In this document: piece after piece, positions 1 to 64,000 of the stretch
How the letters are laid out: each line of letters opens with the position of its first letter
Numbering within the stretch: the stretch's first letter is position 1
Assembly (NCBI RefSeq): GCF_001592435.1
Contig: NZ_CP014750.1
Span: 868,001-932,000 of the forward strand
From: Thermococcus peptonophilus
GTDB lineage: Archaea; Methanobacteriota_B; Thermococci; Thermococcales; Thermococcaceae
DNA: 64,000 bases
Direction of reading: 5' to 3'
Position numbers and translations under genes: made by a program
The notes under the pieces: generated by a model
Told to the model about the DNA's origin: nothing
Seen by the model: the letters and a program-made list of their open reading frames with translations, nothing else
The model's database searches: none

Positions 1-79
1 CGAACTTCAGGGCGCTCTTCTTGGAGTAACCCCTGTTCAGGAGGTACTTTAAATCGCGGTAAGCATCGGGGAGAGACAT
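1..79 (-). CDS. DUF434-like protein, N-terminal fragment (cut by window edge)
   Basis: Twenty-six codons are visible from an ATG at 79, reading leftward off the window. The peptide begins MSLPDAYRDLKYLLNRGYSK and continues with a run ending SALKF. The arrangement DYR-x-LLNRGY-x-KKSAL resembles the start of archaeal DUF434 proteins, whose function is unknown to me. No strong ribosome binding site is visible, so the transcript may have a short leader. Only the N terminus is present, so the family call is tentative. Confidence 0.5.
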   Translation of the reverse strand, partial: MSLPDAYRDLKYLLNRGYSKKSALKF

Positions 80-111
80 GAGAAAGAATAAGGCAAGGAG
101 ATTAAAAGCCT

Positions 112-888
112 TTAGACGACTTTCTCGAATATCTCCCCGTCTGCCCCAGTGTGTATCCTGAGCCTGATCTTTCCGCTGAGGAGTGAGCTCTTGACCTTCT
201 TGGTCAGTATCTCGTCCACCTGGAAGATTCCCGCCGGGTGCTTCATCCAGATCTCAATGAGTATGGGCTCTTCCTCGTTCCCTTCCTTGATCTCAACCCT
301 CTTTATAGCCAGCGCCGAAACGGCGTGGATGTCCACCTTGTCCTTCTTGTGGACGAGCCTGCTCCTTCCTGCCTCCATGTCACAGCCGTCCGCTATCGTT
401 ACCAGAGAGCCCTCTATGGTCGTGCACGGCACGTGCTCGTCGTGAGTGTAGATGGCGTTGAGAGTGAGGGCCTTGAGGAGAAGCGGATCGCGATTTTCAA
501 ACTCGGACACGAGCTTTTCTATTATCGGCTCAGCCAAGAAGACGCTGAACTGGTAGTGGGGAGTTCTGTGTATCATGTTTCCAATGTCGTGGAAAAGTGC
601 GCCGAAGGCAACGATGAACTTGCTCCAGCGGAAGGGCTTTCCGAGCTTTTCGGCTGTAGTCTGGATGCCGAACTTCTTGATTATCCTGAGGAGCTCAAGT
701 GCCCTCCTCGTCGTCAGGAGGACGTGAATTGGCCCATGGTCGTTGAAGTTGTAGACATTGAGGACTATGTAGTTTGTAGTATCGAAGTAGTAATGGTACT
801 CTCTAAAGGCTCTCTCGTACATTTCAAAGAGCTCCTCATCGTCCATGAGCTCACGGATCTCATTCAAAAGTCCCTCTTCGGTGTACAT
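112..888 (-). CDS. HD-domain phosphohydrolase family protein
   Basis: The 258-residue protein carries HD-superfamily metal ligands: His51 or His55 near the N terminus, the doublet His100-Asp101 in HDIGN, His149 in THDEH, and Asp167/Asp170 in ADGCD. HD proteins hydrolyse phosphoesters, often of nucleotides. The substrate cannot be read from the sequence. The C-terminal third looks like a small accessory domain. The ATG at 888 follows GGAGGTGAGA and is preferred over an in-frame codon 41 residues upstream. It lies downstream of the PIN nuclease gene on the same strand, about 120 bases away, so co-transcription is possible but not certain. Confidence 0.8.
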   Translation of the reverse strand: MYTEEGLLNEIRELMDDEELFEMYERAFREYHYYFDTTNYIVLNVYNFNDHGPIHVLLTTRRALELLRIIKKFGIQTTAEKLGKPFRWSKFIVAFGALFHDIGNMIHRTPHYQFSVFLAEPIIEKLVSEFENRDPLLLKALTLNAIYTHDEHVPCTTIEGSLVTIADGCDMEAGRSRLVHKKDKVDIHAVSALAIKRVEIKEGNEEEPILIEIWMKHPAGIFQVDEILTKKVKSSLLSGKIRLRIHTGADGEIFEKVV

Positions 889-1007
889 TTTCTCACCTCC
901 CATTCTCGGAACTGGAGAAGGTTCGGTTTTAAGGGTTTTGAACGGTGAAGTGAATAAAATGAGCCGTTGATTGGGGTTGAATAGGCACTGGAATTCAAAA
1001 ACGCCCT

Positions 1008-1430
1008 TCACTCAAGCATTCCTTCAAGCTCCAGAATCTTCTTCGAGCGAAGATAGACGACGGGAACGCCCCTTTCGCGGAGCCTCTTCTTAAGCCCCTT
1101 GTCGTTCGTGCAGACGATTACGCGCTCGTTCTCCACCGCGAAGTTGAATATCTGGTCGTCTATGGGCTTTTCCCCAAAGCGGCCAATCTCAACGGTCTCG
1201 AACCGCTCCACCAGCTTCTTCGCCATCCTGACGGCCATCAGGTCTCTTCCACGGGACTTCCCTTCTATGACGTTCAGCTCATCAAGGACGACGTTTGGAA
1301 CCACTACCCTGAACTTAACGTCAAGGATTCGGTGGAGTTCACTAATTATATCGACGCCGAACTGACCCGGAACGAGGAGGAAGTTCGTGTCCGGAACGAC
1401 CAGCCACTCTCTCCTCCGGCTTTCGCTCAT
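1008..1430 (-). CDS. PIN-domain nuclease (FCF1/VapC-like)
   Basis: The 140-residue protein is a single PIN domain with all four acidic positions visible: PDTNFLL near the N terminus, LDEL in the middle, DDQIF, and CTNDKGLK near the C terminus. PIN domains are Mg-dependent ribonucleases. There is no adjacent antitoxin gene. It sits about 40 bases downstream of aIF2-gamma on the same strand, which fits a housekeeping RNA-processing role (FCF1/Utp24-like) better than a toxin. That role is inference. The ATG at 1430 has GGTGG at good spacing; a GTG three codons upstream overlaps that ribosome binding site and is rejected. Confidence 0.8.
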   Translation of the reverse strand: MSESRRREWLVVPDTNFLLVPGQFGVDIISELHRILDVKFRVVVPNVVLDELNVIEGKSRGRDLMAVRMAKKLVERFETVEIGRFGEKPIDDQIFNFAVENERVIVCTNDKGLKKRLRERGVPVVYLRSKKILELEGMLE

Positions 1431-1472
1431 AAGAACCACCAGGACTTCAAAATTGAAATTTAGAGAGAAGAG

Positions 1473-2705
1473 TCACTCCCTTATAAAGCCGTAGCCGATG
1501 AGCCTCCACCTGCTCCCGACCTGCCTGCTGATGGCAACCCTATCGCCGACCTCGGCGCAGACCGGTATCTGGAGCTTGAGCTCCACGGTGTCCTTTCCAA
1601 GGCCGGTTACGAGACCCATCGTCCTCGCTGTCCCGACGTTGAGCAGGAGGACTTCCCTCCTCTTTATCGGCTCGACCTTGAGCTCCTCCTCGGTTCCAAC
1701 GACGCGCTCAAGCAGGTGAACTTCGAGTGTAAGTTCGTCCCAGACGGGCGGGAGCTGTCCCGGCTTTCCGACGACGTTTCCGGCCATCAGGTCGCCCTTG
1801 GTGAGGTAGGGGTCGAGCTTGGTTCCAACACCAACAAGACCGCCCGGATAGGCCTCTTCAACGAACCTACCGCCTGCCTGGAGAGACACTATCTCGGTCG
1901 TTATCGGCTCATACTTTATCCTGCCGTGCTCCTCGTACGGCACTCCAGGTCTTATCTCGATCTCGTCCCCAACTTTCAGCTTGCCCTGGACTATTGAACC
2001 GCCGATGACGCCGCCGACGAGCTTCTCCGGCGGTGTTCCGGGCTTGTTCACGTCGAAGCTCCTAAGAACGAGCATCTTGGGCGGCTTGTTCGGGTCGCGC
2101 TCTGGAGTCGGTATGAACTCCTCTATCGCCGCGAGAAGTACATCGACGTTCGCACCGTGTAAAGCTGAAATCGGAATTATCGGAGCATTCTCAGCCACTG
2201 TTCCCTTCACGAACTCTCTGATCTCCTGGTAGCGCTCCATGACCTTCTCTCTGTCCACAAGCTCGATCTTGTTGAGGGCTATGACTATGTTCCTGTTGCC
2301 GACTATCTGCAGGGCCATCAGGTGCTCCCTCGTCTGGGGCATTACTCCCTCGTTGGCTGCTATGACCAGAACCGCGCCGTCCATGAGGGAAGCCCCTGCC
2401 AGCATGGTCGTCATCAGCGCCTCATGGCCTGGAGCGTCTATGAACGAAACCCTTCTCTCGAACTCGGTCTCGTGGCCGCAGTACGGACAGATCGGGGAAG
2501 TTGAATACCTTCCGCAGTTCGGACACTTTCTTATCTCGGCATCGGCAAAGCCTATCTTGATCGTAATACCCCTTCTCAGCTCCTCGCTGTGTGTATCTGT
2601 CCAGATTCCTGTTAGGGCCTTCGTGAGTGTTGTCTTACCGTGATCAACGTGACCGACCATGCCAATGTTAACCTCAGCCTGTCTGAACTCCTTCTTCTTC
2701 GCCAT
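1473..2705 (-). CDS. eif2g: Translation initiation factor aIF2 subunit gamma
   Basis: The 410-residue GTPase is the core of archaeal IF2, which brings initiator Met-tRNA to the small ribosomal subunit. The G1 loop GHVDHGKT lies at residues 18-25, the switch-2 motif DAPGHE near residue 90 and NKIE near residue 150. A zinc knuckle with Cys61, Cys64, Cys73 and Cys76 is inserted in the G domain, as in the family. Two beta-barrel domains follow. The length is normal. The ATG at 2705 follows GAGGTGAGAG. It is 85 bases downstream of the S6e gene, giving a likely S6e, aIF2-gamma, PIN operon, an arrangement common in archaea. Confidence 0.97.
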
Positions 2706-2790
2706 CTCTCTCACCTCTAATGAGTAGAAAAGACGGGCGCTTATTAAGGTTTCTTAGAAAGAGGTTTTGGAGAGAGGGGATAATTTCCCC

Positions 2791-3168
2791 TCAGAACACT
2801 ATCTTCATATTCACCTGAACGATGTTCGGGCTTATGGTGTTGCCGTGGACGGTCTTCTTCCTCCTCTCGCCCCTCTCCCTTGGCCTGAAGCCGGGGCCGC
2901 GTGAGAGGAGAATCTTAACCCTCCTCGGGCCGTGGACGTCGGGCCTCATGGGGAAGCCGTCCTTGTCAGTTCCTCCGGTGATCTTGAGCTTGGCGTCGGC
3001 CGGAATCTCCTCACCGAATATCTCGGAGAGGTTGAGGCCGAGCTCGCTCGCCGGGATCTCCTCGCCTATTCTCTTTCCAATAAGCCTGTCAGCCTCTGGG
3101 CCGCTTATCTCAACCTGCTTCGCAACTCCGTTCTTCGGGTTCGATATAACCAGCTTAAATGTCGCCAT
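2791..3168 (-). CDS. rps6e: Ribosomal protein S6e
   Basis: The 125-residue protein matches archaeal S6e across its length, including the basic stretch [20 protein letters not shown] and the glycine- and arginine-rich segment that follows ([14 protein letters not shown]). It is a small-subunit ribosomal protein. The ATG at 3168 has GAGGTGGGAGGA immediately upstream and is chosen over an in-frame alternative five codons earlier that overlaps this site. It is the first gene of the minus-strand run S6e, aIF2-gamma, PIN, and is divergent from Sec61-beta with about 130 bases between them. Confidence 0.96.
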
Positions 3169-3299
3169 TCCTCCCACCTCCATTCATCAGCGGGATTCAT
3201 TGGGGTACCCCTTACCCGGCCTCTCTTAAGCGGTGCATTTAAAAACCTTATCGTGAAGTTTAAATAAACCAACTGAAGAACTGGAGAAGGTGAGAAAAC

Positions 3300-3470
3300 A
3301 TGGCAAAGGAAAAGACCACTCTCCCCCCAACCGGTGCCGGTTTGATGAGGTTCTTTGACGAGGACACCAGGGCAGTCAAGGTCAGCCCGAAGGGTGTTAT
3401 AGCCCTGACGCTCCTGCTGGTTGCCTTTGAGTTCATACTCCACATGTTCGGCTCAAGCATATTCGGCTAA
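3300..3470 (+). CDS. Preprotein translocase subunit Sec61-beta (SecG)
   Basis: This short gene encodes 56 residues, beginning MAKEKTTLPPTGAGLMRFFD and ending FGSSIFG. The Thr/Pro/Gly-rich cytosolic N terminus followed by a single membrane segment (about residues 33-52, VIALTLLLVAFEFILHMF) is the standard archaeal Sec61-beta layout, and the length is usual. It is the small non-essential subunit of the SecYE translocon. AGGTGA lies just before the ATG. Its stop codon overlaps by 4 bases the stop of the convergent PRC-barrel gene. Confidence 0.93.
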   Translation: MAKEKTTLPPTGAGLMRFFDEDTRAVKVSPKGVIALTLLLVAFEFILHMFGSSIFG

Positions 3471-4120
3471 AGGAAGCTCGTTTTCTTTAATCCCCTTGCG
3501 TTCAGCTCCTCGTCTATTATTCCCCTAACTACTTCCTCAAGCTGTTTCTCGACCAGCGCCTCCACGGTGCTCTTTATCCTGTCAATATCTCCCCTCATGC
3601 CCTCGAGGAGCCTTATGTAGTCCCTCGCCATCTCAAGCTGTCCTTCCTGCCTTATCAGCTGCTCCTTGAGGTTCTCGAAGTCCTCCTTCATGAGCTGGTA
3701 CTTCCTCAGCTCGCGCTGGAGCTCCTCAAGCTCCCTCTTGAGGTGGTAGTTCTCCTCCTTCAGCTCCTCAATCAGCTTTTCCTTGGCCTCAAGCTCTGAA
3801 ACGAGGTTGTTGTACTCCTCCGCTATCTGGTGAAGCCTCTCTATCTCGCGGAGCGGCGGGACTTTACCGTTTCCAAGTATGATGACGTGGGGACCGACGT
3901 TTACAATATCGTCCGGGTTTATCTTGAGCTTCCTCTCGCTGGTGAAAACACTCTGCCCGCTTCCGAGGTTCTCCACTTCTTTCATCTTCAGGATGAAGTA
4001 GAACTGGTTTCCCTCAACCTCAACGTTGATGTCGGTAACATAACCGAGTATCTTTCCTTCGGTAAGGGAGATTACAAACTTGTTGATGAGCTGGTTTGCC
4101 TTGGCATCTCCTTCCACCAT
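3467..4120 (-). CDS. PRC-barrel and coiled-coil protein
   Basis: The 217-residue protein has an N-terminal beta-rich module (about residues 10-75, with GKILGYVTDINVEVEGNQF) that reads as a PRC-barrel. A long heptad-rich coiled coil (about 85-190) and a short C-terminal helix follow. PRC-barrel plus coiled coil is the layout of crenarchaeal CdvA, and stand-alone PRC proteins act with FtsZ in haloarchaea. A cell-division or scaffold role is therefore possible but is only inference. There are no membrane segments. The ATG at 4120 follows GGTGTT. It is divergent from engB and overlaps the end of the Sec61-beta gene tail to tail. Confidence 0.75.
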   Translation of the reverse strand: MVEGDAKANQLINKFVISLTEGKILGYVTDINVEVEGNQFYFILKMKEVENLGSGQSVFTSERKLKINPDDIVNVGPHVIILGNGKVPPLREIERLHQIAEEYNNLVSELEAKEKLIEELKEENYHLKRELEELQRELRKYQLMKEDFENLKEQLIRQEGQLEMARDYIRLLEGMRGDIDRIKSTVEALVEKQLEEVVRGIIDEELNARGLKKTSFL

Positions 4121-4213
4121 AACACCACCGCAGTTTTTACGTCCAACTTCTACTTAACCTTTCCGCCAAAGTTTATAAGCGACCCTGAGTTCAAGAACGC
4201 CGGTGGTGGAACG

Positions 4214-4765
4214 ATGATAATATTCGCGGGGCGCTCAAACGTTGGAAAGAGCACTCTGATATTCCAGCTCACTGGAAAAAAAGTCAGGAGAGGAAAGCGC
4301 CCCGGTGTCACTCGAAGACCCGTTGAGATTGAATGGCGCGGGAAAAAGGTAGTGGACCTTCCCGGCTTCGGCTTTATGAGCGGCCTGCCAAGAGAAGTCC
4401 AGGAGAGGATAAAGGACGAGATAGTGCACTTCATCGAGGACAACGCAGATAGAATAGAACTGGCCGTTCTGGTCGTTGACGGAAAGGCCGCTCCCGAAAT
4501 CATCGACCGCTGGGAGAAGCGCGGTGAGATACCGATTGATGTAGAGTTCTACCAGTTCCTCCGCGAGCTCGAGATACCGACAATCGTTGCGGTGAACAAG
4601 ATAGACAAGGTGAAGAACGTTGGAGCCGTCATAAACTTCCTGGCCGAAAAGTTTGGCGTTCCCTACAGCGAGGTCAATAAGACGTTCGTCCCGATCTCCG
4701 CAAAGTTTGGAAAGAACCTTGACGCCCTCAAGACCCTGATGGAGAAGAAAAGGAGAAAATCATAG
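4214..4765 (+). CDS. engB: GTP-binding protein EngB
   Basis: The 183-residue TRAFAC-class GTPase has GRSNVGKS at residues 6-13, DLPGFGF as G3, NKID as G4 and SAKFG as G5. In bacteria the EngB/YihA family assists large-subunit ribosome assembly, and archaeal members are presumed similar. The frame stays open far upstream, but the ATG at 4214 has GGTGGTGG just before it and starts the first beta strand directly, as in archaeal homologues. The gene ends in a 6-base convergent overlap with the downstream regulator gene. Confidence 0.93.
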   Translation: MIIFAGRSNVGKSTLIFQLTGKKVRRGKRPGVTRRPVEIEWRGKKVVDLPGFGFMSGLPREVQERIKDEIVHFIEDNADRIELAVLVVDGKAAPEIIDRWEKRGEIPIDVEFYQFLRELEIPTIVAVNKIDKVKNVGAVINFLAEKFGVPYSEVNKTFVPISAKFGKNLDALKTLMEKKRRKS

Positions 4766-5224
4766 CGTCTCGAGGACGAGGTGCGTGTTCGTCTCTTTTA
4801 CGCCGTCCAGCGACGCTATCTCCTCTAAAATTTCGTCCAGCCTGCCCTTATCGGCTTCGATGATCAGGTCTATGTCCCCTGTAACGCGGTATATCTTCTT
4901 CAGGTTCAGCTTCCTTATGGCGTCGTAGACCTGCTTCCTCTTTGTCGGCTCGATTTTAACGAAGACAAAGACATCCCCTTTCTTCTCACCCAGGAGCTCA
5001 AGGGCTTTCTCGGTTAGGTCTATGAAGCCTCTGCCCGTCCTGATGTACCCGAGCTCCTTAAGCACCTTGAGGTGGTTGCTAAGTGCCTGCCTCGTTATTC
5101 CGAGCTCCTTTGAAAGCTCGTCCTGTGTCTTTTCAACGGTGTGGACTTCTATAGTCTTTCCTTCCTCGTAGAGCTTTCTCAAAAGCTTCAGCTGGCGTGG
5201 GGTCAGTGTGCCGCCTTCGTTCAT
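4760..5224 (-). CDS. Lrp/AsnC-like regulator with N-terminal winged helix
   Basis: The 154-residue protein starts with a helix-turn-helix (about residues 3-70; LTPRQLKLLRKLYEEG, then TQDELSKELGITRQALSNHL). The C-terminal part (about 80-150) reads as an Lrp-type ligand/oligomerisation domain (RVTGDIDLIIEADKG, ending LDGVKETNTHLVL). It is a DNA-binding transcription regulator with unknown targets. The helix-turn-helix half looks more like ArsR/MarR than classical AsnC. The ATG at 5224 has AGGTGATT upstream. It is divergent from the Clp1-type kinase gene. Confidence 0.85.
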   Translation of the reverse strand: MNEGGTLTPRQLKLLRKLYEEGKTIEVHTVEKTQDELSKELGITRQALSNHLKVLKELGYIRTGRGFIDLTEKALELLGEKKGDVFVFVKIEPTKRKQVYDAIRKLNLKKIYRVTGDIDLIIEADKGRLDEILEEIASLDGVKETNTHLVLETL

Positions 5225-5375
5225 TCTAATCACCTCTACTGAATTCCGCAAACTCAAAGTCGATAAATGTAAAGCATGATCTTTAGGTAATCATTGGAAC
5301 GGAAGTCAAACTTATAAGTTTTCCTGTTCATGGCAATGGCTCAACTTTTTTAACCTTCTGGGTGGATTTAAAACC

Positions 5376-6431
5376 ATGAACAAGGCCAGGTACACGCAGG
5401 ACGTCCCGGAGGATAGAATTGAACTCCTGAAGAGCATAGCGAGGCACGACAAGCCGTTTAAACTTATGGTAATCGGGGGTGTGGACAGCGGAAAGAGCAC
5501 CCTGATAACGTTTCTGGCAAACGAACTTCTGTCTCTGGGGTTTAAAGTGGCTGTCGTTGACTCAGACGTCGGCCAGAAGGGAGTTCTCCCGCCTGCGACA
5601 ATAACTCTTGCCATTCCCGAGGTTTCTTTCGAGAGCATGAGCGAGCTGGAGGGAGTGGCGCACTACTTCGTGGGAACAACCGCACCGGCGCAGTTTACAG
5701 GGGAAATGGCGGTAGGAGTAAAGAGAATGGTTGAGCTCGTCGAGAATGCTGTGGATGTGGTGCTAATTGATACGACGGGATTTGTTACCGGGTTGGGTGC
5801 TGAGATGAAGCGCCTTAAGGCAGAACTGGTGAGGCCTGACATAATTGCCGTCATCCACTCGGGAGAACTCTCAGGCCTGGTTAAGGCGCTAAAACCGTAC
5901 GGGGAGGTAGTTGAACTGGCCGTCAGCAAAACTGCGAGGAGATACCCTCTGGAAGAGAGGAGGAACCTGCGTGCTGAGAAATGGCGATACTACTTTAGGG
6001 ACTCCCAGCTTGTTGAGTTCAGCGTATCCGAGGTCGCTATAACCGGCACTTCCCTCTTCCATGGGATACACCTAAACGCTGATGAAAAGGAGCTTCTTGA
6101 GAGGACCTTTGGATGGCTGGTTGTGGCTGGCTGGAAGAACAAGGGCTACACCGTCGTTAAGGCGGACGTTGAAAGGTTTCCGCGCGCTCACTCAAGGGAG
6201 CTGAAGGCTATCGATTTTGAAAAGCTGAGCAACCTCCTCGTGGGCCTCATAGACGGTGAGGGCCTGTGTCTGGGAGCTGGCATCCTCAAGTGGGTCAACT
6301 TCAGTGAGGGAATGCTCCAGATTCTAACCCCCGTGAGAGACCTCTCCGGAGTCAGGGAAATCCGCTTTGGACGCATACGGGTCACTGAGGAAGGAGAGGA
6401 GCTGGGCCTGTTGCGGCGTGATGAACTTTAG
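5376..6431 (+). CDS. Polyribonucleotide 5'-hydroxyl-kinase (Clp1 family)
   Basis: The 351-residue protein has a Walker A motif GGVDSGKST at residues 34-42, VDSDVGQKG at strand 2 and LIDTTGFVTG as Walker B. These match archaeal Clp1/Grc3 RNA kinases, such as the characterised P. horikoshii enzyme, which phosphorylate 5'-OH RNA ends during tRNA and RNA processing. The C-terminal region is beta-rich. The ATG lies at the end of an AT-rich leader with no clear ribosome binding site. It is followed 44 bases later by the UbiA gene, so the two may share a transcript. Confidence 0.9.
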   Translation: MNKARYTQDVPEDRIELLKSIARHDKPFKLMVIGGVDSGKSTLITFLANELLSLGFKVAVVDSDVGQKGVLPPATITLAIPEVSFESMSELEGVAHYFVGTTAPAQFTGEMAVGVKRMVELVENAVDVVLIDTTGFVTGLGAEMKRLKAELVRPDIIAVIHSGELSGLVKALKPYGEVVELAVSKTARRYPLEERRNLRAEKWRYYFRDSQLVEFSVSEVAITGTSLFHGIHLNADEKELLERTFGWLVVAGWKNKGYTVVKADVERFPRAHSRELKAIDFEKLSNLLVGLIDGEGLCLGAGILKWVNFSEGMLQILTPVRDLSGVREIRFGRIRVTEEGEELGLLRRDEL

Positions 6432-6475
6432 CAAACCTTTAAAAAGCTCCGCCAGAATTTAGTTAGGTGTGCCTA

Positions 6476-7309
6476 ATGGAACTCAGGGCCTTCATCGAGA
6501 TCACGAGACCCCACAACTGTGCCTTAGCAGGGATAGTGGGTGTCTTAGGCTCGGTAGTGGCCGCTGGGGGAGTTCCCGGGTTAAAAACTGCCCTCCTCGT
6601 GTTCTTGGTGGTTTTCCTTGGGTGTGCCGGCGGGAACACGATAAACGACTACTTTGACTACGAGATAGATAAAATAAACAGGCCTGAGAGACCCCTCCCG
6701 AGGGGGGCCATTAGCAGGGAAACGGCCTTCTGGTACTCGATCGCTCTCTTCGCGGTGGGTATCGTCCTCGCGTGGTTCATAAACATCTGGGACTTCCTGC
6801 TGGCAATAGTTGCCTACGTGATCATGTTCCTCTACGCCTGGAAGCTTAAGCCCTTACCATTTATTGGGAACATCGCTGTTGCGTCCCTAACGGGTGCAAC
6901 TCCCCTTTACGGTGCAATAGCGGTCGGTGAGATTGGCCTCGCGGGAACGCTCGCCCTCTGTGCCTTCCTCGTTAACGTCGCGAGGGAGGTCATAAAGGAC
7001 ATAGAAGACATGGAAGGGGACATGGCAAAAGGCGCTAGGACCCTTCCCATATTAATAGGAAGAAAAAGGGCTGCCTACGTCGGCGCGCTGTTCGCAATTC
7101 TAACGGTGGTTGCCTCCTTCTTGCCCGTTAAGGCTGGCATAGGCCTCGGCTATCTCTCCATGCTCCCTGTGGATGTTATAATACTCTACTCGGCGCTCCT
7201 CATCTTGAAATCTCAGGATAGGGAAACAGCTCACCGTGCCCAGATACTCCTCAAGGTGAGCGTGTTCATGGCTGTAGTCGCTTTCCTTATAGCTTCGCTC
7301 GTGAGGTGA
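6476..7309 (+). CDS. Digeranylgeranylglyceryl phosphate synthase (UbiA family)
   Basis: The 277-residue integral membrane prenyltransferase has about eight hydrophobic segments and both aspartate motifs of the UbiA family, NDYFDYEID (about residues 60-68) and DIEDMEGD (about 180-187). In archaea this clade transfers the second geranylgeranyl chain to geranylgeranylglyceryl phosphate in ether-lipid synthesis. The N terminus (ELRAFIEITRPHN) is typical. The ATG at 6476 follows AGGTGTG. Its TGA overlaps the ribosome binding site of the next gene, which suggests translational coupling. Confidence 0.9.
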   Translation: MELRAFIEITRPHNCALAGIVGVLGSVVAAGGVPGLKTALLVFLVVFLGCAGGNTINDYFDYEIDKINRPERPLPRGAISRETAFWYSIALFAVGIVLAWFINIWDFLLAIVAYVIMFLYAWKLKPLPFIGNIAVASLTGATPLYGAIAVGEIGLAGTLALCAFLVNVAREVIKDIEDMEGDMAKGARTLPILIGRKRAAYVGALFAILTVVASFLPVKAGIGLGYLSMLPVDVIILYSALLILKSQDRETAHRAQILLKVSVFMAVVAFLIASLVR

Positions 7310-7314
7310 TGGGT

Positions 7315-7695
7315 ATGAAGTTTGAGAAAGAACTGATTAGAGAGCTTGAGAAGGACGAACTCTGGACTGTCATAACGTTCAAAACACCGTACGGTCCCGG
7401 AACGACGATGGAAAAGCTTGCCCAGGTCGTTGAAAAGGCCGGATGGAGAATAACCTTCAAGGCCAACTGGTGGACGGCGGATATACCCTACGGCCTCGTT
7501 AGGATAGACATGAGAAAAGGGAACAGGGAGAAGATTCTCCTCGGGAAGTGGATACTAGGCGAGAAGTGCGAGCTCATAAAGCTTGAAAGCCTCGACCTTG
7601 AGCGCGGGAAGGACGAGTTCTTCAGGATGGTTGACAGCATAACCTCAACGCTCATCCACGACCCAGTCATCAGGACGATGAGAGAGCAGTATTGA
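7315..7695 (+). CDS. Conserved hypothetical protein, 126 residues
   Basis: I do not recognise the family. The protein is soluble, alternating helix and strand, with tryptophans in a KANWWTADIPYGLVRIDMR segment. There are no metal-ligand clusters, signal peptide or membrane segments. It starts 5 bases after the UbiA stop, with GAGGTGAT as a shared ribosome binding site, so it is translationally coupled to the lipid prenyltransferase. An accessory role is conceivable but not shown. The ATG at 7309 is an alternative start two codons earlier. Confidence 0.75.
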   Translation: MKFEKELIRELEKDELWTVITFKTPYGPGTTMEKLAQVVEKAGWRITFKANWWTADIPYGLVRIDMRKGNREKILLGKWILGEKCELIKLESLDLERGKDEFFRMVDSITSTLIHDPVIRTMREQY

Positions 7696-7708
7696 AAAGT
7701 AAAAAAGA

Positions 7709-8509
7709 TCAAAGCGGCTCGTAGAAGCCTATCTCCGGCTCGTAGATCTCGCCCTCAGCGAGTAGTTGCGCTATTGCCTCTTCTATTATTTCCTCGTCGA
7801 ACTCCGAGGACAGCTTCTTTACGATGAATTTGTGGGACAGGGCCTTGCCCTTCTCCCTCAGGAGGTTTATGATGGCCTCTTTGGCCTTCTCGACTTCGGG
7901 ATTCTCTGGGCTTTTCTCTTCTTCGGCTTCATCCTCGAACAGCTCTTCCTCGAGGGTCCGCTGCTCAAGCATAAGGGTGTACAGTTCGTCTATTGTCTGG
8001 AGGAGCTCCTCGCTAACCCCCTTGTTCTTGGCTATGACCTTGGCCTTGGCAGTGATTCCATAGCGGTCGTAGATCTCGAAGGCTATCTTGGCCTTCTCCG
8101 CGTGCTCAACCTTCTCCTTGAGGGTCTCAAAGCGGTGGAGTATCCAGAAGTTGGGGCTGACCTTGGCGACTCCTTCAACGAGTATCTGCTTATCGTCGCG
8201 CCATTCGGCGACCTTTCCGATGATCTGAACCAAATTACCCTTCTTCACAAGCCTTATGAAGCGCGTATCATCGCGGAAGCCGAGAACCCATATCGTTCCC
8301 GTTCCATCATCAATCTGGAACTTTCCGTAAGTCTCATCGTCGCTTATGACGGGTTCCCTTACGACGGTGGCGACAACCTTGACACGGTAGACCTTTCTCG
8401 CGTCCTTGGTTATGAGATAGTTCGGCTCGAAGTCGCCGTCGCTCCTGACGTAGTAGCCTTCAAGGATGTCCCTGATGTAGACCCTGCTCGCTGGTAGGCG
8501 CTTCTTCAT
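7709..8509 (-). CDS. rpa32: Replication protein A subunit RPA32
   Basis: The 266-residue protein has an OB fold in the N-terminal half (about residues 45-125, including GKFQIDDGTGTIWVLGFRDD). An acidic linker (EEELFEDEAEEEKSPE) and a C-terminal winged helix (about 205-266) follow. This is the layout of the 32-kDa subunit of the Pyrococcus/Thermococcus RPA heterotrimer, which coats single-stranded DNA in replication and repair. Its start overlaps the rpa14 stop by 4 bases (ATGA). It is the last gene of the RPA operon. Confidence 0.95.
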   Translation of the reverse strand: MKKRLPASRVYIRDILEGYYVRSDGDFEPNYLITKDARKVYRVKVVATVVREPVISDDETYGKFQIDDGTGTIWVLGFRDDTRFIRLVKKGNLVQIIGKVAEWRDDKQILVEGVAKVSPNFWILHRFETLKEKVEHAEKAKIAFEIYDRYGITAKAKVIAKNKGVSEELLQTIDELYTLMLEQRTLEEELFEDEAEEEKSPENPEVEKAKEAIINLLREKGKALSHKFIVKKLSSEFDEEIIEEAIAQLLAEGEIYEPEIGFYEPL

Positions 8510-8883
8510 TCCTCACCACCTCCAAAAAACTCTATTACTCCCTCAACCTTTGGAAGGATCTTTTTCTCAAGCTCCCTGACCTCTTCAAGGGCTTCTAGAT
8601 CTGCATCGCCGAAGTCCTGAACGACCTCGCCGAAGATGTGGATGCCTTCCTCCTCTCTAATGACCCTTCCGATGACCCTGACTATCTGGCCGTTCTCCGG
8701 AAGGACGTTCTCCTCGCTCTCGACGAGGATTACTCCCGTGCCGTCGTCCAGCCAGAAGGTGTAGTCCATCTTGTCGACCTTGAAGGCCTTCCCAATGAGC
8801 GAGACGCGGGTGTCGTCTTCTTTTATCTCGGCTATCTTCCTCTCAACTGCGGGCTTTCTCCTTCTAAACCTCGTTTCCTCCAT
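8506..8883 (-). CDS. rpa14: Replication protein A subunit RPA14
   Basis: The 125-residue protein has a single OB fold (about residues 20-95, with FWLDDGTGVILVESEENVLP) followed by one long C-terminal helix used for trimerisation in RPA14 homologues. It is the middle gene of rpa41-rpa14-rpa32. The ATG at 8883 has GAGGTGGTTG upstream. In-frame codons further upstream overlap the end of rpa41 and are rejected. Confidence 0.95.
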   Translation of the reverse strand: MEETRFRRRKPAVERKIAEIKEDDTRVSLIGKAFKVDKMDYTFWLDDGTGVILVESEENVLPENGQIVRVIGRVIREEEGIHIFGEVVQDFGDADLEALEEVRELEKKILPKVEGVIEFFGGGEE

Positions 8884-8893
8884 TTCAACCACC

Positions 8894-9964
8894 TCACTCA
8901 AGGCCATACTCCTTCAGCTCGCGGTAGAGCTCCTTCCTCACGCGCTCTATCTCGGCCTTCTCGTTCACCTCGTCCCAGTTCCTTGCCTTGAAGAGGGTTC
9001 CAAGGAACTTGTCCTCCACGACGCTTCCCCTAACCACGATTTCCTTTCCAATGAGCGGGTAGTACTCGTCTTCGGCAAGCCTCTTCCCCGCTTCCTTTGG
9101 GGTCAGTCCCTCATCTATGAGCTTTTTGAGCTTCTCATCGATGACTTCGGGGTCTTCTCCGATCAGCTCCGCCGCGGAGTCACCGAAGAGAGTTGTCCTG
9201 ATGTAGCCCGTTGAATCGTCCAGACCGAAGTCGAGGACGGTTATCTTCACCGGGTTCACCGGCCCGTGCTCGGGGCATATCCAAGTGTCCGTCGACGGGT
9301 CGTAATCCACTCTCCTCCTGCACTCGGGGCAGGCGTCGTAGACCAGCACCCTGTAGAGCTTGGCTATAGTTCCGCGAACCTCTACGAAGCGCTCGCCGCC
9401 CTGGAGCTCCTTTATCCGAACCCTGCGGTAGTTGTAGCTCCTGATCTCTTCAAGAGGGGGAATCTCCTCGACGCGCGGGTCCTCCGGGTTCTTGATTATC
9501 CTCGTCCTGAAGTTTGCGTGGAGTTCCACGCCCCTCATTCCTTCCTTGACGGTGGGGTCTATGACCTTGATTACGTCGCCAACGTTCAGGTCGTCGTAGT
9601 ACTTTGCCACCATTGCATCCCAGAGAACGAGCCTCGCCTGGCCCGTGCTGTCGTAAATGATCAGGTCGGCCACCCGGCCAGTTGAACCGTCCCTTCTTGT
9701 GTATTCCCTCGGCGGAAACTTTCTCTTGATCCTCGCGACTATGTTCACTCCTGTCATCCCTGGAACGAGATCCTTGATGTACAGCATCTCCTCTTCCTTT
9801 CCGAGGCTCACCCCAAGTTCCTCTGCGAGCATTACAGCGGCAGCGTTTTCCGAAACACCGTGCATCTTGGCCAGTTCACGTATTTTCTCCTCGATTTCAG
9901 ACCTTGAAAGTCCTCTCTCCCGGATAATCCGGTTGATTATCTCGTCCTTTGTCAGAACTTCCAT
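8894..9964 (-). CDS. rpa41: Replication protein A subunit RPA41
   Basis: The 356-residue protein is the large subunit of single-strand DNA binding RPA. A short N-terminal helical domain (about residues 1-55) is followed by an OB fold (about 60-160, VADLIIYDSTGQARLVLWD). A second OB fold contains a zinc ribbon with CPEC (about 215) and CPEHG (about 235). The length fits Thermococcus RPA41. The ATG at 9964 follows GGGTGAGTG. A TATA-like TTTAAATA on the minus strand at about 9997-10004 fits an operon promoter. Confidence 0.96.
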   Translation of the reverse strand: MEVLTKDEIINRIIRERGLSRSEIEEKIRELAKMHGVSENAAAVMLAEELGVSLGKEEEMLYIKDLVPGMTGVNIVARIKRKFPPREYTRRDGSTGRVADLIIYDSTGQARLVLWDAMVAKYYDDLNVGDVIKVIDPTVKEGMRGVELHANFRTRIIKNPEDPRVEEIPPLEEIRSYNYRRVRIKELQGGERFVEVRGTIAKLYRVLVYDACPECRRRVDYDPSTDTWICPEHGPVNPVKITVLDFGLDDSTGYIRTTLFGDSAAELIGEDPEVIDEKLKKLIDEGLTPKEAGKRLAEDEYYPLIGKEIVVRGSVVEDKFLGTLFKARNWDEVNEKAEIERVRKELYRELKEYGLE

Positions 9965-10091
9965 AGCACTCACCCTGATAGTAATTGGCACTATGAGTAT
10001 TTAAAGCTTTCTCCAAGGACTTCGTTGGGGCTAAAGGAGAAAAACTTTGCCCAAAAGCAGAAATGGGAAAACTACAGGGCCTAGAAAAACT

Positions 10092-10676
10092 TCAATCGGA
10101 CGGAGCTTCCTCTTCTTTTTCTTCACCTCTGCCCTCAAGTTTGGCCATCAGGTCGCTGTATTCGGCATTGACGACCTTCTTGAAGGCCTCCTTTATTAGG
10201 ACTGGGTCGTTCTCAGGGAATCCGTAGAGTTCGGCGAACTTCTTCGTCGTTCCCAGGAGCTTTGTCCTCTCGTATGGTTCGGCGTAAATCAGGCCCATTT
10301 CAACGAGCCGTTTTATGTGTTCGTAGGCCTGACTGCCGCGTAGTTTTACTATCTTGCTCTGCTCGACCGGCTGGAGATAAGCAATCAGCGCCAGGGTCTT
10401 TAACTCTCCCGTTCTCAGGTCTGGCTTCGGCATGAGGTGGATGACCCTCTGGCTGTACTCCTGCTTGACCTGCATCACGTACTTGTCCTCGAGCACTCTA
10501 ACGACCTCTATCGCGCTCTTTCTCTCGGCATACTCGGCCGCTATAAGCTCTATCAGCTTTTCCAGGTATTCCAGTGATTTTATTCCCAGTGCCTTTGAAA
10601 GCTCCTTCAGGCTCAATGGCCTCCCGGCCACAAAAAGAGCCGCCTCCACGAGGGCCTTGTCTTCAAGCAGTCCCAT
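10092..10676 (-). CDS. scpB: Segregation and condensation protein ScpB
   Basis: The 194-residue protein consists of two winged-helix domains (about residues 1-75 and 85-165) with the ScpB hallmark LRTGELKTLALIAYLQPVEQ. An acidic tail (GEEKEEEAPSD) follows. ScpB is the kite subunit that bridges SMC and the kleisin ScpA in chromosome condensation. Neither smc nor scpA is in this window next to it. The ATG at 10676 follows GGTGGTAGC. It is divergent from the 5S rRNA gene, about 60 bases away. Confidence 0.93.
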   Translation of the reverse strand: MGLLEDKALVEAALFVAGRPLSLKELSKALGIKSLEYLEKLIELIAAEYAERKSAIEVVRVLEDKYVMQVKQEYSQRVIHLMPKPDLRTGELKTLALIAYLQPVEQSKIVKLRGSQAYEHIKRLVEMGLIYAEPYERTKLLGTTKKFAELYGFPENDPVLIKEAFKKVVNAEYSDLMAKLEGRGEEKEEEAPSD

Positions 10677-10707
10677 GCTACCACCTAAAGGAAAATTTAC
10701 CGTAAGA

Positions 10708-10716
10708 TTTATAAAC
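10708..10716 (+). promoter_or_regulatory. TATA box of the 5S rRNA/tRNA-Asp unit
   Basis: TTTATAAAC is centred about 26 bases upstream of the predicted 5S rRNA 5' end, the usual archaeal TATA-to-start distance. It would drive the 5S rRNA and the closely following tRNA-Asp. Confidence 0.6.
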
Positions 10717-10736
10717 CCATCCTTGGAGTGGTTATC

Positions 10737-10866
10737 GGCACGGCGGCCATAGCGGCGGGGCTACACCCGGTCTCGTTTCGACCCCGGAAGTTAAGCCCGC
10801 CAGCGTTCCCGGGTGTACTGCCCTCCGAGAGGGGGCGGGAAACCGGGAACGCCGCCGGCCACTATC
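10737..10866 (+). rRNA. 5S ribosomal RNA
   Basis: The sequence has the Thermococcales 5S pattern: CGGCGGCCATAGCGGCGGGG at the 5' side, ACCCCGGAAGTTAAGCCCGC in the centre, GTACTGCCCTCCGAGAGGGG in the 3' arm, and an end in CGCCGCCGGCCACTATC that pairs with the 5' end. The ends are set by comparison with remembered Thermococcus 5S sequences and may be off by a few bases. It is a stand-alone 5S gene, not attached to 16S/23S here. tRNA-Asp starts 4 bases later. Confidence 0.93.
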
Positions 10867-10870
10867 ACGC

Positions 10871-10948
10871 GCCCGGGTGGTGTAGCCCGGCCTATCATAC
10901 GGGACTGTCACTCCCGTGACCCGGGTTCAAATCCCGGCCCGGGCGCCA
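10871..10948 (+). tRNA. tRNA-Asp (GTC)
   Basis: A 78-base cloverleaf with acceptor arms GCCCGGG and CCCGGGC, anticodon loop CTGTCAC (anticodon GTC), T arm GGGTTCAAATCCC and an encoded CCA. It is only 4 bases after the 5S rRNA gene, so the two are probably one transcript. Its 3' end faces the structured repeat that begins nearby. Confidence 0.96.
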
Positions 10949-11295
10949 GACCTTCTCACATTCTTAAGCAAGCTTTTGGAAAAGCTTGGCCAAGGAAACT
11001 TTGCTTGCAAGGTTTCATCAAAGTTGGTGGTTCTTGTTTGTAAATGGTTTTGAAAGGGATTTTTCATTAAGGGCTCTTGTTTAAGTGTGAATTCAATTTC
11101 AGTGAGAGCTTTCGGGGTGAGTTTGCTTTGTAATCGACGCCCGTAGGGCGTCAAAGGGAGAGAAACTCTTGTTCACTGAGCAATAGTTGGGAATTCACTA
11201 ATTTTTAGCACGTACGCAAGAAAATCCTCAGAAAACAGCAATTTTGGAAAAGAACCACGAACCTTGATCAAACTCAATGGGACTGTCGTCCCGTG

Positions 11296-11316
11296 CGTTG
11301 AAGCGGAGCTTCAACG
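11296..11316. repeat. Hairpin unique to repeat copy 1
   Basis: CGTTGAAGC-GGA-GCTTCAACG forms a perfect 9-bp stem with a 3-base loop. It lies in a roughly 40-base stretch (about 11275-11316, also holding GGGAC-TGTC-GTCCC) that is absent from copy 2 at the equivalent place (about 42192). Confidence 0.75.
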
Positions 11317-11324
11317 TCGCGCAG

Positions 11325-11345
11325 GAAGCTTTTGGGAAAAGCTTC
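11325..11345. repeat. GAAGCTTTT-GGG-AAAAGCTTC hairpin
   Basis: A perfect 9-bp stem with loop GGG. The equivalent in copy 2 (about 42202-42220) keeps the loop and stem, with one position changed to a G-T wobble. A near-identical hairpin with loop GG occurs at 10969-10988 just left of copy 1. Confidence 0.75.
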
Positions 11346-11467
11346 ACCAAAAGGTTTCCCTTTCCTTTTGAACTTGCCTGTTGATGAGCGTATGCTCACT
11401 CAAAAAGCAACTTTGCGCGGGTTTAATCTTGAAGTTCCCCCACTAATTGTGATTTTGACTGTCTTTT

Positions 11468-11486
11468 TAGTGCCCTTTGGGCACTA
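11468..11486. repeat. Covarying hairpin, copy 1
   Basis: TAGTGCCC-TTT-GGGCACTA is a perfect 8-bp stem with a 3-base loop. Relative to copy 2 (42343-42361) two stem pairs differ, and both changes are compensated on the other strand of the stem (T-A to C-G and C-G to T-A). Confidence 0.85.
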
Positions 11487-11605
11487 TACGGTGATAAAAT
11501 CCAGTAAGTTTGGCAAATTGATGAGAGAAACCCCTCATAAAATTAGCCTCTATTTAAAAAAGCATACCAACTTTCCGCCAGCGCTTTCGTAAGAAAGGGC
11601 TGCTG

Positions 11606-11746
11606 TGGTGGGGGCGCGGGGATTTGAACCCCGGTCCGCGGGTTTCTCCGGGTCAGAGCTCCAAAGGCTCATCCCCCAATCAGCAAACCCGCAAGTCCTC
11701 ATACCTCTGGAGCCCGCGATGATGGACCAGGCTACACCACGCCCCC
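11606..11746 (-). tRNA. tRNA-Trp (CCA) with intron
   Basis: The mature parts form a cloverleaf with acceptor arms GGGGGCG and CGCCCCC, T arm GGGTTCAAATCCC and an encoded CCA. Anticodon CCA follows CTC in the loop. An intron of about 63 bases (11644-11706) follows position 37, the standard archaeal place cut by the bulge-helix-bulge endonuclease. A TATA-like CTTATAAAC on the minus strand near 11775-11783 is about 30 bases upstream. Exon 1 is 11707-11746 and exon 2 about 11606-11643. Confidence 0.94.
11644..11706 (-). ncRNA. Box C/D 2'-O-methylation guide within the tRNA-Trp intron
   Basis: Read on the minus strand, the intron has box C-like ATGAGGA, box D' CTGA, box C'-like GGGATGA and box D CTGA. 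The 5th base upstream of box D pairs with C34 of the same tRNA (guide TTTGGAGC against the anticodon region GCTCCAGA). The 5th base upstream of box D' pairs with position 39 (guide GCGGGTTT against AAACCCGC). This reproduces the arrangement known in euryarchaeal pre-tRNA-Trp, which guides methylation at 34 and 39. Intron ends are inferred to within one or two bases. Confidence 0.88.
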
Positions 11747-11837
11747 GTCCGGGGGTAGCTTACCCGTTTGGGGTTTATAAGTTTTGCCCCGACAGTTTTA
11801 TTAACTTTGGATAACAAAAATTATTGAGGTGAGCCAT

Positions 11838-12074
11838 ATGGAGGAGCCAATAGTTATCGGCCATGACAAGTTCAAGATCGGAGAGGACGAAACAGCAAAG
11901 AGAGAGCTCAGAGTAGTCAAAGTCCACGACGACGTCATTCAGGTTCAGGAAGAAGTCCACGGAATAATAGCCCTAGTCGGAGCCAGCTCAAGCGCCAACA
12001 TCAAGAAGGACGAGCTTAAGCAGCTGGTAAAGATTGCAAAGGAGAAGTTCGGCTGGAGCGACATCTGCGAGTGA
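11838..12074 (+). CDS. Small acidic conserved protein, 78 residues
   Basis: I do not recognise the family. The protein starts MEEPIVIGHDKFKIGEDETA, contains two strand-rich segments (RVVKVHDDVIQVQEEVHGII) and ends in a helix (KKDELKQLVKIAKEKFGWSD). There are no cysteines except one near the C terminus, no membrane segment and no signal peptide. The ATG at 11838 has GAGGTGAGC upstream. It is flanked by tRNA-Trp on the opposite strand and the fbp promoter region, so it is probably monocistronic. Codon use and the ribosome binding site support a real gene. Confidence 0.8.
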   Translation: MEEPIVIGHDKFKIGEDETAKRELRVVKVHDDVIQVQEEVHGIIALVGASSSANIKKDELKQLVKIAKEKFGWSDICE

Positions 12075-12146
12075 ATTTCTCCCTTTATAGACATTTTGAT
12101 GTACAACATTCCGCTTCTATACTCTTCGAATTTAGGGTTCCTTGAG

Positions 12147-12163
12147 TATCATCGACGGTGATA
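12147..12163. promoter_or_regulatory. Tgr operator (TGM) upstream of the fbp TATA box
   Basis: TATCAT-CGACG-GTGATA differs by one base from the Thermococcales glycolytic motif TATCAC-N5-GTGATA. It lies directly upstream of the TATA box at 12171-12178, the side at which Tgr is known to activate gluconeogenic genes in T. kodakarensis. Confidence 0.85.
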
Positions 12164-12170
12164 TTAACGT

Positions 12171-12178
12171 TTTATAAG
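12171..12178 (+). promoter_or_regulatory. TATA box of fbp
   Basis: TTTATAAG lies about 35 bases upstream of the fbp ATG and 7 bases after the Tgr operator. A GGTGATA ribosome binding site follows near 12202-12208. Confidence 0.7.
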
Positions 12179-12212
12179 CATAAAAGTTACCTAATTTATA
12201 CGGTGATATAAG

Positions 12213-13340
12213 ATGGCTGTTGGGGAGAAAATCACAATTAGTGTTATCAAAGCAGATATAGGCGGCTGGCCAGGACACTCTAGGGTGCACCCACAGCTCG
12301 TTGAGACAGCCGAGGAAGTCCTCTCGAAAGCAGTCGAAGAGGGAACTATCATCGACTTCTACGTCGCCACCTGCGGAGATGACCTTCAGCTCATCATGAC
12401 CCACAAGAAAGGCGTTGACAGCCCAGAGGTACACGGCCTCGCCTGGAAGGCCTTTGAGGAGGCCACTAAGGTCGCAAAGGAGCTCGGTCTCTACGGAGCC
12501 GGCCAGGATCTCCTCAAGGATGCATTCAGCGGCAACGTCCGCGGAATGGGGCCAGGAGTTGCGGAGATGGAGATAACCCTCAGGAAGAGCGAGCCTGTCG
12601 TTACCTTCCACATGGACAAGACCGAGCCGGGAGCCTTCAACCTCCCGATATTCAGGATGTTCGCAGACCCGTTCAACACGGCAGGCCTCGTCATCGACCC
12701 GAAGATGCACATGGGCTTCCGCTTTGAGGTCTGGGACATCCTCGAGCACAAGAGGGTAATCCTCAACAGTCCAGAGGAGCTTTACGACCTCCTTGCCCTT
12801 ATAGGAGCAAAGAGCCGCTACGTCATCAAGAGGGTTTATCCCAAGCCCGGCCACCCGATTCCGGAGAACGAGCCGGTGGCGGTAGTTAGCACTGAGAAGC
12901 TCTATGAAGTTGCCGGCGAGTACGTTGGAAAAGACGACCCGGTTGCCATCGTCAGGGCCCAGAGCGGCCTTCCAGCCCTCGGTGAAGTCCTTGAGCCCTT
13001 CGCCTTCCCGCACCTCGTCAGCGGCTGGATGCGCGGTTCCCACAACGGCCCGATAATGCCGGTTCCGATGCACCAGGCCAACCCGACCAGGTTCGACGGC
13101 CCGCCGAGGGTTGTCGCCCTCGGCTGGCAGATAAGCCCAGAAGGAAAGCTCGTCGGCCCGGTTGACCTCTTTGACGACCCGGCCTTCGACTACACCCGCC
13201 AGAAGGCCCTAGAAATCACCGAGTACATGCGCAGGCACGGGCCCTTCGAGCCGCACAGGCTCCCGCTTGAAGAAATGGAGTACACCACCCTGCCCGGAGT
13301 GCTCAAGAGGCTCACCGACAGGTTCGAGCCCATCGAGTGA
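12213..13340 (+). CDS. fbp: Fructose-1,6-bisphosphate aldolase/phosphatase (archaeal type V FBPase)
   Basis: The 375-residue protein matches the archaeal bifunctional FBP aldolase/phosphatase along its whole length. That enzyme condenses triose phosphates and dephosphorylates FBP to fructose 6-phosphate in gluconeogenesis. It starts with ISVIKADIGGWPGHS, and metal-binding segments such as YVATCGDDLQLIMTH (about residue 50) and SHNGPIMPVPMHQANPTRFD (about 275-294) are intact. The usual length is about 375. The Tgr operator upstream of the TATA box implies activation under gluconeogenic growth. GAPOR follows 152 bases later from its own promoter. Confidence 0.97.
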   Translation: MAVGEKITISVIKADIGGWPGHSRVHPQLVETAEEVLSKAVEEGTIIDFYVATCGDDLQLIMTHKKGVDSPEVHGLAWKAFEEATKVAKELGLYGAGQDLLKDAFSGNVRGMGPGVAEMEITLRKSEPVVTFHMDKTEPGAFNLPIFRMFADPFNTAGLVIDPKMHMGFRFEVWDILEHKRVILNSPEELYDLLALIGAKSRYVIKRVYPKPGHPIPENEPVAVVSTEKLYEVAGEYVGKDDPVAIVRAQSGLPALGEVLEPFAFPHLVSGWMRGSHNGPIMPVPMHQANPTRFDGPPRVVALGWQISPEGKLVGPVDLFDDPAFDYTRQKALEITEYMRRHGPFEPHRLPLEEMEYTTLPGVLKRLTDRFEPIE

Positions 13341-13436
13341 TTTCCAGCCCTTTTCTGTTCATTTTCTCCCTGCACGGTTGTATCCACCAAGGTTTTTATA
13401 TTCCAACACCGTAATCCCCAAGCTGGGCCGGAAACC

Positions 13437-13444
13437 TTAAATAT
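13437..13444 (+). promoter_or_regulatory. TATA box of the GAPOR gene
   Basis: TTAAATAT precedes the Tgr operator at 13460-13476 by 15 bases, placing the operator over or near the expected transcription start. Confidence 0.55.
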
Positions 13445-13459
13445 TCTTCAAGTTGATTT

Positions 13460-13476
13460 CAACACTCGGAGTGATA
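13460..13476. promoter_or_regulatory. Tgr operator (TGM) downstream of the GAPOR TATA box
   Basis: CAACAC-TCGGA-GTGATA has a perfect right half-site and two mismatches in the left half of TATCAC-N5-GTGATA. It sits downstream of the TATA box, where Tgr is known to repress glycolytic genes. This is opposite to the fbp arrangement. Confidence 0.75.
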
Positions 13477-13492
13477 CAAAGGTGGTGAGAGC

Positions 13493-15451
13493 ATGAAGTT
13501 CACGGTACTTCACCTAAAGCTTGATGAGAAGAAAGTGGAAAGTGAAGAGTTCGAGAAGGATGGAATCTACGGCATCATTGACTACGGTCTCGAACTCCAT
13601 GAGAAGCTTGGGACGCACTCAATTGATCCCTACGACCCTAAGAACGTTATGGTAATGGGAATGGGGCCATTTTCGGGTTCAATCCTCCCAGGAGCGCACA
13701 GGCTGATGTTCTTCTTCCGCTCGCCGCTCTACGGGACGCTCTTCCCATCGGCAATGGGCGGTGCTGCCTACGCCTTCAAGAACGTCGGAGTTGACTTCGT
13801 CACCTTCGAGGGCAAGGCGGAGAAGCCGGTTGTGGTTGTCCTCTACAACGACGGAGAGAACATAAAGGTCGAGCTCCATGAGATTGAGCTGGACAGACTT
13901 ATCGAGATATGGCGCGATTACAAAGGGGAAGAGGGCGTCTACGCGCTCACTCAGTACCTCATAGACACCTTCGGCGAGAGGTTCGACTTTGAATACCGCA
14001 TCGCCGTCGTAGGTCCTGCAGCCCTTAACTCTAACTACGGAGCGATATTCTCCCAGACCCTGAGGAAGGGCAAGCGCGTTGTTGGCAGCGAGGACTGGGC
14101 GGCCAGGGGCGGCTCTGGTTCGGTTCTACTCAGGGCACACAACGTCGTTGGCATAATCTTCGGAGGGAAACCTCGGAAAAGGAACTTCCCGGGCGAGGAC
14201 ATCTCCTCCTTCAGGACTGCCAAGGAGATAGTTGAAGGCGTCCACAAGAAGCCCTACAACGACATTATAGCGGAAAAGACCGTCAAGTACAAGTACAACC
14301 CAAAACTGAAGACCGGCGGAACCTTCGGCGGGAACTATCCCGCTGAAGGCGACTTCGTGCCAATACTCAACTGGCAGATGCCCTACATCGAGAAGGAAGA
14401 GCGCATAAAGATCCACGAGGCAATAATGAAGTACTACTGGGAGCCCTTCAACCAGGAAGCGATAGAGACTAAGAACTGGACGAACTGCGGTGAGCCGTGC
14501 CCCGTCGTGTGCAAGAAGTACGCCAACGGCCACCACATCGAGTACGAGCCTAGAGAGGCAAACGGTCCGCTCAGCGGCGTGATAACCCTAAGGGCGAGCG
14601 ACATAAGTGTCCCTGCCGTTGATGCGATGGGCTTCGACGCCATAGAGTTCGGCGGAACCGCAGCATGGGTTCTGGAGTTAGTCCACCGTGGAATCCTCAA
14701 GCCCGAGGAAGTCGGCCTCAGCGATAAGCCCGACTTCACGAAGGAGGCTTTACTTGAGAGGCCCGTTGAGGCTAGCGAGAAGAACGCGAAGCTAGTTGCT
14801 GAACTCGCCCACAGGGTGGCCTTCGCCGAGAATGAGATAGCGAAGATCATCGGCCTCGGAAAGAGGAAAGCCAGTGTAATCCTCGACGAGAAGTTCAAGT
14901 ACAGGCTCAAGTACGGCGAGAGCTTCAAAGACTATGCTGTCTTCACGCCGCTCGGCGAGGACGGTGAAATGACGCCGACAATGTACTGGGCCATCGGAAA
15001 CTACATCCCGCTCCCGATTCAGGGAAGGTACTGGACGTTCTACCAGTTCGGCGTTTTCCTCGAGCCCGAGGAGCTTGCCCAGAAGATAATCGCGAGCGCC
15101 CTCTGGGAGTTCTGGTACGACAACATCGGCTGGTGCCGCTTCCACCGCGGTTGGATGAAGCCGGTCCTTAAGGCCCTCTTCATGGAGGCCTACGGGGAAA
15201 ACGTTGACATGGAGGAGCACGCTAAGAAGCAGATTAAGCGCCTTATAGAGTTCGCGAGGAAGGCCGGCTACACGCCGGTGTTCTGGGACAGCATGCGCGT
15301 TATTGACCTCGTCGCCAGGGGAAGCGAAGAGTTCGGCAATGAGAAGTGGGCAGAGAAGTTCAAGATCGACAAGGTGGGAACGGCTAGGGAGTACCTTGAG
15401 AAGGTTCTCGATGCCTACAGCGAGATCCTTGGGGTAGAGTGGAGGCTCTGA
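13493..15451 (+). CDS. Glyceraldehyde-3-phosphate:ferredoxin oxidoreductase (tungsten GAPOR)
   Basis: The 652-residue protein belongs to the aldehyde ferredoxin oxidoreductase family. It oxidises glyceraldehyde 3-phosphate to 3-phosphoglycerate and passes electrons to ferredoxin in the modified Embden-Meyerhof pathway. The N-terminal tungstopterin-binding region shows MGMGPFSGSILPGAHR and SAMGGAAYAFKNVGVD. The cluster ligands are CGEPCPVVC (about residue 330) with a late Cys in IGWCRFHR (about 545). The length equals Pyrococcus GAPOR (about 653) rather than AOR or FOR. GGTGGTGAG precedes the ATG. Regulation by the downstream-placed Tgr operator is expected. Confidence 0.95.
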   Translation: MKFTVLHLKLDEKKVESEEFEKDGIYGIIDYGLELHEKLGTHSIDPYDPKNVMVMGMGPFSGSILPGAHRLMFFFRSPLYGTLFPSAMGGAAYAFKNVGVDFVTFEGKAEKPVVVVLYNDGENIKVELHEIELDRLIEIWRDYKGEEGVYALTQYLIDTFGERFDFEYRIAVVGPAALNSNYGAIFSQTLRKGKRVVGSEDWAARGGSGSVLLRAHNVVGIIFGGKPRKRNFPGEDISSFRTAKEIVEGVHKKPYNDIIAEKTVKYKYNPKLKTGGTFGGNYPAEGDFVPILNWQMPYIEKEERIKIHEAIMKYYWEPFNQEAIETKNWTNCGEPCPVVCKKYANGHHIEYEPREANGPLSGVITLRASDISVPAVDAMGFDAIEFGGTAAWVLELVHRGILKPEEVGLSDKPDFTKEALLERPVEASEKNAKLVAELAHRVAFAENEIAKIIGLGKRKASVILDEKFKYRLKYGESFKDYAVFTPLGEDGEMTPTMYWAIGNYIPLPIQGRYWTFYQFGVFLEPEELAQKIIASALWEFWYDNIGWCRFHRGWMKPVLKALFMEAYGENVDMEEHAKKQIKRLIEFARKAGYTPVFWDSMRVIDLVARGSEEFGNEKWAEKFKIDKVGTAREYLEKVLDAYSEILGVEWRL

Positions 15452-15511
15452 ACAATTCTGTTCCTCGATATCCTTATATTTCTCCTCACCTTTGGCCTTT
15501 CAGGTGATAAA

Positions 15512-16774
15512 ATGAGGGCAGTCGTAATAGGTTCTGGCATCGGCGGGCTTTTGACGGCCGGCTTTCTGGCTAAGAACGACTACGATGTCACAGTTCTGGA
15601 AAAAGCCCCTTATACCGGCGGCCGCTTCACGAACCTGGACTACAAAGGCTTCGGCCTCTCAACGGGAGCCTTCCACATGGTTCCACACGGAGAGGACGGG
15701 CCTTTAGCTTATCTTCTCAAACTCCTCGGCGCAAACGTTAGGATAGTGAACTCCAACCCAAAGGGCATGATCTTCTACGAGGGCAGGACGTTCCACTACC
15801 GCGAGGGCTGGAAGTATCTCAGCTGGAAGGAGAGGGCCAGAGCAACGAAGTTGCTTTTGGATATAAAGCGGAACAAGCTCCCGATCGGAGAAGAGGCCGA
15901 GATGAGCGGGCGCGAGTGGATTCGAGAGAGAATAGGCGACAGTGAGTTCACCGACCTCTTCATAAAGAGTTTCCTCGGCTGGGCGGACAGCGTGCTGGAT
16001 GTACCTGCAGGAGAGCTGGCGAGGGAGATTAAGGCGGCTTTGAAGTGGGGTGGGCCTGGTTTGGTGAAAGGTGGTTGCAAGGCCCTGACCGACGAGCTTG
16101 CGAGAATTGTGTTGGAAAACGGCGGGAAGATCCTAACGAGGAAGAAGGTCGTTGAAGTTGATGCGGAGACAAAGAAGGTAACAACTGCGGACAACGAGGA
16201 GGTTTCCTACGATGTCCTTATCTCGAACATCGGCATCAAGGAGACCGTCGAGCTAGTCGGGAGAGAGAACTTCAACCGTGATTACCTCAAGCACGTTGAC
16301 TCACTGAAGCCGAGCGAGGGGATAAAGTACAACGTGGCCCTAAAGGGAGGGCCGAGAATAGGCAACACCGTCGTCTTTACCCTTGACACTGAGAGGATAA
16401 ACGGCTACAACGAGCCAACCGCTCTAAGCCCCGAGCTCGCTCCAGATGGATACACCCTCATCATGCTCCACCACGCTCTCCAGAGCAGGAACGTTAAGGC
16501 CGAGCAGAGGAAGGGAGTTGAAGACATCTACCGGATTTTCCCGAACCTCGATGAAGAGGGCGAGATTCTGCTCATTCAGACCTACCTGGACGGAAATCCC
16601 GTAAACAGGGTCGCCAGCGGGCAGACCGTTGAGGACTTCCCGATTCAGGACATCTACCTCGTCGGCGACGCCTACAAGCTACCCGGTGGAATAGAGGTCG
16701 AGGGGATATCACTTGGGGTCATGAAGACCCTTGAGCGGCTCGGGCTTGGGAACTTTTCTGAATGGTACCTCTGA
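15512..16774 (+). CDS. FAD-dependent oxidoreductase, phytoene desaturase-like
   Basis: The 420-residue protein has an N-terminal dinucleotide fold VIGSGIGGLLTAGFLAKN (residues 4-21) with VLEKAPYTGGRF, as in phytoene-dehydrogenase/amine-oxidase type flavoproteins. A C-terminal FAD segment IYLVGDAYKLPGGIEVEG follows. The substrate is unknown. Ether-lipid or isoprenoid metabolism is possible by analogy (geranylgeranyl-reductase-like), but no specific motif shows it. AGGTGATAA precedes the ATG. It lies 60 bases after GAPOR and may read through from it. Confidence 0.85.
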   Translation: MRAVVIGSGIGGLLTAGFLAKNDYDVTVLEKAPYTGGRFTNLDYKGFGLSTGAFHMVPHGEDGPLAYLLKLLGANVRIVNSNPKGMIFYEGRTFHYREGWKYLSWKERARATKLLLDIKRNKLPIGEEAEMSGREWIRERIGDSEFTDLFIKSFLGWADSVLDVPAGELAREIKAALKWGGPGLVKGGCKALTDELARIVLENGGKILTRKKVVEVDAETKKVTTADNEEVSYDVLISNIGIKETVELVGRENFNRDYLKHVDSLKPSEGIKYNVALKGGPRIGNTVVFTLDTERINGYNEPTALSPELAPDGYTLIMLHHALQSRNVKAEQRKGVEDIYRIFPNLDEEGEILLIQTYLDGNPVNRVASGQTVEDFPIQDIYLVGDAYKLPGGIEVEGISLGVMKTLERLGLGNFSEWYL

Positions 16775-16903
16775 GCCCCACTTTTCTTTACATTTGTAGA
16801 GTGGCTGGCCTCTTCCCCGAACCTTATTCAAGTGAACAGGGGTGAAGCCTAACGAACGTTTTTATGCCCGTGAGCGTAATTAGTCATCCCTGGAGGTGAG
16901 AGA

Positions 16904-17851
16904 ATGAAGAGGGTTGTCATAGCCTTGGGCGGGAACGCCATACTACAGCGAGGCCAGAAGGGGACTTACGAGGAGCAGATGAAGAACGTGAGGAGGACTG
17001 CCAAGCAGATAGCGGACATAATCCTCGATAACGATTACGAGGTGGTTATCACTCACGGTAACGGCCCGCAGGTGGGTGCCCTTCTTCTCCACATGGACGC
17101 TGGTCAGCAGGTCTATGGAATCCCCGCCCAGCCGATGGACGTCGCTGGTGCCATGACCCAGGGACAGATAGGCTACATGATCGGCCAGGCCCTGATAAAC
17201 GAGCTGAGGAAGAGAGGGGTTGAGAAGCCCGTCGCGACGATAGTAACTCAGACCATCGTTGACAAGAACGACCCTGCCTTCCAGAACCCGAGCAAGCCGG
17301 TTGGTCCGTTCTACGATGAGGAGACGGCAAAGAAACTCGCAAAGGAAAAGGGCTGGACGGTTATAGAAGACGCTGGAAGGGGCTGGAGGAGGGTCGTCCC
17401 AAGCCCTGACCCGAAGGGCCACGTTGAGGCGCCGGTTATAGTAGACCTCGTCGAGAAAGGCTTCATCGTCATAGCGAGCGGCGGCGGAGGAGTCCCGGTA
17501 ATTGAGGAAAACGGGGAGCTTAAGGGCGTTGAGGCGGTTATAGACAAGGACCTAGCTGGGGAGAAGCTCGCGGAAGAGGTAAATGCCGACATCTTCATGA
17601 TACTCACGGACGTGAACGGTGCTGCCTTGAACTACGGAAAGCCCGATGAGAAGTGGCTCGGGAAGGTAACTGTTGACGAGCTGAAGCGCTATTATGAAGA
17701 GGGCCACTTCAAGAAGGGCAGCATGGGGCCGAAGGTCTTAGCGGCGATAAGGTTCGTTGAGTGGGGCGGAGAGAGAGCTGTTATAGCTTCCCTCGACAGG
17801 GCCGTCGAGGCTCTTGAGGGGAGGACAGGGACGCAGGTTGTAAGAGAGTGA
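16904..17851 (+). CDS. cpkA: Carbamate kinase
   Basis: The 315-residue amino-acid-kinase-family protein starts [17 protein letters not shown] and contains [12 protein letters not shown] and [13 protein letters not shown], near-invariant in carbamate kinases. It interconverts ATP plus carbamate with ADP plus carbamoyl phosphate. In Pyrococcus the equivalent enzyme was described as a carbamate-kinase-like carbamoyl phosphate synthetase. GAGGTGAGAG precedes the ATG, and a TATA-like GTTTTTATG lies about 45 bases upstream. A T-rich tract follows the stop, so it is likely a single-gene unit. Confidence 0.95.
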
Positions 17852-17863
17852 ACTGGGAGCAAA

Positions 17864-17890
17864 GTTTTTTGTTTTGTCCCTGTTTTGTTC
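17864..17890 (+). terminator. T-rich terminator after cpkA
   Basis: GTTTTTTGTTTTG followed by a second TGTTTTGTTC tract starts 13 bases after the cpkA stop. Oligo-T tracts on the non-template strand terminate archaeal RNA polymerase. No strong hairpin is present. Confidence 0.5.
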
Positions 17891-18088
17891 TATTTTGAAT
17901 GTTTTAGAAGACTTCTGTTGATTCATGGGCACCATAGAAAGATACAGCCAAACAAAAGGGAAAATAATCTATCATGCTCATGGCGATACCGCTGAATTAT
18001 CCAAAAAGTTTTTATTTACTCTCTCAATTTCCAGTCCAGATGTTTGGAGTAAGCAGAGCTGTTCTAAAAAGGGAGAGGGGTAAGAGAG

Positions 18089-18994
18089 ATGACAACGGTT
18101 AAAGTAGACCCAGAGGAAATTAAGAGGATCAAGAGGGAGATTGAGGCCCTGGAAAAGGAGAGAAATGAGATCAGGGCCAAACTGGATGAGCTCGAAAAGG
18201 AGCTCCAGGTCTGGATTCAAAAGAGGGATGAAAAGAACAAGGAAGTACAGCAGCTCCGCCAGAAGGGGCGCGAGTACAAGGCGAAGAGGGATGAGATAAA
18301 CAAGAAGATACAGGAGCTCAAGAAGAACCGCGAGGAGATCAACGCCAAGCTCGACCTCCTCTACCAGGAGATACTCGAGTACAAGACCAAGAGAAACGAG
18401 TACAACCAGCTCAGGAGGCTCAAGATGTCTCCTGAGAGGATACAGGAGAGGATCGAGAAGCTTGAGTGGGAGCTCCAGACCAACCCGAACATCACACCCG
18501 AGAGGGAGAAGCAGATCGTTGACCAGATACAGGTTCTCGCGACCGAGCTTGAGATCATCCAGCAGGCCGAGAGGTTCCACAAGAAGCTCGTTGAGACGAG
18601 GAAGAAGGTGGACCAGCTCAAGAAGGCCAGGAAAGCCATCAGCCTTGAGATACAGAAGCTCGCCAACCAGAGCCAGCAGTTCCACGAGCAGATGATCCAG
18701 GCCTTCAACAAGGCTGACGAGGTCAAGAAAGAGGCCGACGAGTACCACCAGAAGGTCGTCGAGCTCCGCGAGAAGGTCAGGGAAGCCAGGAAGCAGCTCA
18801 GAGAGATCGAGAGGAAGATCAGGGAGTACGACGAGAAGCACAAGGAGCTTATCGCCTACCGTCTCGTCGCCAAGATGCGCGCCAAGAAGGATGCCAACTT
18901 CGAGAAGGCAGTTGAAGCCCTCGAGAAGTTCAAGCGCGGCGAGAAGCTAACGCTCGACGAGCTCCTGCTCCTGCAGAGGTACAACCTCGTCTGA
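18089..18994 (+). CDS. Long coiled-coil protein, 301 residues
   Basis: Nearly all of the protein is charged heptad-repeat helix (residues 5-260, rich in E, K, R, Q, with almost no glycine or proline). A short ordered C-terminal segment ends FKRGEKLTLDELLLLQRYNLV. There are no membrane segments or cysteines. Homologues in archaea are often labelled only as coiled-coil protein, and I cannot assign a function. The TATA box TTTTTATTTAC near 18008-18018 and GGGGTAAGAGAG upstream support the start. archaeosine synthase follows 9 bases later on the same strand, so they are probably an operon. Confidence 0.85.
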   Translation: MTTVKVDPEEIKRIKREIEALEKERNEIRAKLDELEKELQVWIQKRDEKNKEVQQLRQKGREYKAKRDEINKKIQELKKNREEINAKLDLLYQEILEYKTKRNEYNQLRRLKMSPERIQERIEKLEWELQTNPNITPEREKQIVDQIQVLATELEIIQQAERFHKKLVETRKKVDQLKKARKAISLEIQKLANQSQQFHEQMIQAFNKADEVKKEADEYHQKVVELREKVREARKQLREIERKIREYDEKHKELIAYRLVAKMRAKKDANFEKAVEALEKFKRGEKLTLDELLLLQRYNLV

Positions 18995-19003
18995 GGAATC
19001 GCT

Positions 19004-20710
19004 ATGGAAGTCATCAAACACGAAGGACCCGGAAGGCTTGGGGTAGTCAGGCTAGGGGATTATTCCTTCAGAACTCCCGCGTTAGTCGGGATAGACTTTA
19101 CCCTGTCTCCCTTCAACTCCTTCTTCCATCCCAAAGAGCCGGGCGAGTACGACTTCAACCTCGCCCCATCAATACCACTCGGGTTTTACACTCCCGATGA
19201 GGTAATCCAGAAAGCCATCGGGAGACTCTGGAGTGTAAACTACGAGGGCTTCAACGCCTTCTACTTCCCGGCCCTGAGGAGAACTGAGTACCTTGGGGAG
19301 TTCTTCAAGATCATCGAGAGACACAACTTCGATGCCGTCTACCTCGGCAACTCGAAGATTCTAATCAAGGAGTACCGCTACTTCGTGAGGATTTTAAGGG
19401 AGCTCCGCGAGAGGTTCCCGAACATCATGATAATAACCGACCTTGAGCCGTTCTTCTATCCTCTGGCCGTTTATCTTGGCGTTGACGCCTTCGACACCCG
19501 CTCTCTCAAGCTCTACGACTTCGAGGGCAAGGGATTCACTCAGTTCTCTCCTTTCCTGTGGAGCAGCGAGCCCAACTCACTCGACTTCGCCCGCGAGGTA
19601 ATACTGCTCGTGAGGAAGGCCCTCGAAGAGGGCAAGCTGAGGTATCTAGTAGAGAACTTCTTCCCGACCCAGTACAACGCTGGAATTCTGAGAATAGCAG
19701 ACCTTGAGCACCCAGATTATCTTGAGAAGTACACTCCAATCCAGAAGGAGACGGTATACTTCATTAGCGACGCATCCATAAGGAGGCCCGAGGTCAAAAG
19801 GTGGCACGAGCGCGTGCTTGAGCGCTTTACACCGCCGAAGAATGTTGAACTCCTCCTGCTCTTCCCGTGCTCCGCTAAGAAGCCCTACTCCTTCTCCCGC
19901 TCGCACACCCTCTACAGAAGGGCCGTGAAAGAGGCCCTCGGCTCGGGAATCTCAAAGGTTCACGAGCTTATCTTAACCTCACCCTTCGGCGTTGTCCCTA
20001 GGGAGTGGGAGTGGTTGGCCAAGTACGACATAGTAGTCACCGGTCACTGGAGCGAGGAGGAGATAAAGCCAGCTGCTGAGCTTCTAGCTAAGACGCTTGA
20101 GAAGTACCCGGAGGAAATCCCGATAGTAGCGCATCTCGACGAGGCCTACGTTGAGATAGCCAAGCTCGCTTCCGAGCTTTCCAGAAGGGAGATAATCTTC
20201 ACGGACGTCAAAAACGGGACGACGAGCCACGAAAGCCTTCGCTCACTTACCGAGACGCTGAGGGAGTTCCAGATTGAGGGAACGAAGGAGGACAGGACCT
20301 ACCGCTACTTTGAGAACATAAGGAAGGTCTTCGACTTCTACTTTGGCATCGGTGCTGGGGAAGCAATTCTCCCGGATAATGGTCAGGTTAAAGGCTCAAA
20401 GATGCTCCGCATCTTCGTTGACGGTCAGCAGACCGGAACCTTCAAGGACGGCGTAATAAGCGTAACTCCCTACGGAATGCAGAGAATATACGATGCAGTT
20501 AAGAGCTACTGGGTGAAGATAGACTTTGAACTTAGGGGAGACGTCTTCGCTGTCGGCGTTGAAGAAGCCGATCCGAGGATAAGGCCCGACGACATCGTCG
20601 GCATAGTCAGAGATGAAAAGGTAGTCGGTGTCGGGAAGGCCGTTCTGAACGGGGAAGAGATGGTCAGGGCGAAGAAGGGAGTCGCTGTTAAGGTGAGGAA
20701 GAGGGCGTAA
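19004..20710 (+). CDS. arcS: Archaeosine synthase ArcS (alpha subunit, TGT-like)
   Basis: The 568-residue protein has a tRNA-guanine-transglycosylase-like N-terminal barrel, then the ArcS-specific core with PCSAKKPYSFSRSHTLYRRA (about residue 285), and a C-terminal PUA domain (about 485-568, ending in a basic tail). ArcS converts preQ0 at position 15 of archaeal tRNAs toward archaeosine. In Thermococcus it works with the radical SAM partner RaSEA, which is not in this window. The length is normal. The ribosome binding site is weak (GAGGAATC), consistent with coupling to the coiled-coil gene upstream. Confidence 0.94.
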   Translation: MEVIKHEGPGRLGVVRLGDYSFRTPALVGIDFTLSPFNSFFHPKEPGEYDFNLAPSIPLGFYTPDEVIQKAIGRLWSVNYEGFNAFYFPALRRTEYLGEFFKIIERHNFDAVYLGNSKILIKEYRYFVRILRELRERFPNIMIITDLEPFFYPLAVYLGVDAFDTRSLKLYDFEGKGFTQFSPFLWSSEPNSLDFAREVILLVRKALEEGKLRYLVENFFPTQYNAGILRIADLEHPDYLEKYTPIQKETVYFISDASIRRPEVKRWHERVLERFTPPKNVELLLLFPCSAKKPYSFSRSHTLYRRAVKEALGSGISKVHELILTSPFGVVPREWEWLAKYDIVVTGHWSEEEIKPAAELLAKTLEKYPEEIPIVAHLDEAYVEIAKLASELSRREIIFTDVKNGTTSHESLRSLTETLREFQIEGTKEDRTYRYFENIRKVFDFYFGIGAGEAILPDNGQVKGSKMLRIFVDGQQTGTFKDGVISVTPYGMQRIYDAVKSYWVKIDFELRGDVFAVGVEEADPRIRPDDIVGIVRDEKVVGVGKAVLNGEEMVRAKKGVAVKVRKRA

Positions 20711-20741
20711 CGTCTAAAAGGTTCTTTTTTATTCTCCCCAC

Positions 20742-21038
20742 ATGCCCAAACACTTCAAGCGCGGGGTGAAGAGGGAGCACCACTTTCTCAAGGGCCTTGA
20801 AAAGCCGCTGGAAGAGATAGCCAGAATCCCTGGAGTGAAAAAGGTAATCCCGGGTAGGATATACGCGAGCGACTCCAGAGGCTTCGAGATAAAGGTCACA
20901 CGGGAGACTCAGACGGGTTTAAAGCTCGTCGCCAAGAGCGATGGGAGCGTTCAGGAGGTCTTTCTGGTCATGGATAAAGCCGACAGGGAGAGGGTGTGGA
21001 GGGAGATAGAGGAGCTAGCTGAGAAATGGGAGAAGTAA
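20742..21038 (+). CDS. DUF2103-like protein, 98 residues
   Basis: The small basic protein begins MPKHFKRGVKREHHFLKGLE and has a central segment PGVKKVIPGRI followed by two strands and a C-terminal helix. This resembles the DUF2103 family (labelled predicted metal-binding in places; the His-His pair near the N terminus may be relevant). The molecular function is unknown. No ribosome binding site is visible before the ATG, only a T-rich stretch. It may be read through from arcS, 31 bases upstream. Confidence 0.7.
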   Translation: MPKHFKRGVKREHHFLKGLEKPLEEIARIPGVKKVIPGRIYASDSRGFEIKVTRETQTGLKLVAKSDGSVQEVFLVMDKADRERVWREIEELAEKWEK

Positions 21039-21674
21039 TCAAAGCTCCCTCTTTCCCTCAAAGAACTCAATAAGCTCCTCGTCGCTTATCTCCTCGTCTG
21101 CTTCTGTGTATCCAAGCTCCCTCTTCTGGAGGTCTATTAATCCTGGCGTCAGAAGGAGCTTTCCGTTTAGCTTCGGCACCGTGTAATGGAGCGTTATCTC
21201 GCTGAACTCGTCGAGCATTATCGTCGGGTTCTCCTCGTATTCAATTTCCTCCAGCCGTTTTCCGTCCGCTATGAGCTTCGCCACTATCGATGCGCCGTCT
21301 ATGGAGTACTGGGGCTTTCCGATGTGCCTAACTTTAACGCCTTCCATCTTTGAGGTTATGAACTCCCTCGTCCTTCCGCGTGGAACCGCATCGCCGAGGA
21401 TTCCGCCGACCACTATCATGGTATCCCCCTCTATGTCTCCAGGCTTCAGCTCCTCCTCCGCCTGAAGGTCAAGGATTATTAGCTTTGATCTATCGAAGGG
21501 AAACTTTGTAACGCTCTCCGTGATGACACTCCCAAGTTTTGCCAGCCTCTCCCTCTCGTCCTCGCGGACGTTAGTAAAGATGAGCTTATCCCCCCACCAT
21601 TGGGCGACGTGAGAGTACTCAAGCCACAGCCAGTCGCTGATGTCCTCAAGGTGCTCGATTATCAGGTAAGGCAT
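21039..21674 (-). CDS. SFM1-like SPOUT methyltransferase
   Basis: The 211-residue protein starts MPYLIIEHLEDISDWLWLEY, which closely parallels yeast Sfm1, the SPOUT-fold protein arginine methyltransferase acting on ribosomal protein S3. The trefoil-knot region is seen in IVVGGILGDAVPRGRTREF and VRHIGKPQYSIDGASIV. The archaeal substrate is not established to my knowledge. The ATG at 21674 follows GGTGGTATC. It is convergent with the DUF2103-like gene, the two stops being adjacent. A divergent tRNA-Gly lies upstream. Confidence 0.8.
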   Translation of the reverse strand: MPYLIIEHLEDISDWLWLEYSHVAQWWGDKLIFTNVREDERERLAKLGSVITESVTKFPFDRSKLIILDLQAEEELKPGDIEGDTMIVVGGILGDAVPRGRTREFITSKMEGVKVRHIGKPQYSIDGASIVAKLIADGKRLEEIEYEENPTIMLDEFSEITLHYTVPKLNGKLLLTPGLIDLQKRELGYTEADEEISDEELIEFFEGKREL

Positions 21675-21841
21675 AGATACCACCGGTGGACTTTCAGCGG
21701 GGCTCTTAAAAACCCTACGTTAGGGCGATCTGGAAATTTTGTTAAGGAAAAAGGACAAAAGCCCTCCCAGTGGCCGAGTAAGGACTTAAGCAGGGGGTAA
21801 AGCTTTTAAAGTCACGATCCCTCTATACTACGGGCTTGACT

Positions 21842-21919
21842 GCGGTGGTAGTCTAGCCTGGTCTAGGACACCGGCCTCCCAAGCCGGTGACCCGGGTTCA
21901 AATCCCGGCCACCGCACCA
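21842..21919 (+). tRNA. tRNA-Gly (CCC)
   Basis: A 78-base cloverleaf with acceptor arms GCGGTGG and CCACCGC, anticodon loop CTCCCAA (anticodon CCC), T arm GGGTTCAAATCCC and encoded CCA. A TATA-like CTTTTAAAG lies about 35 bases upstream (near 21802-21810). Confidence 0.96.
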
Positions 21920-21972
21920 TCTTCTCAAAAACCTTTTAACTTCCAGCGTTCTGTTAACTAATGGTGCTTATC

Positions 21973-22428
21973 ATGAAGAGCTTTTTAACCGAGCAGCAGA
22001 TTAGGGTTCTCCAGCTTAGGGCCAAAGGCTTGAAACAGAGCGAGATAGCCGAAATTCTCGGGACGAGCAGGGCCAACGTTAGCATCCTCGAGAGAAGGGC
22101 CCTTGAGAAGATTGAAAAGGCCAGGAACACACTTCTTCTGTGGGAGCAGATAAACTCGAAAATAAGCATTGAGGTCAAAAAGGGTGAAGACATCTTCCAG
22201 GTTCCCGAGAAGCTCTTTAAGAAGGCCGACGAGCTTGGAGTGAAAGTCCCATACAGCACGGCTGAAATAATAGCGTTCCTGGTGGAACACGCGCCGATAG
22301 AGGACAGACTGGCCAAGAGGGACTTCACGCTCTTCTTGGACAGGGATGACAGGCTCCGCGTTAGCGAGTGCATTTTAGAGGACTTTGATGAGATAGGGAA
22401 GCACGAGGGCGGTAAAGACACCGTTTAA
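21973..22428 (+). CDS. Tfx family DNA-binding protein
   Basis: The 151-residue protein has an N-terminal helix-turn-helix (residues 1-50, FLTEQQIRVLQLRAKGLKQS then EIAEILGTSRANVSILERRA) like the Methanothermobacter regulator Tfx. The C-terminal domain (about 60-150) may sense a ligand. The targets are unknown. GGTG lies 6-9 bases before the ATG at 21973. The 3' end overlaps the end of lrgB by 54 bases on the opposite strand, so the two messages could form antisense pairs. Confidence 0.85.
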   Translation: MKSFLTEQQIRVLQLRAKGLKQSEIAEILGTSRANVSILERRALEKIEKARNTLLLWEQINSKISIEVKKGEDIFQVPEKLFKKADELGVKVPYSTAEIIAFLVEHAPIEDRLAKRDFTLFLDRDDRLRVSECILEDFDEIGKHEGGKDTV

Positions 22429-23046
22429 TGCCATCGCAAGCCCACTAACTCCCCCAGCAATCTCATCCTCCAGCAGAATCCTAGCCGTCCCTAGGCCGTG
22501 GGATGTGACCCCCATTGCCAGCCCCCTCGCTACTCTGTCCCTGACTCGAAATACGTTCAGGAGTTCCGGTCCAACCGCATTCCCGAGTATTCCGGTTAGA
22601 ATAACGAGGACTGCCGTAAGGGCGGGGATTCCACCGATTTTTTCGCTGATTCCTATGGCTATTGCAGTTGTGACACTCTTGGGGGCTATGCTTAGGAGCA
22701 CATTACTGCTCCCACCGAGAACCTCTGCCGTGTAGAAGGCACTTAGTATGGCAACGATTCCACCGACCGTTATTCCAGCTGTTATTTCCTTCCAGTAAGC
22801 TTTGATTGTATCAAGTCCTCTGTAAACGGGGACAGCAAGGCTTACCACAGCCGGCCCGAGGAGGAACTTGAGTATCCCGGCGCTCTCCATGTAGGAATCG
22901 TAGGAAAAGCCGCCAAACCAGAGAAATGCTGCTATCGTGGCTATTGAGAGGAGAACAGGGTTCGTGTAAAAGGCCTTCCTTCTCGCGTGTACCTCCGAAA
23001 AAACGTAGAAGACTATGAGCGTTAGAGCAATCCCGTATGGGTTCAC
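22375..23046 (-). CDS. lrgB: LrgB family membrane protein
   Basis: The 223-residue protein has about seven membrane segments and the LrgB signature SIAPKSVTTAIAIGISEKIG (about residues 118-137), plus GVTSHGLGTARILLED near the C terminus. In bacteria LrgAB/CidAB proteins affect murein hydrolase activity and transport of small acids such as pyruvate or glycolate. Archaea lack murein, so transport is the more likely role here. The GTG start at 23046 overlaps the lrgA stop (GTGA) with GGGGGAAGGTGA upstream. The 3' end overlaps the Tfx gene. Confidence 0.9.
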   Translation of the reverse strand: MNPYGIALTLIVFYVFSEVHARRKAFYTNPVLLSIATIAAFLWFGGFSYDSYMESAGILKFLLGPAVVSLAVPVYRGLDTIKAYWKEITAGITVGGIVAILSAFYTAEVLGGSSNVLLSIAPKSVTTAIAIGISEKIGGIPALTAVLVILTGILGNAVGPELLNVFRVRDRVARGLAMGVTSHGLGTARILLEDEIAGGVSGLAMALNGVFTALVLPYLIKVL

Positions 23047-23390
23047 CTTCCTTCCCCCCTCAAAAGCTCAACGACCTTTGCCGTTGTTATCAATGTGACC
23101 AAAAAGCTGACCAAGAGGGCACCAACGACAGGGACAAGCTGGCTCTTAAGAAGGCTGATGTAGAGTATTATCCCGACCCCCGGAGGGATGAACATAACGC
23201 TCATGTTCTTTACGAACAGTTCCGCCTCGTTCTCAACCCACTCAAGCTGGACAACCCCAGTAATTAAAGCCGCAAGTAGAAACAGCATGCCGAGAACGCT
23301 TCCCGGAATGGAAAGGTTAAAGACCGAACTCCCAAACTCGCCCAGAGCGTAGAAGCCGAAGATTATGGCCAATCCCCTGTAAGCGTTCAT
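23043..23390 (-). CDS. lrgA: CidA/LrgA family membrane protein
   Basis: The 115-residue protein has four predicted membrane segments and the family features LSIPGSVLGMLFLLAAL (about residues 27-43), a central ELFVKNMSVMFIPPGVGII and a basic C terminus. It is the partner of lrgB, with overlapping start and stop codons. It is divergent from the DUF2139 gene with only 55 bases between start codons. Confidence 0.9.
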   Translation of the reverse strand: MNAYRGLAIIFGFYALGEFGSSVFNLSIPGSVLGMLFLLAALITGVVQLEWVENEAELFVKNMSVMFIPPGVGIILYISLLKSQLVPVVGALLVSFLVTLITTAKVVELLRGEGR

Positions 23391-23445
23391 GATTCCTTCT
23401 TAGGCGGCGGAATATAAAAGCCCTCCGGCGAAAAGGCAATAAGCA

Positions 23446-24927
23446 ATGAAGCCTATCACCATCGGTGATACCATGCTCCTCAGAAACTACCGCTTTCCGG
23501 GTAGATACGGCCCCGAGTGGGGGAGCGGCGGAATCTTCGGCTTGAGACACCACAACGGTATCTTATACTTCACACTGGCCTTCGAGGCGGAAGCGCACTT
23601 TATGGACGTGAAGAGCAACGAGGAAAAGACCTATGATTTCACCTTGGTCGGAGATGCCCCCACGAGCGGCGGCGACACCTACAACGCCGTCGAGACCGTT
23701 GACGAGTTCATTTACTTCGGCGGCTGGGTGCACGCCCCAGCGGTTTACCGCGAAGACGGGAGGATACTCTTCAACAACAAGTACTCTCACGTGCACGTCT
23801 ATGACACCGCGGAAGGCTCGGTCAAGCTCTTGTGGAAGGAGTCCATACACCACCAGACTGACTGGGCCGGCGAGGTAAGTGACATCATCTACGACCCGTA
23901 CGGCGACAGGATTCTCCTAGCAAGGGAGGACGGTCACGCCAACCTCGGCGTCTACTCCCTAGACAGGAAGAGGGGAAAGGCAGAGCCCCTCATAACCGAG
24001 CCGTCTCCGAAGGGAACGCGCGTTCACGACGTTGCCTTCTTCGGGGTGGGCAACAACTTCACTGGGGGACTGAGAGAGTTTAGAGCCCTCGACCTCATAA
24101 GCGGGAAGTGGGAGGCATTTAAGCCAGGGGGTAGCGTGGACGGGAAACCCTACGAGAGGCCCGAACTCGGGGCAATGGCTTCGGCCTACAACAGGGCCTT
24201 CGCCTTCGTCCGCGGTGGTGTCTTCGCAGGCAACCCCTACATGGGCGAGGTATTCACCTTTTACCGCCTCTTAGACTTCCCGACGTTCTACGCCCCCTTC
24301 CGCGTGAACGCAATAAACGTCGGTGGAGGAGTACTCACGGCATTCAGCACCCACCACGACGCGTCATACAAAAGGGATTCGCCCGATGCTGGGATATTCT
24401 GGGACTTCACGAACACCCTCGTGGGGCCAAGCGTCCTCGTTTACGTTGCTCCGCCGATGGTGAAGATAGTTGGAGCCTTTGGAGCGAGGGTAACGAGCAT
24501 CGAGAAAATGGGCGGGAAGCTCCTCGTGGCAACTAACACAACACCAAACACCGGCGCTACCGAGGCGACGCCCTTCGACACCGGAAACAGGGATATAGTC
24601 GTTCTGGACGAGAAGATACTCCAGGAGAGGCCGCCGGCGGTGAGCTTTTCAGTCTCGCTCGACCTCCTGAGAAAGGCAAGTAAAAGAACCTTTGGGGGCA
24701 TTCCACTCGACGGATACAGGAGTGCTAGGGCTATATTCTACGTGAAGAACGACGCGAAGCTAAAGATCTACGAGTACGACCTCTCACTTCCGGCGGATAC
24801 AGCGGAAGAAGAGATCGTTGACCTAAAGGCAGGGAGAAACGTGATCGACCTGAGGACATTCTCCGGAATCGTGGGCTTCGAGCTGGAAAAAGAGGTAAAG
24901 GGAAAAGTAAGGATAGAGCTCCTCTGA
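23446..24927 (+). CDS. DUF2139 family beta-rich protein
   Basis: The 493-residue protein consists mostly of short beta strands with repeated W/G/D-containing turns, suggesting a beta-propeller. A C-terminal beta-sandwich-like part starts at about residue 400. It resembles the DUF2139 family known from Thermococcales and crenarchaea; the function is unknown. There is no signal peptide or membrane segment. AATATAAAAG at 23411-23420 is about 30 bases upstream of the ATG and there is no ribosome binding site, so the mRNA is probably leaderless. Confidence 0.7.
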   Translation: MKPITIGDTMLLRNYRFPGRYGPEWGSGGIFGLRHHNGILYFTLAFEAEAHFMDVKSNEEKTYDFTLVGDAPTSGGDTYNAVETVDEFIYFGGWVHAPAVYREDGRILFNNKYSHVHVYDTAEGSVKLLWKESIHHQTDWAGEVSDIIYDPYGDRILLAREDGHANLGVYSLDRKRGKAEPLITEPSPKGTRVHDVAFFGVGNNFTGGLREFRALDLISGKWEAFKPGGSVDGKPYERPELGAMASAYNRAFAFVRGGVFAGNPYMGEVFTFYRLLDFPTFYAPFRVNAINVGGGVLTAFSTHHDASYKRDSPDAGIFWDFTNTLVGPSVLVYVAPPMVKIVGAFGARVTSIEKMGGKLLVATNTTPNTGATEATPFDTGNRDIVVLDEKILQERPPAVSFSVSLDLLRKASKRTFGGIPLDGYRSARAIFYVKNDAKLKIYEYDLSLPADTAEEEIVDLKAGRNVIDLRTFSGIVGFELEKEVKGKVRIELL

Positions 24928-24937
24928 ACTTTCCCTT

Positions 24938-27247
24938 TCACAGTTTGAACTTGCCGATGATGTCGCGCAGCTTCTCCACGATTGCCTTCAGATCTGTGGC
25001 GGCTCTCTGGAGTTCTTCTATTGCCGCTGTTTGTTCCTCAACGGCTGAACTGACTTCTTCTGCCGAGGCAGTCGTCTCCTCAGCCGAAGCAGCCAAATTC
25101 TCCAGGGCCTTAAGAGCCTTATCAACCTCCTCCTGCGTCCTAATAATCTGCTCCTTCACGTGCCCAAGGCGTGAACCAGTCTCACTAATCAGCTCGGCAA
25201 TATTAGTGAGATACTCAGTCGTCTCCCTGAGAGTCTCTGAAGATTCACTGACAACACTAACACCCCTCTGTGTCGCATTCACGGCATCCTTGATCTCCTC
25301 AGTCATTTTACCAATGATCTCCTTAATATTATCCGCAGCCTTCTTGCTCTCCTCAGCCAGATTTCTAATCTCCTGGGCGACCACAGCAAAACCCCTACCA
25401 GCCTCACCAGCACGAGCAGCCTCAATGGCCGCGTTCAAGGCAAGAAGATTAGTCTGCTCCGCAATCCCAGTAATAACGTTCGTAATCTCCTCAATACTCC
25501 TGCTCATCTCATTAACCCTATTGACTGCGGCCTCTATGTTGTCCATCATCTCTTGAATACTCTGAATCTGCTGTGCTGAAACTTCTCCTTTCTCCTTGCC
25601 CTCTTCAGCAATGTGAACAACCTCGTTGACGGCCCCTTCAAACTCCTCCATTGCTCTAACGCTTTCCTCACTCATGTCAGCAACTAGTCTCATGCCTTCG
25701 GTTATCTCGTTAATGTTCTCCTGCTGGCGCTGGGCTTCAATACTAACCTGCTGCACGGCTTCGTTCACCTGGTTGATAGCCTCAGTAACATCACTAGCTA
25801 TCTGAGCCAGGACGTTTGCTCTCTTGTCCAATTCGTTTGTAACGTTCACGATTTCACCGATTAGACCTTTGAGCCTGTGGGTTGTGTCCCTCAGATCTTC
25901 TAAGACCTCCCTGAGTTCTCCCTTTGCCTCGACGCTGAGGCCGTTGCTTAGATCACCCTCGGCAAGGCGCTCAAGTTTGCTCGCTATGGTGTCCAGGGCC
26001 CCCACGAGGTCTTTTCCAACCGATTCAAAGGCCTTTATAAGCGCTCCAATCTCGTCGTCTTCGAGGTACTGTATCCCTCTAAGCTTCTCCCTAACCTCGC
26101 TCAGCCTCCCCTCAGCGAGGGCCTGGGCCACGTCACGGAGCTGTTCGAGGGGCTTTAGAGTGTTGTTCAAAGTCCTGTATGCGATTCCCAGGACTATCAG
26201 GCCGAAGACCGCCGCAAGAACCGAGCCCAGTAAGGAGGTTTTTATGCCAGAGTCAACTTCCGAGTTTATCTCGCTAGCGACCCTTTCAGTATTTGCTTTT
26301 AGAGAGGAATCAATGGCGTTCATCATCGGATCAGTTAGCTCGTTTATGGGAACCGTTGCCAGGACTATCCAGCCGGTCGTTTTCATCCTCTTGTAGCCGC
26401 CTATCTTGTCCACTCCTTTGAATGTGTACCTAATCCATCCGGTCTCCTTGTTCTTGTCCAGCTCACCGGCGAGGCTTGCCAGGTTTGGATCGTCGTGGAT
26501 GTTGAGCTTCTGAACGAGGCTCTCATCGGGGTGAACAATGATGGTGCCGTCTTTGTTCAAAATCGCTATGTAACCTGTCTGGCCTATCTTTATCTGCTTG
26601 GCCTGATCTATCAGAGTCGAGACGAAGACATCAACACCAATAACGCCAACAAACTCCCCGTTGATGTAAACAGGCTCAGAGAAAGTAACTATCCATTTGC
26701 CCGTTGATGCGTCTTTATAAGGCTCAGTCCACACTGGGCCGTTCTTGTCGACTGCTTCCTTATACCATGGCCTCACGCGGGGATCGTAGCCTTCTGGGAG
26801 AGGCTCGTCGGGCCACATGTACATCCCGCCGGTGGTGCTTCCGAAGTAAACGTAGGCCACGTTGGGATCGAGGTTTTTGACCATCTCAAAGCGCTTGAGG
26901 AGAAAAGCCTTGAACTGCGGATCGCTTTCGTCGTACTTCGAATACGCCTCCTGGACGTCCTGAAGGGCCACGTCCCCCATCATGCGCATCTTGTCGAAGT
27001 AGTCGTCGAAGAGCTTGGCTCCCAGCTCAGCGGCACTTATAGCTATCGTACCGGCCTCATTGGTTACGGGCTCCCGGACGCTCTTCTCCATTTCCTTGGG
27101 CAGAACTTCGTTGAGCTGAACGTCGAGTGTTTTGTGAATGTTGTTTCTCATCTTGAGGGTTGCATAACCGACTGTAGCTGAACCAATGAGGAGTGTTACA
27201 AGAACAGCGGCTATCACGGTGATAGCTATCTTCTTCCGGAATTGCAA
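24938..27247 (-). CDS. Methyl-accepting chemotaxis protein (Cache sensor)
   Basis: The 769-residue protein has a first membrane segment at about residues 8-30, an extracellular double-Cache sensor (about 35-300; [32 protein letters not shown] and [14 protein letters not shown] are diagnostic), a second membrane segment (about 335-358), HAMP and a signalling coiled coil. The conserved hairpin tip contains [20 protein letters not shown]. It signals to CheA/CheW, which are not in this window. The start is taken as TTG at 27247 because GGAGGTGATC lies 5 bases upstream. Cache domains of this kind often bind amino acids or carboxylates; the ligand is not predictable. Confidence 0.93.
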
Positions 27248-27388
27248 TGGGATCACCTCCAATATTGGAAGCTCTAAAATATGACTTCATTTGTTAAATC
27301 CCTTTTGTGTAGGGGATTATGTAGGTAATTACGACCCAGAAAAGGGAGAAAGTGTAAAATATAAACAAAGCAGGATGATTCAATCAAG

Positions 27389-27694
27389 TCAAGAATGAGA
27401 GAAAACGTTGTTCCAGCTCATGCTCTCCTCGATGAGCTCCTGAACCGTCAGGGCCTTCTCCCCAACGATTTCTGGCGTGAGCTCTTCAAGCGCCTTGAGG
27501 AGTTCTTCTCTTGGAAGCAGCTCCTCATCAAAGATTACGAAGCCGTTCTTGGCGTAGCCGTTGAGGAATATCCTCCACACTCTCTCGTCCTTCTCAAGCT
27601 CGTACTGCTTTATAGTTGCTTTTTCCCAGTTTATGTTGCCAAACTTGAAGTCAAGCCTGGTAAGCTTCTTGTTGAAGACCCTCTCTGTCGTCAT
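27389..27694 (-). CDS. Small protein downstream of Tes, 101 residues
   Basis: I do not recognise this protein. It starts MTTERVFNKKLTRLDFKFGN and contains a strand-rich N-terminal half (WEKATIKQYELEKDERVWRI, GFVIFDEELLP) and a helical C-terminal half (EELLKALEELTPEIVGEKAL). There are no cysteines and no membrane segment. The ATG at 27694 follows GAGGTGGGGGGAG and lies 11 bases after the Tes stop, so it is almost certainly co-transcribed with Tes. This makes it a candidate accessory factor for lipid cross-linking, by context only. Confidence 0.75.
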   Translation of the reverse strand: MTTERVFNKKLTRLDFKFGNINWEKATIKQYELEKDERVWRIFLNGYAKNGFVIFDEELLPREELLKALEELTPEIVGEKALTVQELIEESMSWNNVFSHS

Positions 27695-27705
27695 CTCCCC
27701 CCACC

Positions 27706-29478
27706 TCACTCCTTGTTCAGCCCGAAGTAGTCCTCGATGTCGATGTAGGTCCTTCTGTAGAGCTCGCTGTTCCTCATCTTCTCCACAAACTCCTTGCTCC
27801 TGAAGTACTTGTCCTTCTTGTAGTCCCAGTCTGGGTGCAGAGCTTTCCACTCCTCCCAGGTGTAGCTGAACTGGGCCTGCACCTTGTCCCTGTAGAGCTC
27901 CGGAATGACGTTGAAGGTACAGAACGGAACTATCCTTCCGTCGGGCATCGCGTAGTGGATGACACAGCGCTCAACCCTCTCGACATCGTAGTTGTACTCG
28001 TCCATGAAGTGCATCATACCGACGAAGAGAGCGTTCTGGTGGAACTTTCCTAGGGCGTCGTAGTTGCCGTGCATGAAGGCGTTCTTGATGAGGTCGAGGA
28101 CTTTGACGCCCTTCGGGGCGTACTTGTCGTCGTAGAAGCTCTTGAACTTCATGAATATCTCAGCACCGAGCTTGAGCTTCTGAAGCTTTCCGAGCTTCTT
28201 CCACTGCTCAATCTCCTCGGCTCTGCTCTCAAGGTACTCAACGAAGCCCTCAACGTCGAGGAACCTCGGGATTGGGACGACGCGCTTGTTCTCGCGGTCA
28301 AGGAAGACATAGGTAGCGGCACCGCAGGCGAAGTGGCTGGTCATGTAGTAGCGTGAACCCGTGAAGGCCTCGAAGAACCTCGCTATGTGGCCTGCTATCG
28401 GAATCGGGTACCAGTCCTCCTTGGCTATAGCCCCGTTGGTCTGCTCCTCGATCCTCTTGATGGCACCCGGTATGGTTATCCTGAACCTCTGGCGCTCCTT
28501 CTTCGGAACCCTTCCAACCTGTGAGATTGGCTGGAAGTTGACTCCCCTGACGATGTCGAGGTGGTTGAGACCGAAGTTTATAATCGCGCCGAGCTCGTGG
28601 TCGTTGACGTTTCTGATCGTGGTGGGCACGAGGACTATACCCGGCCCGCCGGCCTTCCTCACGTTCTCGAAGATGAGCGGGATCTCCCAGTGGTTCTTCC
28701 AGTTAGTCTGCGGGGTCATTCCATCATAGCTCAGGTAGAGGGTGTTGGTTCCGGCTTCCCTTATCTTCTTAACCAGCTCAGGGTCAAAGGCGAGCTTTAT
28801 TCCGTCGGTGTTTAGCTGGACGTGGTCGTAGCCCTCTTCCTTCGCCATCTTGAGGATTTCGATGAGGTCTTCTCTAAGGGTAGGCTCTCCGCCGGTAAAC
28901 TGGACTGCGTTGGCACCAATCGGATGCTCCTTCTTCGCGTTCCTGAGCATCATCCTTATCTGCTCAAGGGTCGGCTCGTAAATTGGCTGACCCTCCCTGG
29001 CGTAGAAGAAACAGTACCAGCAGCTCAGGTTGCAGCGGTTGGTGAGAACGATGTTGAGCAGACTGGTGTGGGAGCGGTGCCTCGGACAGAGGCCGCAGTC
29101 GAGGGGGCAGTTGACACCGGTGTTCGGGACGTTGGCGCTGAAAAGCTCTTTCTCGTCCCACTTCCACCGCTTGAACCTGTAGTACTGTTCAACATCCTCA
29201 TAATAGAGGTCGGTTATCATTCCCTCAGGGCACTTCTTGGTTATCCAGACCTTACCATCCTTTTCCCAGACGAGAGCTGGGACAACCCTCCTCGTCTCGG
29301 GACAGAGTGAGTACGTCCTGTGGGGAAGGTCCCCACCGTAAGTTCTGCTGGCCTTTTTTAGAAGCTCGTAAAACTCCTCTTCGCTTATCTCAGGGAACTC
29401 AACAATATCCCTGATCCGCTTAGTGGATTCAGCAAACTCCTTTTCACCGCTGGGAATTTCGCCGATGCTTTCAGCCAT
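27706..29478 (-). CDS. tes: Tetraether lipid synthase Tes (radical SAM)
   Basis: The 590-residue radical SAM protein has cluster motif Cys149-x3-Cys153-x2-Cys156 (CNLSCWYCF) and extra upstream cysteines C59, C83 and CPLDCGLC at 124-131, the multi-cluster pattern of the MJ0619-type enzyme. Further conserved cysteines lie in HFACGAATYVFLDREN and IVPFCTFNV. MJ0619 homologues join two archaeol chains into macrocyclic or tetraether lipids, and Thermococcus makes such lipids. The N-terminal 45 residues are an extension of low conservation. AGAGGTGAAG precedes the ATG. It is first in a two-gene unit with the 101-residue protein. Confidence 0.88.
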   Translation of the reverse strand: MAESIGEIPSGEKEFAESTKRIRDIVEFPEISEEEFYELLKKASRTYGGDLPHRTYSLCPETRRVVPALVWEKDGKVWITKKCPEGMITDLYYEDVEQYYRFKRWKWDEKELFSANVPNTGVNCPLDCGLCPRHRSHTSLLNIVLTNRCNLSCWYCFFYAREGQPIYEPTLEQIRMMLRNAKKEHPIGANAVQFTGGEPTLREDLIEILKMAKEEGYDHVQLNTDGIKLAFDPELVKKIREAGTNTLYLSYDGMTPQTNWKNHWEIPLIFENVRKAGGPGIVLVPTTIRNVNDHELGAIINFGLNHLDIVRGVNFQPISQVGRVPKKERQRFRITIPGAIKRIEEQTNGAIAKEDWYPIPIAGHIARFFEAFTGSRYYMTSHFACGAATYVFLDRENKRVVPIPRFLDVEGFVEYLESRAEEIEQWKKLGKLQKLKLGAEIFMKFKSFYDDKYAPKGVKVLDLIKNAFMHGNYDALGKFHQNALFVGMMHFMDEYNYDVERVERCVIHYAMPDGRIVPFCTFNVIPELYRDKVQAQFSYTWEEWKALHPDWDYKKDKYFRSKEFVEKMRNSELYRRTYIDIEDYFGLNKE

Positions 29479-29639
29479 AAGGCTTCACCTCTAACTCTGC
29501 TTCTGCTTGAGGTTCAATTCGCCAGTATAAAAACTTTTGCGTAAATATGAAGATTTTCCTTCATAGGTATGGGACAAAACTGGGAAGTTCCCTCAGGTTA
29601 ACGTTAAAAGGAAAGCCGGGAAGTAGAGGCGGTGGTAGA

Positions 29640-29990
29640 ATGCCTGCGCGCGACATGAGGATGGAGATGTTCGTCAGGGCGATAATGAGGAGGGATCTAA
29701 CCAAGGCGAAAGGCCATATGGAGAAGCTCATTAAGATAGCAGGAAGCGACGAGTGGGGCAGGGGATACGCGAGGGCAGTTGAGGGCATAATGAACGCCGT
29801 TAAGGACAACGACACTGATTCCCTGATAGTCCAGCTCTTGACGGACAGCGACAGAGAAAGAGCAAAGGAACTTTTGAGTATGTACTCCGAAATGGCAACG
29901 CAGGAGTTCAGGGACGAGTACGAAAAGGGCTATTACACCGCCTGGACAGAGTTTTTGAAGGCCTACCTCAGCCAGAAAACTCTCGCGTGA
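29640..29990 (+). CDS. Conserved hypothetical helical protein, 116 residues
   Basis: I do not recognise the family. It starts MPARDMRMEMFVRAIMRRDL and is predicted entirely helical, with a repeat-like character (RRDLTKAKGHMEKLI, then ERAKELLSMYSEMATQEF), perhaps TPR-like. There are no cysteines or membrane segments. GGTGG precedes the ATG. The stop overlaps the UDG start (TGATG), so the two are co-translated; a link to DNA repair is only suggested by this. Confidence 0.75.
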   Translation: MPARDMRMEMFVRAIMRRDLTKAKGHMEKLIKIAGSDEWGRGYARAVEGIMNAVKDNDTDSLIVQLLTDSDRERAKELLSMYSEMATQEFRDEYEKGYYTAWTEFLKAYLSQKTLA

Positions 29991-30580
29991 TGAATATGAA
30001 AAAGGAAGAGCTGATGAAAAAGCTTGAGGAGAAGATCAGGAACTGCCAGAAGTGCCCGCTTGGAAAGCTGAGAACGAACGCAGTTCCCGGAGCGGGGAGC
30101 TACGATGCCAAAGTAATGTTCGTCGGTGAAGCGCCGGGCTACTGGGAGGACCAGAAAGGCCTACCATTCGTCGGCAGGGCTGGGAAGCTTCTCGATGGGC
30201 TCCTAGCAGAGATAGGCTTGAGCAGGGACGAGGTGTACATCACCAACATAGTCAAGTGCAGGCCTCCGAACAACCGCGACCCGACGGAGGAAGAGATAAA
30301 GGCGTGCTCTCCCTACCTAGACAGGCAGATAGACATAATCAGGCCGAAGATCATAGTCCCGCTCGGAAGGCACTCGATGAACTACCTCCTCCGGAAGTTC
30401 GGCTTTGAGCCAGAACCTATAAGCAAGACCCACGGAAAGACCTTCGAGGCACGTACACTCTTCGGGAAAATCGTCATAATGCCGATGTACCACCCTGCGG
30501 CGGCCCTCTACAAACCGCCGCTGAGAGAAGAACTGAGGAAGGACTTTCAGAAGTTAAAGACACTTCTGGAAAATCTCTAA
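29990..30580 (+). CDS. udg: Type-4 uracil-DNA glycosylase
   Basis: The 196-residue protein removes uracil from DNA, important in hyperthermophiles where cytosine deamination is fast. The iron-sulphur ligands of family 4 are all visible: CQKC near residue 19, and C-x17-C in KCRPPNNRDPTEEEIKAC (about 90-107). The catalytic region is VGEAPGYWEDQKGLPFVGRA and the C-terminal motif MYHPAAALY. The ATG at 29990 overlaps the previous stop; the ATG two codons later (29996) is equally possible. Confidence 0.94.
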   Translation: MNMKKEELMKKLEEKIRNCQKCPLGKLRTNAVPGAGSYDAKVMFVGEAPGYWEDQKGLPFVGRAGKLLDGLLAEIGLSRDEVYITNIVKCRPPNNRDPTEEEIKACSPYLDRQIDIIRPKIIVPLGRHSMNYLLRKFGFEPEPISKTHGKTFEARTLFGKIVIMPMYHPAAALYKPPLREELRKDFQKLKTLLENL

Positions 30581-30887
30581 ACTTTTTGCAGATTTAAAAG
30601 TTCCAGCAGAATAAAGCGCAATGTTATCTTTTTCTTATATCCAAACCTTTTGGAGTCGTATTGAAAGCTGAGAGATGTTTTGTATAAAAATCCAAAATAT
30701 GCTTGGGAAGACTTTTATAGCTTTAGTGTCCTAATAGGTACTTGAATATCTCACTAAGTACCCTAACGACAAAGAATTGCCAAGTATGTGGCAGGAACTC
30801 GAGAAATTTAGTCAATAACACAAGAAATATAGAAAGATTTATAAAAAGTCGAATTTCCTTTGGTTAAAAATACTTGGAGGTGAAAAT
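30581..30887. other. Intergenic region upstream of nhaC
   Basis: About 300 AT-rich bases with no credible open frame. It holds several TATA-like stretches (TTTTATAGC near 30714, TTATAAAA at 30839-30846), an inverted repeat TGCCA-N6-TGGCA at 30779-30794 and GGTACT/AGTACC arms around 30736-30763. These could be regulator sites or part of a short RNA. The proximal TATA box and the GGAGGTGA at about 30877-30884 serve nhaC. Confidence 0.6.
30839..30846 (+). promoter_or_regulatory. TATA box of nhaC
   Basis: TTATAAAA lies about 45 bases upstream of the GTG start. The expected transcript start near 30870 leaves a short leader containing GGAGGTGA. Confidence 0.6.
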
Positions 30888-32483
30888 GTGTCGGACTTTG
30901 GTGTGCTGTCTCTGCTGCCGCCGCTGGTCGCAATTATATTAGCGATATGGACGAAGAGGGTCATACTGGCCCTATTTGCCGGTGTGTGGACTGGTGGGGT
31001 AATGGTTGCTGGATGGAACCCGATAACGGGGACGACGCAGACAATAGACTGGATCGTTCAGAATGCCGTGGACGACTGGAACGTGAAAATCCTGCTCTTT
31101 GACTTCCTGATCGGGGCAGGCGTTGGGCTGATATACAAGTCCGGCAGTGCTCACGCCATCGGTAGGGCACTGGCCAGTCGGGTGAGGACTAGCAGGGGAG
31201 CGTCTGTTATGGGCTGGCTGTTGGGAGTTCTCATATTCTTCGACGACTACACCAACACCATCATCGTCGGAAACACGATGAGGCCGATAACCGACAGGAC
31301 GCGCGTCTCGAGGGAGATGCTGGCATACATAGACGATTCAACTGCAGCGCCTGTAGCAGGACTTGCAGTTGTCTCGACGTGGATAGGCTACGAGGTAGGT
31401 CTTATTGGGGATGCGTTCAAAGACCTCAACGTTGATTACGGTGCCTACGTCGCCTGGATGCACAGCGTTCCTTACAGGTTCTATTCAATTCTTGCGATAC
31501 TCCTCGTCCTCATCGTGGCCTATACCCACAGGCACTATGGCCCGATGCTCCACGCCGAATACCGCGCAAGGACTACTGGAAAGGTTCTCCGCGATGGAGC
31601 AAAGCCATTGATGACGACGGAAGTTGACTTAGGGTTGCCAAAAGAGGAGGGAAGTGTGCACATCTTCATCTGGCCGATACTGACGCTGATCTTCGTGACC
31701 CTCTACGGCATGTGGTACACGGGAGGCGGAAGCGAAGCCTATGCCAAGGGCGGCCTCATGGAAGTCCTTGGAAACTCTGACTCAGCGCTGGCCCTCCTGT
31801 GGGGAAGCTTTGCCATGGTCGTGGTGGCATTTACACTCGTCCTTGCCATGAAGAAGATGACCATTGAGGAGGCCGAAGACGCGCTAGTAAGGGGAATGAA
31901 GCAGATGGTCATAGCCAACACGATACTCCTGCTGGCATGGAGTATTAAGAGTGCCACTGACGCTGTTGGAACCGCCCCATATGTAGTGGACCTGGCCAAG
32001 AGCGCAGGCGTTGGTGGAAGCTGGATACCGCTGATAGTCTTCCTGATAGCGATGTTCATCTCCTTCACCACAGGAACCAGCTGGGGAACGTTCAGCATCA
32101 TGCTCCCAATAGCAATACCCCTCGCTTATGGCATCACCGGAAGGGTTGGTCCCGAAGTGTTCGCCAGCATTGGTGCAGTCTTCGCTGGAGGCATCTTCGG
32201 AGACCACTGCTCACCGATAAGCGACACGACCATTATGAGCTCCATGTTCTCCGGTTCAGATCACATTGACCACGTGACGACCCAGGTGCCCTATGCAGTA
32301 ACTGCGGCCTCAGTTGGAATAGTTCTGTACCTGCTCTTTGGCATCGGAGTCCACAGCTGGATAATCCTTCTGCCGCTCGGCGTAATACTCCTTATCGGCG
32401 CCTGGTACGTACTCAGCGAATGGTACGGCAAGAAGTACGGCATCCCGCACGGAAAGGTGCCGATTTACGTCGTTGAGGAGTGA
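30888..32483 (+). CDS. nhaC: Na+/H+ antiporter NhaC family
   Basis: The 531-residue membrane protein has about 11-12 hydrophobic segments. Family features include LIFFDDYTNTIIVGNTMRPI (about residues 115-134), SFTTGTSWGTFSIMLPIAIP (about 384-403) and GGIFGDHCSPISDTTIMSS (about 425-443). NhaC-type antiporters exchange Na+ for H+; some relatives exchange organic acids or amino acids, so the substrate is not certain. The start is GTG with GGAGGTGA at good spacing; an overlapping ATG two bases upstream is out of frame. It has its own promoter and is followed by the pantoate kinase gene. Confidence 0.9.
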   Translation: MSDFGVLSLLPPLVAIILAIWTKRVILALFAGVWTGGVMVAGWNPITGTTQTIDWIVQNAVDDWNVKILLFDFLIGAGVGLIYKSGSAHAIGRALASRVRTSRGASVMGWLLGVLIFFDDYTNTIIVGNTMRPITDRTRVSREMLAYIDDSTAAPVAGLAVVSTWIGYEVGLIGDAFKDLNVDYGAYVAWMHSVPYRFYSILAILLVLIVAYTHRHYGPMLHAEYRARTTGKVLRDGAKPLMTTEVDLGLPKEEGSVHIFIWPILTLIFVTLYGMWYTGGGSEAYAKGGLMEVLGNSDSALALLWGSFAMVVVAFTLVLAMKKMTIEEAEDALVRGMKQMVIANTILLLAWSIKSATDAVGTAPYVVDLAKSAGVGGSWIPLIVFLIAMFISFTTGTSWGTFSIMLPIAIPLAYGITGRVGPEVFASIGAVFAGGIFGDHCSPISDTTIMSSMFSGSDHIDHVTTQVPYAVTAASVGIVLYLLFGIGVHSWIILLPLGVILLIGAWYVLSEWYGKKYGIPHGKVPIYVVEE

Positions 32484-32560
32484 ATTTCAGTCCCTTCTTT
32501 CTTTTTATATCCTGAAAGGCTTTTAAGAGCCTCTTCTGAACCATTCTGGGGTGAAAAAGC

Positions 32561-33463
32561 ATGCTCATCAGGGCGTTTATTCCAGCTCACATAACGGCGT
32601 TCTTCGTGCCGGTGCTCCATGAAGAGCCGCTGAAGGCAGGCTCACTCGGTGCCGGTGTGAACCTCTCGAAGGGCACCAACGTCTTCGCCAGCATTGAGAC
32701 TGGGACTCTTGAGAGGCACGTCCACGTTGCATTCAACGGGGAACCCGTGAAAAAAGAAGAGGCGGAGATAACCTACTACGTCGCGGAAAAGCTCGTCCCC
32801 AAGGACTTCCTTGGAGAGGTTGAGGTATGGCAGTACTTCGACTTTCCCAACGGCTACGGCTTCGGCAACAGTGCCGGCGGGGCACTGGGAACAGCTTTAA
32901 CCCTAAGCTACGCCTTTGGCGGGACGTGGCTCAGAGCTTCTCAGTTAGCCCACGAGGCTGAGGTAAAGCATAAGGGCGGCCTCGGTGATGTGATCGGCCA
33001 GCTCGCTGGGGGGATTGAGGTAAGGATAAAGCCCGGCGCTCCGGGGATAGGAGTTACCGACAACCTGTTCTTTGAGGACTACAAGGTTCTCGTGGTGCCT
33101 CTCGGCAGGCTTTCAACGAAGGAAGTTCTTGATGGAGACGTTGTAAAGGCCATTGAAGCCGAGGGCCGAAAGGCGCTTGAGGAACTCCTGAAGGATCCAA
33201 AGCCCGAGAGAATGATGGTTCTGGCCAGAAACTTTGCGGAAAAGACCGGCCTCCTCTCGGGAGAACTCCTTGAGATAGCGAGGGAACTGGACAGAGCCCT
33301 GAAGAACCCGAGCTCAATGATAATGCTCGGGAAGGGCCTTTTTGCACTTGTCCAAGAAAAGGAGGAAGAAAATGCCAAGAACTTGCTGGCAGACATGAGC
33401 CTTCCTTACGACATAGCCGAGATATACACAGAGAGGCCGAAGGTAGGGCGCTGGGTTGAGTAG
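32561..33463 (+). CDS. Pantoate kinase (archaeal CoA pathway)
   Basis: The 300-residue GHMP-superfamily kinase has a phosphate-binding loop in [20 protein letters not shown] (about residues 104-123) and the substrate-side segment [20 protein letters not shown]. It matches archaeal pantoate kinase, which with phosphopantothenate synthetase replaces bacterial PanC/PanK. Ketopantoate reductase of the same pathway is encoded at 45050-45979. GGGTGAAAAAGC precedes the ATG. The DNA ligase gene follows about 50 bases later. Confidence 0.92.
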
Positions 33464-33510
33464 CCCGCTACCCTTTTATTCTCCTCGCCGTATTTTATCC
33501 GGTGGTGAGA

Positions 33511-35199
33511 ATGGGAGATATGCGCTACTCTGAACTGGCCGACCTCTACAGGCGGCTCGAAAAGACCACACTGAAGACCCTGAAGACGAAGTTCGTTGCC
33601 GATTTTCTGAAGAAGACCCCGGACGACCTCCTTGAGATAGTTCCATACTTGATCCTTGGGAAGGTCTTTCCGGACTGGGACGAGAGGGAGCTCGGCGTAG
33701 GAGAGAAGCTCCTAATAAAAGCAGTTTCAATGGCAACGGGAGTCCCTGAAAAAGAAATAGAAGACTCCATAAGGGACACGGGCGACCTCGGCGAGAGTGT
33801 AGCCCTTGCCATCAAGAAAAAGAAGCAGAAGAGCTTCTTCTCACAGCCGCTGACAATAAAACGTGTCTATGATACCTTCGTCAAAATAGCTGAAGCCCAG
33901 GGCGAGGGCAGCCAAGACAGGAAGATGAAGTATCTGGCGAACCTCTTCATGGACGCTCAACCTGAGGAGGGGAAGTATATAGCGAGAACCGTTCTTGGAA
34001 CGATGAGGACCGGCGTTGCCGAAGGACTGCTTAGGGACGCGATAGCCGAGGCATTCAAGGTGAAGCCCGAGTTAGTTGAGAGGGCCTACATGCTAACGAG
34101 CGACTTCGGCTACGTAGCCAAAATAGCCAAGCTCGAAGGCAACGAGGGGCTCTCAGAGGTTAGGATACAGATAGGAAAGCCGATAAGGCCGATGCTGGCC
34201 CAGAACGCGGCGAGCGTTAAGGATGCCCTCATTGAGATGGGTGGCGAGGCCGCCTTTGAGATAAAGTACGACGGAGCGAGAGTTCAGGTTCACAAGGACG
34301 GAGATAAGGTCATAGTATATTCTAGGAGACTTGAAAACGTCACGAGGTCAATTCCAGAAGTTGTGGAGGCAATAAAAGCTGCCGTTAAACCGAAAAAGGC
34401 CATAGTCGAGGGAGAGCTTGTTGCAGTGGGTGAAGGCGGAAAGCCAAGGCCCTTCCAGTATGTGCTGAGGCGCTTTAGGAGGAAGTACAACATAGACGAG
34501 ATGATCGAAAAGATTCCGCTCGAGCTGAACCTCTTCGATGTAATGTTCGTCGACGGCGAGAGTCTGATAGAGACGAAGTTCATTGACAGGAGAAAGAAGC
34601 TTGAAGAGATTGTTGAGGAAAGTGAAAAAGTAAAGCTCGCAGAACAGCTGATAACCAAGAAGGTCGAAGAAGCGGAGGCCTTCTACAAGAGGGCCCTTGA
34701 GCTGGGCCATGAAGGAGTCATGGCAAAGAGGCTCGATGCCGTCTACGAGCCCGGAAACCGCGGAAAGAAGTGGCTCAAGGTCAAACCCACGATGGAAAAC
34801 CTCGACCTTGTAATCATCGGTGCGGAGTGGGGCGAAGGCAGGAGGGCGCACCTACTCGGCTCGTTCCTCGTGGCTGCTTATGACCCGCACAGCGGAGAGT
34901 TTGTTCCGGTTGGAAAGGTTGGGAGCGGCTTCACAGACGAGGATCTGATCGAGTTCACCAAGATGCTCAAGCCCTACATAGTACGCCAGGAGGGCAAGTT
35001 CGTGGAGATAGAGCCGAAGTTCGTCATAGAGGTCACCTACCAGGAGATACAGAAGAGCCCGAAGTACAAGAGCGGCTTCGCCCTGAGGTTCCCGCGCTAC
35101 GTCGCTCTTAGGGAAGATAAAAGCCCCGAGGAGGCCGATACAATAGAGAGGGTAGCGGAGCTCTACGAGCTCCAGGAAAAATTTAAGGCGAAGAAGTGA
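33511..35199 (+). CDS. lig: ATP-dependent DNA ligase
   Basis: The 562-residue replicative ligase has the length of T. kodakarensis Lig. An N-terminal DNA-binding domain (1-220) precedes the adenylation domain, with nucleotidyl-accepting Lys252 in [17 protein letters not shown] as motif III and GVMAKRLD as motif IV. The motif V segment is KWLKVKP, and an OB domain forms the C terminus. Thermococcal ligases can use ATP and, weakly, NAD. The ATG at 33511 follows GGTGGTGAG. The last 17 bases overlap the convergent PrsW-like gene. Confidence 0.97.
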
Positions 35200-35932
35200 A
35201 TTCCATACCATCGTCCTCGCTGAATGATATTCCCCTTTCATTCCAGAACTCCTGAGCTTTCTTTTTTCTTTCCTCTAGAGCTCTTCTTGCCATTCTGTGA
35301 GCTACCCCAAAGGCCTCGTCCACGTGGTAGTAGGTGTAAACAATCGCGGCGATTCCCATGATTGAGGCCAGCGGGGAGAGGTCTGAAATGGCCAGCGTTA
35401 CAAATACCGGGGCGTCGTAGAGGGTGTGAAGCAACGCCGCCTTCAAATAACCTGAAAGGAGTGAGCCTTTTAGAGCATCCTCAAGGGCGATCGCCGTGAA
35501 GGAAACATGATACATGACCACGACAATTCTAAGGAGAGCGCCCAGGATGTTGCCGGAGAAGAAAAGAGTTATCCCGTAAAGAACGGCCTCTATAACTGCG
35601 AATATTAAAGCAACCTTGACAGTAAGCCTCCAGCGGTAGAGTTCATCTCCACCACGGAGATACGGAGAGAGCTTTGCCCCTTCCTCTACAAAACCAGCTA
35701 CGAGCGGCAGGAACAGAAGGCCCGCATCAGAAGAAATGGGATACAACACGAGGAGTTCAAGGACGGCAGCTCCTCCAAATGCCAGGAATCCATATTTCAG
35801 GGCTTTTCCTGTCTCCACTATAGGGGTTATCCTGTCCAACTCAGAGAGCCAGCTATTGGTTTTTCCGTAAAGCTTTACACCAACGAACACTGCGAATATC
35901 AAGTACAGTATCAGCAGGATTTCACTCACCAT
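35183..35932 (-). CDS. PrsW-like membrane protein (putative intramembrane protease)
   Basis: The 249-residue protein has about seven membrane segments. The pair Glu83-Glu84 in [10 protein letters not shown] and a later HTLYDAPVF match the EExxK and histidine motifs of the PrsW/CAAX-like metalloprotease clan. A charged C-terminal tail follows ([14 protein letters not shown]). A protease role is inference from these motifs. The ATG at 35932 follows GGTGATCTC. The 3' end overlaps the ligase gene tail by 17 bases. It is divergent from pyrE. Confidence 0.7.
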
Positions 35933-36022
35933 GAGATCACCATTAACACTGTTGATGGTCATTTTAAAAGCTTTGCCCGGCAGATTTTTATATCCTTACT
36001 CTCAGCTGAGCTGGGGATTGTC

Positions 36023-36580
36023 ATGAAGAACTCAAAAGACGAACTGATACGGCTCTTTTTTGACGAAGAGGCGATACTATTCGGCCGCTTCATACTGACG
36101 TCGGGGAAGAAGAGCGACTACTACATAAACGTCAAGAAGCTCAGCACCAAACCTCATGCGCTCAAGCTCATAGCAAAGCTCATGGCAGAGGAAGCTCAGA
36201 AAAGAGGGATAGCCTTTGATAGGGTCGCCGGGCCAGAACTCGGGGCCATCCCGATAGCCACCGCCCTTGCATTGGAAACGGAAAAACCGCTCGTAATCGT
36301 CAGGAAAAAACCAAAGGGGCACGGAACTGGAAGCCAGCTTGAGGGTGAGGTTAAAGCGGGTGATAAAGTTCTCCTTGTCGAAGACGTCACTACGACGGGT
36401 GGAAGCGTCTTGAAGGCTGCGGAAGTTCTCGAAAGGGAAGGTGCAGAAATAGCGGCCGTAATGGTTGTCGTTGACAGAGAAGAAGGAGCCGAGGAGGCCA
36501 TAGGCGCAAAATACACTTTCCTCCCACTGGTCAGGGTCTCAGAGCTTTTTGCCAGAAGGGAAGAGCCTCAGAAAGAGTGA
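36023..36580 (+). CDS. pyrE: Orotate phosphoribosyltransferase
   Basis: The 185-residue type I phosphoribosyltransferase has the PRPP loop [17 protein letters not shown] (about residues 116-132) and the flexible-loop region [17 protein letters not shown]. It makes OMP from orotate in pyrimidine synthesis. Start with weak upstream GGGGATTGTC. The last 42 bases overlap the 3' end of the convergent MinD-like gene, so the C-terminal tail ([11 protein letters not shown]) is encoded within that overlap. Confidence 0.95.
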
Positions 36581-37369
36581 ACGGAGCGTATCAAGAAAGC
36601 TATCGATTAGACCTCTTTTTATTTCCACGTTAAAGATCCATTCTCTAAGGACATCGCCGGCCATCCTGATATCCCTGGCTGCACGGGAGTGCGGGACGTT
36701 CACAACAACAGGGATTCCCCTGTTTTGACTCGCTGGAACAGCGGGGTCAAAGGAAACTATGCCCACAACGGGAACGCCAACGCTCTCCTCAAGGTACTCA
36801 ACGATGTCATCAACTATTGGCTTTTCCTCCCGGATCTTGTTCAATATGACTCCAACTTTGAGACCGTAGGCTTCTCCAAGGGCTTTGAGCTTGTCCACCT
36901 CGTTTTCCACCATCTTCCTGAAGGAGTGAACCGGACATCTCCCAAGCTCCACTACAATCAGCTGGTACTGAGCGAGCCTGAAGGTGGAAATGGTATCAAA
37001 GGGAATTCCAACGGGAGAGTCAATGAATGTTACATCGTAATTCTCCGCCGCTTCACGCACAATATCTCTGAGTCGCTTTTCATCCATTGTGAGGATATCA
37101 AACAGCTTTGAACTGCCGGGGAGGACATCAACTCCAGTCTTGACGTCGTGGTAGATAGCATCCTTGAGTCTGGTATCTGGATTAGACAGAAGGGTGTGGA
37201 GGTTTGTGACGGGGTTGTAGATACCGAAATGAAAGGCCAGCTTTGGAAGGTAGAGGTCGCCGTCAATAACAAGCGTCTTATAACCGCTCAAAGAAAAATA
37301 TGTTGAGAGGTTAGCGCTCATCGTTGTTTTTCCTGCCCCGCCCCTCCCTGTGATCACAATAGCAACCAT
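36539..37369 (-). CDS. MinD/ParA family ATPase
   Basis: The 276-residue protein has a deviant Walker A motif GRGGAGKTT (residues 8-16), DGDLYLPKL at switch 1 and TFIDSPVGI as Walker B. The C-terminal segment (about 240-276, [20 protein letters not shown]) is amphipathic and could be a membrane-targeting helix as in MinD. Its cargo is unknown; archaeal MinD homologues position chemotaxis or motility machinery among others. GGTTGCTATTG-type start context is weak. A small winged-helix gene lies 42 bases upstream on the same strand. Confidence 0.88.
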
Positions 37370-37411
37370 GTTAATCAGCTCTCCTCGTATCGTTTGCTTA
37401 ATATTAATCAG

Positions 37412-37639
37412 TCATACTTCAGAGCCGAAGTAGTCCTCTAAAGTTTTAGCCCTGACCATAATGGAAGCTTTATCAACCCCATAGAAGACTTCGACGAGAC
37501 CTTCAGACTCAAGCTCCTTGACGGTCTTTAACAGCGCCGGAGCAGGAGTTTCAAGCTCTGCGCTCAGCTTGTGGAGTGCTACCGCCCTCTTCTTGGTGCT
37601 CAAAACCTTATAGACAACATCCTTACGGCGGCCGAACAT
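37412..37639 (-). CDS. Small winged-helix protein, 75 residues
   Basis: The protein starts MFGRRKDVVYKVLSTKKRAV and continues with a helix-turn-helix-like segment (LHKLSAELETPAPALLKTVK, then ELESEGLVEVFYG). It is probably a DNA-binding protein; targets unknown. The ATG at 37639 has GGTGCCGGG upstream and is preferred over a start 32 codons earlier that would run into the divergent promoter of the m5U methyltransferase. It probably forms an operon with the MinD-like ATPase. Confidence 0.75.
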   Translation of the reverse strand: MFGRRKDVVYKVLSTKKRAVALHKLSAELETPAPALLKTVKELESEGLVEVFYGVDKASIMVRAKTLEDYFGSEV

Positions 37640-37719
37640 GAACCCGGCACCAATAATACTACGTTGGAGACCTAAATAAACCTTCTGTGAACATTTTTGT
37701 CGAATCGTCAGCTCGGCAG

Positions 37720-37728
37720 ATTTATAAA
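37720..37728 (+). promoter_or_regulatory. TATA box of the m5U methyltransferase gene
   Basis: TTTATAAAA lies about 25-30 bases before the ATG at 37750, and there is no ribosome binding site, so the mRNA is likely leaderless. Confidence 0.6.
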
Positions 37729-37749
37729 AAGGCACGCAAAATTGAGACC

Positions 37750-39009
37750 ATGAGCGTGATCAGGGGAACCATCGAAAGACTCAGCGACGACGGACTCGGG
37801 ATAATCAGAGCCGGTAGAAGGGAGATTCTCGTCCCGTATGCTGCTCCAGGCGATGTGGTGGAAGTAGCCAGCTGGAGGAGGAAAAAGAAGAAGCTTATAG
37901 CGACGGACTTTAAAGTTCTTGAAAAATCACCAATCCGGATTGAACCCAAATGTCCGTACTTTGGCGTATGTGGCGGCTGTCTTCTTCAGCATCTCCCCTA
38001 CGAGAAGCAGGTGGAGTTCAAGAGTGAGAAGCTCTCCAGGTATATCGGGACGGACGTTGATGTGATGCCTTCTCCCGTAATCTATGGACACAGAAACAGG
38101 ATAGACGTCGTTATAAGCACAGGGGGAATAGGGTTCAGGAGATACGGAACGTGGTGGGACGTAGTCAATATTGAGGAATGTCCCGTTTTTGGGAAGACAA
38201 GCCGAAAGGTTCTGAAGTCCCTGCGGGAATTCATAGAAGATGAAAAGCCGACGTTGTACGAGATAAGAGAGAATAAGGGCCTTTTGAGATACATTGTCAT
38301 GAGAGAGGGCAAGTTCACAGGCGAGCTTATGGTGAATCTCGTAACTTCAGAGGGCGAGCTCCCGGAGAGCTTTCCAGAATACTTCCCGTACGCAACTTCC
38401 ATCTACTGGAGCGTGAACAGGACCGAGAGCGACGTCTCTTACGGAGATGTAGAGAGGTACTGGGGTGAGCCCTTCATAAGGGAGAAGATCGACGACGTTA
38501 CTTATCTTGTCCATCCAAACAGCTTCTTCCAGACGAACAGCTACCAGGCCGTTAACCTCGTCCGAAAAGTGGCCGAGCTGGTGGAAGGTGAGAAGGTTCT
38601 CGACCTCTACTCCGGCGTTGGAACGTTCGGAATCTATCTTGCGAAGAGGGGCTTCAAAGTAGAAGGAATCGAGATAAACCCGTTCGCGGTTGAGATGGCA
38701 AAGAAAAACGCCCAGATCAACGGAGTTGATGCAGAATTCCGCGTCGGAGAAGACAAGGACGTTGATAACCTCTCCGAATATGACACAGTGGTAGTTGATC
38801 CTCCCAGGGCCGGTCTCCATCCCAAGCTCGTTAGGAAAATCTTAAAAGACAGGCCTGAGACCCTCGTTTACGTGTCCTGCAATCCAAAGACTCTCTCTCA
38901 AAACCTCAAAGAGCTCTCGGAAAGCTACAAGATTGAAGAGGCCGTTGGCCTCGATATGTTTCCGCACACGCCCCACGTTGAGGCAGTCCTCAAACTCAGA
39001 AAAGTTTGA
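37750..39009 (+). CDS. RNA m5U methyltransferase (TrmU54/RlmD family)
   Basis: The 419-residue protein has an N-terminal TRAM domain (about 1-55), an iron-sulphur site CPYFGVCGGC (about 68-77), an SAM-binding motif VLDLYSGVGTFGIYL (about 275) and the catalytic Cys in SCNPKTLSQNL. It methylates uridine C5 in RNA. Pyrococcus has paralogues acting on tRNA U54 and on 23S rRNA, and I cannot tell which this is. The start is the ATG at 37750, just downstream of a TATA box. Confidence 0.9.
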   Translation: MSVIRGTIERLSDDGLGIIRAGRREILVPYAAPGDVVEVASWRRKKKKLIATDFKVLEKSPIRIEPKCPYFGVCGGCLLQHLPYEKQVEFKSEKLSRYIGTDVDVMPSPVIYGHRNRIDVVISTGGIGFRRYGTWWDVVNIEECPVFGKTSRKVLKSLREFIEDEKPTLYEIRENKGLLRYIVMREGKFTGELMVNLVTSEGELPESFPEYFPYATSIYWSVNRTESDVSYGDVERYWGEPFIREKIDDVTYLVHPNSFFQTNSYQAVNLVRKVAELVEGEKVLDLYSGVGTFGIYLAKRGFKVEGIEINPFAVEMAKKNAQINGVDAEFRVGEDKDVDNLSEYDTVVVDPPRAGLHPKLVRKILKDRPETLVYVSCNPKTLSQNLKELSESYKIEEAVGLDMFPHTPHVEAVLKLRKV

Positions 39010-39078
39010 ATAATAAACCAAAAAATCCGATACCTTAATAAAGGATTAGTGCGTATTTGAAACTTAGGTGGTGAGATT

Positions 39079-39504
39079 ATGTTAGACGAGAGGGACAAGA
39101 TTATACTTGAGATGCTCACCAAGGATGCTCGAACACCATTCACCGAGATAGCAAAGGTACTGGGGATAAGCGAAACGGCCGTGAGGAAGAGAGTCAAGGC
39201 CCTTGAGGAGGCTGGAGTAATAAAGCAGTACACAATCGTCGTTGACCCGGCGAAGCTTGGTTACAACCTGGTCAGCATTACCGGAGTGGATACGAAGCCG
39301 GAGAAGATATTCGAGGTAGCCAACAAGCTCAAGGAGTTTGACTTCGTCAAGCACGTCTACCTGACCAGCGGCGACCACATGATAATGGCCGAGGTATGGG
39401 CTAGGGACGGAGAGCACCTTTCCGAGATAATCTCGGAGAAGATAGGAAGAATTGACGGCGTTACTAAGGTCTGCCCGGCGATTATCCTCGAGAAGATGAA
39501 GTGA
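39079..39504 (+). CDS. lrpA: Lrp/AsnC family regulator LrpA
   Basis: The 141-residue protein has an N-terminal helix-turn-helix (about residues 1-50, [20 protein letters not shown]) and a C-terminal RAM domain (about 60-140, [20 protein letters not shown]). It closely parallels P. furiosus LrpA, which represses its own promoter. GGTGGTGAG precedes the ATG. The region 39010-39078 has CCTTAATAAAGG as TATA candidate and would be the autoregulatory site. Confidence 0.92.
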
Positions 39505-39672
39505 GAACTTTTCTTTTCTCTCTTTTACCATCCTATGCACCACCCTTCCATATTAGATGCCTTATACTTCAAAATTCAGGAGTAATCACATTCCGGGATA
39601 AACAGAACCAACAGCCTAGGAGACTTCTTAAAAACGGAATTGGCAACGTTAAGAACCATCGAAGAATTCTGG

Positions 39673-39750
39673 TGGTCCCGCGGCCCGGATTTGAACCGGG
39701 GACCTGCGGATCTACAGTCCGCCGCCACTCCCAGGCTAGGCTACCGCGGG
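39673..39750 (-). tRNA. tRNA-Tyr (GTA)
   Basis: A 78-base cloverleaf read on the minus strand: acceptor arms CCCGCGG and CCGCGGG (C1-G72, typical of archaeal tRNA-Tyr), anticodon loop CTGTAGA (anticodon GTA), T arm GGTTCAAATCC and encoded CCA. No intron. A TATA-like TTTATAAAC on the minus strand near 39789-39797 lies about 40 bases upstream. Confidence 0.96.
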
Positions 39751-39827
39751 ACCCTACTGGGCAGCCCGTTCCATAATCGCTGGAGTAGGTTTATAAATTT
39801 TTCTCTCATTCTCAGCTCGGTGAGAAC

Positions 39828-40406
39828 ATGAGGGCCTACGACCCGGTAACGGTTGCCATTCCTCTCGCTTACAGGCTTGAAAAGATAATGCTGGAGAAGA
39901 AGTCCCTCCCGAGCGGCGACGAAGTGAAGACAATCTTGAAAGAGCTTGGACTTGAGGAGCTCTACTCCGGGAAGGGACTCGCGCTCCTGAGAAACCAAGA
40001 CGTTGTTGTTTTGGTATTCCCACGTGAGAGCCTTGTGATCGACGTAATACCCGCGACCGGAGAGGTCAGCGACGCGCTTGAAGTCATTGCCTACCACGAC
40101 AGAAAGCTCAACGCCCTCATCCTCGAAGTTCTTCCGGCGAACGACATAGAGTACGAGGGGAACATTGGAGTTGAGCCTGCGATAATCAGCCTCGAGAGTG
40201 GGGAGCTTGAGAGTGCCCCCGTCTTCGGAGACTTTAGGGAAGGGGAAGATGGGATTTACCTCGTAATAGACAAGGACACCTTCCAGAGGTGGAAAGAGAG
40301 TGGAAAGCTCGACGTTTGTCCGATCTGTGGTGGTGGACTATCCTGGAGAGGGAAGAAGGCCATCTGCCTGGACTGCGGCTACGGAGTGAAGGTGGTGGAA
40401 GAATGA
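39828..40406 (+). CDS. Hypothetical protein with C-terminal zinc ribbon, 192 residues
   Basis: I do not recognise the family. Residues 1-155 form a mixed alpha/beta domain. The C-terminal segment has CPICGGG followed by CLDCGYG, a four-cysteine zinc ribbon at about residues 164-186. GGTGAGAAC precedes the ATG. The stop overlaps the start of the class II aldolase gene (ATGA at 40403-40406), so the two are translationally coupled. Confidence 0.8.
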   Translation: MRAYDPVTVAIPLAYRLEKIMLEKKSLPSGDEVKTILKELGLEELYSGKGLALLRNQDVVVLVFPRESLVIDVIPATGEVSDALEVIAYHDRKLNALILEVLPANDIEYEGNIGVEPAIISLESGELESAPVFGDFREGEDGIYLVIDKDTFQRWKESGKLDVCPICGGGLSWRGKKAICLDCGYGVKVVEE

Positions 40407-40957
40407 GGACTGCAAAAGCCCAGCTTGTGAAGTACTCAAGAAAAGCCCACGAGAGGGGCCTGACTGCGGCATTCGGTGGAAACTTGAGCATAAGGGTTGG
40501 AGATTTAGTCTTCATTAAGGCCACCGGCTCCGTGATGGACGAGATGACTCCGGAGCAGGTCGCTGTAGTTACTCTCGACGGAAAACAGGTAAGCGGCGTT
40601 AGGCCCTCTTCAGAATACCGCCTGCACCTTGCAATATATCATGAGAGACCCGACGTTAAAGCCATCGCCCACCTGCACCCACCGTACTCGATAGTTGCTT
40701 CCACACTGCTCACTGGAGAGCTTCCAATACTCACTCCAGAGGCCGAGATATACCTCGGCAGGATTCCAATAGCATCTTTCAGGCCGGCAGGAACCGAAGA
40801 GCTGGCAGCGGTTGTGGCTGAGAAAATCAGGAAGGCGGACGCGGTTCTTATGGAGAGGCACGGAATTGTCGCCGTTGGAAGGAGTCTCAGAGAAGCGTTC
40901 TACAAGGCGGAACTCGTAGAGGAAAGCGCAAAACTGTGGTATCTGAGCAGGAAATGA
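40403..40957 (+). CDS. Class II aldolase (fuculose-phosphate aldolase-like)
   Basis: The 184-residue protein has class II aldolase/adducin features: GGNLSIRVGD near residue 25, the zinc ligands His-x-His in AHLHPPYS (about 90), a Glu at LTPEAE and a later His in MERHGIVAVG (about 150). Homologues split L-fuculose 1-phosphate or ribulose phosphates into lactaldehyde or glycolaldehyde and DHAP; some act in deoxyribose salvage or methylthioribulose-type dehydration. The exact substrate is not evident. GTGGTGG is upstream of the ATG, which overlaps the preceding stop. Confidence 0.85.
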   Translation: MRTAKAQLVKYSRKAHERGLTAAFGGNLSIRVGDLVFIKATGSVMDEMTPEQVAVVTLDGKQVSGVRPSSEYRLHLAIYHERPDVKAIAHLHPPYSIVASTLLTGELPILTPEAEIYLGRIPIASFRPAGTEELAAVVAEKIRKADAVLMERHGIVAVGRSLREAFYKAELVEESAKLWYLSRK

Positions 40958-40975
40958 GCGGAAAAAACCAAAGGC

Positions 40976-41227
40976 TCACTTGACCTGCTCAAGAGCACCG
41001 AGGACCTCCCAGATTATAGTCCTTGTGTGCATCGGCATGTTCGGGTCTTCGCTGATTTCTTCAAGGATGGCTATAGCGTCCGCCGCCCTAACGGCCGGGT
41101 CGCGGCTCTCATCGAGGAGAACTTCAATGGCCTGCTCGGCGGCCCTCCTAATGTTCCTCGGGACAACGGTGTCCTGAACGACCTGCTCCTTGAGAACCTG
41201 CACAATCTGCTGGATAAGCTCGCTCAT
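40976..41227 (-). CDS. UPF0147 family protein
   Basis: The 83-residue all-helical protein starts [20 protein letters not shown] and contains [20 protein letters not shown], the family signature. It is widespread in archaea with unknown function. GGGTGAGGAGAG precedes the ATG. It is convergent with the aldolase gene. Its own upstream region (41228-41331) separates it from the adenosyltransferase gene on the same strand. Confidence 0.9.
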
Positions 41228-41331
41228 CTCTCCTCACCCCCTTCGCTTCTTTAATAAAAAATTGTAACTAAAACTTCCTCGGCTTATCTTAAGCTTTACT
41301 AACTAAAAAGCTTTTCGGTCAATTGTCGAAA

Positions 41332-41859
41332 TCAATATTCAACACCGCGTCTCGCCAGTATCCCTCTCTGGTACGGATGCTTGACTTCCCTCATTTCAGT
41401 CACGTAGTCGGCCAGCTCGAAAAGCTCCTCCGGGCAGTATCTTCCCGTGAGAACGAGTTCCGTGTTTTCAGCTTTGCCCTTTATCAGTTCCTTAACTTCC
41501 CCAACATCGAGCATTCCAAAGCCGAGGGAGACGCAGACCTCATCGAGGATAACGAGGTCCCACTCACCGCTTGAAGCCAGTTCTTTCGCTCTTTCAAGTG
41601 CCCTCTTTGCCGCTTTTATGTCCTCCTCACTTGGTTTTCCATGGACAAAGCCCGGCAGACCAAAGGACTCAATGAGGGCACCACATTCCTCTATCTTCTT
41701 CTGCTCTCCGTAGACCTTGGGAGCTTTCATGAACTGTACTATGGCAACCTTTCCGCCAGAACCAAGCATCCTCACGGCGAGTCCAAACGCAGCCGTGGTC
41801 TTTCCCTTTCCGTTGCCAGTGTATATGTGAACCAAACCAAGTCTGTCCTTCCAGCTCAT
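41332..41859 (-). CDS. cobO: Cob(I)yrinic acid a,c-diamide adenosyltransferase
   Basis: The 175-residue P-loop protein has YTGNGKGKTTAAFGLA at residues 12-27 and VILDEVCVSLGFGML in the middle, as in the CobA/CobO/BtuR family. It transfers adenosyl from ATP to cob(I)alamin-type corrinoids. The ATG at 41859 follows GGTGAAAACA. It is upstream-adjacent to structured repeat copy 2, and the TATA-like CATATAAAAG on the minus strand near 41891-41900 is its likely promoter. Confidence 0.92.
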   Translation of the reverse strand: MSWKDRLGLVHIYTGNGKGKTTAAFGLAVRMLGSGGKVAIVQFMKAPKVYGEQKKIEECGALIESFGLPGFVHGKPSEEDIKAAKRALERAKELASSGEWDLVILDEVCVSLGFGMLDVGEVKELIKGKAENTELVLTGRYCPEELFELADYVTEMREVKHPYQRGILARRGVEY

Positions 41860-41900
41860 TGTTTTCACCATCGGACATAATCTCCAGCCCTTTTATATGT

Positions 41901-42475
41901 TTGCCAAGAAACTTTGCCCGACAAAGTTTCATCAAAGTTTGTAGCTCCTTCTTCCCAAGAATGTTTTATTCAAGATTTTGGACTGCAAGTGCTCATTTTT
42001 GAGTGAGAACATGCTTGGAAAGACTTCTCAAAAAGTGTTTTCTTTCCTTTGACGCCCAAAGGGAATCGATTTAGGGCTAAACACGCGTTAAACTGGTGAG
42101 TTTGAGAGTTCTCACATTCAAGAACAGCTGTTTGGTGGGAAAAGCACGACGAATTAGGATTCTAAAAAAGAGCTACGAACCCTGATCAAACTTCGCGCAG
42201 GAGGCTTTTGGGAAAAGCTTGACCAAAAGTGCGCCCTTCTTCTCGAACTTTCCTTATTGATGAGTGTATGCTCTACCAGAAAGCAAGTTCACGCGGGTTT
42301 ACTCCCAAAATCTCTCGTTAATAATGATTTCAAACTTTCTTTTAGCGCTCTTCGAGCGCTATACTGTGAGAAAATCCTGTAAATCTAGCAACTCGATAGT
42401 AAACCCTCTCAAAAGCTAGCTCATTAAAAACACATACCAACTTTCCACCAGCGCTTTCGCAAGAAAGGACTGTTA
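41901..42475. repeat. Structured non-coding repeat, copy 2 (next to tRNA-Ala)
   Basis: This 575-base region without a gene aligns colinearly with 10986-11605. Shared landmarks in order are GCCAAG(G)AAACTTTG, GTTTCATCAAAGTT, CGAACC-TGATCAAACT, CGCGCAGGA, TTTTGGGAAAAGCTT, TTGATGAG-GTATGCTC, CGCGGGTTTA, AGCGCT-N5-AGCGCT and CATACCAACTTTCC. Its right end abuts the CCA of tRNA-Ala, exactly as copy 1 abuts tRNA-Trp. The reading frame that is open in copy 1 contains many stops here, so the element is not protein-coding. Confidence 0.85.
42343..42361. repeat. Covarying hairpin, copy 2
   Basis: TAGCGCTC-TTC-GAGCGCTA is a perfect 8-bp stem, equivalent to 11468-11486. Both differing stem positions are compensated, so pairing is kept in each copy. 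Confidence 0.85.
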
Positions 42476-42553
42476 TGGTGGACCGGGCGGGATTTGAACC
42501 CGCGGCCTCCGCCTTGCGAGGGCGGCGCTCATACCAGGCTGAGCTACCGGCCC
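42476..42553 (-). tRNA. tRNA-Ala (CGC)
   Basis: A 78-base cloverleaf on the minus strand: acceptor arms GGGCCGG and CCGGTCC (one G-T pair), anticodon loop CTCGCAA (anticodon CGC), T arm GGGTTCAAATCCC and encoded CCA. No intron. Its 3' end abuts repeat copy 2. A TTTTTAAAG on the minus strand near 42584-42592 is a candidate TATA box. Confidence 0.95.
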
Positions 42554-42719
42554 ACACCCGGTATTAGTGAACCATCCCCTGCTTTAAAAAGTTTTGGTCG
42601 TTAATCCGGATAGGCGTCTGTGAGGACAGAGAGGTACGTTGTTACACAAAAACGAGTTTATTTTCCAGTGGAAGGGTAGAGTTTTTAACATTCATAAGAT
42701 TACTAATCCCGGTGATGAC

Positions 42720-42862
42720 ATGAATCCCCTTGAATTCCACAGGGACAACTTCCCCGGAAATGGGAAGATAGAGGTCATACCGAAGGTTTCAGTTACCAGA
42801 GAAACCCTGACCCTTGCTTACACTCCGGGCGTAGCCGAACCTTCGAAGGCAATAGCCAACGG
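42720..42862 (+). pseudogene. Malic enzyme, 5' fragment only
   Basis: The ATG at 42720, with GGTGATG upstream, opens MNPLEFHRDNFPGNGKIEVI, then LTLAYTPGVAEPSKAIA, the N terminus of the archaeal NAD(P)-malic enzyme. Homology stops after about 47 codons, where a full gene would need about 430. Beyond about 42862 the plus strand is the antisense of fumarase alpha. The frame happens to stay open to 43427, so a 236-residue chimera with a meaningless C terminus could be translated. The catalytic and NAD-binding regions are lost. Cause: a deletion with one end inside this gene. Confidence 0.85.
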
Positions 42863-43424
42863 CGCCGATCCCGAGAATTACGGGCGGGCAGGGCTTTCCG
42901 CCGCACTCCTTCACCCGCTCGAGGACGAAGCGCTTAACGCCCTCCCACCCTTCAGCTGGAGTCAGCATCGCCAAGGCGGAGCAGTTCTCGCTCCTGCCGC
43001 CCTTCGGGAGAACGGCTGTCTCAAGGTCGTCCCCACCAACCAGCTCCCAGTGGATCACGGGTACGCCCTTCCCCGTGTTGTCGCCCGAGTTTTTGCTGGT
43101 AAGAACGTCAACGGCGTTGGGCCTCAGCGGAATCCCAAAGGTTGCCCTCCTCGTTGCCTCTATGATCGCCCCCTCAATCTCGCCCAGGTAAGGGCTTTCA
43201 ACGCCCGCCTTCACAAAAAAGGTCAGCGTCCCCGTGTCCTGGCAGACAGGAACTTTCCTGGATTTTCCAATCTCGATTGCCTTCAAAGTGTTGCAGAGGT
43301 TGAACCTCGCTATTTCACTCTGCTCGCTCTCGTAGGCTCGCCTGAGGGCTTCAACAGTGTCCGCGGGAATTGTCGTGACCGCGAGTTTGATGGCATCAAC
43401 GATAGGGTCAACGAGGTCTTTCAA
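42863..43424 (-). pseudogene. fumA: Class I fumarate hydratase alpha subunit, 3'-truncated
   Basis: Read from a TTG at 43424 (after GGTGAG), about 187 codons match the alpha subunit of two-part class I fumarase: KVPVCQDTGTLTFFVKAG with its cluster Cys, SGDNTGKGVPVIHWE, and PCPPVILGIG. At that point homology ends at the junction near 42862. The frame runs only to 42789, through antisense malic enzyme. About the last 90 residues are missing, as is any beta-subunit gene nearby. The [4Fe-4S] enzyme cannot be complete, so the gene is probably inactive. Confidence 0.85.
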
Positions 43425-43481
43425 TAGACACTCACCGATCAAAAATGAGAAATGGTACTTAAAAAGTTTGACAAAATGGAG

Positions 43482-44396
43482 TCAGCCCTTGAGGGCTTCC
43501 ACTATCTTCTCGGCAACCTCGACGCCGGCCCTCATCTGGGCCTCAACCGTCGAAGCTCCGATGTGCGGCGTTAGAACGACGTTGTCGAGCTTTGTGAGCG
43601 GGTGGTCCTTCGGTAGAGGCTCCTCCTCGAAGACATCAAGGCCTGCTCCCGCGATCCAGCCCTCCTGGAGAGCCTTGACGAGGGCATCGGTGTCAACAAC
43701 AGCCCCCCTCGCGGCGTTGATGAGTATGGCGGTCGGCTTCATGAGCTTGAGCCTCTCTTCGTTGATGAGGTGATAGGTGGTTTCCACGAGCGGGACGTGG
43801 AGGGTAACGACGTCGCTCTCCCTGAGGAGTTCCTCAAGCGGAACGAACTTTCCTCCGACTTCCTTCGCCCTCTCCTCGTTCGGGTACGGGTCGTAGAGGA
43901 GGACGTTCATGCCGAGGGCGTTCGCTATCTTCGCGACCTGGTAGCCTATCCTTCCGAAGCCGACGACTCCAATGGTCTTGCCCTCAAGCTCAATCCCCAT
44001 GCACTGCTTCTTGGCCCAGACGCCTTCCCTCATCTTCCTGTCTGCGAAGGCTATCTTCCTTGCTACCGCAAAGACAAGGCCGATGGCCAGCTCGGCAACG
44101 CTCCTGGAACTTGCTCCAGGGCTGTTTACGACCTTAATTCCCCTCTCCTCGGCGGCCTTGAGGTCAATGTTGTCGAGGCCAACACCGGCCCTCCCTATGA
44201 CCTTGAGCTTTGGAGCGGCCTCGATGACCTTCCGGGTTACCTTCGGCTTGCTTCTAACGATTATCGCATCAACATCCTTGACAAGTTCAACAAGCCTGTC
44301 CTCGTCTGGATACTCCTCGTAAATGACTTCAAAACCAGCCTTCTTCAGAACCTCTATAGCTTTCTCATGAAGCGGAGCGGCAACGAGAACCTTCAT
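43482..44396 (-). CDS. serA: D-3-phosphoglycerate dehydrogenase
   Basis: The 304-residue D-2-hydroxyacid dehydrogenase has the NAD motif VVGFGRIGYQVAKIA (about 144-158), catalytic Arg in NAARGAVVDTDAL, Glu in LDVFEEEPLP and the His in TPHIGAST. It makes 3-phosphohydroxypyruvate in serine synthesis. It lacks the C-terminal ACT regulatory domain, as short archaeal forms do. It is the last gene in a minus-strand operon: membrane protein, panE, PhoU-like, serA; the gap to the PhoU-like gene is 3 bases. Confidence 0.93.
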   Translation of the reverse strand: MKVLVAAPLHEKAIEVLKKAGFEVIYEEYPDEDRLVELVKDVDAIIVRSKPKVTRKVIEAAPKLKVIGRAGVGLDNIDLKAAEERGIKVVNSPGASSRSVAELAIGLVFAVARKIAFADRKMREGVWAKKQCMGIELEGKTIGVVGFGRIGYQVAKIANALGMNVLLYDPYPNEERAKEVGGKFVPLEELLRESDVVTLHVPLVETTYHLINEERLKLMKPTAILINAARGAVVDTDALVKALQEGWIAGAGLDVFEEEPLPKDHPLTKLDNVVLTPHIGASTVEAQMRAGVEVAEKIVEALKG

Positions 44397-44399
44397 CCT

Positions 44400-45047
44400 T
44401 CATCCCCTCCTCTTTATTGCCATCAGCATGACCTGATCCGAGGCGTCCTCGGCACGGTCGGCGATGTCGCCGATCTTTGTGAGCGCTTGGTTCCATATTA
44501 ACTTTGCGTAGGTTGTTATGGTCTCGCTCTCAAAGACCTTTTCCTTAACGTCGTACTCTATTTTATCGGCACTCTCCTCAGCATCCTCCGTCTTTTTAGC
44601 CAGCTCAAGGGCTTTATCCACGTCCTCGTTGAGGGCCTTGACGGCTTCCTTGAGGATTCTAAAGGTTTCTATGGCGGAATCTACGAGGCTAAGTATGTCC
44701 CCCTTAACTTCCGCCGGAACTTTGGGTTTAGCTAGGATCAGCGTGTGTGATGCGCTCTCGGCGGCATCGGCCACCTGATCTACAAGCTCGCTAAGCCTCA
44801 CGTAGTCCCCCCTGCTGACCGGGAGAAAGGCCCCCTCGTAGAGCATCAGTTCAATGCTCCTTCTCAGCCCGTCTGCTTCGGTCTCAAGCCTTGAGACTTC
44901 TTCCTCCATCTCCTTTGCCCTGTTGAAGTCCCCATTTAGGTAAGCCTCCACCAGTTCCCGAAATGCCGTGAGGGCCTTCTCAACGACCTCAAGGTGCTTG
45001 TTAATTGCCTCAAAGACGTCGGTCTCTTTTCCACCGAACAGTGACAT
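44400..45047 (-). CDS. PhoU-like DUF47/TIGR00153 family protein
   Basis: The 215-residue all-helical protein (MSLFGGKETDVFEAINKHLE, ETEADGLRRSIELMLYEGAF and SRGDYVRLSELVDQVADAAE segments) matches DUF47 proteins, which usually accompany Pit-type phosphate transporters. Here the Pit gene is 11.7 kb away (56753-57715), so the pair is split. GAGGGGTGTTGAG precedes the ATG at 45047. It sits between panE and serA in an apparent operon, overlapping neither. Confidence 0.88.
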   Translation of the reverse strand: MSLFGGKETDVFEAINKHLEVVEKALTAFRELVEAYLNGDFNRAKEMEEEVSRLETEADGLRRSIELMLYEGAFLPVSRGDYVRLSELVDQVADAAESASHTLILAKPKVPAEVKGDILSLVDSAIETFRILKEAVKALNEDVDKALELAKKTEDAEESADKIEYDVKEKVFESETITTYAKLIWNQALTKIGDIADRAEDASDQVMLMAIKRRG

Positions 45048-45049
45048 TC

Positions 45050-45979
45050 TCAACACCCCTCGCTAATATTTCTGGGCCTACCCCTATTTATCCTTTCCTT
45101 CGCCTTGACGAGCACCCAGAGAAGCTCGTTCCTAGGCGCTTCCAGCCCAACGGAGCGGGCGTACTCAACTATTTTACCGTGTATATAGTCAACCTCGGTC
45201 TCCCGCCCGCGGCGGATGTCCTGGAGCGTCGAATTGTAGTTTTCCCGCGTCCTCTCTATGGTGTCCCAGAGGAGTTCAAGCGGGTGAACCTCAAACTCAA
45301 CGCCCAACTGCTGGGCCACAATACAACCTTCCCGTGCTATATCAACGGAAATCCCCTCGAGGTGCGGGTCGTCCTTAAGGTGGCCGTTTTTCACCTCTAA
45401 AACCGTTCCAAGTCCGTTTATTACGGAGTTCACTATCGTCTTTGCCCACTTCCAGCCGATCGCGTTTTCCGTTACGCTCGTTTCTATTCCAGCGTCGTTG
45501 AAGACTGAAGCAACTTCATCAACAAAGTTGTCTTTTCCAGTGGGATACCTGCCGATCACCGTTATCCCCCTCCCTGCCCAGAGAACCCTGCCCCACTCAA
45601 CCAGCATCGCCCCGTTGGTAGTCACTCCCCCCATCACGTTGGGTGTGTACTTAAGCGCAAGCTCTTCGTTCCCAAGGCCGTTCTGTATGCTCAGAATCCA
45701 TGTGTCCCTCCCTATGCATTGCTTGGCACACTCGAGGGCTGTCTTCGTCGAGTAGGACTTAACCGCGAGGATGAGCAGGTCTGGTGGCTCCTCTGGAGCA
45801 TAGATTGTGGCCTTTGGCTTCACGGTGAATTCCCCAGCACCGATGACCTGCAACCCGTTCTTGTTTATGGCATCAACCTGCTCTCTCCGTCCGATTAGTG
45901 TCACGTCGTTCCCAGCCCTAGCCAGAAGAGCGCCGAAGAGGGAGCCGATACTGCCAGCGCCGAGAACGTATATCTTCAT
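45050..45979 (-). CDS. panE: 2-dehydropantoate 2-reductase (ketopantoate reductase)
   Basis: The 309-residue enzyme has the N-terminal NAD(P) motif [16 protein letters not shown] (residues 5-20) and the catalytic Lys region [20 protein letters not shown] (about 187-206). It reduces ketopantoate to pantoate for CoA synthesis. Cys84 (in ALECAKQC) is at the position that, as I recall, contacts CoA in the T. kodakarensis enzyme, the basis of feedback inhibition there. GAGGTGAGAGG precedes the ATG. It is 2-4 bases from its neighbours, so clearly in an operon. Pantoate kinase is encoded elsewhere in the window (32561-33463). Confidence 0.93.
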
Positions 45980-45983
45980 CCTC

Positions 45984-46451
45984 TCACCTCACGAGCTTCC
46001 TAAGGTGGTGGAGTGAATAGACCAGCGTGATCACCCACAGTGCCAGCTTTAGGTTCTCGGTAACGGCATAGCTTCCTATGAGGTAGAGGGCTGACGCCGG
46101 TAAAAGCCCCGCAGAGGCGAGAACCCTGTTTTTCAGGATGAGCAACAAAACGGGTATTCCGAGCAGTGCAAAGCCCTCGTCCGCCTGGTAGGCACCTGCG
46201 GCTATTGCCAAGGAAGTACCGCCGATGACCGCGTTCACGAACCTCTCCCAGAACTTCACGGGCTGTCTCTCAAAGGGCCAGCCGAGAAGGAACAGAAACA
46301 ACCCGAGAAGTGAGAGAACGTACCGCAGGTTGTCCTGGAGTGGGTAAGCCCACGCAAAGGCAACTACACCCCCTCCAGCGAAGGGACGGGCCCGCTTTTT
46401 CACGACCGCGAGCGAGAGCGGGAGATAAACAAGCCCAAATTCAGGCCTCAT
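45984..46451 (-). CDS. Hypothetical membrane protein, 155 residues
   Basis: I do not recognise the family. About four to five hydrophobic segments are visible (for example [15 protein letters not shown] and [14 protein letters not shown]), with short loops and a basic C terminus (LHHLRKLVR). It starts the minus-strand operon ahead of panE, 4 bases away. The divergent trmJ start is only 45 bases off. GGTGGTTGG precedes the ATG at 46451. Confidence 0.75.
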
Positions 46452-46496
46452 CCAACCACCACAACCGTTTAAAGCATCGCCCTTAAAGACCTACCG

Positions 46497-47204
46497 ATGA
46501 TATCGGTTGTTCTGGTCGAGCCTGAGGGACCGGCGAACATCGGCATGATAGCGAGAACCATGAAGAACTTCGGCTTCTCAAGGCTAGTTCTCATCAACCC
46601 GAACCTGACCGAAGAGAGCTACGCCTACGCCGTCCACGCGCGGGATGTCCTTGAAAACGCCCTAATCCTAGACTCATTTGAAGAGGTCCTTGAACTCTTT
46701 AACTTCACAGTTGGGACAACAGGAAAGCCGGGAAAACGCTTTATCCCGCATAGAGCTCCGCTGATGCCCTGGGAGCTTGCTGAAATTATCAAGAACTATC
46801 CGGGAGAGGTGGGAATATTCTTTGGGCGTGAGAGCATCGGCCTGAAGAACGAGGAGCTTGATGCCATGGACGTCACCTTAACGATACCAACGAGCGAGGA
46901 ATATCCCGTCATGAACCTCGCGCAGGCCGTAGCGGTGGTTCTATACGAACTGTCGAAAAAGAGGCCCGAGCCCTACGTTGAGGCACTGAAGCCGGCAACA
47001 AGAGAGGAAAAGAAAGCGCTTGTAAGAACCTGGGAAAAGCTTCTCAATACTCTCGACTATCCAAAAGATGCCGAGAGGAAGGAGGTCTTTGTTAAGGTCT
47101 TCCAAAGAGCCGTTGGGAGGACCTTCCTCTACGGAAGGGAAGTCCACACGCTCATCGGACCTCTAAGGAAGGCTGTTAAGAAGCTGGAGGAATGCCGATG
47201 CTGA
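46497..47204 (+). CDS. trmJ: TrmJ-type tRNA 2'-O-methyltransferase (SPOUT)
   Basis: The 235-residue protein has SPOUT-family motifs: VLVEPEGPANIGMIARTMKN at the start, GIFFGRESIGLKNEELD (about 107-123) and IPTSEEYPVMNLAQAVAVVL (about 132-151). It matches TrmJ, which methylates the ribose at position 32 of tRNAs. A TATA-like GTTTAAAG about 25 bases upstream and no ribosome binding site point to a leaderless mRNA. Its stop overlaps the start of ogt. Confidence 0.9.
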   Translation: MISVVLVEPEGPANIGMIARTMKNFGFSRLVLINPNLTEESYAYAVHARDVLENALILDSFEEVLELFNFTVGTTGKPGKRFIPHRAPLMPWELAEIIKNYPGEVGIFFGRESIGLKNEELDAMDVTLTIPTSEEYPVMNLAQAVAVVLYELSKKRPEPYVEALKPATREEKKALVRTWEKLLNTLDYPKDAERKEVFVKVFQRAVGRTFLYGREVHTLIGPLRKAVKKLEECRC

Positions 47205-47722
47205 GTGTGGAGAAGTTCAGGGTCGGGGAGAGAGTGGTTTGGATCGGTGTAATCTTCTCGGGAAGAGTGTGGGGAATAGCCTTCGCCTTCGATAGGAGCG
47301 CACTGATGAAAAGAATGCATATCCTTGCCGAGCACCTGCGGAAGAGAGGTGTCAGCATATCCCTCGACGTCCAGCCGAGCGACTACCCCGAGAAGGTCTT
47401 CAAAGTCCTCACAGGAGAGATCGACAACGTCGACTTTCTCCCGGAGCTTTCCTTTGAGGGCGTTACACCCTTTGAGAAGAAGGTTTACGAGTGGCTCACA
47501 AAAAACGTTAAAAGAGGGAGCGTTATAACTTACGGTAGCCTTGCAAAGGTGCTCAACACGTCCCCGCGGGCAGTTGGCGGGGCAATGAAGAGAAACCCGT
47601 ACCCAATCGTTGTTCCCTGTCACAGGGTCGTCGCCAGCGACGGCATTGGTTACTACAGCTCCGGGATTGAGGAGAAGAAGTTCCTGCTGGAGATTGAGGG
47701 GGTGAAGGAATGGACAAGCTGA
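47198..47722 (+). CDS. ogt: Methylated-DNA--protein-cysteine methyltransferase
   Basis: The 174-residue protein closely resembles the crystallised T. kodakarensis MGMT. The acceptor Cys is in PIVVPCHRVVAS (about residue 141), with the helix-turn-helix segment GSLAKVLNTSPRAVGGAMKR before it. It repairs O6-methylguanine by suicidal transfer. The ATG at 47198 overlaps the trmJ stop, and the last 13 bases overlap the TPR gene, so trmJ, ogt and the TPR gene form one operon. Confidence 0.95.
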   Translation: MLSVEKFRVGERVVWIGVIFSGRVWGIAFAFDRSALMKRMHILAEHLRKRGVSISLDVQPSDYPEKVFKVLTGEIDNVDFLPELSFEGVTPFEKKVYEWLTKNVKRGSVITYGSLAKVLNTSPRAVGGAMKRNPYPIVVPCHRVVASDGIGYYSSGIEEKKFLLEIEGVKEWTS

Positions 47723-48741
47723 AAGCTTACCTCATTGGGTTCCTCGTTGCGGTAATAGCCATAGCGGCCGGGATAGTCTGGTACGGCGGCTGGAAGCTTC
47801 TGCTCCAGGTTATCCTTGTGCTCGGCTTCCTCGGCCTCACTCTCGGCCTCGGCTTCTTTACTGCACTGACCCTCTACGCAGAGAGTTGGAAGTACGGGAC
47901 TATACTGGCTGTTTTCACCGCTATCAGCGCCTACGGTCTCTACCTCAGCTGGGTCTGGAAGAACCTTGAAGTAGTTGCCGGCATAATAGTCTTCTTCATA
48001 GCGGTGGTTGCCTTCGGGATCTGGTACATCAGCGAGCCTGACCTTAGATTAGTTGACCGCTTCAAGAGCGCGGAGAGCCTCGAAAGGGCTGGGAAATACA
48101 AGCAGGCAGCCAGAAAGTACGAGAAGGCCGGCAACTACCTGAAGGCCGCTGAGATGTACCTCAAGCTTGGCTGGCTTGAGAGCGCGGCCTGGGCCTACGA
48201 GAAGGCCGGCGAGTACGCTAAGGCGGCCGAGATATACGAACAGCTCTATGAAAAGGAGAAGGACACCTACTACCTCAAGGAGGCCCATGAGTACTGGAAG
48301 AAGGCTGGCGATATGAAGAGGGCCGCTAAAGCCCTTGAGCGCTACGCCGAGGAGGAGCCCTGGTTCTGGGAAGACGTCGCCAAGCTCTACGAGGAGCTTG
48401 GAAACGAAGAGAAGGCCAGGGAAGCCTGGGAGAAGGCACTCGAATACTACAAAGGAGAGGCCCAAGAGGAAGGGGTATTCTGGGAGGACGTCGGGAACAT
48501 AGCGAGGAAGCTCGGCATGGAAGACCTCGCCAGAGAAGCCTACGAGAAGTTCCTCGAGTACTGCCTGAAGGAAGCTGAAGAAGACCCGATGTGGTGGAAG
48601 CACGTGGCGGAGGCATATGAGTATCTCGGCGAGAAGGAGAAGGCTGAAGAAGCTAGAAAGAAGTACGAGGAGTACAGGGCCAAGATAATGAAGGCGAACG
48701 AGGAGACCTCGAAGTTCCCGGAGGATGAGAAGAAGGAGTGA
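47710..48741 (+). CDS. Membrane protein with TPR-like repeats, 343 residues
   Basis: Four membrane segments lie in residues 1-107 (for example LIGFLVAVIAIAAGIVWYGG and VVAGIIVFFIAVVAFGIWYI). They are followed by a cytosolic array of TPR-like helices from about 118 to 330 (RAGKYKQAARKYEKAGNYLK, EYAKAAEIYEQLYEKEKD, LGMEDLAREAYEKFL). It probably acts as a scaffold for protein contacts at the membrane; no partner is evident. GGGGTGAAGG precedes the ATG, inside the end of ogt. Confidence 0.82.
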   Translation: MDKLKAYLIGFLVAVIAIAAGIVWYGGWKLLLQVILVLGFLGLTLGLGFFTALTLYAESWKYGTILAVFTAISAYGLYLSWVWKNLEVVAGIIVFFIAVVAFGIWYISEPDLRLVDRFKSAESLERAGKYKQAARKYEKAGNYLKAAEMYLKLGWLESAAWAYEKAGEYAKAAEIYEQLYEKEKDTYYLKEAHEYWKKAGDMKRAAKALERYAEEEPWFWEDVAKLYEELGNEEKAREAWEKALEYYKGEAQEEGVFWEDVGNIARKLGMEDLAREAYEKFLEYCLKEAEEDPMWWKHVAEAYEYLGEKEKAEEARKKYEEYRAKIMKANEETSKFPEDEKKE

Positions 48742-48838
48742 GCCTCAGCTTTTTCCTTCCATTCTTGGACTTCTTCTCGCGTTGTTCCGATCAAATTTTT
48801 AGACCTTTGATGTTTTTACTGTTTTAGGGGGGTCTAGA

Positions 48839-49639
48839 ATGAACTCCACAAAGAAGTTGTTGATGGAGGCTATCCTTATCCCGCTGATTTTCTGGGTTGT
48901 CATGTGGGGTCTGTTCTACCTCCACCCATCTCCAGACCTTCCGAGGGAGAATTACAACGTCAGCTGGCTGATAACCGCGGCAATTTCTTTTTTCCTTACA
49001 CTGGCCTTTGTTTTCTGGTATGTGCAAAGAATGCTGAGAAAAGCGGGTTACCCTCAGGTTGGGTTCAGAGGACTGCCCAAAGTCCTCAGAGAAGCTGATC
49101 CAACGATTGTTAACAGCTCAGCACGGGATATGTTTATAATCGTTCTGCTCTGGGGTTCATTCAGCACTGCGGTCTTACTCAAAGGGCCCAAATGGGGGAT
49201 AGTTCTAACACTTAACTTTGCCATGGCGTTTGTGGTGATTGCCCTTCCTGTGATGGTCTCTATGATGGTAGCTGTTATTAGCGTCTCTCTGTGGCTTTCC
49301 GAGAGTTTGACCGGGAAGCAGCTTTCGAAAATCTTCAAGGCAATTCTGATGTTTTCACTTGCTTCTGGGGGATCTCTGGTTTCTTTAGGTCTGCTGGCCA
49401 TTCATTTGAATGTCTCAAACACTGCGGTAATACGCCCCCTTTTGAAAATTTACATTAACAGGGGGCTATACCATAATCTCTTGCTGTTATCCAGCTTGGA
49501 TGCCCTGTACGGTCTCGCCGGGATTCTCCTTTTGCCGAGGAAGAGGAAGCTGGGCCTCTCGGTGCTGTTGCTGATCGCAGTTGCCATCGTTCCTCTGCTG
49601 GTGGAGGTATTTATTGGGCTATACTCCACCCAACCTTAA
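48839..49639 (+). CDS. Membrane protein, tandem paralogue 1
   Basis: I do not recognise the family. The 266-residue protein has about seven hydrophobic segments. The N terminus (KKLLMEAILIPLIFWVVMWG) and the segment RMLRKAGYPQVGF align with the next gene (RRVVLETLVYPLLLGVPPFA and RILEKHGYRKSDI), as do later membrane segments. The two are diverged tandem duplicates. GGGGGGTCTAGA precedes the ATG. Base composition is a little more AT-rich than its neighbours. Confidence 0.75.
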   Translation: MNSTKKLLMEAILIPLIFWVVMWGLFYLHPSPDLPRENYNVSWLITAAISFFLTLAFVFWYVQRMLRKAGYPQVGFRGLPKVLREADPTIVNSSARDMFIIVLLWGSFSTAVLLKGPKWGIVLTLNFAMAFVVIALPVMVSMMVAVISVSLWLSESLTGKQLSKIFKAILMFSLASGGSLVSLGLLAIHLNVSNTAVIRPLLKIYINRGLYHNLLLLSSLDALYGLAGILLLPRKRKLGLSVLLLIAVAIVPLLVEVFIGLYSTQP

Positions 49640-49681
49640 AATGCGCGGCAAACTTAAAAATTTGGAAAACAAGTGACTGCC

Positions 49682-50449
49682 ATGAACAGGAGGGTAGTCC
49701 TTGAGACCCTTGTTTATCCCCTTCTGCTTGGTGTTCCTCCCTTTGCCTTCGTCTGGGTGAAACACGGCGGCATGACCCCCGAGTGGGCCCTTGAGACGAT
49801 CGTTCTTTTCCTCCTTCTGGTGGTTTCAACGGCCCTCTTTCTCGCCCGCATTCTTGAGAAGCACGGGTACAGGAAAAGCGACATCAAAAGGCTTTTCGAT
49901 ATTCTTGAAAAGCACTGGGAAGAACCGTGGGATTGTGGATACCTAAAGCACGACGTGCAGTACTGCATCGTCTATCACCTCCTTCTCTGGGGATTCCTCA
50001 GCGTTGCCCTTCTGGAGTTTCGGAATGTTTCCTTGGTCATCATGGCAGTTGCTGGCCTGGTTTTCCTTCTGGTAGCAGCCTATCCCATCGCCGCCACGAT
50101 GATTGCGTTGGTTCTGGTTCTCCCGCTGTACTTTCTCAAAGATGAGAGAATGGAGGACGGCTTTGGCTTCGTCGGTAAGACTTCCCTCCTCTCGACACTC
50201 GCAATTCCTGCCATATGGGTCGCTTCCACCCACCTCTCCACTGGGAACTACCCGGAGCAAATTTTAAAGATGTTCAACGCCGTGGTTGTGAACGCTGAGA
50301 AGTTTTGGATTCTCTCCGTCGTGAACACCCTGTTTGGCTTCATGGGGCGTTATCTCGTACACAGGATTGACAGGAAAGTCCTCACGGCAGTTTCGCTTGC
50401 ACTGGCTTTTTCCATGCTCTTCATTGTTTGGGGTATCTTCGCCGGCTGA
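49682..50449 (+). CDS. Membrane protein, tandem paralogue 2
   Basis: The 255-residue protein has about seven hydrophobic segments and the same architecture as the gene at 48839-49639, with a short cytosolic loop HGYRKSDIKRLFDILEK after the second segment. Function unknown. The ATG at 49682 lacks a clear ribosome binding site; a GTG three codons upstream is possible. It is 42 bases after its paralogue and probably in the same transcript. Confidence 0.72.
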   Translation: MNRRVVLETLVYPLLLGVPPFAFVWVKHGGMTPEWALETIVLFLLLVVSTALFLARILEKHGYRKSDIKRLFDILEKHWEEPWDCGYLKHDVQYCIVYHLLLWGFLSVALLEFRNVSLVIMAVAGLVFLLVAAYPIAATMIALVLVLPLYFLKDERMEDGFGFVGKTSLLSTLAIPAIWVASTHLSTGNYPEQILKMFNAVVVNAEKFWILSVVNTLFGFMGRYLVHRIDRKVLTAVSLALAFSMLFIVWGIFAG

Positions 50450-50465
50450 GTTCTCTATTCTCTTC

Positions 50466-50831
50466 TTAAAACAGCCTCTTCACGTCAACTTTATCGAAGT
50501 CCCTGTCGTTTGAGAGGATAATCTCCACCCTGTGTGCCTTCATAGTGGCGTAGTGTATAGAGTCATCGAAGTCGAGCTTCTCGCATTCTTCTGCCATTTT
50601 GATGATCTCAGGAGTCAAGGCAACGACTTTTACGCCCAAATCCTCTAAAACTTGGCTTATTTTGAACCTGGCTCCCGCGCGCCGGAGGAGGATGTAGAGC
50701 TGCCAGACGGTCAGTGCCGAAGTTATCATTCTCCCGTAGTGCTCCTCAACCAGTTCCTTCGCCCTCGGGCCGAACTCCTCGTTGGCTGTGAGAATGTAGT
50801 AAATCACGTTGACGTCCACGTAGACCTTCAA
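50466..50831 (-). CDS. vapC: VapC-like PIN-domain toxin (catalytic Glu replaced by Gln)
   Basis: The 121-residue PIN domain keeps Asp6 (VDVNVIYYI), Asp89/Asp90 (DFDDSIHYA) and Asp109 (SNDRDF). The second acidic position, usually Glu in a T-x-x-E-L pattern, reads Gln44 (TVWQLYILL). VapC toxins cleave tRNA or rRNA. Loss of this ligand may weaken activity, but another acid might substitute. The ATG overlaps the vapB stop (ATGA), typical of vapBC pairs. It is convergent with the membrane-protein gene upstream on the map. Confidence 0.88.
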   Translation of the reverse strand: MKVYVDVNVIYYILTANEEFGPRAKELVEEHYGRMITSALTVWQLYILLRRAGARFKISQVLEDLGVKVVALTPEIIKMAEECEKLDFDDSIHYATMKAHRVEIILSNDRDFDKVDVKRLF

Positions 50832-51070
50832 AGCTCATCCCTCAGGAGCTTTTCCGTCTCTTTCTCAATAACTCTGTCAATCTCCTCGGCGTTCAGCTTC
50901 TCCCCCTTCACGATGCCCCAGTATTTCTCGATCTTTTTCCTGACGGGAATGAGGACTATCTCTCCGTTTCTCTCCTCAACGTAGAACTCCTTCACTTTCA
51001 GCTTCTTTCGCAGTGACACCGGGAGGTACAGCCTGCCGTTTTCATCCAGTCTGACAACTTCAGTGCTCAT
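50828..51070 (-). CDS. vapB: VapB-like AbrB-family antitoxin
   Basis: The 80-residue protein has an N-terminal AbrB/SpoVT swapped-hairpin DNA-binding domain (MSTEVVRLDENGRLYLPVSL, then RKKLKVKEFYVEE) and a charged C-terminal tail (RVIEKETEKLLRDEL) that should wrap the toxin. It probably autoregulates the pair. CTTAAATG on the minus strand about 25-30 bases upstream of the ATG, with no ribosome binding site, suggests a leaderless mRNA. Confidence 0.88.
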   Translation of the reverse strand: MSTEVVRLDENGRLYLPVSLRKKLKVKEFYVEERNGEIVLIPVRKKIEKYWGIVKGEKLNAEEIDRVIEKETEKLLRDEL

Positions 51071-51128
51071 AGTAAAAGCTAAGGTTTTACCATTTAAGTG
51101 CCTTTTGGAAATAGGGATGGTGTGGGCA

Positions 51129-51311
51129 TCAGTAAACCTTACCCTCATCCTCCAGCTCCTTCATCTCCTCCTCAAGCTCCCTCTCCTTCCTCTCCGCGTA
51201 TTTATCCATCCACCGCGAGAGTGCCCAGTAGAGAACTGCCATAATAATCAGTCCGAGAGTGCCTAGTATTATGCCTCTGTCGGTCGGAACTGACTGTGGA
51301 ACGGCTGGCAT
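51129..51311 (-). CDS. Small single-span membrane protein, 60 residues
   Basis: The protein has one hydrophobic segment (about residues 13-32, GIILGTLGLIIMAVLYWALS) followed by a charged coiled-coil-like tail (AERKERELEEEMKELEDEGK). Function unknown. GGTGAGGAT lies immediately before the ATG at 51311. It is 58 bases upstream of vapB on the same strand and divergent from the CBS-domain gene. Confidence 0.72.
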   Translation of the reverse strand: MPAVPQSVPTDRGIILGTLGLIIMAVLYWALSRWMDKYAERKERELEEEMKELEDEGKVY

Positions 51312-51391
51312 ATCCTCACCTTCAGCTCTTTCGTTTATCCGAGACGCTTATAAGCTTTGGAGGGCTACACACATAGATTACGGTGGTGTCC

Positions 51392-51862
51392 ATGAGCGGC
51401 GAGGAGGAGAAACCGAAGCTCAACATAATCAAGCTCTCCAAGATGCCCCTCAGGCTGATAATGGAAAAGGACTTCCTCAGGCTTTCACCTGACGATAAAA
51501 TAGAGACCCTCATCAAAGGGCTGGAGCACAGAACGTGCGCTGTCATAACCGATGAAAACGGCAAACTGCTCGGCTTCGTCTCAATCGACGAGGTCGTGAA
51601 CCTGATAGTGCCCCCCTCGGACTACATTCTCGTTGGCATAGACGCCATAAAGGAGGCCCACTTTGACTGGGAGAGGCCGGTTAAGGAGATAATGAATCCG
51701 AGACCGATAACCCTCAGCCCCAGCGACAGGCTCGGCTATGCCCTTGAGGTCATGCTCGAAACAGGAGTAAAGCAGTTTCCGGTCGTTGATAGGGGGAGGA
51801 AAGTAGTTGGGACGTTCTCAGCCCAGTCCATAGTCAGGCTCCTGAGGGTATTCGCCCGGTGA
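51392..51862 (+). CDS. CBS-domain pair protein
   Basis: The 156-residue protein has two CBS motifs (about 30-85 and 100-155; AVITDENGKLLGFVSIDEVV and FPVVDRGRKVVGTFSAQSIV). CBS pairs bind adenine nucleotides and often gate a partner. The antiporter gene begins at 51868, 5 bases after the stop, so the pair probably forms a regulated transport unit. That regulatory role is inference. GGTGGTGTCC precedes the ATG. Confidence 0.88.
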   Translation: MSGEEEKPKLNIIKLSKMPLRLIMEKDFLRLSPDDKIETLIKGLEHRTCAVITDENGKLLGFVSIDEVVNLIVPPSDYILVGIDAIKEAHFDWERPVKEIMNPRPITLSPSDRLGYALEVMLETGVKQFPVVDRGRKVVGTFSAQSIVRLLRVFAR

Positions 51863-51867
51863 TCGGG

Positions 51868-53043
51868 ATGCAGCTGGAGCTCATAATGTACATATCTCTC
51901 ATGCTGGCCGTTGCCGAGACCTTTGGCTGGATATTCGCGCGGATAGACCAGCCGGTGGTTTTAGGCCAGATAGTCGGTGGAATCCTGCTGGGAGTGCTAT
52001 TCCCTCCGACTGAAGAAGTCAAAGACATATCCATGATAGGCGTTCTGCTCCTCCTCTTCCTGGCCGGACTTGAGAGCAGTGTGGAGGAGCTTAAAGAGGC
52101 TGGAAAGGCGGGAATTTCCGTTGCTGGCATAGGTGTTCTTGTGGCTTTTCTCATAGGTTTTGCTGTGGTCTACCCGTTCAAGGGTTTTGAGCAGGCCCTC
52201 CTCTACGGTGCTTTAACGACTCCCACGAGCGTAAGTTTGACCGTTAGGGTTCTCATGGAGCTCGACGCCCTCAAGACCAGGGAGGGAACGACGATACTCA
52301 CGGCGGCCATAGTCGATGACATCCTTGGCATAATAATCCTGACAGTTGTAATCTCGACTCTAGTCCAGGGAAGCGTCCACTACTCCGTTATAGGACTCAT
52401 CCTAGTTAAGGTGGCAGTCTTTCTCGCAGTTGCGATTTATCTGGTACCACCAGCGGTTGACTGGCTGCTCAAGAGGGTAATCAGACTCGGCTTCGCCGAT
52501 TCGACGATAACGCTCTCGATGGCTATCCTATTCGCCTTCGCCTACCTCGCCGAGCACATGAACCTCGCCTCAATCCTCGGTGCCTACCTCTTCGGACTGG
52601 CCCTGAGTGAGACTGAGTTCAGGAAGCCGATATTCGAGCACACGAGGGTCATAGCACACGCCATCTTCATTCCACTGTTTTTCGTGGACGTGGGTATGAA
52701 CATCCCGGTCAGGGAGGTCTCTTCCGTTGGGGTGTTCGCAGTAGTGTTCTCCCTTGGAGCCATCGTCAGCAAGATAATCGGCTGCGGCCTGGGGGGCATT
52801 GTTGGCGGATTAACTCCGAAAGAGGCCCTCAGAGTGGGAGTGGGCATGATCCCGAGGATGGGTGTGGAACTGGCAATGCTGGCGATAGCCCTCAACGCGG
52901 GCATAGTTGGCAGGGAAGCCTACGTCGTGATAGTCCTGATGATATTCCTGACGACCCTCGTCACGCCGCCGCTCCTCAAGATGGCCTTCGGAGGTGGTGA
53001 AGAAGAAGAGGAGGAGTTCCTCGAACTCCTTGGAGAGGCCTGA
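51868..53043 (+). CDS. Cation:proton antiporter (CPA2 type)
   Basis: The 391-residue protein has about 12 membrane segments. Landmarks are PVVLGQIVGGILLGVLFPP (about 32-50), LLLLFLAGLESSVEEL, AAIVDDILGIIILTVVIST (conserved Asp-Asp, about 148-166) and FFVDVGMNIPVRE. It exchanges Na+ or K+ for H+. No cytosolic TrkA-type domain is attached; the CBS protein encoded just upstream may serve instead. GGTGATCGGG precedes the ATG. Confidence 0.9.
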   Translation: MQLELIMYISLMLAVAETFGWIFARIDQPVVLGQIVGGILLGVLFPPTEEVKDISMIGVLLLLFLAGLESSVEELKEAGKAGISVAGIGVLVAFLIGFAVVYPFKGFEQALLYGALTTPTSVSLTVRVLMELDALKTREGTTILTAAIVDDILGIIILTVVISTLVQGSVHYSVIGLILVKVAVFLAVAIYLVPPAVDWLLKRVIRLGFADSTITLSMAILFAFAYLAEHMNLASILGAYLFGLALSETEFRKPIFEHTRVIAHAIFIPLFFVDVGMNIPVREVSSVGVFAVVFSLGAIVSKIIGCGLGGIVGGLTPKEALRVGVGMIPRMGVELAMLAIALNAGIVGREAYVVIVLMIFLTTLVTPPLLKMAFGGGEEEEEEFLELLGEA

Positions 53044-53094
53044 TGTTTTCTCAACCTTTTTAAAATCCCCCGAGAACTCTACCCGGTGGAAGCC

Positions 53095-53430
53095 ATGATG
53101 GGAATGAACCCGAGGCAGATGAAGAAGCTAATGAAGCAGCTGGGCATTAAGATGGAGGAGCTTGAGGGCGTGGAAGAAGTGGTTTTGAAAATGAAGGGCA
53201 AGGAAATCATCTTAAAGGAGCCTGCCGTTACCGTGATGGTCGTTCAGGGGGAGAAGACCTACCAGATAATCCCCGGGAGCGAGGAAGTGAGGGAGATCCT
53301 TGGGATTTCTGAGGAGGACATAAAGCTCGTCATGGAGCAGGCGGGAGTTGACCACGATACCGCAAAAAAGGCGCTGGAAGAAGCGAAAGGAGACCTTGCG
53401 GAGGCTATCCTGAAGCTCACCGAGGGGTGA
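53095..53430 (+). CDS. nac: Nascent polypeptide-associated complex protein (aNAC)
   Basis: The 111-residue protein has a NAC domain (about 10-70, [20 protein letters not shown], then [20 protein letters not shown]) and a C-terminal UBA domain (about 75-111, [20 protein letters not shown]). Archaeal NAC is a homodimer that binds nascent chains at the ribosome exit. The ATG at 53095 follows GGTGGAAGCC; a start three codons earlier overlaps that site. Confidence 0.95.
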
Positions 53431-53433
53431 CTC

Positions 53434-53790
53434 TCACTCCCCATGCTCTTTTTGGAAGCTTTCTATGGCCTTCACGAGCGGGATGAGGTGCATCAACGCC
53501 GGGCCGCCGGCCATCAGAACTGCGACGAGGCCCGCTTCAATAAGCTCCTCAGGCTTTGCGCCCGCTTCGAGGGCCTTCTGGGTGTGGAGGTAGATGCACC
53601 ACTCACATCCTGCAGCTATTCCGAGGGCGAGGGCTATAAGCTCCTTTTCCCTCGTTGTAAGGGCCTTGTTGTCAAGGGTCTCACGAAGGAACCTTGAGAA
53701 CGCCGCTATCTCTTTAGGGTGCTCCTTGCCGAGCCTTTCGAGAAGCTCCTCAATCTCCTTCAATTTTACCATAACGTCGCCGTTCTCCAT
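53434..53790 (-). CDS. Carboxymuconolactone decarboxylase/AhpD-like protein
   Basis: The 118-residue helical protein has the redox motif CEWCIYLH (about residues 69-76) of the CMD/AhpD family, with TTREKELIALALGIAAG before it. Members act as peroxidase-like disulfide reductases; the partner is unknown. The ATG at 53790 follows GGTGATATCC. It is convergent with nac with 3 bases between the stops. Confidence 0.88.
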   Translation of the reverse strand: MENGDVMVKLKEIEELLERLGKEHPKEIAAFSRFLRETLDNKALTTREKELIALALGIAAGCEWCIYLHTQKALEAGAKPEELIEAGLVAVLMAGGPALMHLIPLVKAIESFQKEHGE

Positions 53791-53865
53791 GGATATCACC
53801 GGTATAAGTTAGGACGGCAGATTTAAAGGAATTTCCGGAACAAAAGGTTGAAAACTAAACGTTCG

Positions 53866-55404
53866 CTATGATTCCCTTACGATTCCCTGCCTTCTCATCT
53901 TGAGTATATCGTCGATCACGTCTATTAGGCCTGCTATTATCTCGTCGTATTTACCCCCTTCAGAGCCGTACAGTTCCTTGAGCTTGTCTTTTATAGTGAA
54001 CAGCACTTCTGTATCAAGCTCAAGGAGTTTCTGGGCTTCCCTTGCTAGGAACTTGAGGACTACCCCCCTAGCTTTCTCATCGTCCAGAAGGCGGAGTATT
54101 AGCTTTGTTATCTTCTCACGCATGTCTTCGCTGGACATCTTCTCTGACAGTCTAGCCATGAACTCGAGTGCTCCATCAATGTCCCGTGGGTTGCCTGATT
54201 TCAGGAGAGCGTCCAGCAGGGAAGCGAAGAACTTCGCGGTGCCTGGGTACAGGGCATAGAGATCCGCCAGAGTCTTTGCGGCGGTTTCCCTGGCCCAAGC
54301 GTTCTTTGACTTCAGGAACTCCCCAAGGATTGGGAGAATCCTGTAGGCGTCCGTTGGGGTAAGGTGTGACGTGATCCTTGAGACGATCCAGAGGGCGTCC
54401 ATTCTCCTAGTGTAGTCCTCGCTCTCCAGCATTGAGAGAACCTTTTCCATAACGGCCGGGTCCAGTTTGGTCATCTCAGCCACTATATCGACCTTTCCAG
54501 CGTCGAGAAGCTTTTCCACATCGTCAACTGAGTATTGAGACACTTCAAGAACCCGGGTAACTTCCTCCCCCTCAATGGTTTCTTCGGCAATGTTGGTTGT
54601 CTTTTCGAGCTTCTCCATGACCCGGGATGCAAGAAAGCCGAGTTTAACATCGCCACGAAGCTCTTTGATCTTGCTGACTGCCTTTAGCTTGTTTCTCATG
54701 GAGATTTCTTTCTCCCTGGTGAGGAGCCTGTCGATTGAGTAGAGCGCCCTCTCTACAACGTAGGGGTCGGGGTGAGAAAGGAGATCAGTGATGCCGTCAA
54801 ATACTCTGTTCAATATGTTCGGGTCTGTTGTCTTGCTTGCTATCTCTGTTAGGGCCGTGATTGCTGCACTCTGTACGTCGCGTTTTTTGCTTGAGCCTAT
54901 AAGGGAGAAGAGCCAGTTTATAAGTTTGTATGCTATGGCAACAACGTTTGCCCCCAGCTTTCCGAGGCCCTCCGCGGCGTATTCTCCAAGTATTGGCACT
55001 CCTGACTTGAGGACATCCTGGAGGGTCTCCATGATTCTCTCGTAGTCTTCTTCGCTTAGGTCTCCTGACTCAAGGAGGGTGTTTATTACCTCAATGGCTT
55101 TCAATGCGACCCTTTCATCCTTGTCTCTAGCCAGCTCCAGGATTCTCGGGAGAACCCTCTGAAGGCGCGGCCTTGACATTTTGCCTTCGGATATCATATC
55201 CTTTATTATCTGGAGCACGTTTGCCCTCACGTGGGGGTTGTCGTCATACAAGAACTCGACGAGAACAGCGAACACTTTGTCATGTTTTTCTGCCAGGGCC
55301 TTAACGTCCTTTAGTCTCCAGGCAAGAATATCTTCCTTTAGGCCTTCTTTGTCGACTATCAGGTCGCTACCTTTTATAACGGCCAAAAGCGCAAAGCTCA
55401 GCAT
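53866..55404 (-). CDS. HEAT-repeat protein, 512 residues
   Basis: The protein consists of about a dozen helical pairs of HEAT type (DDNPHVRANVLQIIKDMISE, DERVALKAIEVINTLLESGD, HPDPYVVERALYSIDRLLTR, NAWARETAAKTLADLYALYP). It is a solenoid for binding protein or nucleic acid. There is no catalytic motif or membrane segment. The ATG at 55404 follows GGAGGGGGAGTC and is preferred over one 34 codons upstream that overlaps the hflX promoter. It is divergent from hflX. Confidence 0.85.
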   Translation of the reverse strand: MLSFALLAVIKGSDLIVDKEGLKEDILAWRLKDVKALAEKHDKVFAVLVEFLYDDNPHVRANVLQIIKDMISEGKMSRPRLQRVLPRILELARDKDERVALKAIEVINTLLESGDLSEEDYERIMETLQDVLKSGVPILGEYAAEGLGKLGANVVAIAYKLINWLFSLIGSSKKRDVQSAAITALTEIASKTTDPNILNRVFDGITDLLSHPDPYVVERALYSIDRLLTREKEISMRNKLKAVSKIKELRGDVKLGFLASRVMEKLEKTTNIAEETIEGEEVTRVLEVSQYSVDDVEKLLDAGKVDIVAEMTKLDPAVMEKVLSMLESEDYTRRMDALWIVSRITSHLTPTDAYRILPILGEFLKSKNAWARETAAKTLADLYALYPGTAKFFASLLDALLKSGNPRDIDGALEFMARLSEKMSSEDMREKITKLILRLLDDEKARGVVLKFLAREAQKLLELDTEVLFTIKDKLKELYGSEGGKYDEIIAGLIDVIDDILKMRRQGIVRES

Positions 55405-55486
55405 AGACTCCCCCTCCATTATTACGTTCTGAACTATTTTAAGGTTAGCCCAAAGGTTATTAACCCACCCAAACAACTCCCGTGTG

Positions 55487-56815
55487 ATGAGGGCAATAGG
55501 TGTCATCAGAAACTCCAGAAGGGAGCGCCTTAGCAGGGCGGAGTTCGAAGAGCTGTTGAGGAGCGCTGGCTACGAGGTTCTGGCCATAGCCGAACAGAAC
55601 AGGGAGGAGCACCCGCGCTACAATATAGGGCCTGGAAAGCTTGAAGAGCTCAAAGAACTGGTGAGGGAGCTCAAGCCCGATAAGGTCATCTTCGCGAACA
55701 GGCTGACGCCAAGCCAGGCCTACAACCTGTGGAAGGAGCTCAGGGTTGAGATAATTGACCGCTGGCAGCTTGTTCTTGAGATATTCGAGAAGAGGGCTCA
55801 TTCAAAGGAGGCGAAGCTCCAGGTGGAACTCGCCTCGCTCCAGTACGAAGTTCCCCTCGTTAAGGAGGCAATCAGGAGGATAAGGCTCGGCGACAGGGCC
55901 GGTTTTAAGGGCATGGGTGAGTACCAGACCCAGCAGTACCTCAAGCACATCAGGTATCGGATGGGCCGAATAAGGGACGAGCTTGAGAGAGTCAAGGCCG
56001 ATCGGGAGGTTAAGAGAAAGAAGAGGGAGAACGCCGGTTTCGTCCTGGTCGCCCTCGCTGGGTACACCAACGCGGGAAAATCAACCCTTCTCAACGCTTT
56101 GGCAAATGATAACATTGAGGCGAAGAATCAAATGTTCACGACACTCGATACGACCACGAGGCGCTTCAGGCTCGGCACGAAGAGAATTCTCGCAACCGAC
56201 ACGGTTGGGTTCATTGACGGTCTGCCCCCGTTCATAGTTGAGGCCTTCCACTCCACGCTGGAGGAGATAGTTAAGGCCGACATAGTCCTCCTCGTTCTTG
56301 ACTCAAGCGAGCCGTGGGGGGAGATACGGAGGAAGTTTCTGGCCTCTCTCCAGGTCCTCAGGGAGCTTAAGGCCCTTGAAAAGCCGATCCTAGTTGCCCT
56401 CAACAAGATAGACCTGATAGAGGAAGCTGACGCCAAGGAGAAGGTCAGGCTGATATGGGAGCTTGCCCGCGAAAGGGGGATAAGCCTCGAGGACGTTGTA
56501 AAAATCTCGGCGATAGAGAGCCGCCTTGATGAACTTATGGATGCATTAAACAGGATCGTCCTTAAACTTCCCAAGTACGGCGCTTTCAGGATAACCGTGG
56601 AAGAGCCTGAGAAAGTCCCAGCAGTGATGGCGCTCATAAATTCCGTTGGAGAGGTTCTCTCAGTTGAGTACGGTGAAAAGACGAGGATAGACGCCTATGT
56701 CCAGACTGGGATGGTCGGCGAGATTAAGAAAATGGGAGCGGAGATAGAGAGGTTAAACCATCCCAGCGAGGGCGAAGAGCTTGAGCAGGACGAAGGATAT
56801 TCCGATGGCGGTTAG
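55487..56815 (+). CDS. hflX: Ribosome-associated GTPase HflX
   Basis: The 442-residue protein has the HflX N-terminal domain (about 1-190, with YNIGPGKLEELKELVRELKP and AKLQVELASLQYEVPLVKEA). The G domain has GYTNAGKST (about 195), DTVGFIDGLPP as G3 and NKID as G4. HflX binds ribosomes and may rescue stalled 70S. AAAGGTTATTAAC lies about 30 bases upstream without a ribosome binding site, so a leaderless mRNA is likely. The final 63 bases overlap the end of the convergent phosphate transporter gene. Confidence 0.94.
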   Translation: MRAIGVIRNSRRERLSRAEFEELLRSAGYEVLAIAEQNREEHPRYNIGPGKLEELKELVRELKPDKVIFANRLTPSQAYNLWKELRVEIIDRWQLVLEIFEKRAHSKEAKLQVELASLQYEVPLVKEAIRRIRLGDRAGFKGMGEYQTQQYLKHIRYRMGRIRDELERVKADREVKRKKRENAGFVLVALAGYTNAGKSTLLNALANDNIEAKNQMFTTLDTTTRRFRLGTKRILATDTVGFIDGLPPFIVEAFHSTLEEIVKADIVLLVLDSSEPWGEIRRKFLASLQVLRELKALEKPILVALNKIDLIEEADAKEKVRLIWELARERGISLEDVVKISAIESRLDELMDALNRIVLKLPKYGAFRITVEEPEKVPAVMALINSVGEVLSVEYGEKTRIDAYVQTGMVGEIKKMGAEIERLNHPSEGEELEQDEGYSDGG

Positions 56816-57715
56816 CGGCGTTGCCACCCATCCGAAGACTATATCAACGATTACCTTTCTGTCCACTCCCCTACCTGCTAGGAGGCCGACGCCGACAACG
56901 CCGCCAACTATCGACTGACTGGAGCTGACTGGAAGGCCGAAAACGTTTGCTATGCTGACCGCCATTGCGGAGCCAAACTGAGCAGCGAAGGCCGAAACAG
57001 GGCCGAGGGCCGTTATCTTCTTTCCAACCGTGTGCATGACCGCGTAGCTGAATGTCAGTGCCCCAACGGCCAGGCTTAACGCCACGAGGACTCCGGCAGT
57101 TTTTGGGGCCAAAAAGCCAGCACCGACGATTGGCCCGGAGGCGTTGGCCACTTCGTTCGTCCCAAAGTTGAAGGCCATATAAGAACCGCCGAGAATGGCA
57201 AGCGCCTTGTAGAGGGCTTCGATTGTCGAGACGCTCCTAATCTTTGAGATTACGTAGGAGTAGAACTTGTAGAGGATTATCGCAAGGATCCCTGAGAGGA
57301 CTGGAGAAGCGACCCACGCGACGGCTATTTTCGTCAGCGTCCACCAGTTTACGGGCGCGCTCGTAGCCAGTCCAACTCCAATGACACCCCCAACTATTGC
57401 CTGCGTTGTTGATACGGGAAGTCCCTTGATTGTCGCTATCGTCACCCACACGCCGGCTGAAAGAAGTGCTATGAGAGCCATTTCCATGGTCAGATATCCT
57501 TCGGGCACTATCCCCTTACCGACCGTCTTCATGACTTTATAGCCCTTGAGATAAGCACCAAGAAGTGTGAATATCGCTATTGTCAGTGTTGCCTGCCTAA
57601 AACTTAGTATCCCCGCTCCAACCGCCGTACCCATAGCGTTGGCCGAGTCGTTTGAGCCTATGTTCCAAGCGATGTAGAATGCCACTGCTATTATTGCCAC
57701 TGCAAGGGCGTCCAT
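56753..57715 (-). CDS. Pit-type inorganic phosphate transporter
   Basis: The 320-residue protein has about ten membrane segments. It shows the duplicated PD001131-type signatures NIGSNDSANAMGTAVGAGIL (about 19-38) and FGTNEVANASGPIVGAGFLA (about 188-207), each followed by a GLPVS-T/S-TQ/SQ loop. It imports phosphate with a cation. GGAGGGGATAAC precedes the ATG. A 15-bp perfect palindrome at 57736-57750 lies just upstream. The DUF47 partner gene is at 44400-45047. Confidence 0.93.
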   Translation of the reverse strand: MDALAVAIIAVAFYIAWNIGSNDSANAMGTAVGAGILSFRQATLTIAIFTLLGAYLKGYKVMKTVGKGIVPEGYLTMEMALIALLSAGVWVTIATIKGLPVSTTQAIVGGVIGVGLATSAPVNWWTLTKIAVAWVASPVLSGILAIILYKFYSYVISKIRSVSTIEALYKALAILGGSYMAFNFGTNEVANASGPIVGAGFLAPKTAGVLVALSLAVGALTFSYAVMHTVGKKITALGPVSAFAAQFGSAMAVSIANVFGLPVSSSQSIVGGVVGVGLLAGRGVDRKVIVDIVFGWVATPLTAIGISFVLLKLFALAGMV

Positions 57716-57735
57716 GTTATCCCCTCCGGATTTGA

Positions 57736-57750
57736 TATATAGACTATATA
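57736..57750. promoter_or_regulatory. Perfect palindrome upstream of the phosphate transporter
   Basis: TATATAG-A-CTATATA is a 15-base perfect palindrome centred at 57743, 21-35 bases upstream of the transporter ATG. It overlaps the place where the TATA box or transcription start should be, so it is a candidate repressor operator, or simply a symmetrical TATA box. Confidence 0.55.
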
Positions 57751-57857
57751 GCTCCCGTTAAAAAGTTTTCGAGAAACGATGACCGTAAAGAACCATCGGC
57801 GAGCTTAAAGGTTCACACTTACCCAAAGACGCCTGTCGAAGAGGTCTTAGAGGGATA

Positions 57858-57881
57858 CCGAAACCTAAATAAATGTTTCGG
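57858..57881. promoter_or_regulatory. Inverted repeat flanking the porG TATA box
   Basis: CCGAAAC-N10-GTTTCGG is a perfect 7-bp inverted repeat whose spacer CTAAATAAAT contains the TATA-like box, 39-62 bases before the porG ATG at 57920. A bound regulator would block or replace TBP. The motif differs from the SurR consensus GTTn3AAC. Confidence 0.7.
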
Positions 57882-57919
57882 ACTAACCCAAAGTGAAAAC
57901 CCTTAAGGAGGCAGGAAGG

Positions 57920-58477
57920 ATGATCGAGATTCGTTTTCATGGTAGGGGTGGACAGGGTGCAGTTACGGCAGCCAACATTCTAGCGGCAGCAGCCTTTAAG
58001 GAGGGCAAGTACGTCCAAGCCTTCCCGTTCTTCGGCGTTGAAAGGCGTGGAGCGCCGGTTACGGCCTTCACCAGGATTGATGACAAGCCGATCAGGATAA
58101 AGACCCAGATCTACGAGCCTGACGTCGTTGTCGTCCTCGACCCGAGCCTTCTTGACACCGTTGACGTCACCGCCGGCCTCAAGGACGGCGGAATAGTCAT
58201 AGTCAACACTGAGAAGAGCAAAGACGAAGTCCTTGAGAAGCTCAAGAAGAAGCCGGGCAAGCTGGCCCTCGTTGACGCTACCGGCATAGCCCTTGAGATA
58301 CTCGGCCTCCCGATTACCAACACGGCCATCCTTGGTGCCGTCGCCAAGGCCACCGGTCTCGTCAAGCTTGAGAGCGTCCAGGAGGCCATTAAGGAGACCT
58401 TCTCAGGAGCTCTCGGCGAGAAGAACGCCAAGGCAGCCGAAGAGGCTTTCAACAAGACAGTCGTTTACGAGCTCTGA
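57920..58477 (+). CDS. porG: Pyruvate/2-ketoisovalerate ferredoxin oxidoreductase, shared gamma subunit
   Basis: The 185-residue protein starts [20 protein letters not shown], the hallmark of the POR/VOR gamma subunit, and contains [19 protein letters not shown]. In Pyrococcus this one gene supplies both POR and VOR. AGGAGGCAGGAAGG precedes the ATG. It is the first gene of the seven-gene cluster, next to the inverted repeat at 57858-57881. Confidence 0.95.
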
Positions 58478-58518
58478 TTTTCCTTTGCTTTCCTTAACCT
58501 TAGGAGGAGGGGAGGAGT

Positions 58519-58836
58519 TTGAACACGCTGTTTGGGGAGAAAAAGGCGGAGGCAAAGAAGATAGTCCTTACCTCCGTCGACCAGTACCCCGAGGCGCCGA
58601 TAAGCCTTGGAACCACTCTCAGCAACTTCACCGGTGACTGGAGGACTTTCATCCCGGTGGTTAATGAAGACAAGTGCGTCAAGTGCTACATCTGCTGGAA
58701 GTTCTGTCCCGAGCCAGCGATATACATCAAGCCCGACGGCTACGTGGCAATCGACTACGATTACTGTAAGGGCTGTGGAATCTGTGCCAACGAATGCCCG
58801 ACCAAGGCCATAACGATGGAGAAGGAGGAGAAGTGA
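58519..58836 (+). CDS. vorD: 2-Ketoisovalerate ferredoxin oxidoreductase delta subunit
   Basis: The 105-residue ferredoxin-like subunit has two [4Fe-4S] motifs, CVKCYICWKFCP (about 53-64) and CKGCGICANECP (about 83-94). It passes electrons to external ferredoxin. The start is taken as TTG at 58519, after GGAGGAG, because no ATG or GTG is available in the right place. Assignment to VOR rather than POR rests on position ahead of vorAB. Confidence 0.92.
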   Translation: MNTLFGEKKAEAKKIVLTSVDQYPEAPISLGTTLSNFTGDWRTFIPVVNEDKCVKCYICWKFCPEPAIYIKPDGYVAIDYDYCKGCGICANECPTKAITMEKEEK

Positions 58837-58846
58837 GGTGGTGGAG

Positions 58847-60034
58847 ATGGAGTACAAGCCGATCAGAAAGGTCGTGAGCGGAAACTACGCGGCTGCCTAT
58901 GCCGCTCTGCACGCGAGAGTCCAGGTCGTTGCCGCTTACCCGATCACTCCGCAGACAAGCATCATCGAGAAGATAGCCGAGTTCATAGCCAACGGAGAGG
59001 CCGACATCCAGTACGTCCCCGTCGAGAGCGAGCACTCTGCTATGGCTGCCTGTATCGGCGCCTCGGCTGCTGGAGCAAGGGCCTTCACCGCTACCTCGGC
59101 CCAAGGCCTTGCGCTTATGCACGAGATGCTCCACTGGGCGAGCGGTGCCAGGTTGCCGATAGTCATGGTGGACGTTAACAGGGCAATGGCCCCGCCGTGG
59201 AGCGTTTGGGACGATCAGACCGATTCACTTGCACAGAGAGACACTGGATGGATGCAGTTCTACGCCGAGAACAACCAGGAGGTTTACGACGGCGTCCTTA
59301 TGGCCTTCAAGGTTGCCGAGACAGTAAATCTCCCCGCCATGATCGTCGAGAGCGCCTTCATCCTGAGCCACACCTACGACGTCATTGAGATGATCCCGCA
59401 GGAGCTCGTTGATGAGTTCCTTCCACCGAGGAAGCCCCTCTACGACTTGGCGGACTTCGAGAGAGAGCCGTTCTCAGTAGGTTCTCTTGCGACTCCAGCC
59501 GATTACTACGAGTTCCGCTACAAGATACAAAAGTCCATGGAAGAGGCCAAAAAGGTCATCAAGGAAGTAGGTAGGGAATTCGGCGAGCGCTTTGGAAGGG
59601 ACTACAGCCAGATGATAGAGACCTATAGGACTGACGATGCTGACTTCGTCTTCATGGGCATGGGTTCGCTAATGGGCACCGTCAAGGAAGCAGTTGACAT
59701 CCTCAGGCAGGAGGGCTACAAGGTCGGCGCCGCTAAAGTGCGCTGGTTCAGGCCGTTCCCGAAGGAGGAGCTCTACGAGCTTGCAAAGAACGTTGACGGT
59801 ATAGCAGTCCTTGACAGAAACTACTCCTTCGGCATGGAGGGCATACTCTTCACAGAGGCCAAGGGTGCTCTCTACAACACCGACGCAAAGCCGCTCATGA
59901 AGAACTACATCGTCGGCCTTGGCGGCAGGGACTTCACGGTGAACGACGTCAGGAAGATAGCCGAGAACATGAAGGCGGTCATAGAGAAGGGCGAGCTTGA
60001 CGTAGAGGTGGACTGGTACCACCTTAAGAGGTGA
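58847..60034 (+). CDS. vorA: 2-Ketoisovalerate ferredoxin oxidoreductase alpha subunit
   Basis: The 395-residue protein contains AAYPITPQTSIIEKIAEFIA (about 30-49), VPVESEHSAMAACIGASAAG and [20 protein letters not shown], typical of the alpha chain that forms the substrate pocket with the beta chain. VOR oxidises branched 2-oxoacids to acyl-CoA. GAGGTGGTGG precedes the ATG, 10 bases after vorD. It is paralogous to porA downstream. Confidence 0.95.
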   Translation: MEYKPIRKVVSGNYAAAYAALHARVQVVAAYPITPQTSIIEKIAEFIANGEADIQYVPVESEHSAMAACIGASAAGARAFTATSAQGLALMHEMLHWASGARLPIVMVDVNRAMAPPWSVWDDQTDSLAQRDTGWMQFYAENNQEVYDGVLMAFKVAETVNLPAMIVESAFILSHTYDVIEMIPQELVDEFLPPRKPLYDLADFEREPFSVGSLATPADYYEFRYKIQKSMEEAKKVIKEVGREFGERFGRDYSQMIETYRTDDADFVFMGMGSLMGTVKEAVDILRQEGYKVGAAKVRWFRPFPKEELYELAKNVDGIAVLDRNYSFGMEGILFTEAKGALYNTDAKPLMKNYIVGLGGRDFTVNDVRKIAENMKAVIEKGELDVEVDWYHLKR

Positions 60035-60039
60035 GAAAG

Positions 60040-60975
60040 ATGGAGATTCCCGAGCAGGTTAAGAAAAAGCTCACGCTCCCGGCGGAGGAGCACTTCTATG
60101 CTGGTCACACGGCCTGCCAGGGCTGTGGGGCTGCACTCGGGCTGAGGTACGTCCTCAAGGCCTACGGCAGGAAGACGATATTTGCAATCCCCGCCTGCTG
60201 TTCAACAATTATAGCCGGCGCCTGGCCCTACAACACCCTCGGTGCCAATCTGTTCCAGACGGCCTTTGAGACGACCGGTGCCGTCCTAGGCGGCATCGAG
60301 GCCGCTTTGAAGGCCAGGGGGATAAAGGTCAAGGGCGAAGACGGCGTCATGATCGTCGGCTGGGCCGGCGACGGTGGAACCGCCGACATAGGTCTTCAGG
60401 CTCTTTCGGGCTTCCTTGAGAGAGGCCACGACGCCCTCTACATCATGTACGACAACGAGGCCTACATGAATACCGGAATCCAGAGGTCGAGTTCAACTCC
60501 CTACGGTGCCTGGACGACGAACACCCCGGGAGGAAAGAGGCACTTCCTTGAGAAGAGGCACAAGAAGAAGGTCATAGACATCGTCATAGCCCACGAGATC
60601 CCCTACGCGGCAACTGCAAGCGTCGCCTATCCGGAGGACTTCATAAGAAAGCTCAAGACAGCTCAGAAGACTCCAGGCCCGAGCTTCATCCAGCTCTTCG
60701 CTCCGTGCCCGACCGGCTGGCGCTCACCCACCGACAAGAGCATCGAGATAGCCAGACTTGCCGTTCAGACAGCATACTTCCCGCTCTTCGAGTATAAAGA
60801 GGGCAAGTACAAGATTAACATGCCCAACCCGAAAAAGGAGCCGAAGCCAATCGAGGAGTTCCTCAAGCTCCAGGGTAGGTTCAAGTACATGACCAGAGAG
60901 GACATCCAAATCCTTCAGGAGTGGGTGCTCCGCGAGTGGGAGAAGCTCAAGAAGCTCGCCGAGGTCTTCGGCTGA
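60040..60975 (+). CDS. vorB: 2-Ketoisovalerate ferredoxin oxidoreductase beta subunit
   Basis: The 311-residue TPP-binding chain has cluster cysteines in HTACQGCGAALGL (about 23-35), [20 protein letters not shown] (TPP motif) and [20 protein letters not shown]. The length equals Pyrococcus VorB. GAGGTGAGAAAG precedes the ATG. The stop is followed by a 64-base gap with a possible internal promoter for the por genes. Confidence 0.95.
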   Translation: MEIPEQVKKKLTLPAEEHFYAGHTACQGCGAALGLRYVLKAYGRKTIFAIPACCSTIIAGAWPYNTLGANLFQTAFETTGAVLGGIEAALKARGIKVKGEDGVMIVGWAGDGGTADIGLQALSGFLERGHDALYIMYDNEAYMNTGIQRSSSTPYGAWTTNTPGGKRHFLEKRHKKKVIDIVIAHEIPYAATASVAYPEDFIRKLKTAQKTPGPSFIQLFAPCPTGWRSPTDKSIEIARLAVQTAYFPLFEYKEGKYKINMPNPKKEPKPIEEFLKLQGRFKYMTREDIQILQEWVLREWEKLKKLAEVFG

Positions 60976-60999
60976 GCTTTCGTTTTCCTTTTGGAAAAA

Positions 61000-61008
61000 A
61001 GTTTAAAG
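61000..61008 (+). promoter_or_regulatory. Possible internal promoter before porD
   Basis: AGTTTAAAG lies in the only sizeable gap of the cluster (60976-61039), about 32-40 bases before the porD ATG. It could allow por genes to be transcribed apart from vor genes. Confidence 0.45.
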
Positions 61009-61039
61009 TCAACATGATAACTCACTCGAGGTGATACAT

Positions 61040-61357
61040 ATGGCTGAGAGCCCGTTTAAGGCCGATATTGAGAGGGTTCAGAAGGAGTACAGCGAAAAGA
61101 TGACGCCCGGAGCAGTTGCGACCATTCCGGGGAGCAGCGTAATCAACAAGACCGGCTCTTGGAGAGTTTTCATGCCGGAGTTCAACCGTGACAAGTGTAC
61201 GAGATGCTTCCTCTGCTACATCTACTGCCCTGAGCCGGCAATCTATCTGGATGAGGAGAGCTACCCGGTCTTTGACTACGACTACTGTAAGGGCTGTGGA
61301 ATCTGTGCCAACGAGTGTCCGGTTGATGCAATAGTTATGGTTAGGGAAGTCAAGTGA
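61040..61357 (+). CDS. porD: Pyruvate ferredoxin oxidoreductase delta subunit
   Basis: The 105-residue protein carries two [4Fe-4S] motifs, CTRCFLCYIYCP (about 53-64) and CKGCGICANECP (about 83-94), and is paralogous to vorD. It relays electrons from the catalytic chains to ferredoxin. GAGGTGATACAT precedes the ATG at 61040. Confidence 0.95.
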   Translation: MAESPFKADIERVQKEYSEKMTPGAVATIPGSSVINKTGSWRVFMPEFNRDKCTRCFLCYIYCPEPAIYLDEESYPVFDYDYCKGCGICANECPVDAIVMVREVK

Positions 61358-61368
61358 GGTGGTGAAAG

Positions 61369-62553
61369 ATGCCGATAAGGACCGTTATGAAAGCTAACGA
61401 AGCCGCCGCCTGGGCGGCCAAGCTGGCCAAGCCCAAGGTTATCGCGGCCTTCCCGATTACACCGTCGACCCTCGTTCCGGAGAAGATTAGTGAGTTTGTA
61501 GCCAACGGAGAGCTCGATGCCGAGTTCATCAAGGTCGAGAGCGAGCACTCCGCTATCTCCGCCTGTGTCGGTGCTTCGGCAGCAGGCGTTAGGACTTTCA
61601 CAGCAACCGCTTCCCAGGGTCTCGCCCTGATGCACGAGGTCCTTTTCATCGCCGCTGGAATGCGCCTTCCGATAGTCATCGCCGTTGGAAACCGTTCACT
61701 CAGTGCCCCGATCAACATCTGGAACGACTGGCAGGACAGCATAAGCGAGCGCGATACTGGGTGGCTCCAGTTCTACGCCGAGAACAACCAGGAGGCCCTT
61801 GACCTCATACTCATCGCCTTCAAGGTAGCCGAGGACGAAAGGGTTCTCCTCCCGGCGATGGTCGGCTTCGACGCGTTCATCCTCACCCACACGGTTGAGC
61901 CGGTTGAGATTCCCGACCAGGAGGTCGTCGACGAGTTCCTCGGCGAGTACGAGCCGAAGCACGCCTACCTTGATCCTGCCAGACCGATAACGCAGGGCAC
62001 CCTTGCCTTCCCTGCCCACTACATGGAGGCTAGGTACACCGTCTGGGAGGCCAACGAGAACGCCAAGAAGGTCATCGACGAGGCCTTTACCGAGTTCGAG
62101 AAGAAGTTCGGTAGGAAGTACCAGAAGGTCGAGGAGTACAGGACCGACGATGCCGACATAATCTTCGTCACCATGGGCTCACTCGCAGGAACCGTCAAGG
62201 AGTACGTTGACCACCTCAGGGAGAAGGGTCTGAAGGTCGGCGCTGCGAAGCTCACCGTTTACCGCCCGTTCCCGACCGAGGAAGTTAGGGAACTTGCCAA
62301 GAAGGCCAAGGTTCTCGCGCTCCTTGAGAAGAACGTCACCTTCAGCGTCGGTGGGGCACTCTTCCAAGACTTCAGCAGGGCACTGGTTAACCTCGACGAG
62401 AGGCCCAAGATAGTCGACTTCATCCTCGGCCTCGGTGGCAGGGACGTCACATTCAAGAACCTAGACGAGGCGTTGGCCATAGCCCAGAAGGCCCTCAACG
62501 GTGAGGAGTTTGATGAGGTCAACTGGGTTGGCCTGAGGAAGGAGATACTGTGA
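61369..62553 (+). CDS. porA: Pyruvate ferredoxin oxidoreductase alpha subunit
   Basis: The 394-residue chain has [20 protein letters not shown] (about 25-44), [20 protein letters not shown] and [20 protein letters not shown], and is paralogous to vorA. With PorB it converts pyruvate and CoA to acetyl-CoA, CO2 and reduced ferredoxin, a central energy step in peptide and sugar fermentation. GAGGTGGTGAAAG precedes the ATG. Confidence 0.96.
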
Positions 62554-62563
62554 GGTGAGGAAA

Positions 62564-63559
62564 ATGGCCGTTAGGAAACCCCCGATTACCACTCGCGAGT
62601 ACTGGGCACCCGGACATGCAGCCTGTGCCGGCTGTGGCTGTGCCACCGCCCTCAAGCTCGCCACCAAGGCCTTCAGCGAGGCCATGGAGGAGAAGTACGG
62701 CGATCCGAACGCCTTCGCCATAGCCCAGGCCACCGGATGTATGGAGGTCGTTTCGGCTGTCTTCCCGTACACCGCCTGGAAGGTTCCCTGGGTGCACGTG
62801 GCTTTCGAGAACGCCGCGGCCGCTGCCAGCGGTGTTGAGGCCGCTTGGAAGAAGCTCGGCAGGAAGGGTAAGATACTTGCCATCGGTGGAGACGGTGGTA
62901 CTGCCGACATAGGTCTCCAGGCTCTCTCGGGAATGCTCGAGAGGAGGCACAACGTCGTCTATCTCATGTACGACAACGAGGCCTACATGAACACCGGAAT
63001 CCAGAGGTCAAGTTCCACCCCCTATGGAGCCTGGACCACCACCTCACCACCCGGAAAGTACTCAATCGGTGAGGACAAGCCCAAGAAGTGGGTCGCACTC
63101 ATAGCTGCAGCCCACCAGGTTCCGTACGTCGCTACCGCGAGCATAGGCAACCCCTTCGACTTCGTGAGGAAGATGAAGAAGGCGGCAAAGGTCGATGGCC
63201 CGGCCTTCGTGCAGGTTCACTGCACCTGCCCGACCGGATGGAAGAGCCCGCTCGAGAAGGGTGTCGAGATAGCCCGCCTTGCCATAGAGACAGGCGTCTG
63301 GCCGCTCTTCGAGATCGAGAACGGCGACTTCTTCAACATCAAGATACAGCCGCCTGGAGGGGGAGCAAAGGTCACCCGCGAGGGCGGCAGAATCGTAGCA
63401 ATCGAGTTCAAGAAGCCCATCGAGGAGTACCTCAAGCTCCAGGGCAGGTTCAAGCACCTCTTCAAGAGGCCCGAAGCAATCGACGAGATGCGCGAGCAGA
63501 TCAAGGCCATGTGGAAGGTCCTCGGTGTTGACGTCACCCTCCCGAAGCCGGAGGAGTGA
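62564..63559 (+). CDS. porB: Pyruvate ferredoxin oxidoreductase beta subunit
   Basis: The 331-residue TPP-binding chain has [16 protein letters not shown] (about 20-35), [20 protein letters not shown] and [20 protein letters not shown], identical in the last two motifs to vorB except at a few positions. It is the last gene of the cluster. GAGGTGAGGAAA precedes the ATG. T-rich tracts follow the stop (CGTTTTTCATCTCTTTTCC). Confidence 0.96.
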
Positions 63560-63728
63560 CGTTATCTTCACATCTTTCGTTTTTCATCTCTTTTCCAGAC
63601 ACTTTAAGGGTGTGAAAACGCAAAATTCTCCCAAAGGCTTCTGAACATGGTTTTCAACTTTTTGTTCATAACACTACTCTTGGGAAATTGTTAAAAAGGG
63701 TGTTACTAAATTTGAGTTTGGTGATACA

Positions 63729-64000
63729 ATGCTCGACCTCAACCGCCTTGTTGGGGAGGGAGACGCGGAAGGGATACTCAAATATGCCAGAGAGTTCCAC
63801 GGACACGTCTGCCCTTACCTTGCGCTTGGCATAAGGGCGTCGCTGGTAGCGATGAAGGAACTCGGCGTTGGCAGGCTTGACCACTCTGGAAGCGTCGATG
63901 AGTCAATCCTTGCAATAGTCGAGACAAACAGCTGCTTTACCGACGGTGTTCAGGTTACTACTGGGTGCACTCTTGGGAACAACTCGTTGATCTATCTCGA
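63729..64000 (+). CDS. FmdE-family protein, N-terminal part (cut by window edge)
   Basis: Ninety codons are visible, starting MLDLNRLVGEGDAEGILKYA. The segment FHGHVCPYLALGIRASLVAM and later TNSCFTDGVQVTTGCTLGNN match the FmdE family (first described beside formylmethanofuran dehydrogenase), with Cys and His likely metal ligands. Thermococcus is not a methanogen, so its role must be different; unknown. GGTGATACA precedes the ATG. Confidence 0.85.
   Translation, partial: MLDLNRLVGEGDAEGILKYAREFHGHVCPYLALGIRASLVAMKELGVGRLDHSGSVDESILAIVETNSCFTDGVQVTTGCTLGNNSLIYL

Follow-up and report, generated by a model that had tools for sequence, protein, structure and literature searches.

Non-coding, hairpin-bounded palindromic DNA cassettes anchored at tRNA 3′ ends across the genus Thermococcus are probably mobile or recombining

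The window analysed here, a 64,000-nucleotide stretch of the Thermococcus peptonophilus chromosome (NZ_CP014750.1, positions 868,001 to 932,000; genome G000), holds two arrays of non-coding units that lie against the 3′ ends of tRNA genes. In nearly all Thermococcus species, about half of the tRNA genes carry rows of such units directly behind the last base. The comparative data make it moderately probable that the units are DNA cassettes, palindromic and bounded by hairpins, which occur genus-wide with tRNA 3′ ends as their anchors and are mobile or recombining.

The earlier note on this DNA had described a single 0.6-kb non-coding element occurring twice in the window. Both copies were recovered, the first at 10986-11605 as claimed and the second at about 41913-42475, and they were found to abut tRNA-Trp(CCA) and tRNA-Ala(CGC), respectively, each flush at the tRNA 3′ end. 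The two copies are indeed related, and the B half of copy 2 matched copy 1 in BLAST with E=2.4e-47, but each copy proved to consist of a B unit followed by an A unit, both from a family with three types, rather than of one element. As had also been noted, neither copy encodes a conserved protein; no open reading frame is common to the copies, and a protein-coding origin was therefore dropped. The length excess of copy 1 over copy 2 is mainly due to an extra double hairpin of ~45 bp (11273-11317).

The anchor of array 1, tRNA-Trp(CCA) (11606-11746, minus strand), contains a 63-nt intron; the gene was found by ARAGORN in intron mode and missed in default mode. The tRNA-proximal B unit (11338-11605, minus strand; nhmmer E=1.2e-64, hmm 3-263) is conserved in 12 copies within this genome. 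Its first hairpin, CAGCGCTTTC-GTAA-GAAAGGGCTG (11579-11602), stands 3 nt from the tRNA CCA, and other copies have it at the same position with compensatory changes in the stem. The central triloop hairpin of this unit, TAGTGCCC-TTT-GGGCACTA (11468-11486), was delimited from the sequence and from covariation across copies. The B/A junction is formed by the hairpin GAAGCTTTT-GGG-AAAAGCTTC (11325-11345), a kind of hairpin that also bounds units at other loci and serves as an exchange point. The distal A unit (10995-11274, minus strand; nhmmer E=5.1e-44) has the central triloop hairpin GACGCCC-GTA-GGGCGTC (11136-11152) and the distal end hairpin GAAACTTTGC..GCAAGGTTTC (10995-11016). The double-hairpin insert, which is absent from copy 2, sits in the start hairpin of the A unit. 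BLAST revealed 27 distinct copies of it at other fetched loci, all at one A-unit site, with conserved stems and variable triloops, and few stretches are better conserved between species. Another type of double-hairpin insert (GGGAAGCGAAGCTTCCC...GTTGAGGCTTTGCCTCAAC) was seen within the first hairpin of B units at loci L144 and L138. Between array 1 and tRNA-Asp lies an extra hairpin, CAAGCTTTTGGAAAAGCTTG (10969-10988), and the ScpB gene of the SMC complex (10092-10676; Pfam E=1.5e-37) is located upstream of this 5S rRNA/tRNA-Asp/array region.

Array 2 has the same order. Behind tRNA-Ala(CGC) (42476-42553, minus strand; ARAGORN and Rfam RF00005) follow a B unit (42214-42475, minus strand; nhmmer E=2.2e-61) and a distal A unit (41913-42201, minus strand; nhmmer E=3.2e-42). 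The first hairpin of the B unit (42449-42472) has the loop GCAA, and its central hairpin, TAGCGCTC-TTC-GAGCGCTA (42343-42361), is compensated relative to the Trp copy. The A unit has its far end at the promoter side of a cobA gene (Pfam CobA_CobO_BtuR, 41332-41871). Near tRNA-Ala, at 42720-42905, an N-terminal malic-enzyme-like piece (MNPLEFHRDNFPGNGKIEVIPKVSVTRETLTLAYTPGVAEPSKAI...) stops after some 54 residues, where it meets the end of a fumarase gene on the opposite strand, possibly a scar of rearrangement; this short piece had no Pfam match.

Three related unit types were distinguished, all non-coding: A (~290 bp), B (~260 bp) and C (~250 bp), the last recognised behind further tRNAs, beyond the A and B units of the window. 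Each unit is a large imperfect palindrome with a central triloop hairpin, hairpins at both ends and intervening arms that pair, in the A unit CATCAAAGTT..TTCTT with AAGAACC..TTGATC. Read in the direction of the tRNA, a unit opens with a strong start hairpin 0-5 nt past CCA; its central triloop hairpin lies near +145 in A and near +115 in B and C, and an end hairpin near +220 to +290 closes it. Column shuffling of the consensus folds gave z-scores of about -9 for B and -14 for A, on either strand.

With copy 1 as the query, a BLAST search of the whole 1.9-Mb genome returned 33 matches, which fall at about 19 places. Profile HMMs built for each of the three types from tRNA-proximal units recognised 41 units, grouped into 19 arrays. 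An array has 1-5 units (tRNA-Met, for example, is followed by C-A-B-C-B), and all but one of the 41 units run head to tail along the tRNA strand. All 19 arrays begin 0-5 nt past a CCA, which in one case belongs to an att copy of a tRNA. Such placement cannot be chance, because the few bases behind each of the 46 CCA ends make up ~0.01% of the genome. The array at genome positions 258,674-259,511, the only one without an adjoining tRNA, is preceded by 47 bp that duplicate the 3′ part of tRNA-Val(TAC) perfectly; this copy was left by an integrated element whose integrase matches Phage_integr_3. The array most likely once stood behind tRNA-Val and was displaced by the integration. The integrated element with its att copy was located at L032:5626-5680 and L032:4214-5704 (genome 257,213-258,680). 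One further, diverged unit without a tRNA lies near 1,406,520-1,406,895 of the genome, beside a ribosomal-protein operon.

Family matches were obtained in 59 of the 61 genomes of the genus Thermococcus and, among neighbouring genera of the family, in 3/3 genomes of g2, 5/13 of g4, 5/7 of g5 and 1/1 of g6. Genus g3, which is presumably Pyrococcus, gave BLAST matches in none of nine genomes. At 17 tRNA ends of one g3 genome (G065), neither a start hairpin nor a clear unit was seen; the A model gave a single weak match (E=0.004), which was set aside. Genome G022 likewise has no units. Twenty other genomes supplied a sample of 60 loci, of which 54 faced a tRNA 3′ end; in 53 of these the orientation relative to the tRNA was the same. 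The distinct units numbered 227: 190 share the strand of the tRNA beside them, 17 lie on the opposite strand, and 20 have no tRNA in the fetched locus. These results bear out the enrichment at tRNA genes and the presence in more than one genome on which the earlier note had made its tRNA association depend, and its view that the use of different tRNAs excludes one att site was judged to be right.

The preference for tRNA targets is strong, not absolute. Of the six sampled loci that do not face a tRNA, five represent a single orthologous site; there the unit lies directly against a small GC-rich RNA-like gene, and a tRNA is thus not the sole anchor. Such a gene (GGGACCCCCAGGGGGGCGACA...CCCCCC, H/ACA-like) precedes units at L125, L126, L140, L144, L146 and L230, and in L126 and L230 a search of Rfam at E<=1 found nothing for it. 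A scan of 84,980 species for a B-like pattern gave hits in Thermococcaceae only, at 20 places, 13 of them behind CCA; the other seven comprised one small RNA-like gene, one aminoacyl-tRNA-synthetase-like stop codon and, for the most part, protein-gene starts. At L235, L238, L244 and L246, the first hairpin of B (CAGCCCTTGCTTGCGCAAGCGCTGGCGG) was observed directly before the ribosome-binding sites of protein genes, facing the start codon; this B-like hairpin is possibly a 5′-UTR hairpin of related sequence. Arrays are absent where a tRNA leads straight into an operon, and operons directly behind a tRNA being left free is what would be expected if insertions there were harmful.

A hairpin starting at most 14 nt from CCA was present at 76 of 162 tRNA ends, compared with 1 after shuffling; many compensated stem variants were seen, and a T-run near +45 often comes next. 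The central hairpins, of which 82 distinct ones were compared, have each of their seven pairs in Watson-Crick form in 74-80 cases versus 25-61 in shuffled controls, and as many as four kinds of pair occur at a position. The Watson-Crick excess is partly built in, since only hairpins with 6 or more of the 7 pairs had been selected. Exceptionally stable DNA loop motifs (GNA, GNNA) were dropped as a general rule, as the central triloops are too variable.

Adjacent units of the same type were found in 6 of 89 pairs, whereas 32 (sd 4.4) were expected. The nearest relative lay in the same genome behind another tRNA for 61 of 190 units (background 7%) and behind the same tRNA of another genome for 13 of 190 (background 4.5%). 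Within one genome, units behind different tRNAs share stretches that are 97-99% identical. Nearly all tRNA ends of three close species (G014, G016 and G026) were then compared, with gain and loss at a single locus being separable only by means of an outgroup. Of 91 locus comparisons, 24 break within 60 nt of CCA, many of them exactly there, and 2 break further out; 17 are collinear, and in 35 only the tRNA is common. In the 24, sequence identity of 81-98% persists through the distal array and flank, and a few of these proximal breaks, e.g. Ser-CGA and Thr-CGT, lack a recognised unit. Reading of the junctions located the changes at CCA and at inter-unit hairpins. At tRNA-Val(GAC), G026 has an extra A unit between the tRNA and the B unit compared with G016, and the arriving or departing A unit replaces the 5′ half of B's first hairpin. 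Such changes bear on the three origins that the earlier note had offered (a structured RNA, a tRNA-trailer element or a decayed mobile element targeting tRNA 3′ ends): the third came closest, but the units are not just decayed, as turnover at the tRNA end is recent enough to distinguish species that share 81-98% identity in the flanks. In several species (L068, L078, L079, L084 and L085), tRNA-Trp is inverted relative to the small protein gene beside it, which is the result that local flips at tRNA genes would give.

Alternatively, the units could be a functional DNA element of the host at tRNA genes, with the fold under selection and with gene conversion homogenising and swapping the units; insulation of strong transcription, a stall or loading site for replication or SMC, and bidirectional termination are suggested roles. 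The near-universal presence in the genus, the orientation fixed towards the tRNA, the absence where a tRNA runs straight into an operon, and the compensatory changes that keep the folds of the central stem and first hairpin are all consistent with this idea. On the last point, however, repair templated by the opposite arm of a hairpin can also keep palindromes perfect and yield complementary stems without selection. A host role also sits poorly with the roughly half of tRNAs that have no unit at all, with the family genus in which nine of nine genomes lack a match, with the tRNA-Val(TAC) of G000 that is separated from its array, and with the fast turnover of orthologous loci. We consider a host element unlikely, although it is the best of the alternatives.

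A second alternative is that the arrays are a passive by-product, in which old palindromes persist behind tRNA genes, are reshuffled as these genes recombine with one another by ordinary homologous or integrase-mediated routes, and spread through hairpin template switching. Chromosome inversions between tRNA genes have been described in Thermococcus, where the plasmid integrase Int of pTN3 acts inside the tRNA and can catalyse such events (PMC5495485). They involve the same lineage, the same tRNA places and the same class of breakpoint as the arrays; the part of that paper considered here describes the integrase and makes no mention of palindromic arrays behind tRNAs. Homologous recombination between tRNA 3′ halves, together with shared hairpins, could give the same breakpoints without dedicated mobility, the 35 comparisons with the tRNA alone conserved are as such breakpoints predict, and turnover was seen in genomes that lack a Y1 transposase or an SSV-type integrase. 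Simple tRNA-tRNA exchange does not, however, give the 24 comparisons in which the far flank is collinear and only the proximal part has changed. Nor does it account for units that begin at CCA behind very different tRNAs, and it leaves the scarcity of same-type neighbours unexplained. This alternative appears slightly less probable than a host element.

A mover was also sought. A blastn search of 72,556 plasmid and 50,697 phage records returned no relative, and a plasmid or virus source was rejected on this ground. No target-site duplication was seen by eye at array ends or at the filled/empty site of tRNA-Val(GAC), and no copy of a tRNA, as expected of integrated elements of the SSV/pT26-2 type, was noted at the far ends of arrays, the sole case being the unrelated insertion that splits tRNA-Val from its array. 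The Y1 transposase (PF01797) was detected in 25 of 94 genomes and in none of G000, G002, G014, G015, G016 and G026, and an SSV-type integrase was absent from G002, G014 and G015. Both were rejected as resident movers, being absent from several genomes with fresh turnover. Neither the plasmid and phage collections nor the Y1 and SSV-type integrase searches yielded an autonomous copy or an enzyme for the cassettes. The mover thus need not be a resident enzyme of either kind, and host machinery or another transposase is a likely candidate. The same results weigh on a third alternative, namely a MITE-like family moved in trans by a transposase, of the IS200/IS605 Y1 type or another, or the remnants of tRNA-integrating elements. 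The inverted-repeat arms, the non-coding units of 250-300 bp, the interspersed copies and the near-identical paralogues would suit it, but with no duplicated target, no coding relative, no match in the plasmid and phage collections, and the Y1 transposase and SSV-type integrase missing from the genomes just listed, we regard it as improbable.

The strands were compared with respect to an RNA product. A preference for G.U is expected if one strand acts as RNA. G.T and A.C mismatches numbered 23 and 22 in central hairpins and 14 and 9 in first hairpins (37 versus 31 in total), and these near-equal counts favour pairing at the DNA level. RNAalifold scores were alike for both strands. Rfam matches in the window were limited to 5S rRNA and tRNAs, and a known RNA family was therefore dropped. 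The structured-RNA option of the earlier note is accordingly not favoured, given that paired positions decay symmetrically on both strands and RNAalifold scores are alike. A structured RNA gene, or a 3′ trailer in which the tRNA transcript enters the first hairpin and T-run, could draw on the CCA-proximal hairpins with their T-runs and on GNRA on the antisense strand in B-unit loops, but it is very improbable in view of the balanced mismatches, the equally good fold of both strands, the lack of an Rfam match, the many tRNAs without a hairpin, and the primary transcriptome paper of T. kodakarensis, which in the part considered here mentions no such RNA (PMC4247193). Judged from these pairing patterns, the units appear to fit DNA palindromes better than an RNA gene.

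Under the preferred reading of mobile or recombining cassettes, the process would recognise the unit hairpins as cruciforms or as folded single-stranded DNA, and whole cassettes would be placed or exchanged at the tRNA end. Arrays would grow and be replaced mainly at that end, with the distal units being older, and the palindromes would matter as the DNA substrate of recombination or transposition rather than as an RNA product. A bolder version, which we put forward only tentatively and hold to be the less likely case, is a dedicated Thermococcus system that inserts or exchanges hairpin-bounded cassettes exactly at tRNA 3′ ends, with polarised arrays of alternating types and recognition of DNA shape plus tRNA end; it would be a novel class of site-specific cassette system and may underlie the unusual rearrangements at tRNA genes.

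Several known systems resemble these cassettes in part. In Neurospora mitochondria, GC-rich palindromes flank tRNA genes, and fungal mitochondria have double-hairpin elements; like the cassettes, these are short, non-coding, located beside tRNA genes and spread within the genome, and the nested 45-bp part of the Thermococcus cassettes is likewise a double hairpin. However, the mitochondrial palindromes are tens of bases long and form no ordered multi-type arrays, whereas the Thermococcus units measure 250-290 bp, nearly all follow the tRNA strand, and they start at CCA. MITEs and REP/BIME elements are also non-coding inverted-repeat units with many copies and without genes of their own, and the cassettes have the MITE trait of being short and non-coding with terminal inverted repeats. 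They differ in that neither a target duplication nor a partner transposase was found, in that a single target, the tRNA 3′ end, is preferred, and in that turnover takes place at this end of an array; the resident Y1 (RAYT) tyrosine transposase that goes with REP/BIME elements is missing from G000 and from the five other genomes listed above. Yeast Ty3 and Dictyostelium TRE3 are tRNA-targeted retroelements, for which the tRNA gene similarly defines the insertion site, but they encode proteins of their own and their insertions lie upstream or some way off, whereas the cassettes join at CCA and encode nothing. By analogy, integron cassette arrays and CRISPR arrays also consist of ordered units beside a fixed anchor, on whose side change occurs, and integron attC sites likewise place hairpins at the points of cassette exchange; the Thermococcus arrays, in contrast, have no integrase or Cas gene and no cargo genes or spacers. 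No description of the cassette family was found in the openly licensed literature searched, and an older account in subscription papers is possible. An interspersed palindromic repeat is a known kind of element; the anchoring at tRNAs, the order of the arrays and the turnover at their end look new.

The genome paper of T. gammatolerans describes Thermococcus genomes as rearranging fast although they have few insertion sequences and repeats (PMC2718504). The cassette family is a large class of repeat at tRNA genes, the places where Thermococcus chromosomes rearrange. If the cassettes are mobile, they would imply a new hairpin recombination chemistry beside tRNA ends, with an enzyme to be found; if they are selected, the tRNA genes of these archaea would be equipped with a structural DNA element. 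In both cases, it becomes possible to test why the rearrangement hot spots of Thermococcus are tRNA genes.

Follow-up and report, generated by a model that had tools for sequence, protein, structure and literature searches.

The window considered here, a stretch of 64,000 nucleotides of the Thermococcus peptonophilus genome, contains two copies of a short hairpin, TAGTGCCC-TTT-GGGCACTA and TAGCGCTC-TTC-GAGCGCTA, both of which are found exactly at the positions given for them in an earlier note (11468-11486 and 42343-42361). The two stems differ at two pairs, one changing from T-A to C-G and the other from C-G to T-A, and both differences are compensated. This raises the question of what the hairpin belongs to, and whether its complementarity is maintained as RNA structure or as a palindrome in DNA. 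The 8-bp hairpin described in the earlier note is real; however, the 19 bp assigned to it are too small an extent. It is the apex of a nested palindrome of about 250 bp, which is one unit of a Thermococcus repeat family. The features of the units in the window are collected in Table 1.

Table 1. Repeat units and associated tRNA genes in the window (positions within the window).
Feature	Position	Strand	Evidence or remark
Apex hairpin of copy 1, type A, TAGTGCCC/GGGCACTA	11468..11486	-	sequence, 15-copy alignment
Core of copy 1	11419..11532	-	R1 match of 114.9 bits, tRNA-sense strand
Ring 1 arm of copy 1, GATTTT on +	11451..11456	-	about 22 nt from hairpin centre; partner 11496-11502
Ring 1 partner arm of copy 1, AAAATCC on +	11496..11502	-	
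Ring 2 arm of copy 1, GGGTTT on +	11419..11424	-	partner AAACCC 11528-11533
Ring 2 partner arm of copy 1, AAACCC on +	11528..11533	-	
Ring 3 arm of copy 1, GTATGC on +	11390..11395	-	partner GCATAC 11562-11567
Ring 3 partner arm of copy 1, GCATAC on +	11562..11567	-	
tRNA-proximal conserved hairpin of copy 1, CAGC..CTTTC-loop-GAAAG..GCTG	11579..11602	-	
Intron-containing tRNA-Trp gene, anchor of copy 1 at its 3' end	11606..11746	-	hairpin centre 130 nt from CCA
Third unit, type C, weaker	11089..11196	-	R1 match of 27.7 bits; downstream of tRNA-Asp (10871-10948), facing copy 1
Apex hairpin of copy 2, type A, TAGCGCTC/GAGCGCTA	42343..42361	-	sequence, 15-copy alignment
Core of copy 2	42295..42406	-	R1 match of 115.3 bits
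Ring 1 arm of copy 2, GATTTC on +	42326..42331	-	partner AAAATCC 42371-42377
Ring 1 partner arm of copy 2, AAAATCC on +	42371..42377	-	
Ring 2 arms of copy 2, GGGTTTA and TAAACCC	42295-42301 and 42400-42406		the two ends of the core
Ring 3 arm of copy 2, GTATGC on +	42266..42271	-	partner ACATAC 42432-42437, one mismatch
tRNA-proximal conserved hairpin of copy 2	42449..42472	-	
tRNA-Ala(CGC) gene, anchor of copy 2 at its 3' end	42476..42553	-	hairpin centre 125 nt from CCA

A search of the 1.9-Mb genome, G000, with the sequence treated as DNA yields 13 long matches, and covariation was assessed in an alignment of 15 copies, all from T. peptonophilus. The apex stem is paired at 95.8%, with 5 of 120 cells unpaired. 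Changes on both sides occur at four of its eight pairs, giving 16 double-changed cells and no one-sided cell. The alignment of further copies, which the earlier note had proposed as a check, thus confirms the covariation of the stem within this genome. In that note, uncompensated changes at rates similar to those of the flanks would refute the claim; the 15 copies contain no one-sided cell, but the pairing is not absolute, as a few copies (L009, L011, L012) carry uncompensated mismatches. Two further helices, GGRTTT/AAAYCC and GGGTTTA/TAAACCC, flank the apex stem. When all three helices are taken together, the number of double-changed cells is 19, compared with 7.0 in shuffled alignments, and none of 500 shuffles reaches as high a value. 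The covariation is far above the level of chance. A covariance model of 114 nt, R1, finds 28 sites in the genome at E<1e-5. When the family is sampled through 122 distinct matches, pairing in the 8-bp stem amounts to 95.7% and covariation is seen in each of the three helices (397 double-changed cells versus 104 after shuffling), with 94.3% pairing overall compared with 31-53% when the partners are slid. As the alignment of these matches is fitted to the structure, an alignment-free comparison of each arm with its own partner constitutes the stronger evidence.

According to the apex stem, four unit types can be distinguished: A (TAGYGYYC, the reported hairpin), B (TAACGYYC), C (GACGYYC), and D (GGCGYYC). 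Between the halves of a unit, complementary 6-mers are concentrated at distances of 22.0, 52.6, 83.5, and 114.2 nt from the hairpin centre (sd 1.3-3.2), forming concentric rings with a spacing of 30.6-30.9 nt, or about 30.7 nt. The offsets are common to types A-D although the arm sequences differ (for example GATTCTC, GAATTC, and GTGAGAAC). The fourth ring is strong in type C, and rings 1 and 2 share, in several types, a GG.TTT consensus reading towards the centre. In rings 1-4, a perfect 6-bp match to the unit's own partner is found in 70%, 71%, 60%, and 22% of units, compared with 39%, 49%, 43%, and 16% when the partner is taken from a different unit of that type, and 16%, 19%, 3%, and 5% when it is taken from a unit of another type. 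This test is independent of the structure-fitted alignment, while the percentages are not independent counts, because units within a type are related. The gaps between the rings are paired in 1-4% of units, which is no more than in mispaired controls. The two halves stay matched while their sequence changes, and hence the symmetry itself appears to be selected. The earlier view that complementarity rather than sequence is under selection is therefore supported, and it reaches far past the 8-bp stem. A phase-coherent A/T component of 10.25-10.5 bp (about 10.3 bp) is present in all four types; it may be just the third harmonic of the 30.7-bp module and is hence not independent proof. Mutual information calculated over the full 329-column type A alignment was uninformative, being dominated by differences between first and later units.

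The units are anchored behind tRNA genes. For 27 of the 28 units in T. peptonophilus, the 3' end of a tRNA is no more than 1.2 kb upstream (0.7 units on average under random placement), the tRNA set comprising the RF00005 tRNAs, two intron-bearing tRNAs, and one tRNA fragment. In a relative, G011, for which intron-bearing tRNAs were left out, the same holds for 31 of 40 units, the random mean for both genomes being 0.7-0.9. Over all loci examined, 97 units share their locus with a tRNA, and 95 of them lie 3' of it; some of these loci were retrieved by a query containing tRNA sequence, which does not apply to the genome-wide R1 searches. On its tRNA side, the element begins directly after the CCA. 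The median distance from the CCA to the first hairpin centre, based on first units behind 24 tRNA labels, is 124-125 nt for types A, B, and D and 155 nt for type C, whose centre is placed one module further from the tRNA. Units occur singly or in tandem, with several types mixed within one array. They are found behind about half of the tRNA loci in T. peptonophilus, and the tRNAs that carry them vary between species. Between the CCA and the core, 26 of 48 first units contain a run of five or more T, mostly 40-49 nt after the CCA, which is where an archaeal transcript is expected to end.

R1 matches occur in 39 of 41 genomes of the genus at E<=0.01 and in 60 of 94 genomes of the family Thermococcaceae, representing four of six genera, at E<=1e-5, reaching about 40 matches per genome in Thermococcus, whereas nine genomes of the sister genus g12 give none. 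The tRNA-proximal hairpin, searched for as the pattern ACAGCCCTTNCTNNCGNAAGCGCTGGCGG, has the same distribution (62 of the 94 family genomes, none in g12), and its reversed control has no match among the 94. Because the units are present at only about half of tRNA loci and absent from one sister genus, tRNA expression does not in general depend on the element. A cmscan against Rfam of the window and five further loci, three of them with units, returns only 5S rRNA and tRNA. An origin from plasmids, phages, or viral contigs was also considered, and the collections of each contain no match. The Y1 transposase domain PF01797 has one match in G011 and three in G034, and none in T. peptonophilus or in G033, which also has many units. 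Consequently, mobilisation of the REP/RAYT kind by a resident Y1 transposase is ruled out for T. peptonophilus. In the accessible portions of the Thermococcales ncRNA and transcriptome papers, tRNAs are mentioned and such repeats are not; nor does a wider literature search, with subscription journals largely outside its reach, yield a description of the element.

The explanation favoured here, which is put forward tentatively and at slightly under even confidence, is that the unit, a palindrome of about 250 bp with dyad symmetry located behind tRNA genes, is selected as DNA, either because a host factor recognises its form or because it acts as a boundary. Each unit combines an apex stem of 7-8 bp with complementary arms of 6-7 bp, which form three or four concentric rings, while the intervening stretches are hardly ever complementary. 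The modules of about 30.7 bp are close to three helical turns, and the first unit is set at a fixed distance from the CCA end of the tRNA. The form recognised by the host factor could be a symmetric nucleoprotein complex or a cruciform. Alternatively, the unit could serve as a boundary behind strongly transcribed tRNA genes, where the proximal hairpin and the T-run would end transcription and the symmetric 30.7-bp modules would organise the DNA beyond. The function proposed is that of a transcription boundary or terminator element behind tRNA genes, probably with such a symmetric nucleoprotein or cruciform form. Against this explanation, most arms are short and A/T-rich, so that at 80-95 C the outer rings would by themselves pair only weakly.

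Mismatches in the helices bear on the choice between DNA and RNA. On the tRNA-sense strand, the CM-aligned helices contain 46 G·U and 34 A·C mismatches. When the arms are found with mismatch types treated equally, the numbers are 41 and 26 (p=0.09), and the apex stem contains 20 of each. By comparison, tRNA stem positions of the same loci contain 10 G·U and no A·C (Fisher p 0.003-0.014 versus the unit helices); this control uses unbiased stem positions, as ARAGORN bracket pairs were dropped because of their bias to standard pairs. RNA folding z is about equal on both strands, with a mean of about -2.5 to -4.4, below shuffles; folds at 85 C retain only some rings, and R1 matches both strands of many units. 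The near-equal numbers of G·U and A·C, the strand-neutral folding, and the T-run before the core together favour a property of DNA. Selection on complementarity is therefore more likely to act at the DNA level than at the RNA level, although some RNA-level selection may be reflected in the slight excess of G·U over A·C (41:26). The alternative left undecided by the earlier note now leans towards a DNA palindrome. A structured ncRNA, produced either as the 3' trailer of a tRNA or from a promoter of its own and folded as a rod of 6-8 bp helices with large internal loops, is unlikely, though still a serious contender. It would account for the strong covariation, the folding energies below those of shuffles, and the steady polarity relative to the tRNA, since R1 matches the tRNA-sense strand in 84 of 95 units. 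However, it does not fit the lack of a consistently better-folding strand, an A·C frequency nearly equal to that of G·U, unlike in tRNA, or the T-run that separates about half of the first units from their tRNA. Moreover, 6-bp A/U-rich helices over 24-nt loops would be poorly stable at the growth temperature, and Rfam has no matching family.

Selection on DNA could also take forms other than the favoured one. The fixed CCA distance and the presence in about two-thirds of the family genomes suggest long-term maintenance, which is difficult to reconcile with a non-autonomous mobile or recombining palindromic repeat of the REP/BIME or MITE kind, having no host function and kept symmetric through recognition of its folded DNA by a recombinase or transposase. 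The lack of an IS200-type Y1 transposase in T. peptonophilus and G033, and of units in the phage, plasmid, and viral collections, likewise speaks against such a repeat. It is nevertheless what the multicopy, tandem, and mixed arrays, the varying carrier tRNAs, a terminal hairpin standing alone between protein genes, and one unit lacking a tRNA would resemble, and it is regarded as improbable without being far-fetched. It is rather doubtful that the rings are sites of a sequence-specific DNA-binding protein, that is, GGNTTT-like sequences every 30.7 bp, inverted about the dyad and lying on one helix face. The GG.TTT consensus of rings 1 and 2 and the spacing near three turns would be explained, but arms differ between types, and an arm matches the partner within its unit better than the corresponding arm of a different unit of its type, which would not follow from a fixed recognition sequence. 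Finally, the arms could be kept complementary without selection, by template-switch (quasi-palindrome) correction during replication. Two hairpin copies alone are compatible with such concerted correction, and compensated changes with few one-sided intermediates, as in the apex stem, are its expected outcome. However, tracts of such correction would be expected to leave the inter-ring stretches paired as well, and the rings hold fixed offsets in all types. The ring pattern with its unpaired gaps thus argues against correction, which is very improbable.

Several known systems resemble the units in part, REP/BIME palindromes and tRNA-linked repeats most closely. REP/BIME elements are repetitive extragenic palindromes of bacteria associated with a Y1 transposase. 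The unit is likewise a non-coding palindromic repeat, multicopy, clustered, and situated 3' of genes, and the family fits the general definition of extragenic palindromic repeats, with 28 matches at E<1e-5, nearly all behind tRNAs. It differs in its length of about 250 bp, its nested rings at 30.7 nt, its fixed distance from tRNA 3' ends, its archaeal host, and the lack of a Y1/RAYT-type transposase in the T. peptonophilus genome. The tRNA-linked repeats of E. coli (tyrT repeats, RtT RNA) are also tandem repeats directly behind a tRNA gene. However, tyrT repeats include the tRNA 3' end and occur in one operon only, whereas the present units are palindromic, begin after the CCA, and lie behind many tRNAs. 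In integron attC sites, selection acts on palindromic structure rather than sequence, and arrays consist of variable units, as here; the present ring structure is much longer. The sRk48/sRk52 RNAs are transcripts of about 130 nt with 1-6 copies per genome, six of them in P. abyssi (Phok 2011, PMC3124441). As described there, they too form a repetitive intergenic Thermococcales family with covarying stems, and they differ in copy number from the present units, which have up to about 40 matches per genome in Thermococcus.

An archaeal histone dimer wraps 30 bp and the hypernucleosome has a 30-bp step (PMC10516927). The repeat length on DNA is thus similar, but histones represent a binding mode rather than a sequence family. 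Because histones alone cannot explain covarying complementarity, a link between the 30.7-bp module and the 30 bp of the histone is offered only as a suggestion. It is rather unlikely, if conceivable, that the units represent a previously undescribed class of archaeal boundary element, in which modular DNA palindromes with a 30.7-bp step matching that of histones, placed at a fixed distance behind tRNA genes, would halt transcription and position or exclude chromatin, their half-site complementarity being selected. If the DNA reading is true, the units would be an unusual case in which the complementarity of an inverted repeat is selected across more than 200 bp, with a module resembling the helical repeat, and tRNA genes would be linked to boundaries of transcription or to chromatin. 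If they are instead selected as RNA, the units would constitute a large archaeal RNA family absent from Rfam. The question is experimentally approachable, as the genus includes a genetically tractable model, Thermococcus kodakarensis.

Several loci show further peculiarities. The tRNA-Trp(CCA) gene of the window (11606-11746, minus strand) is missed by plain tRNA searches, and its intron seemingly contains a box C-like motif, GATGATG, identified by eye. Four same-strand tRNA genes (Ser, Leu, Pro, Leu), about 2 kb apart at G000:C1 1426500-1434500 (L122), carry no unit. Beside one array there is a 3' fragment that matches tRNA-Val(TAC), at about G000:C1 258630-258674 (L107 1130-1174); the intact gene is found at a distance of 2.7 kb. 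About 123 nt separate the end of this fragment from the unit centre, a normal distance, as would be expected to result from integration of a mobile element into a tRNA already followed by its array; the arrangement resembles the attR of a small integrated element. The sole R1 unit of the genome without an adjoining tRNA or tRNA fragment, at G000:C1 1406689-1406800 (L106 1190-1300), retains the GGCGTCC apex hairpin and a terminal hairpin. A solitary tRNA-proximal hairpin, with no tRNA or core unit near, is found at about G000:C1 818115-818139 (L030 1513-1537) between two protein genes, which by eye are pyrB and pyrI (aspartate carbamoyltransferase). Another lone hairpin, CAAACTTCGC/GCGAAGTTTG, lies without a core unit directly behind tRNA-Arg(CCG), at about G000:C1 1266789-1266812 (L115 1290-1313), and is perhaps the remnant of an array.
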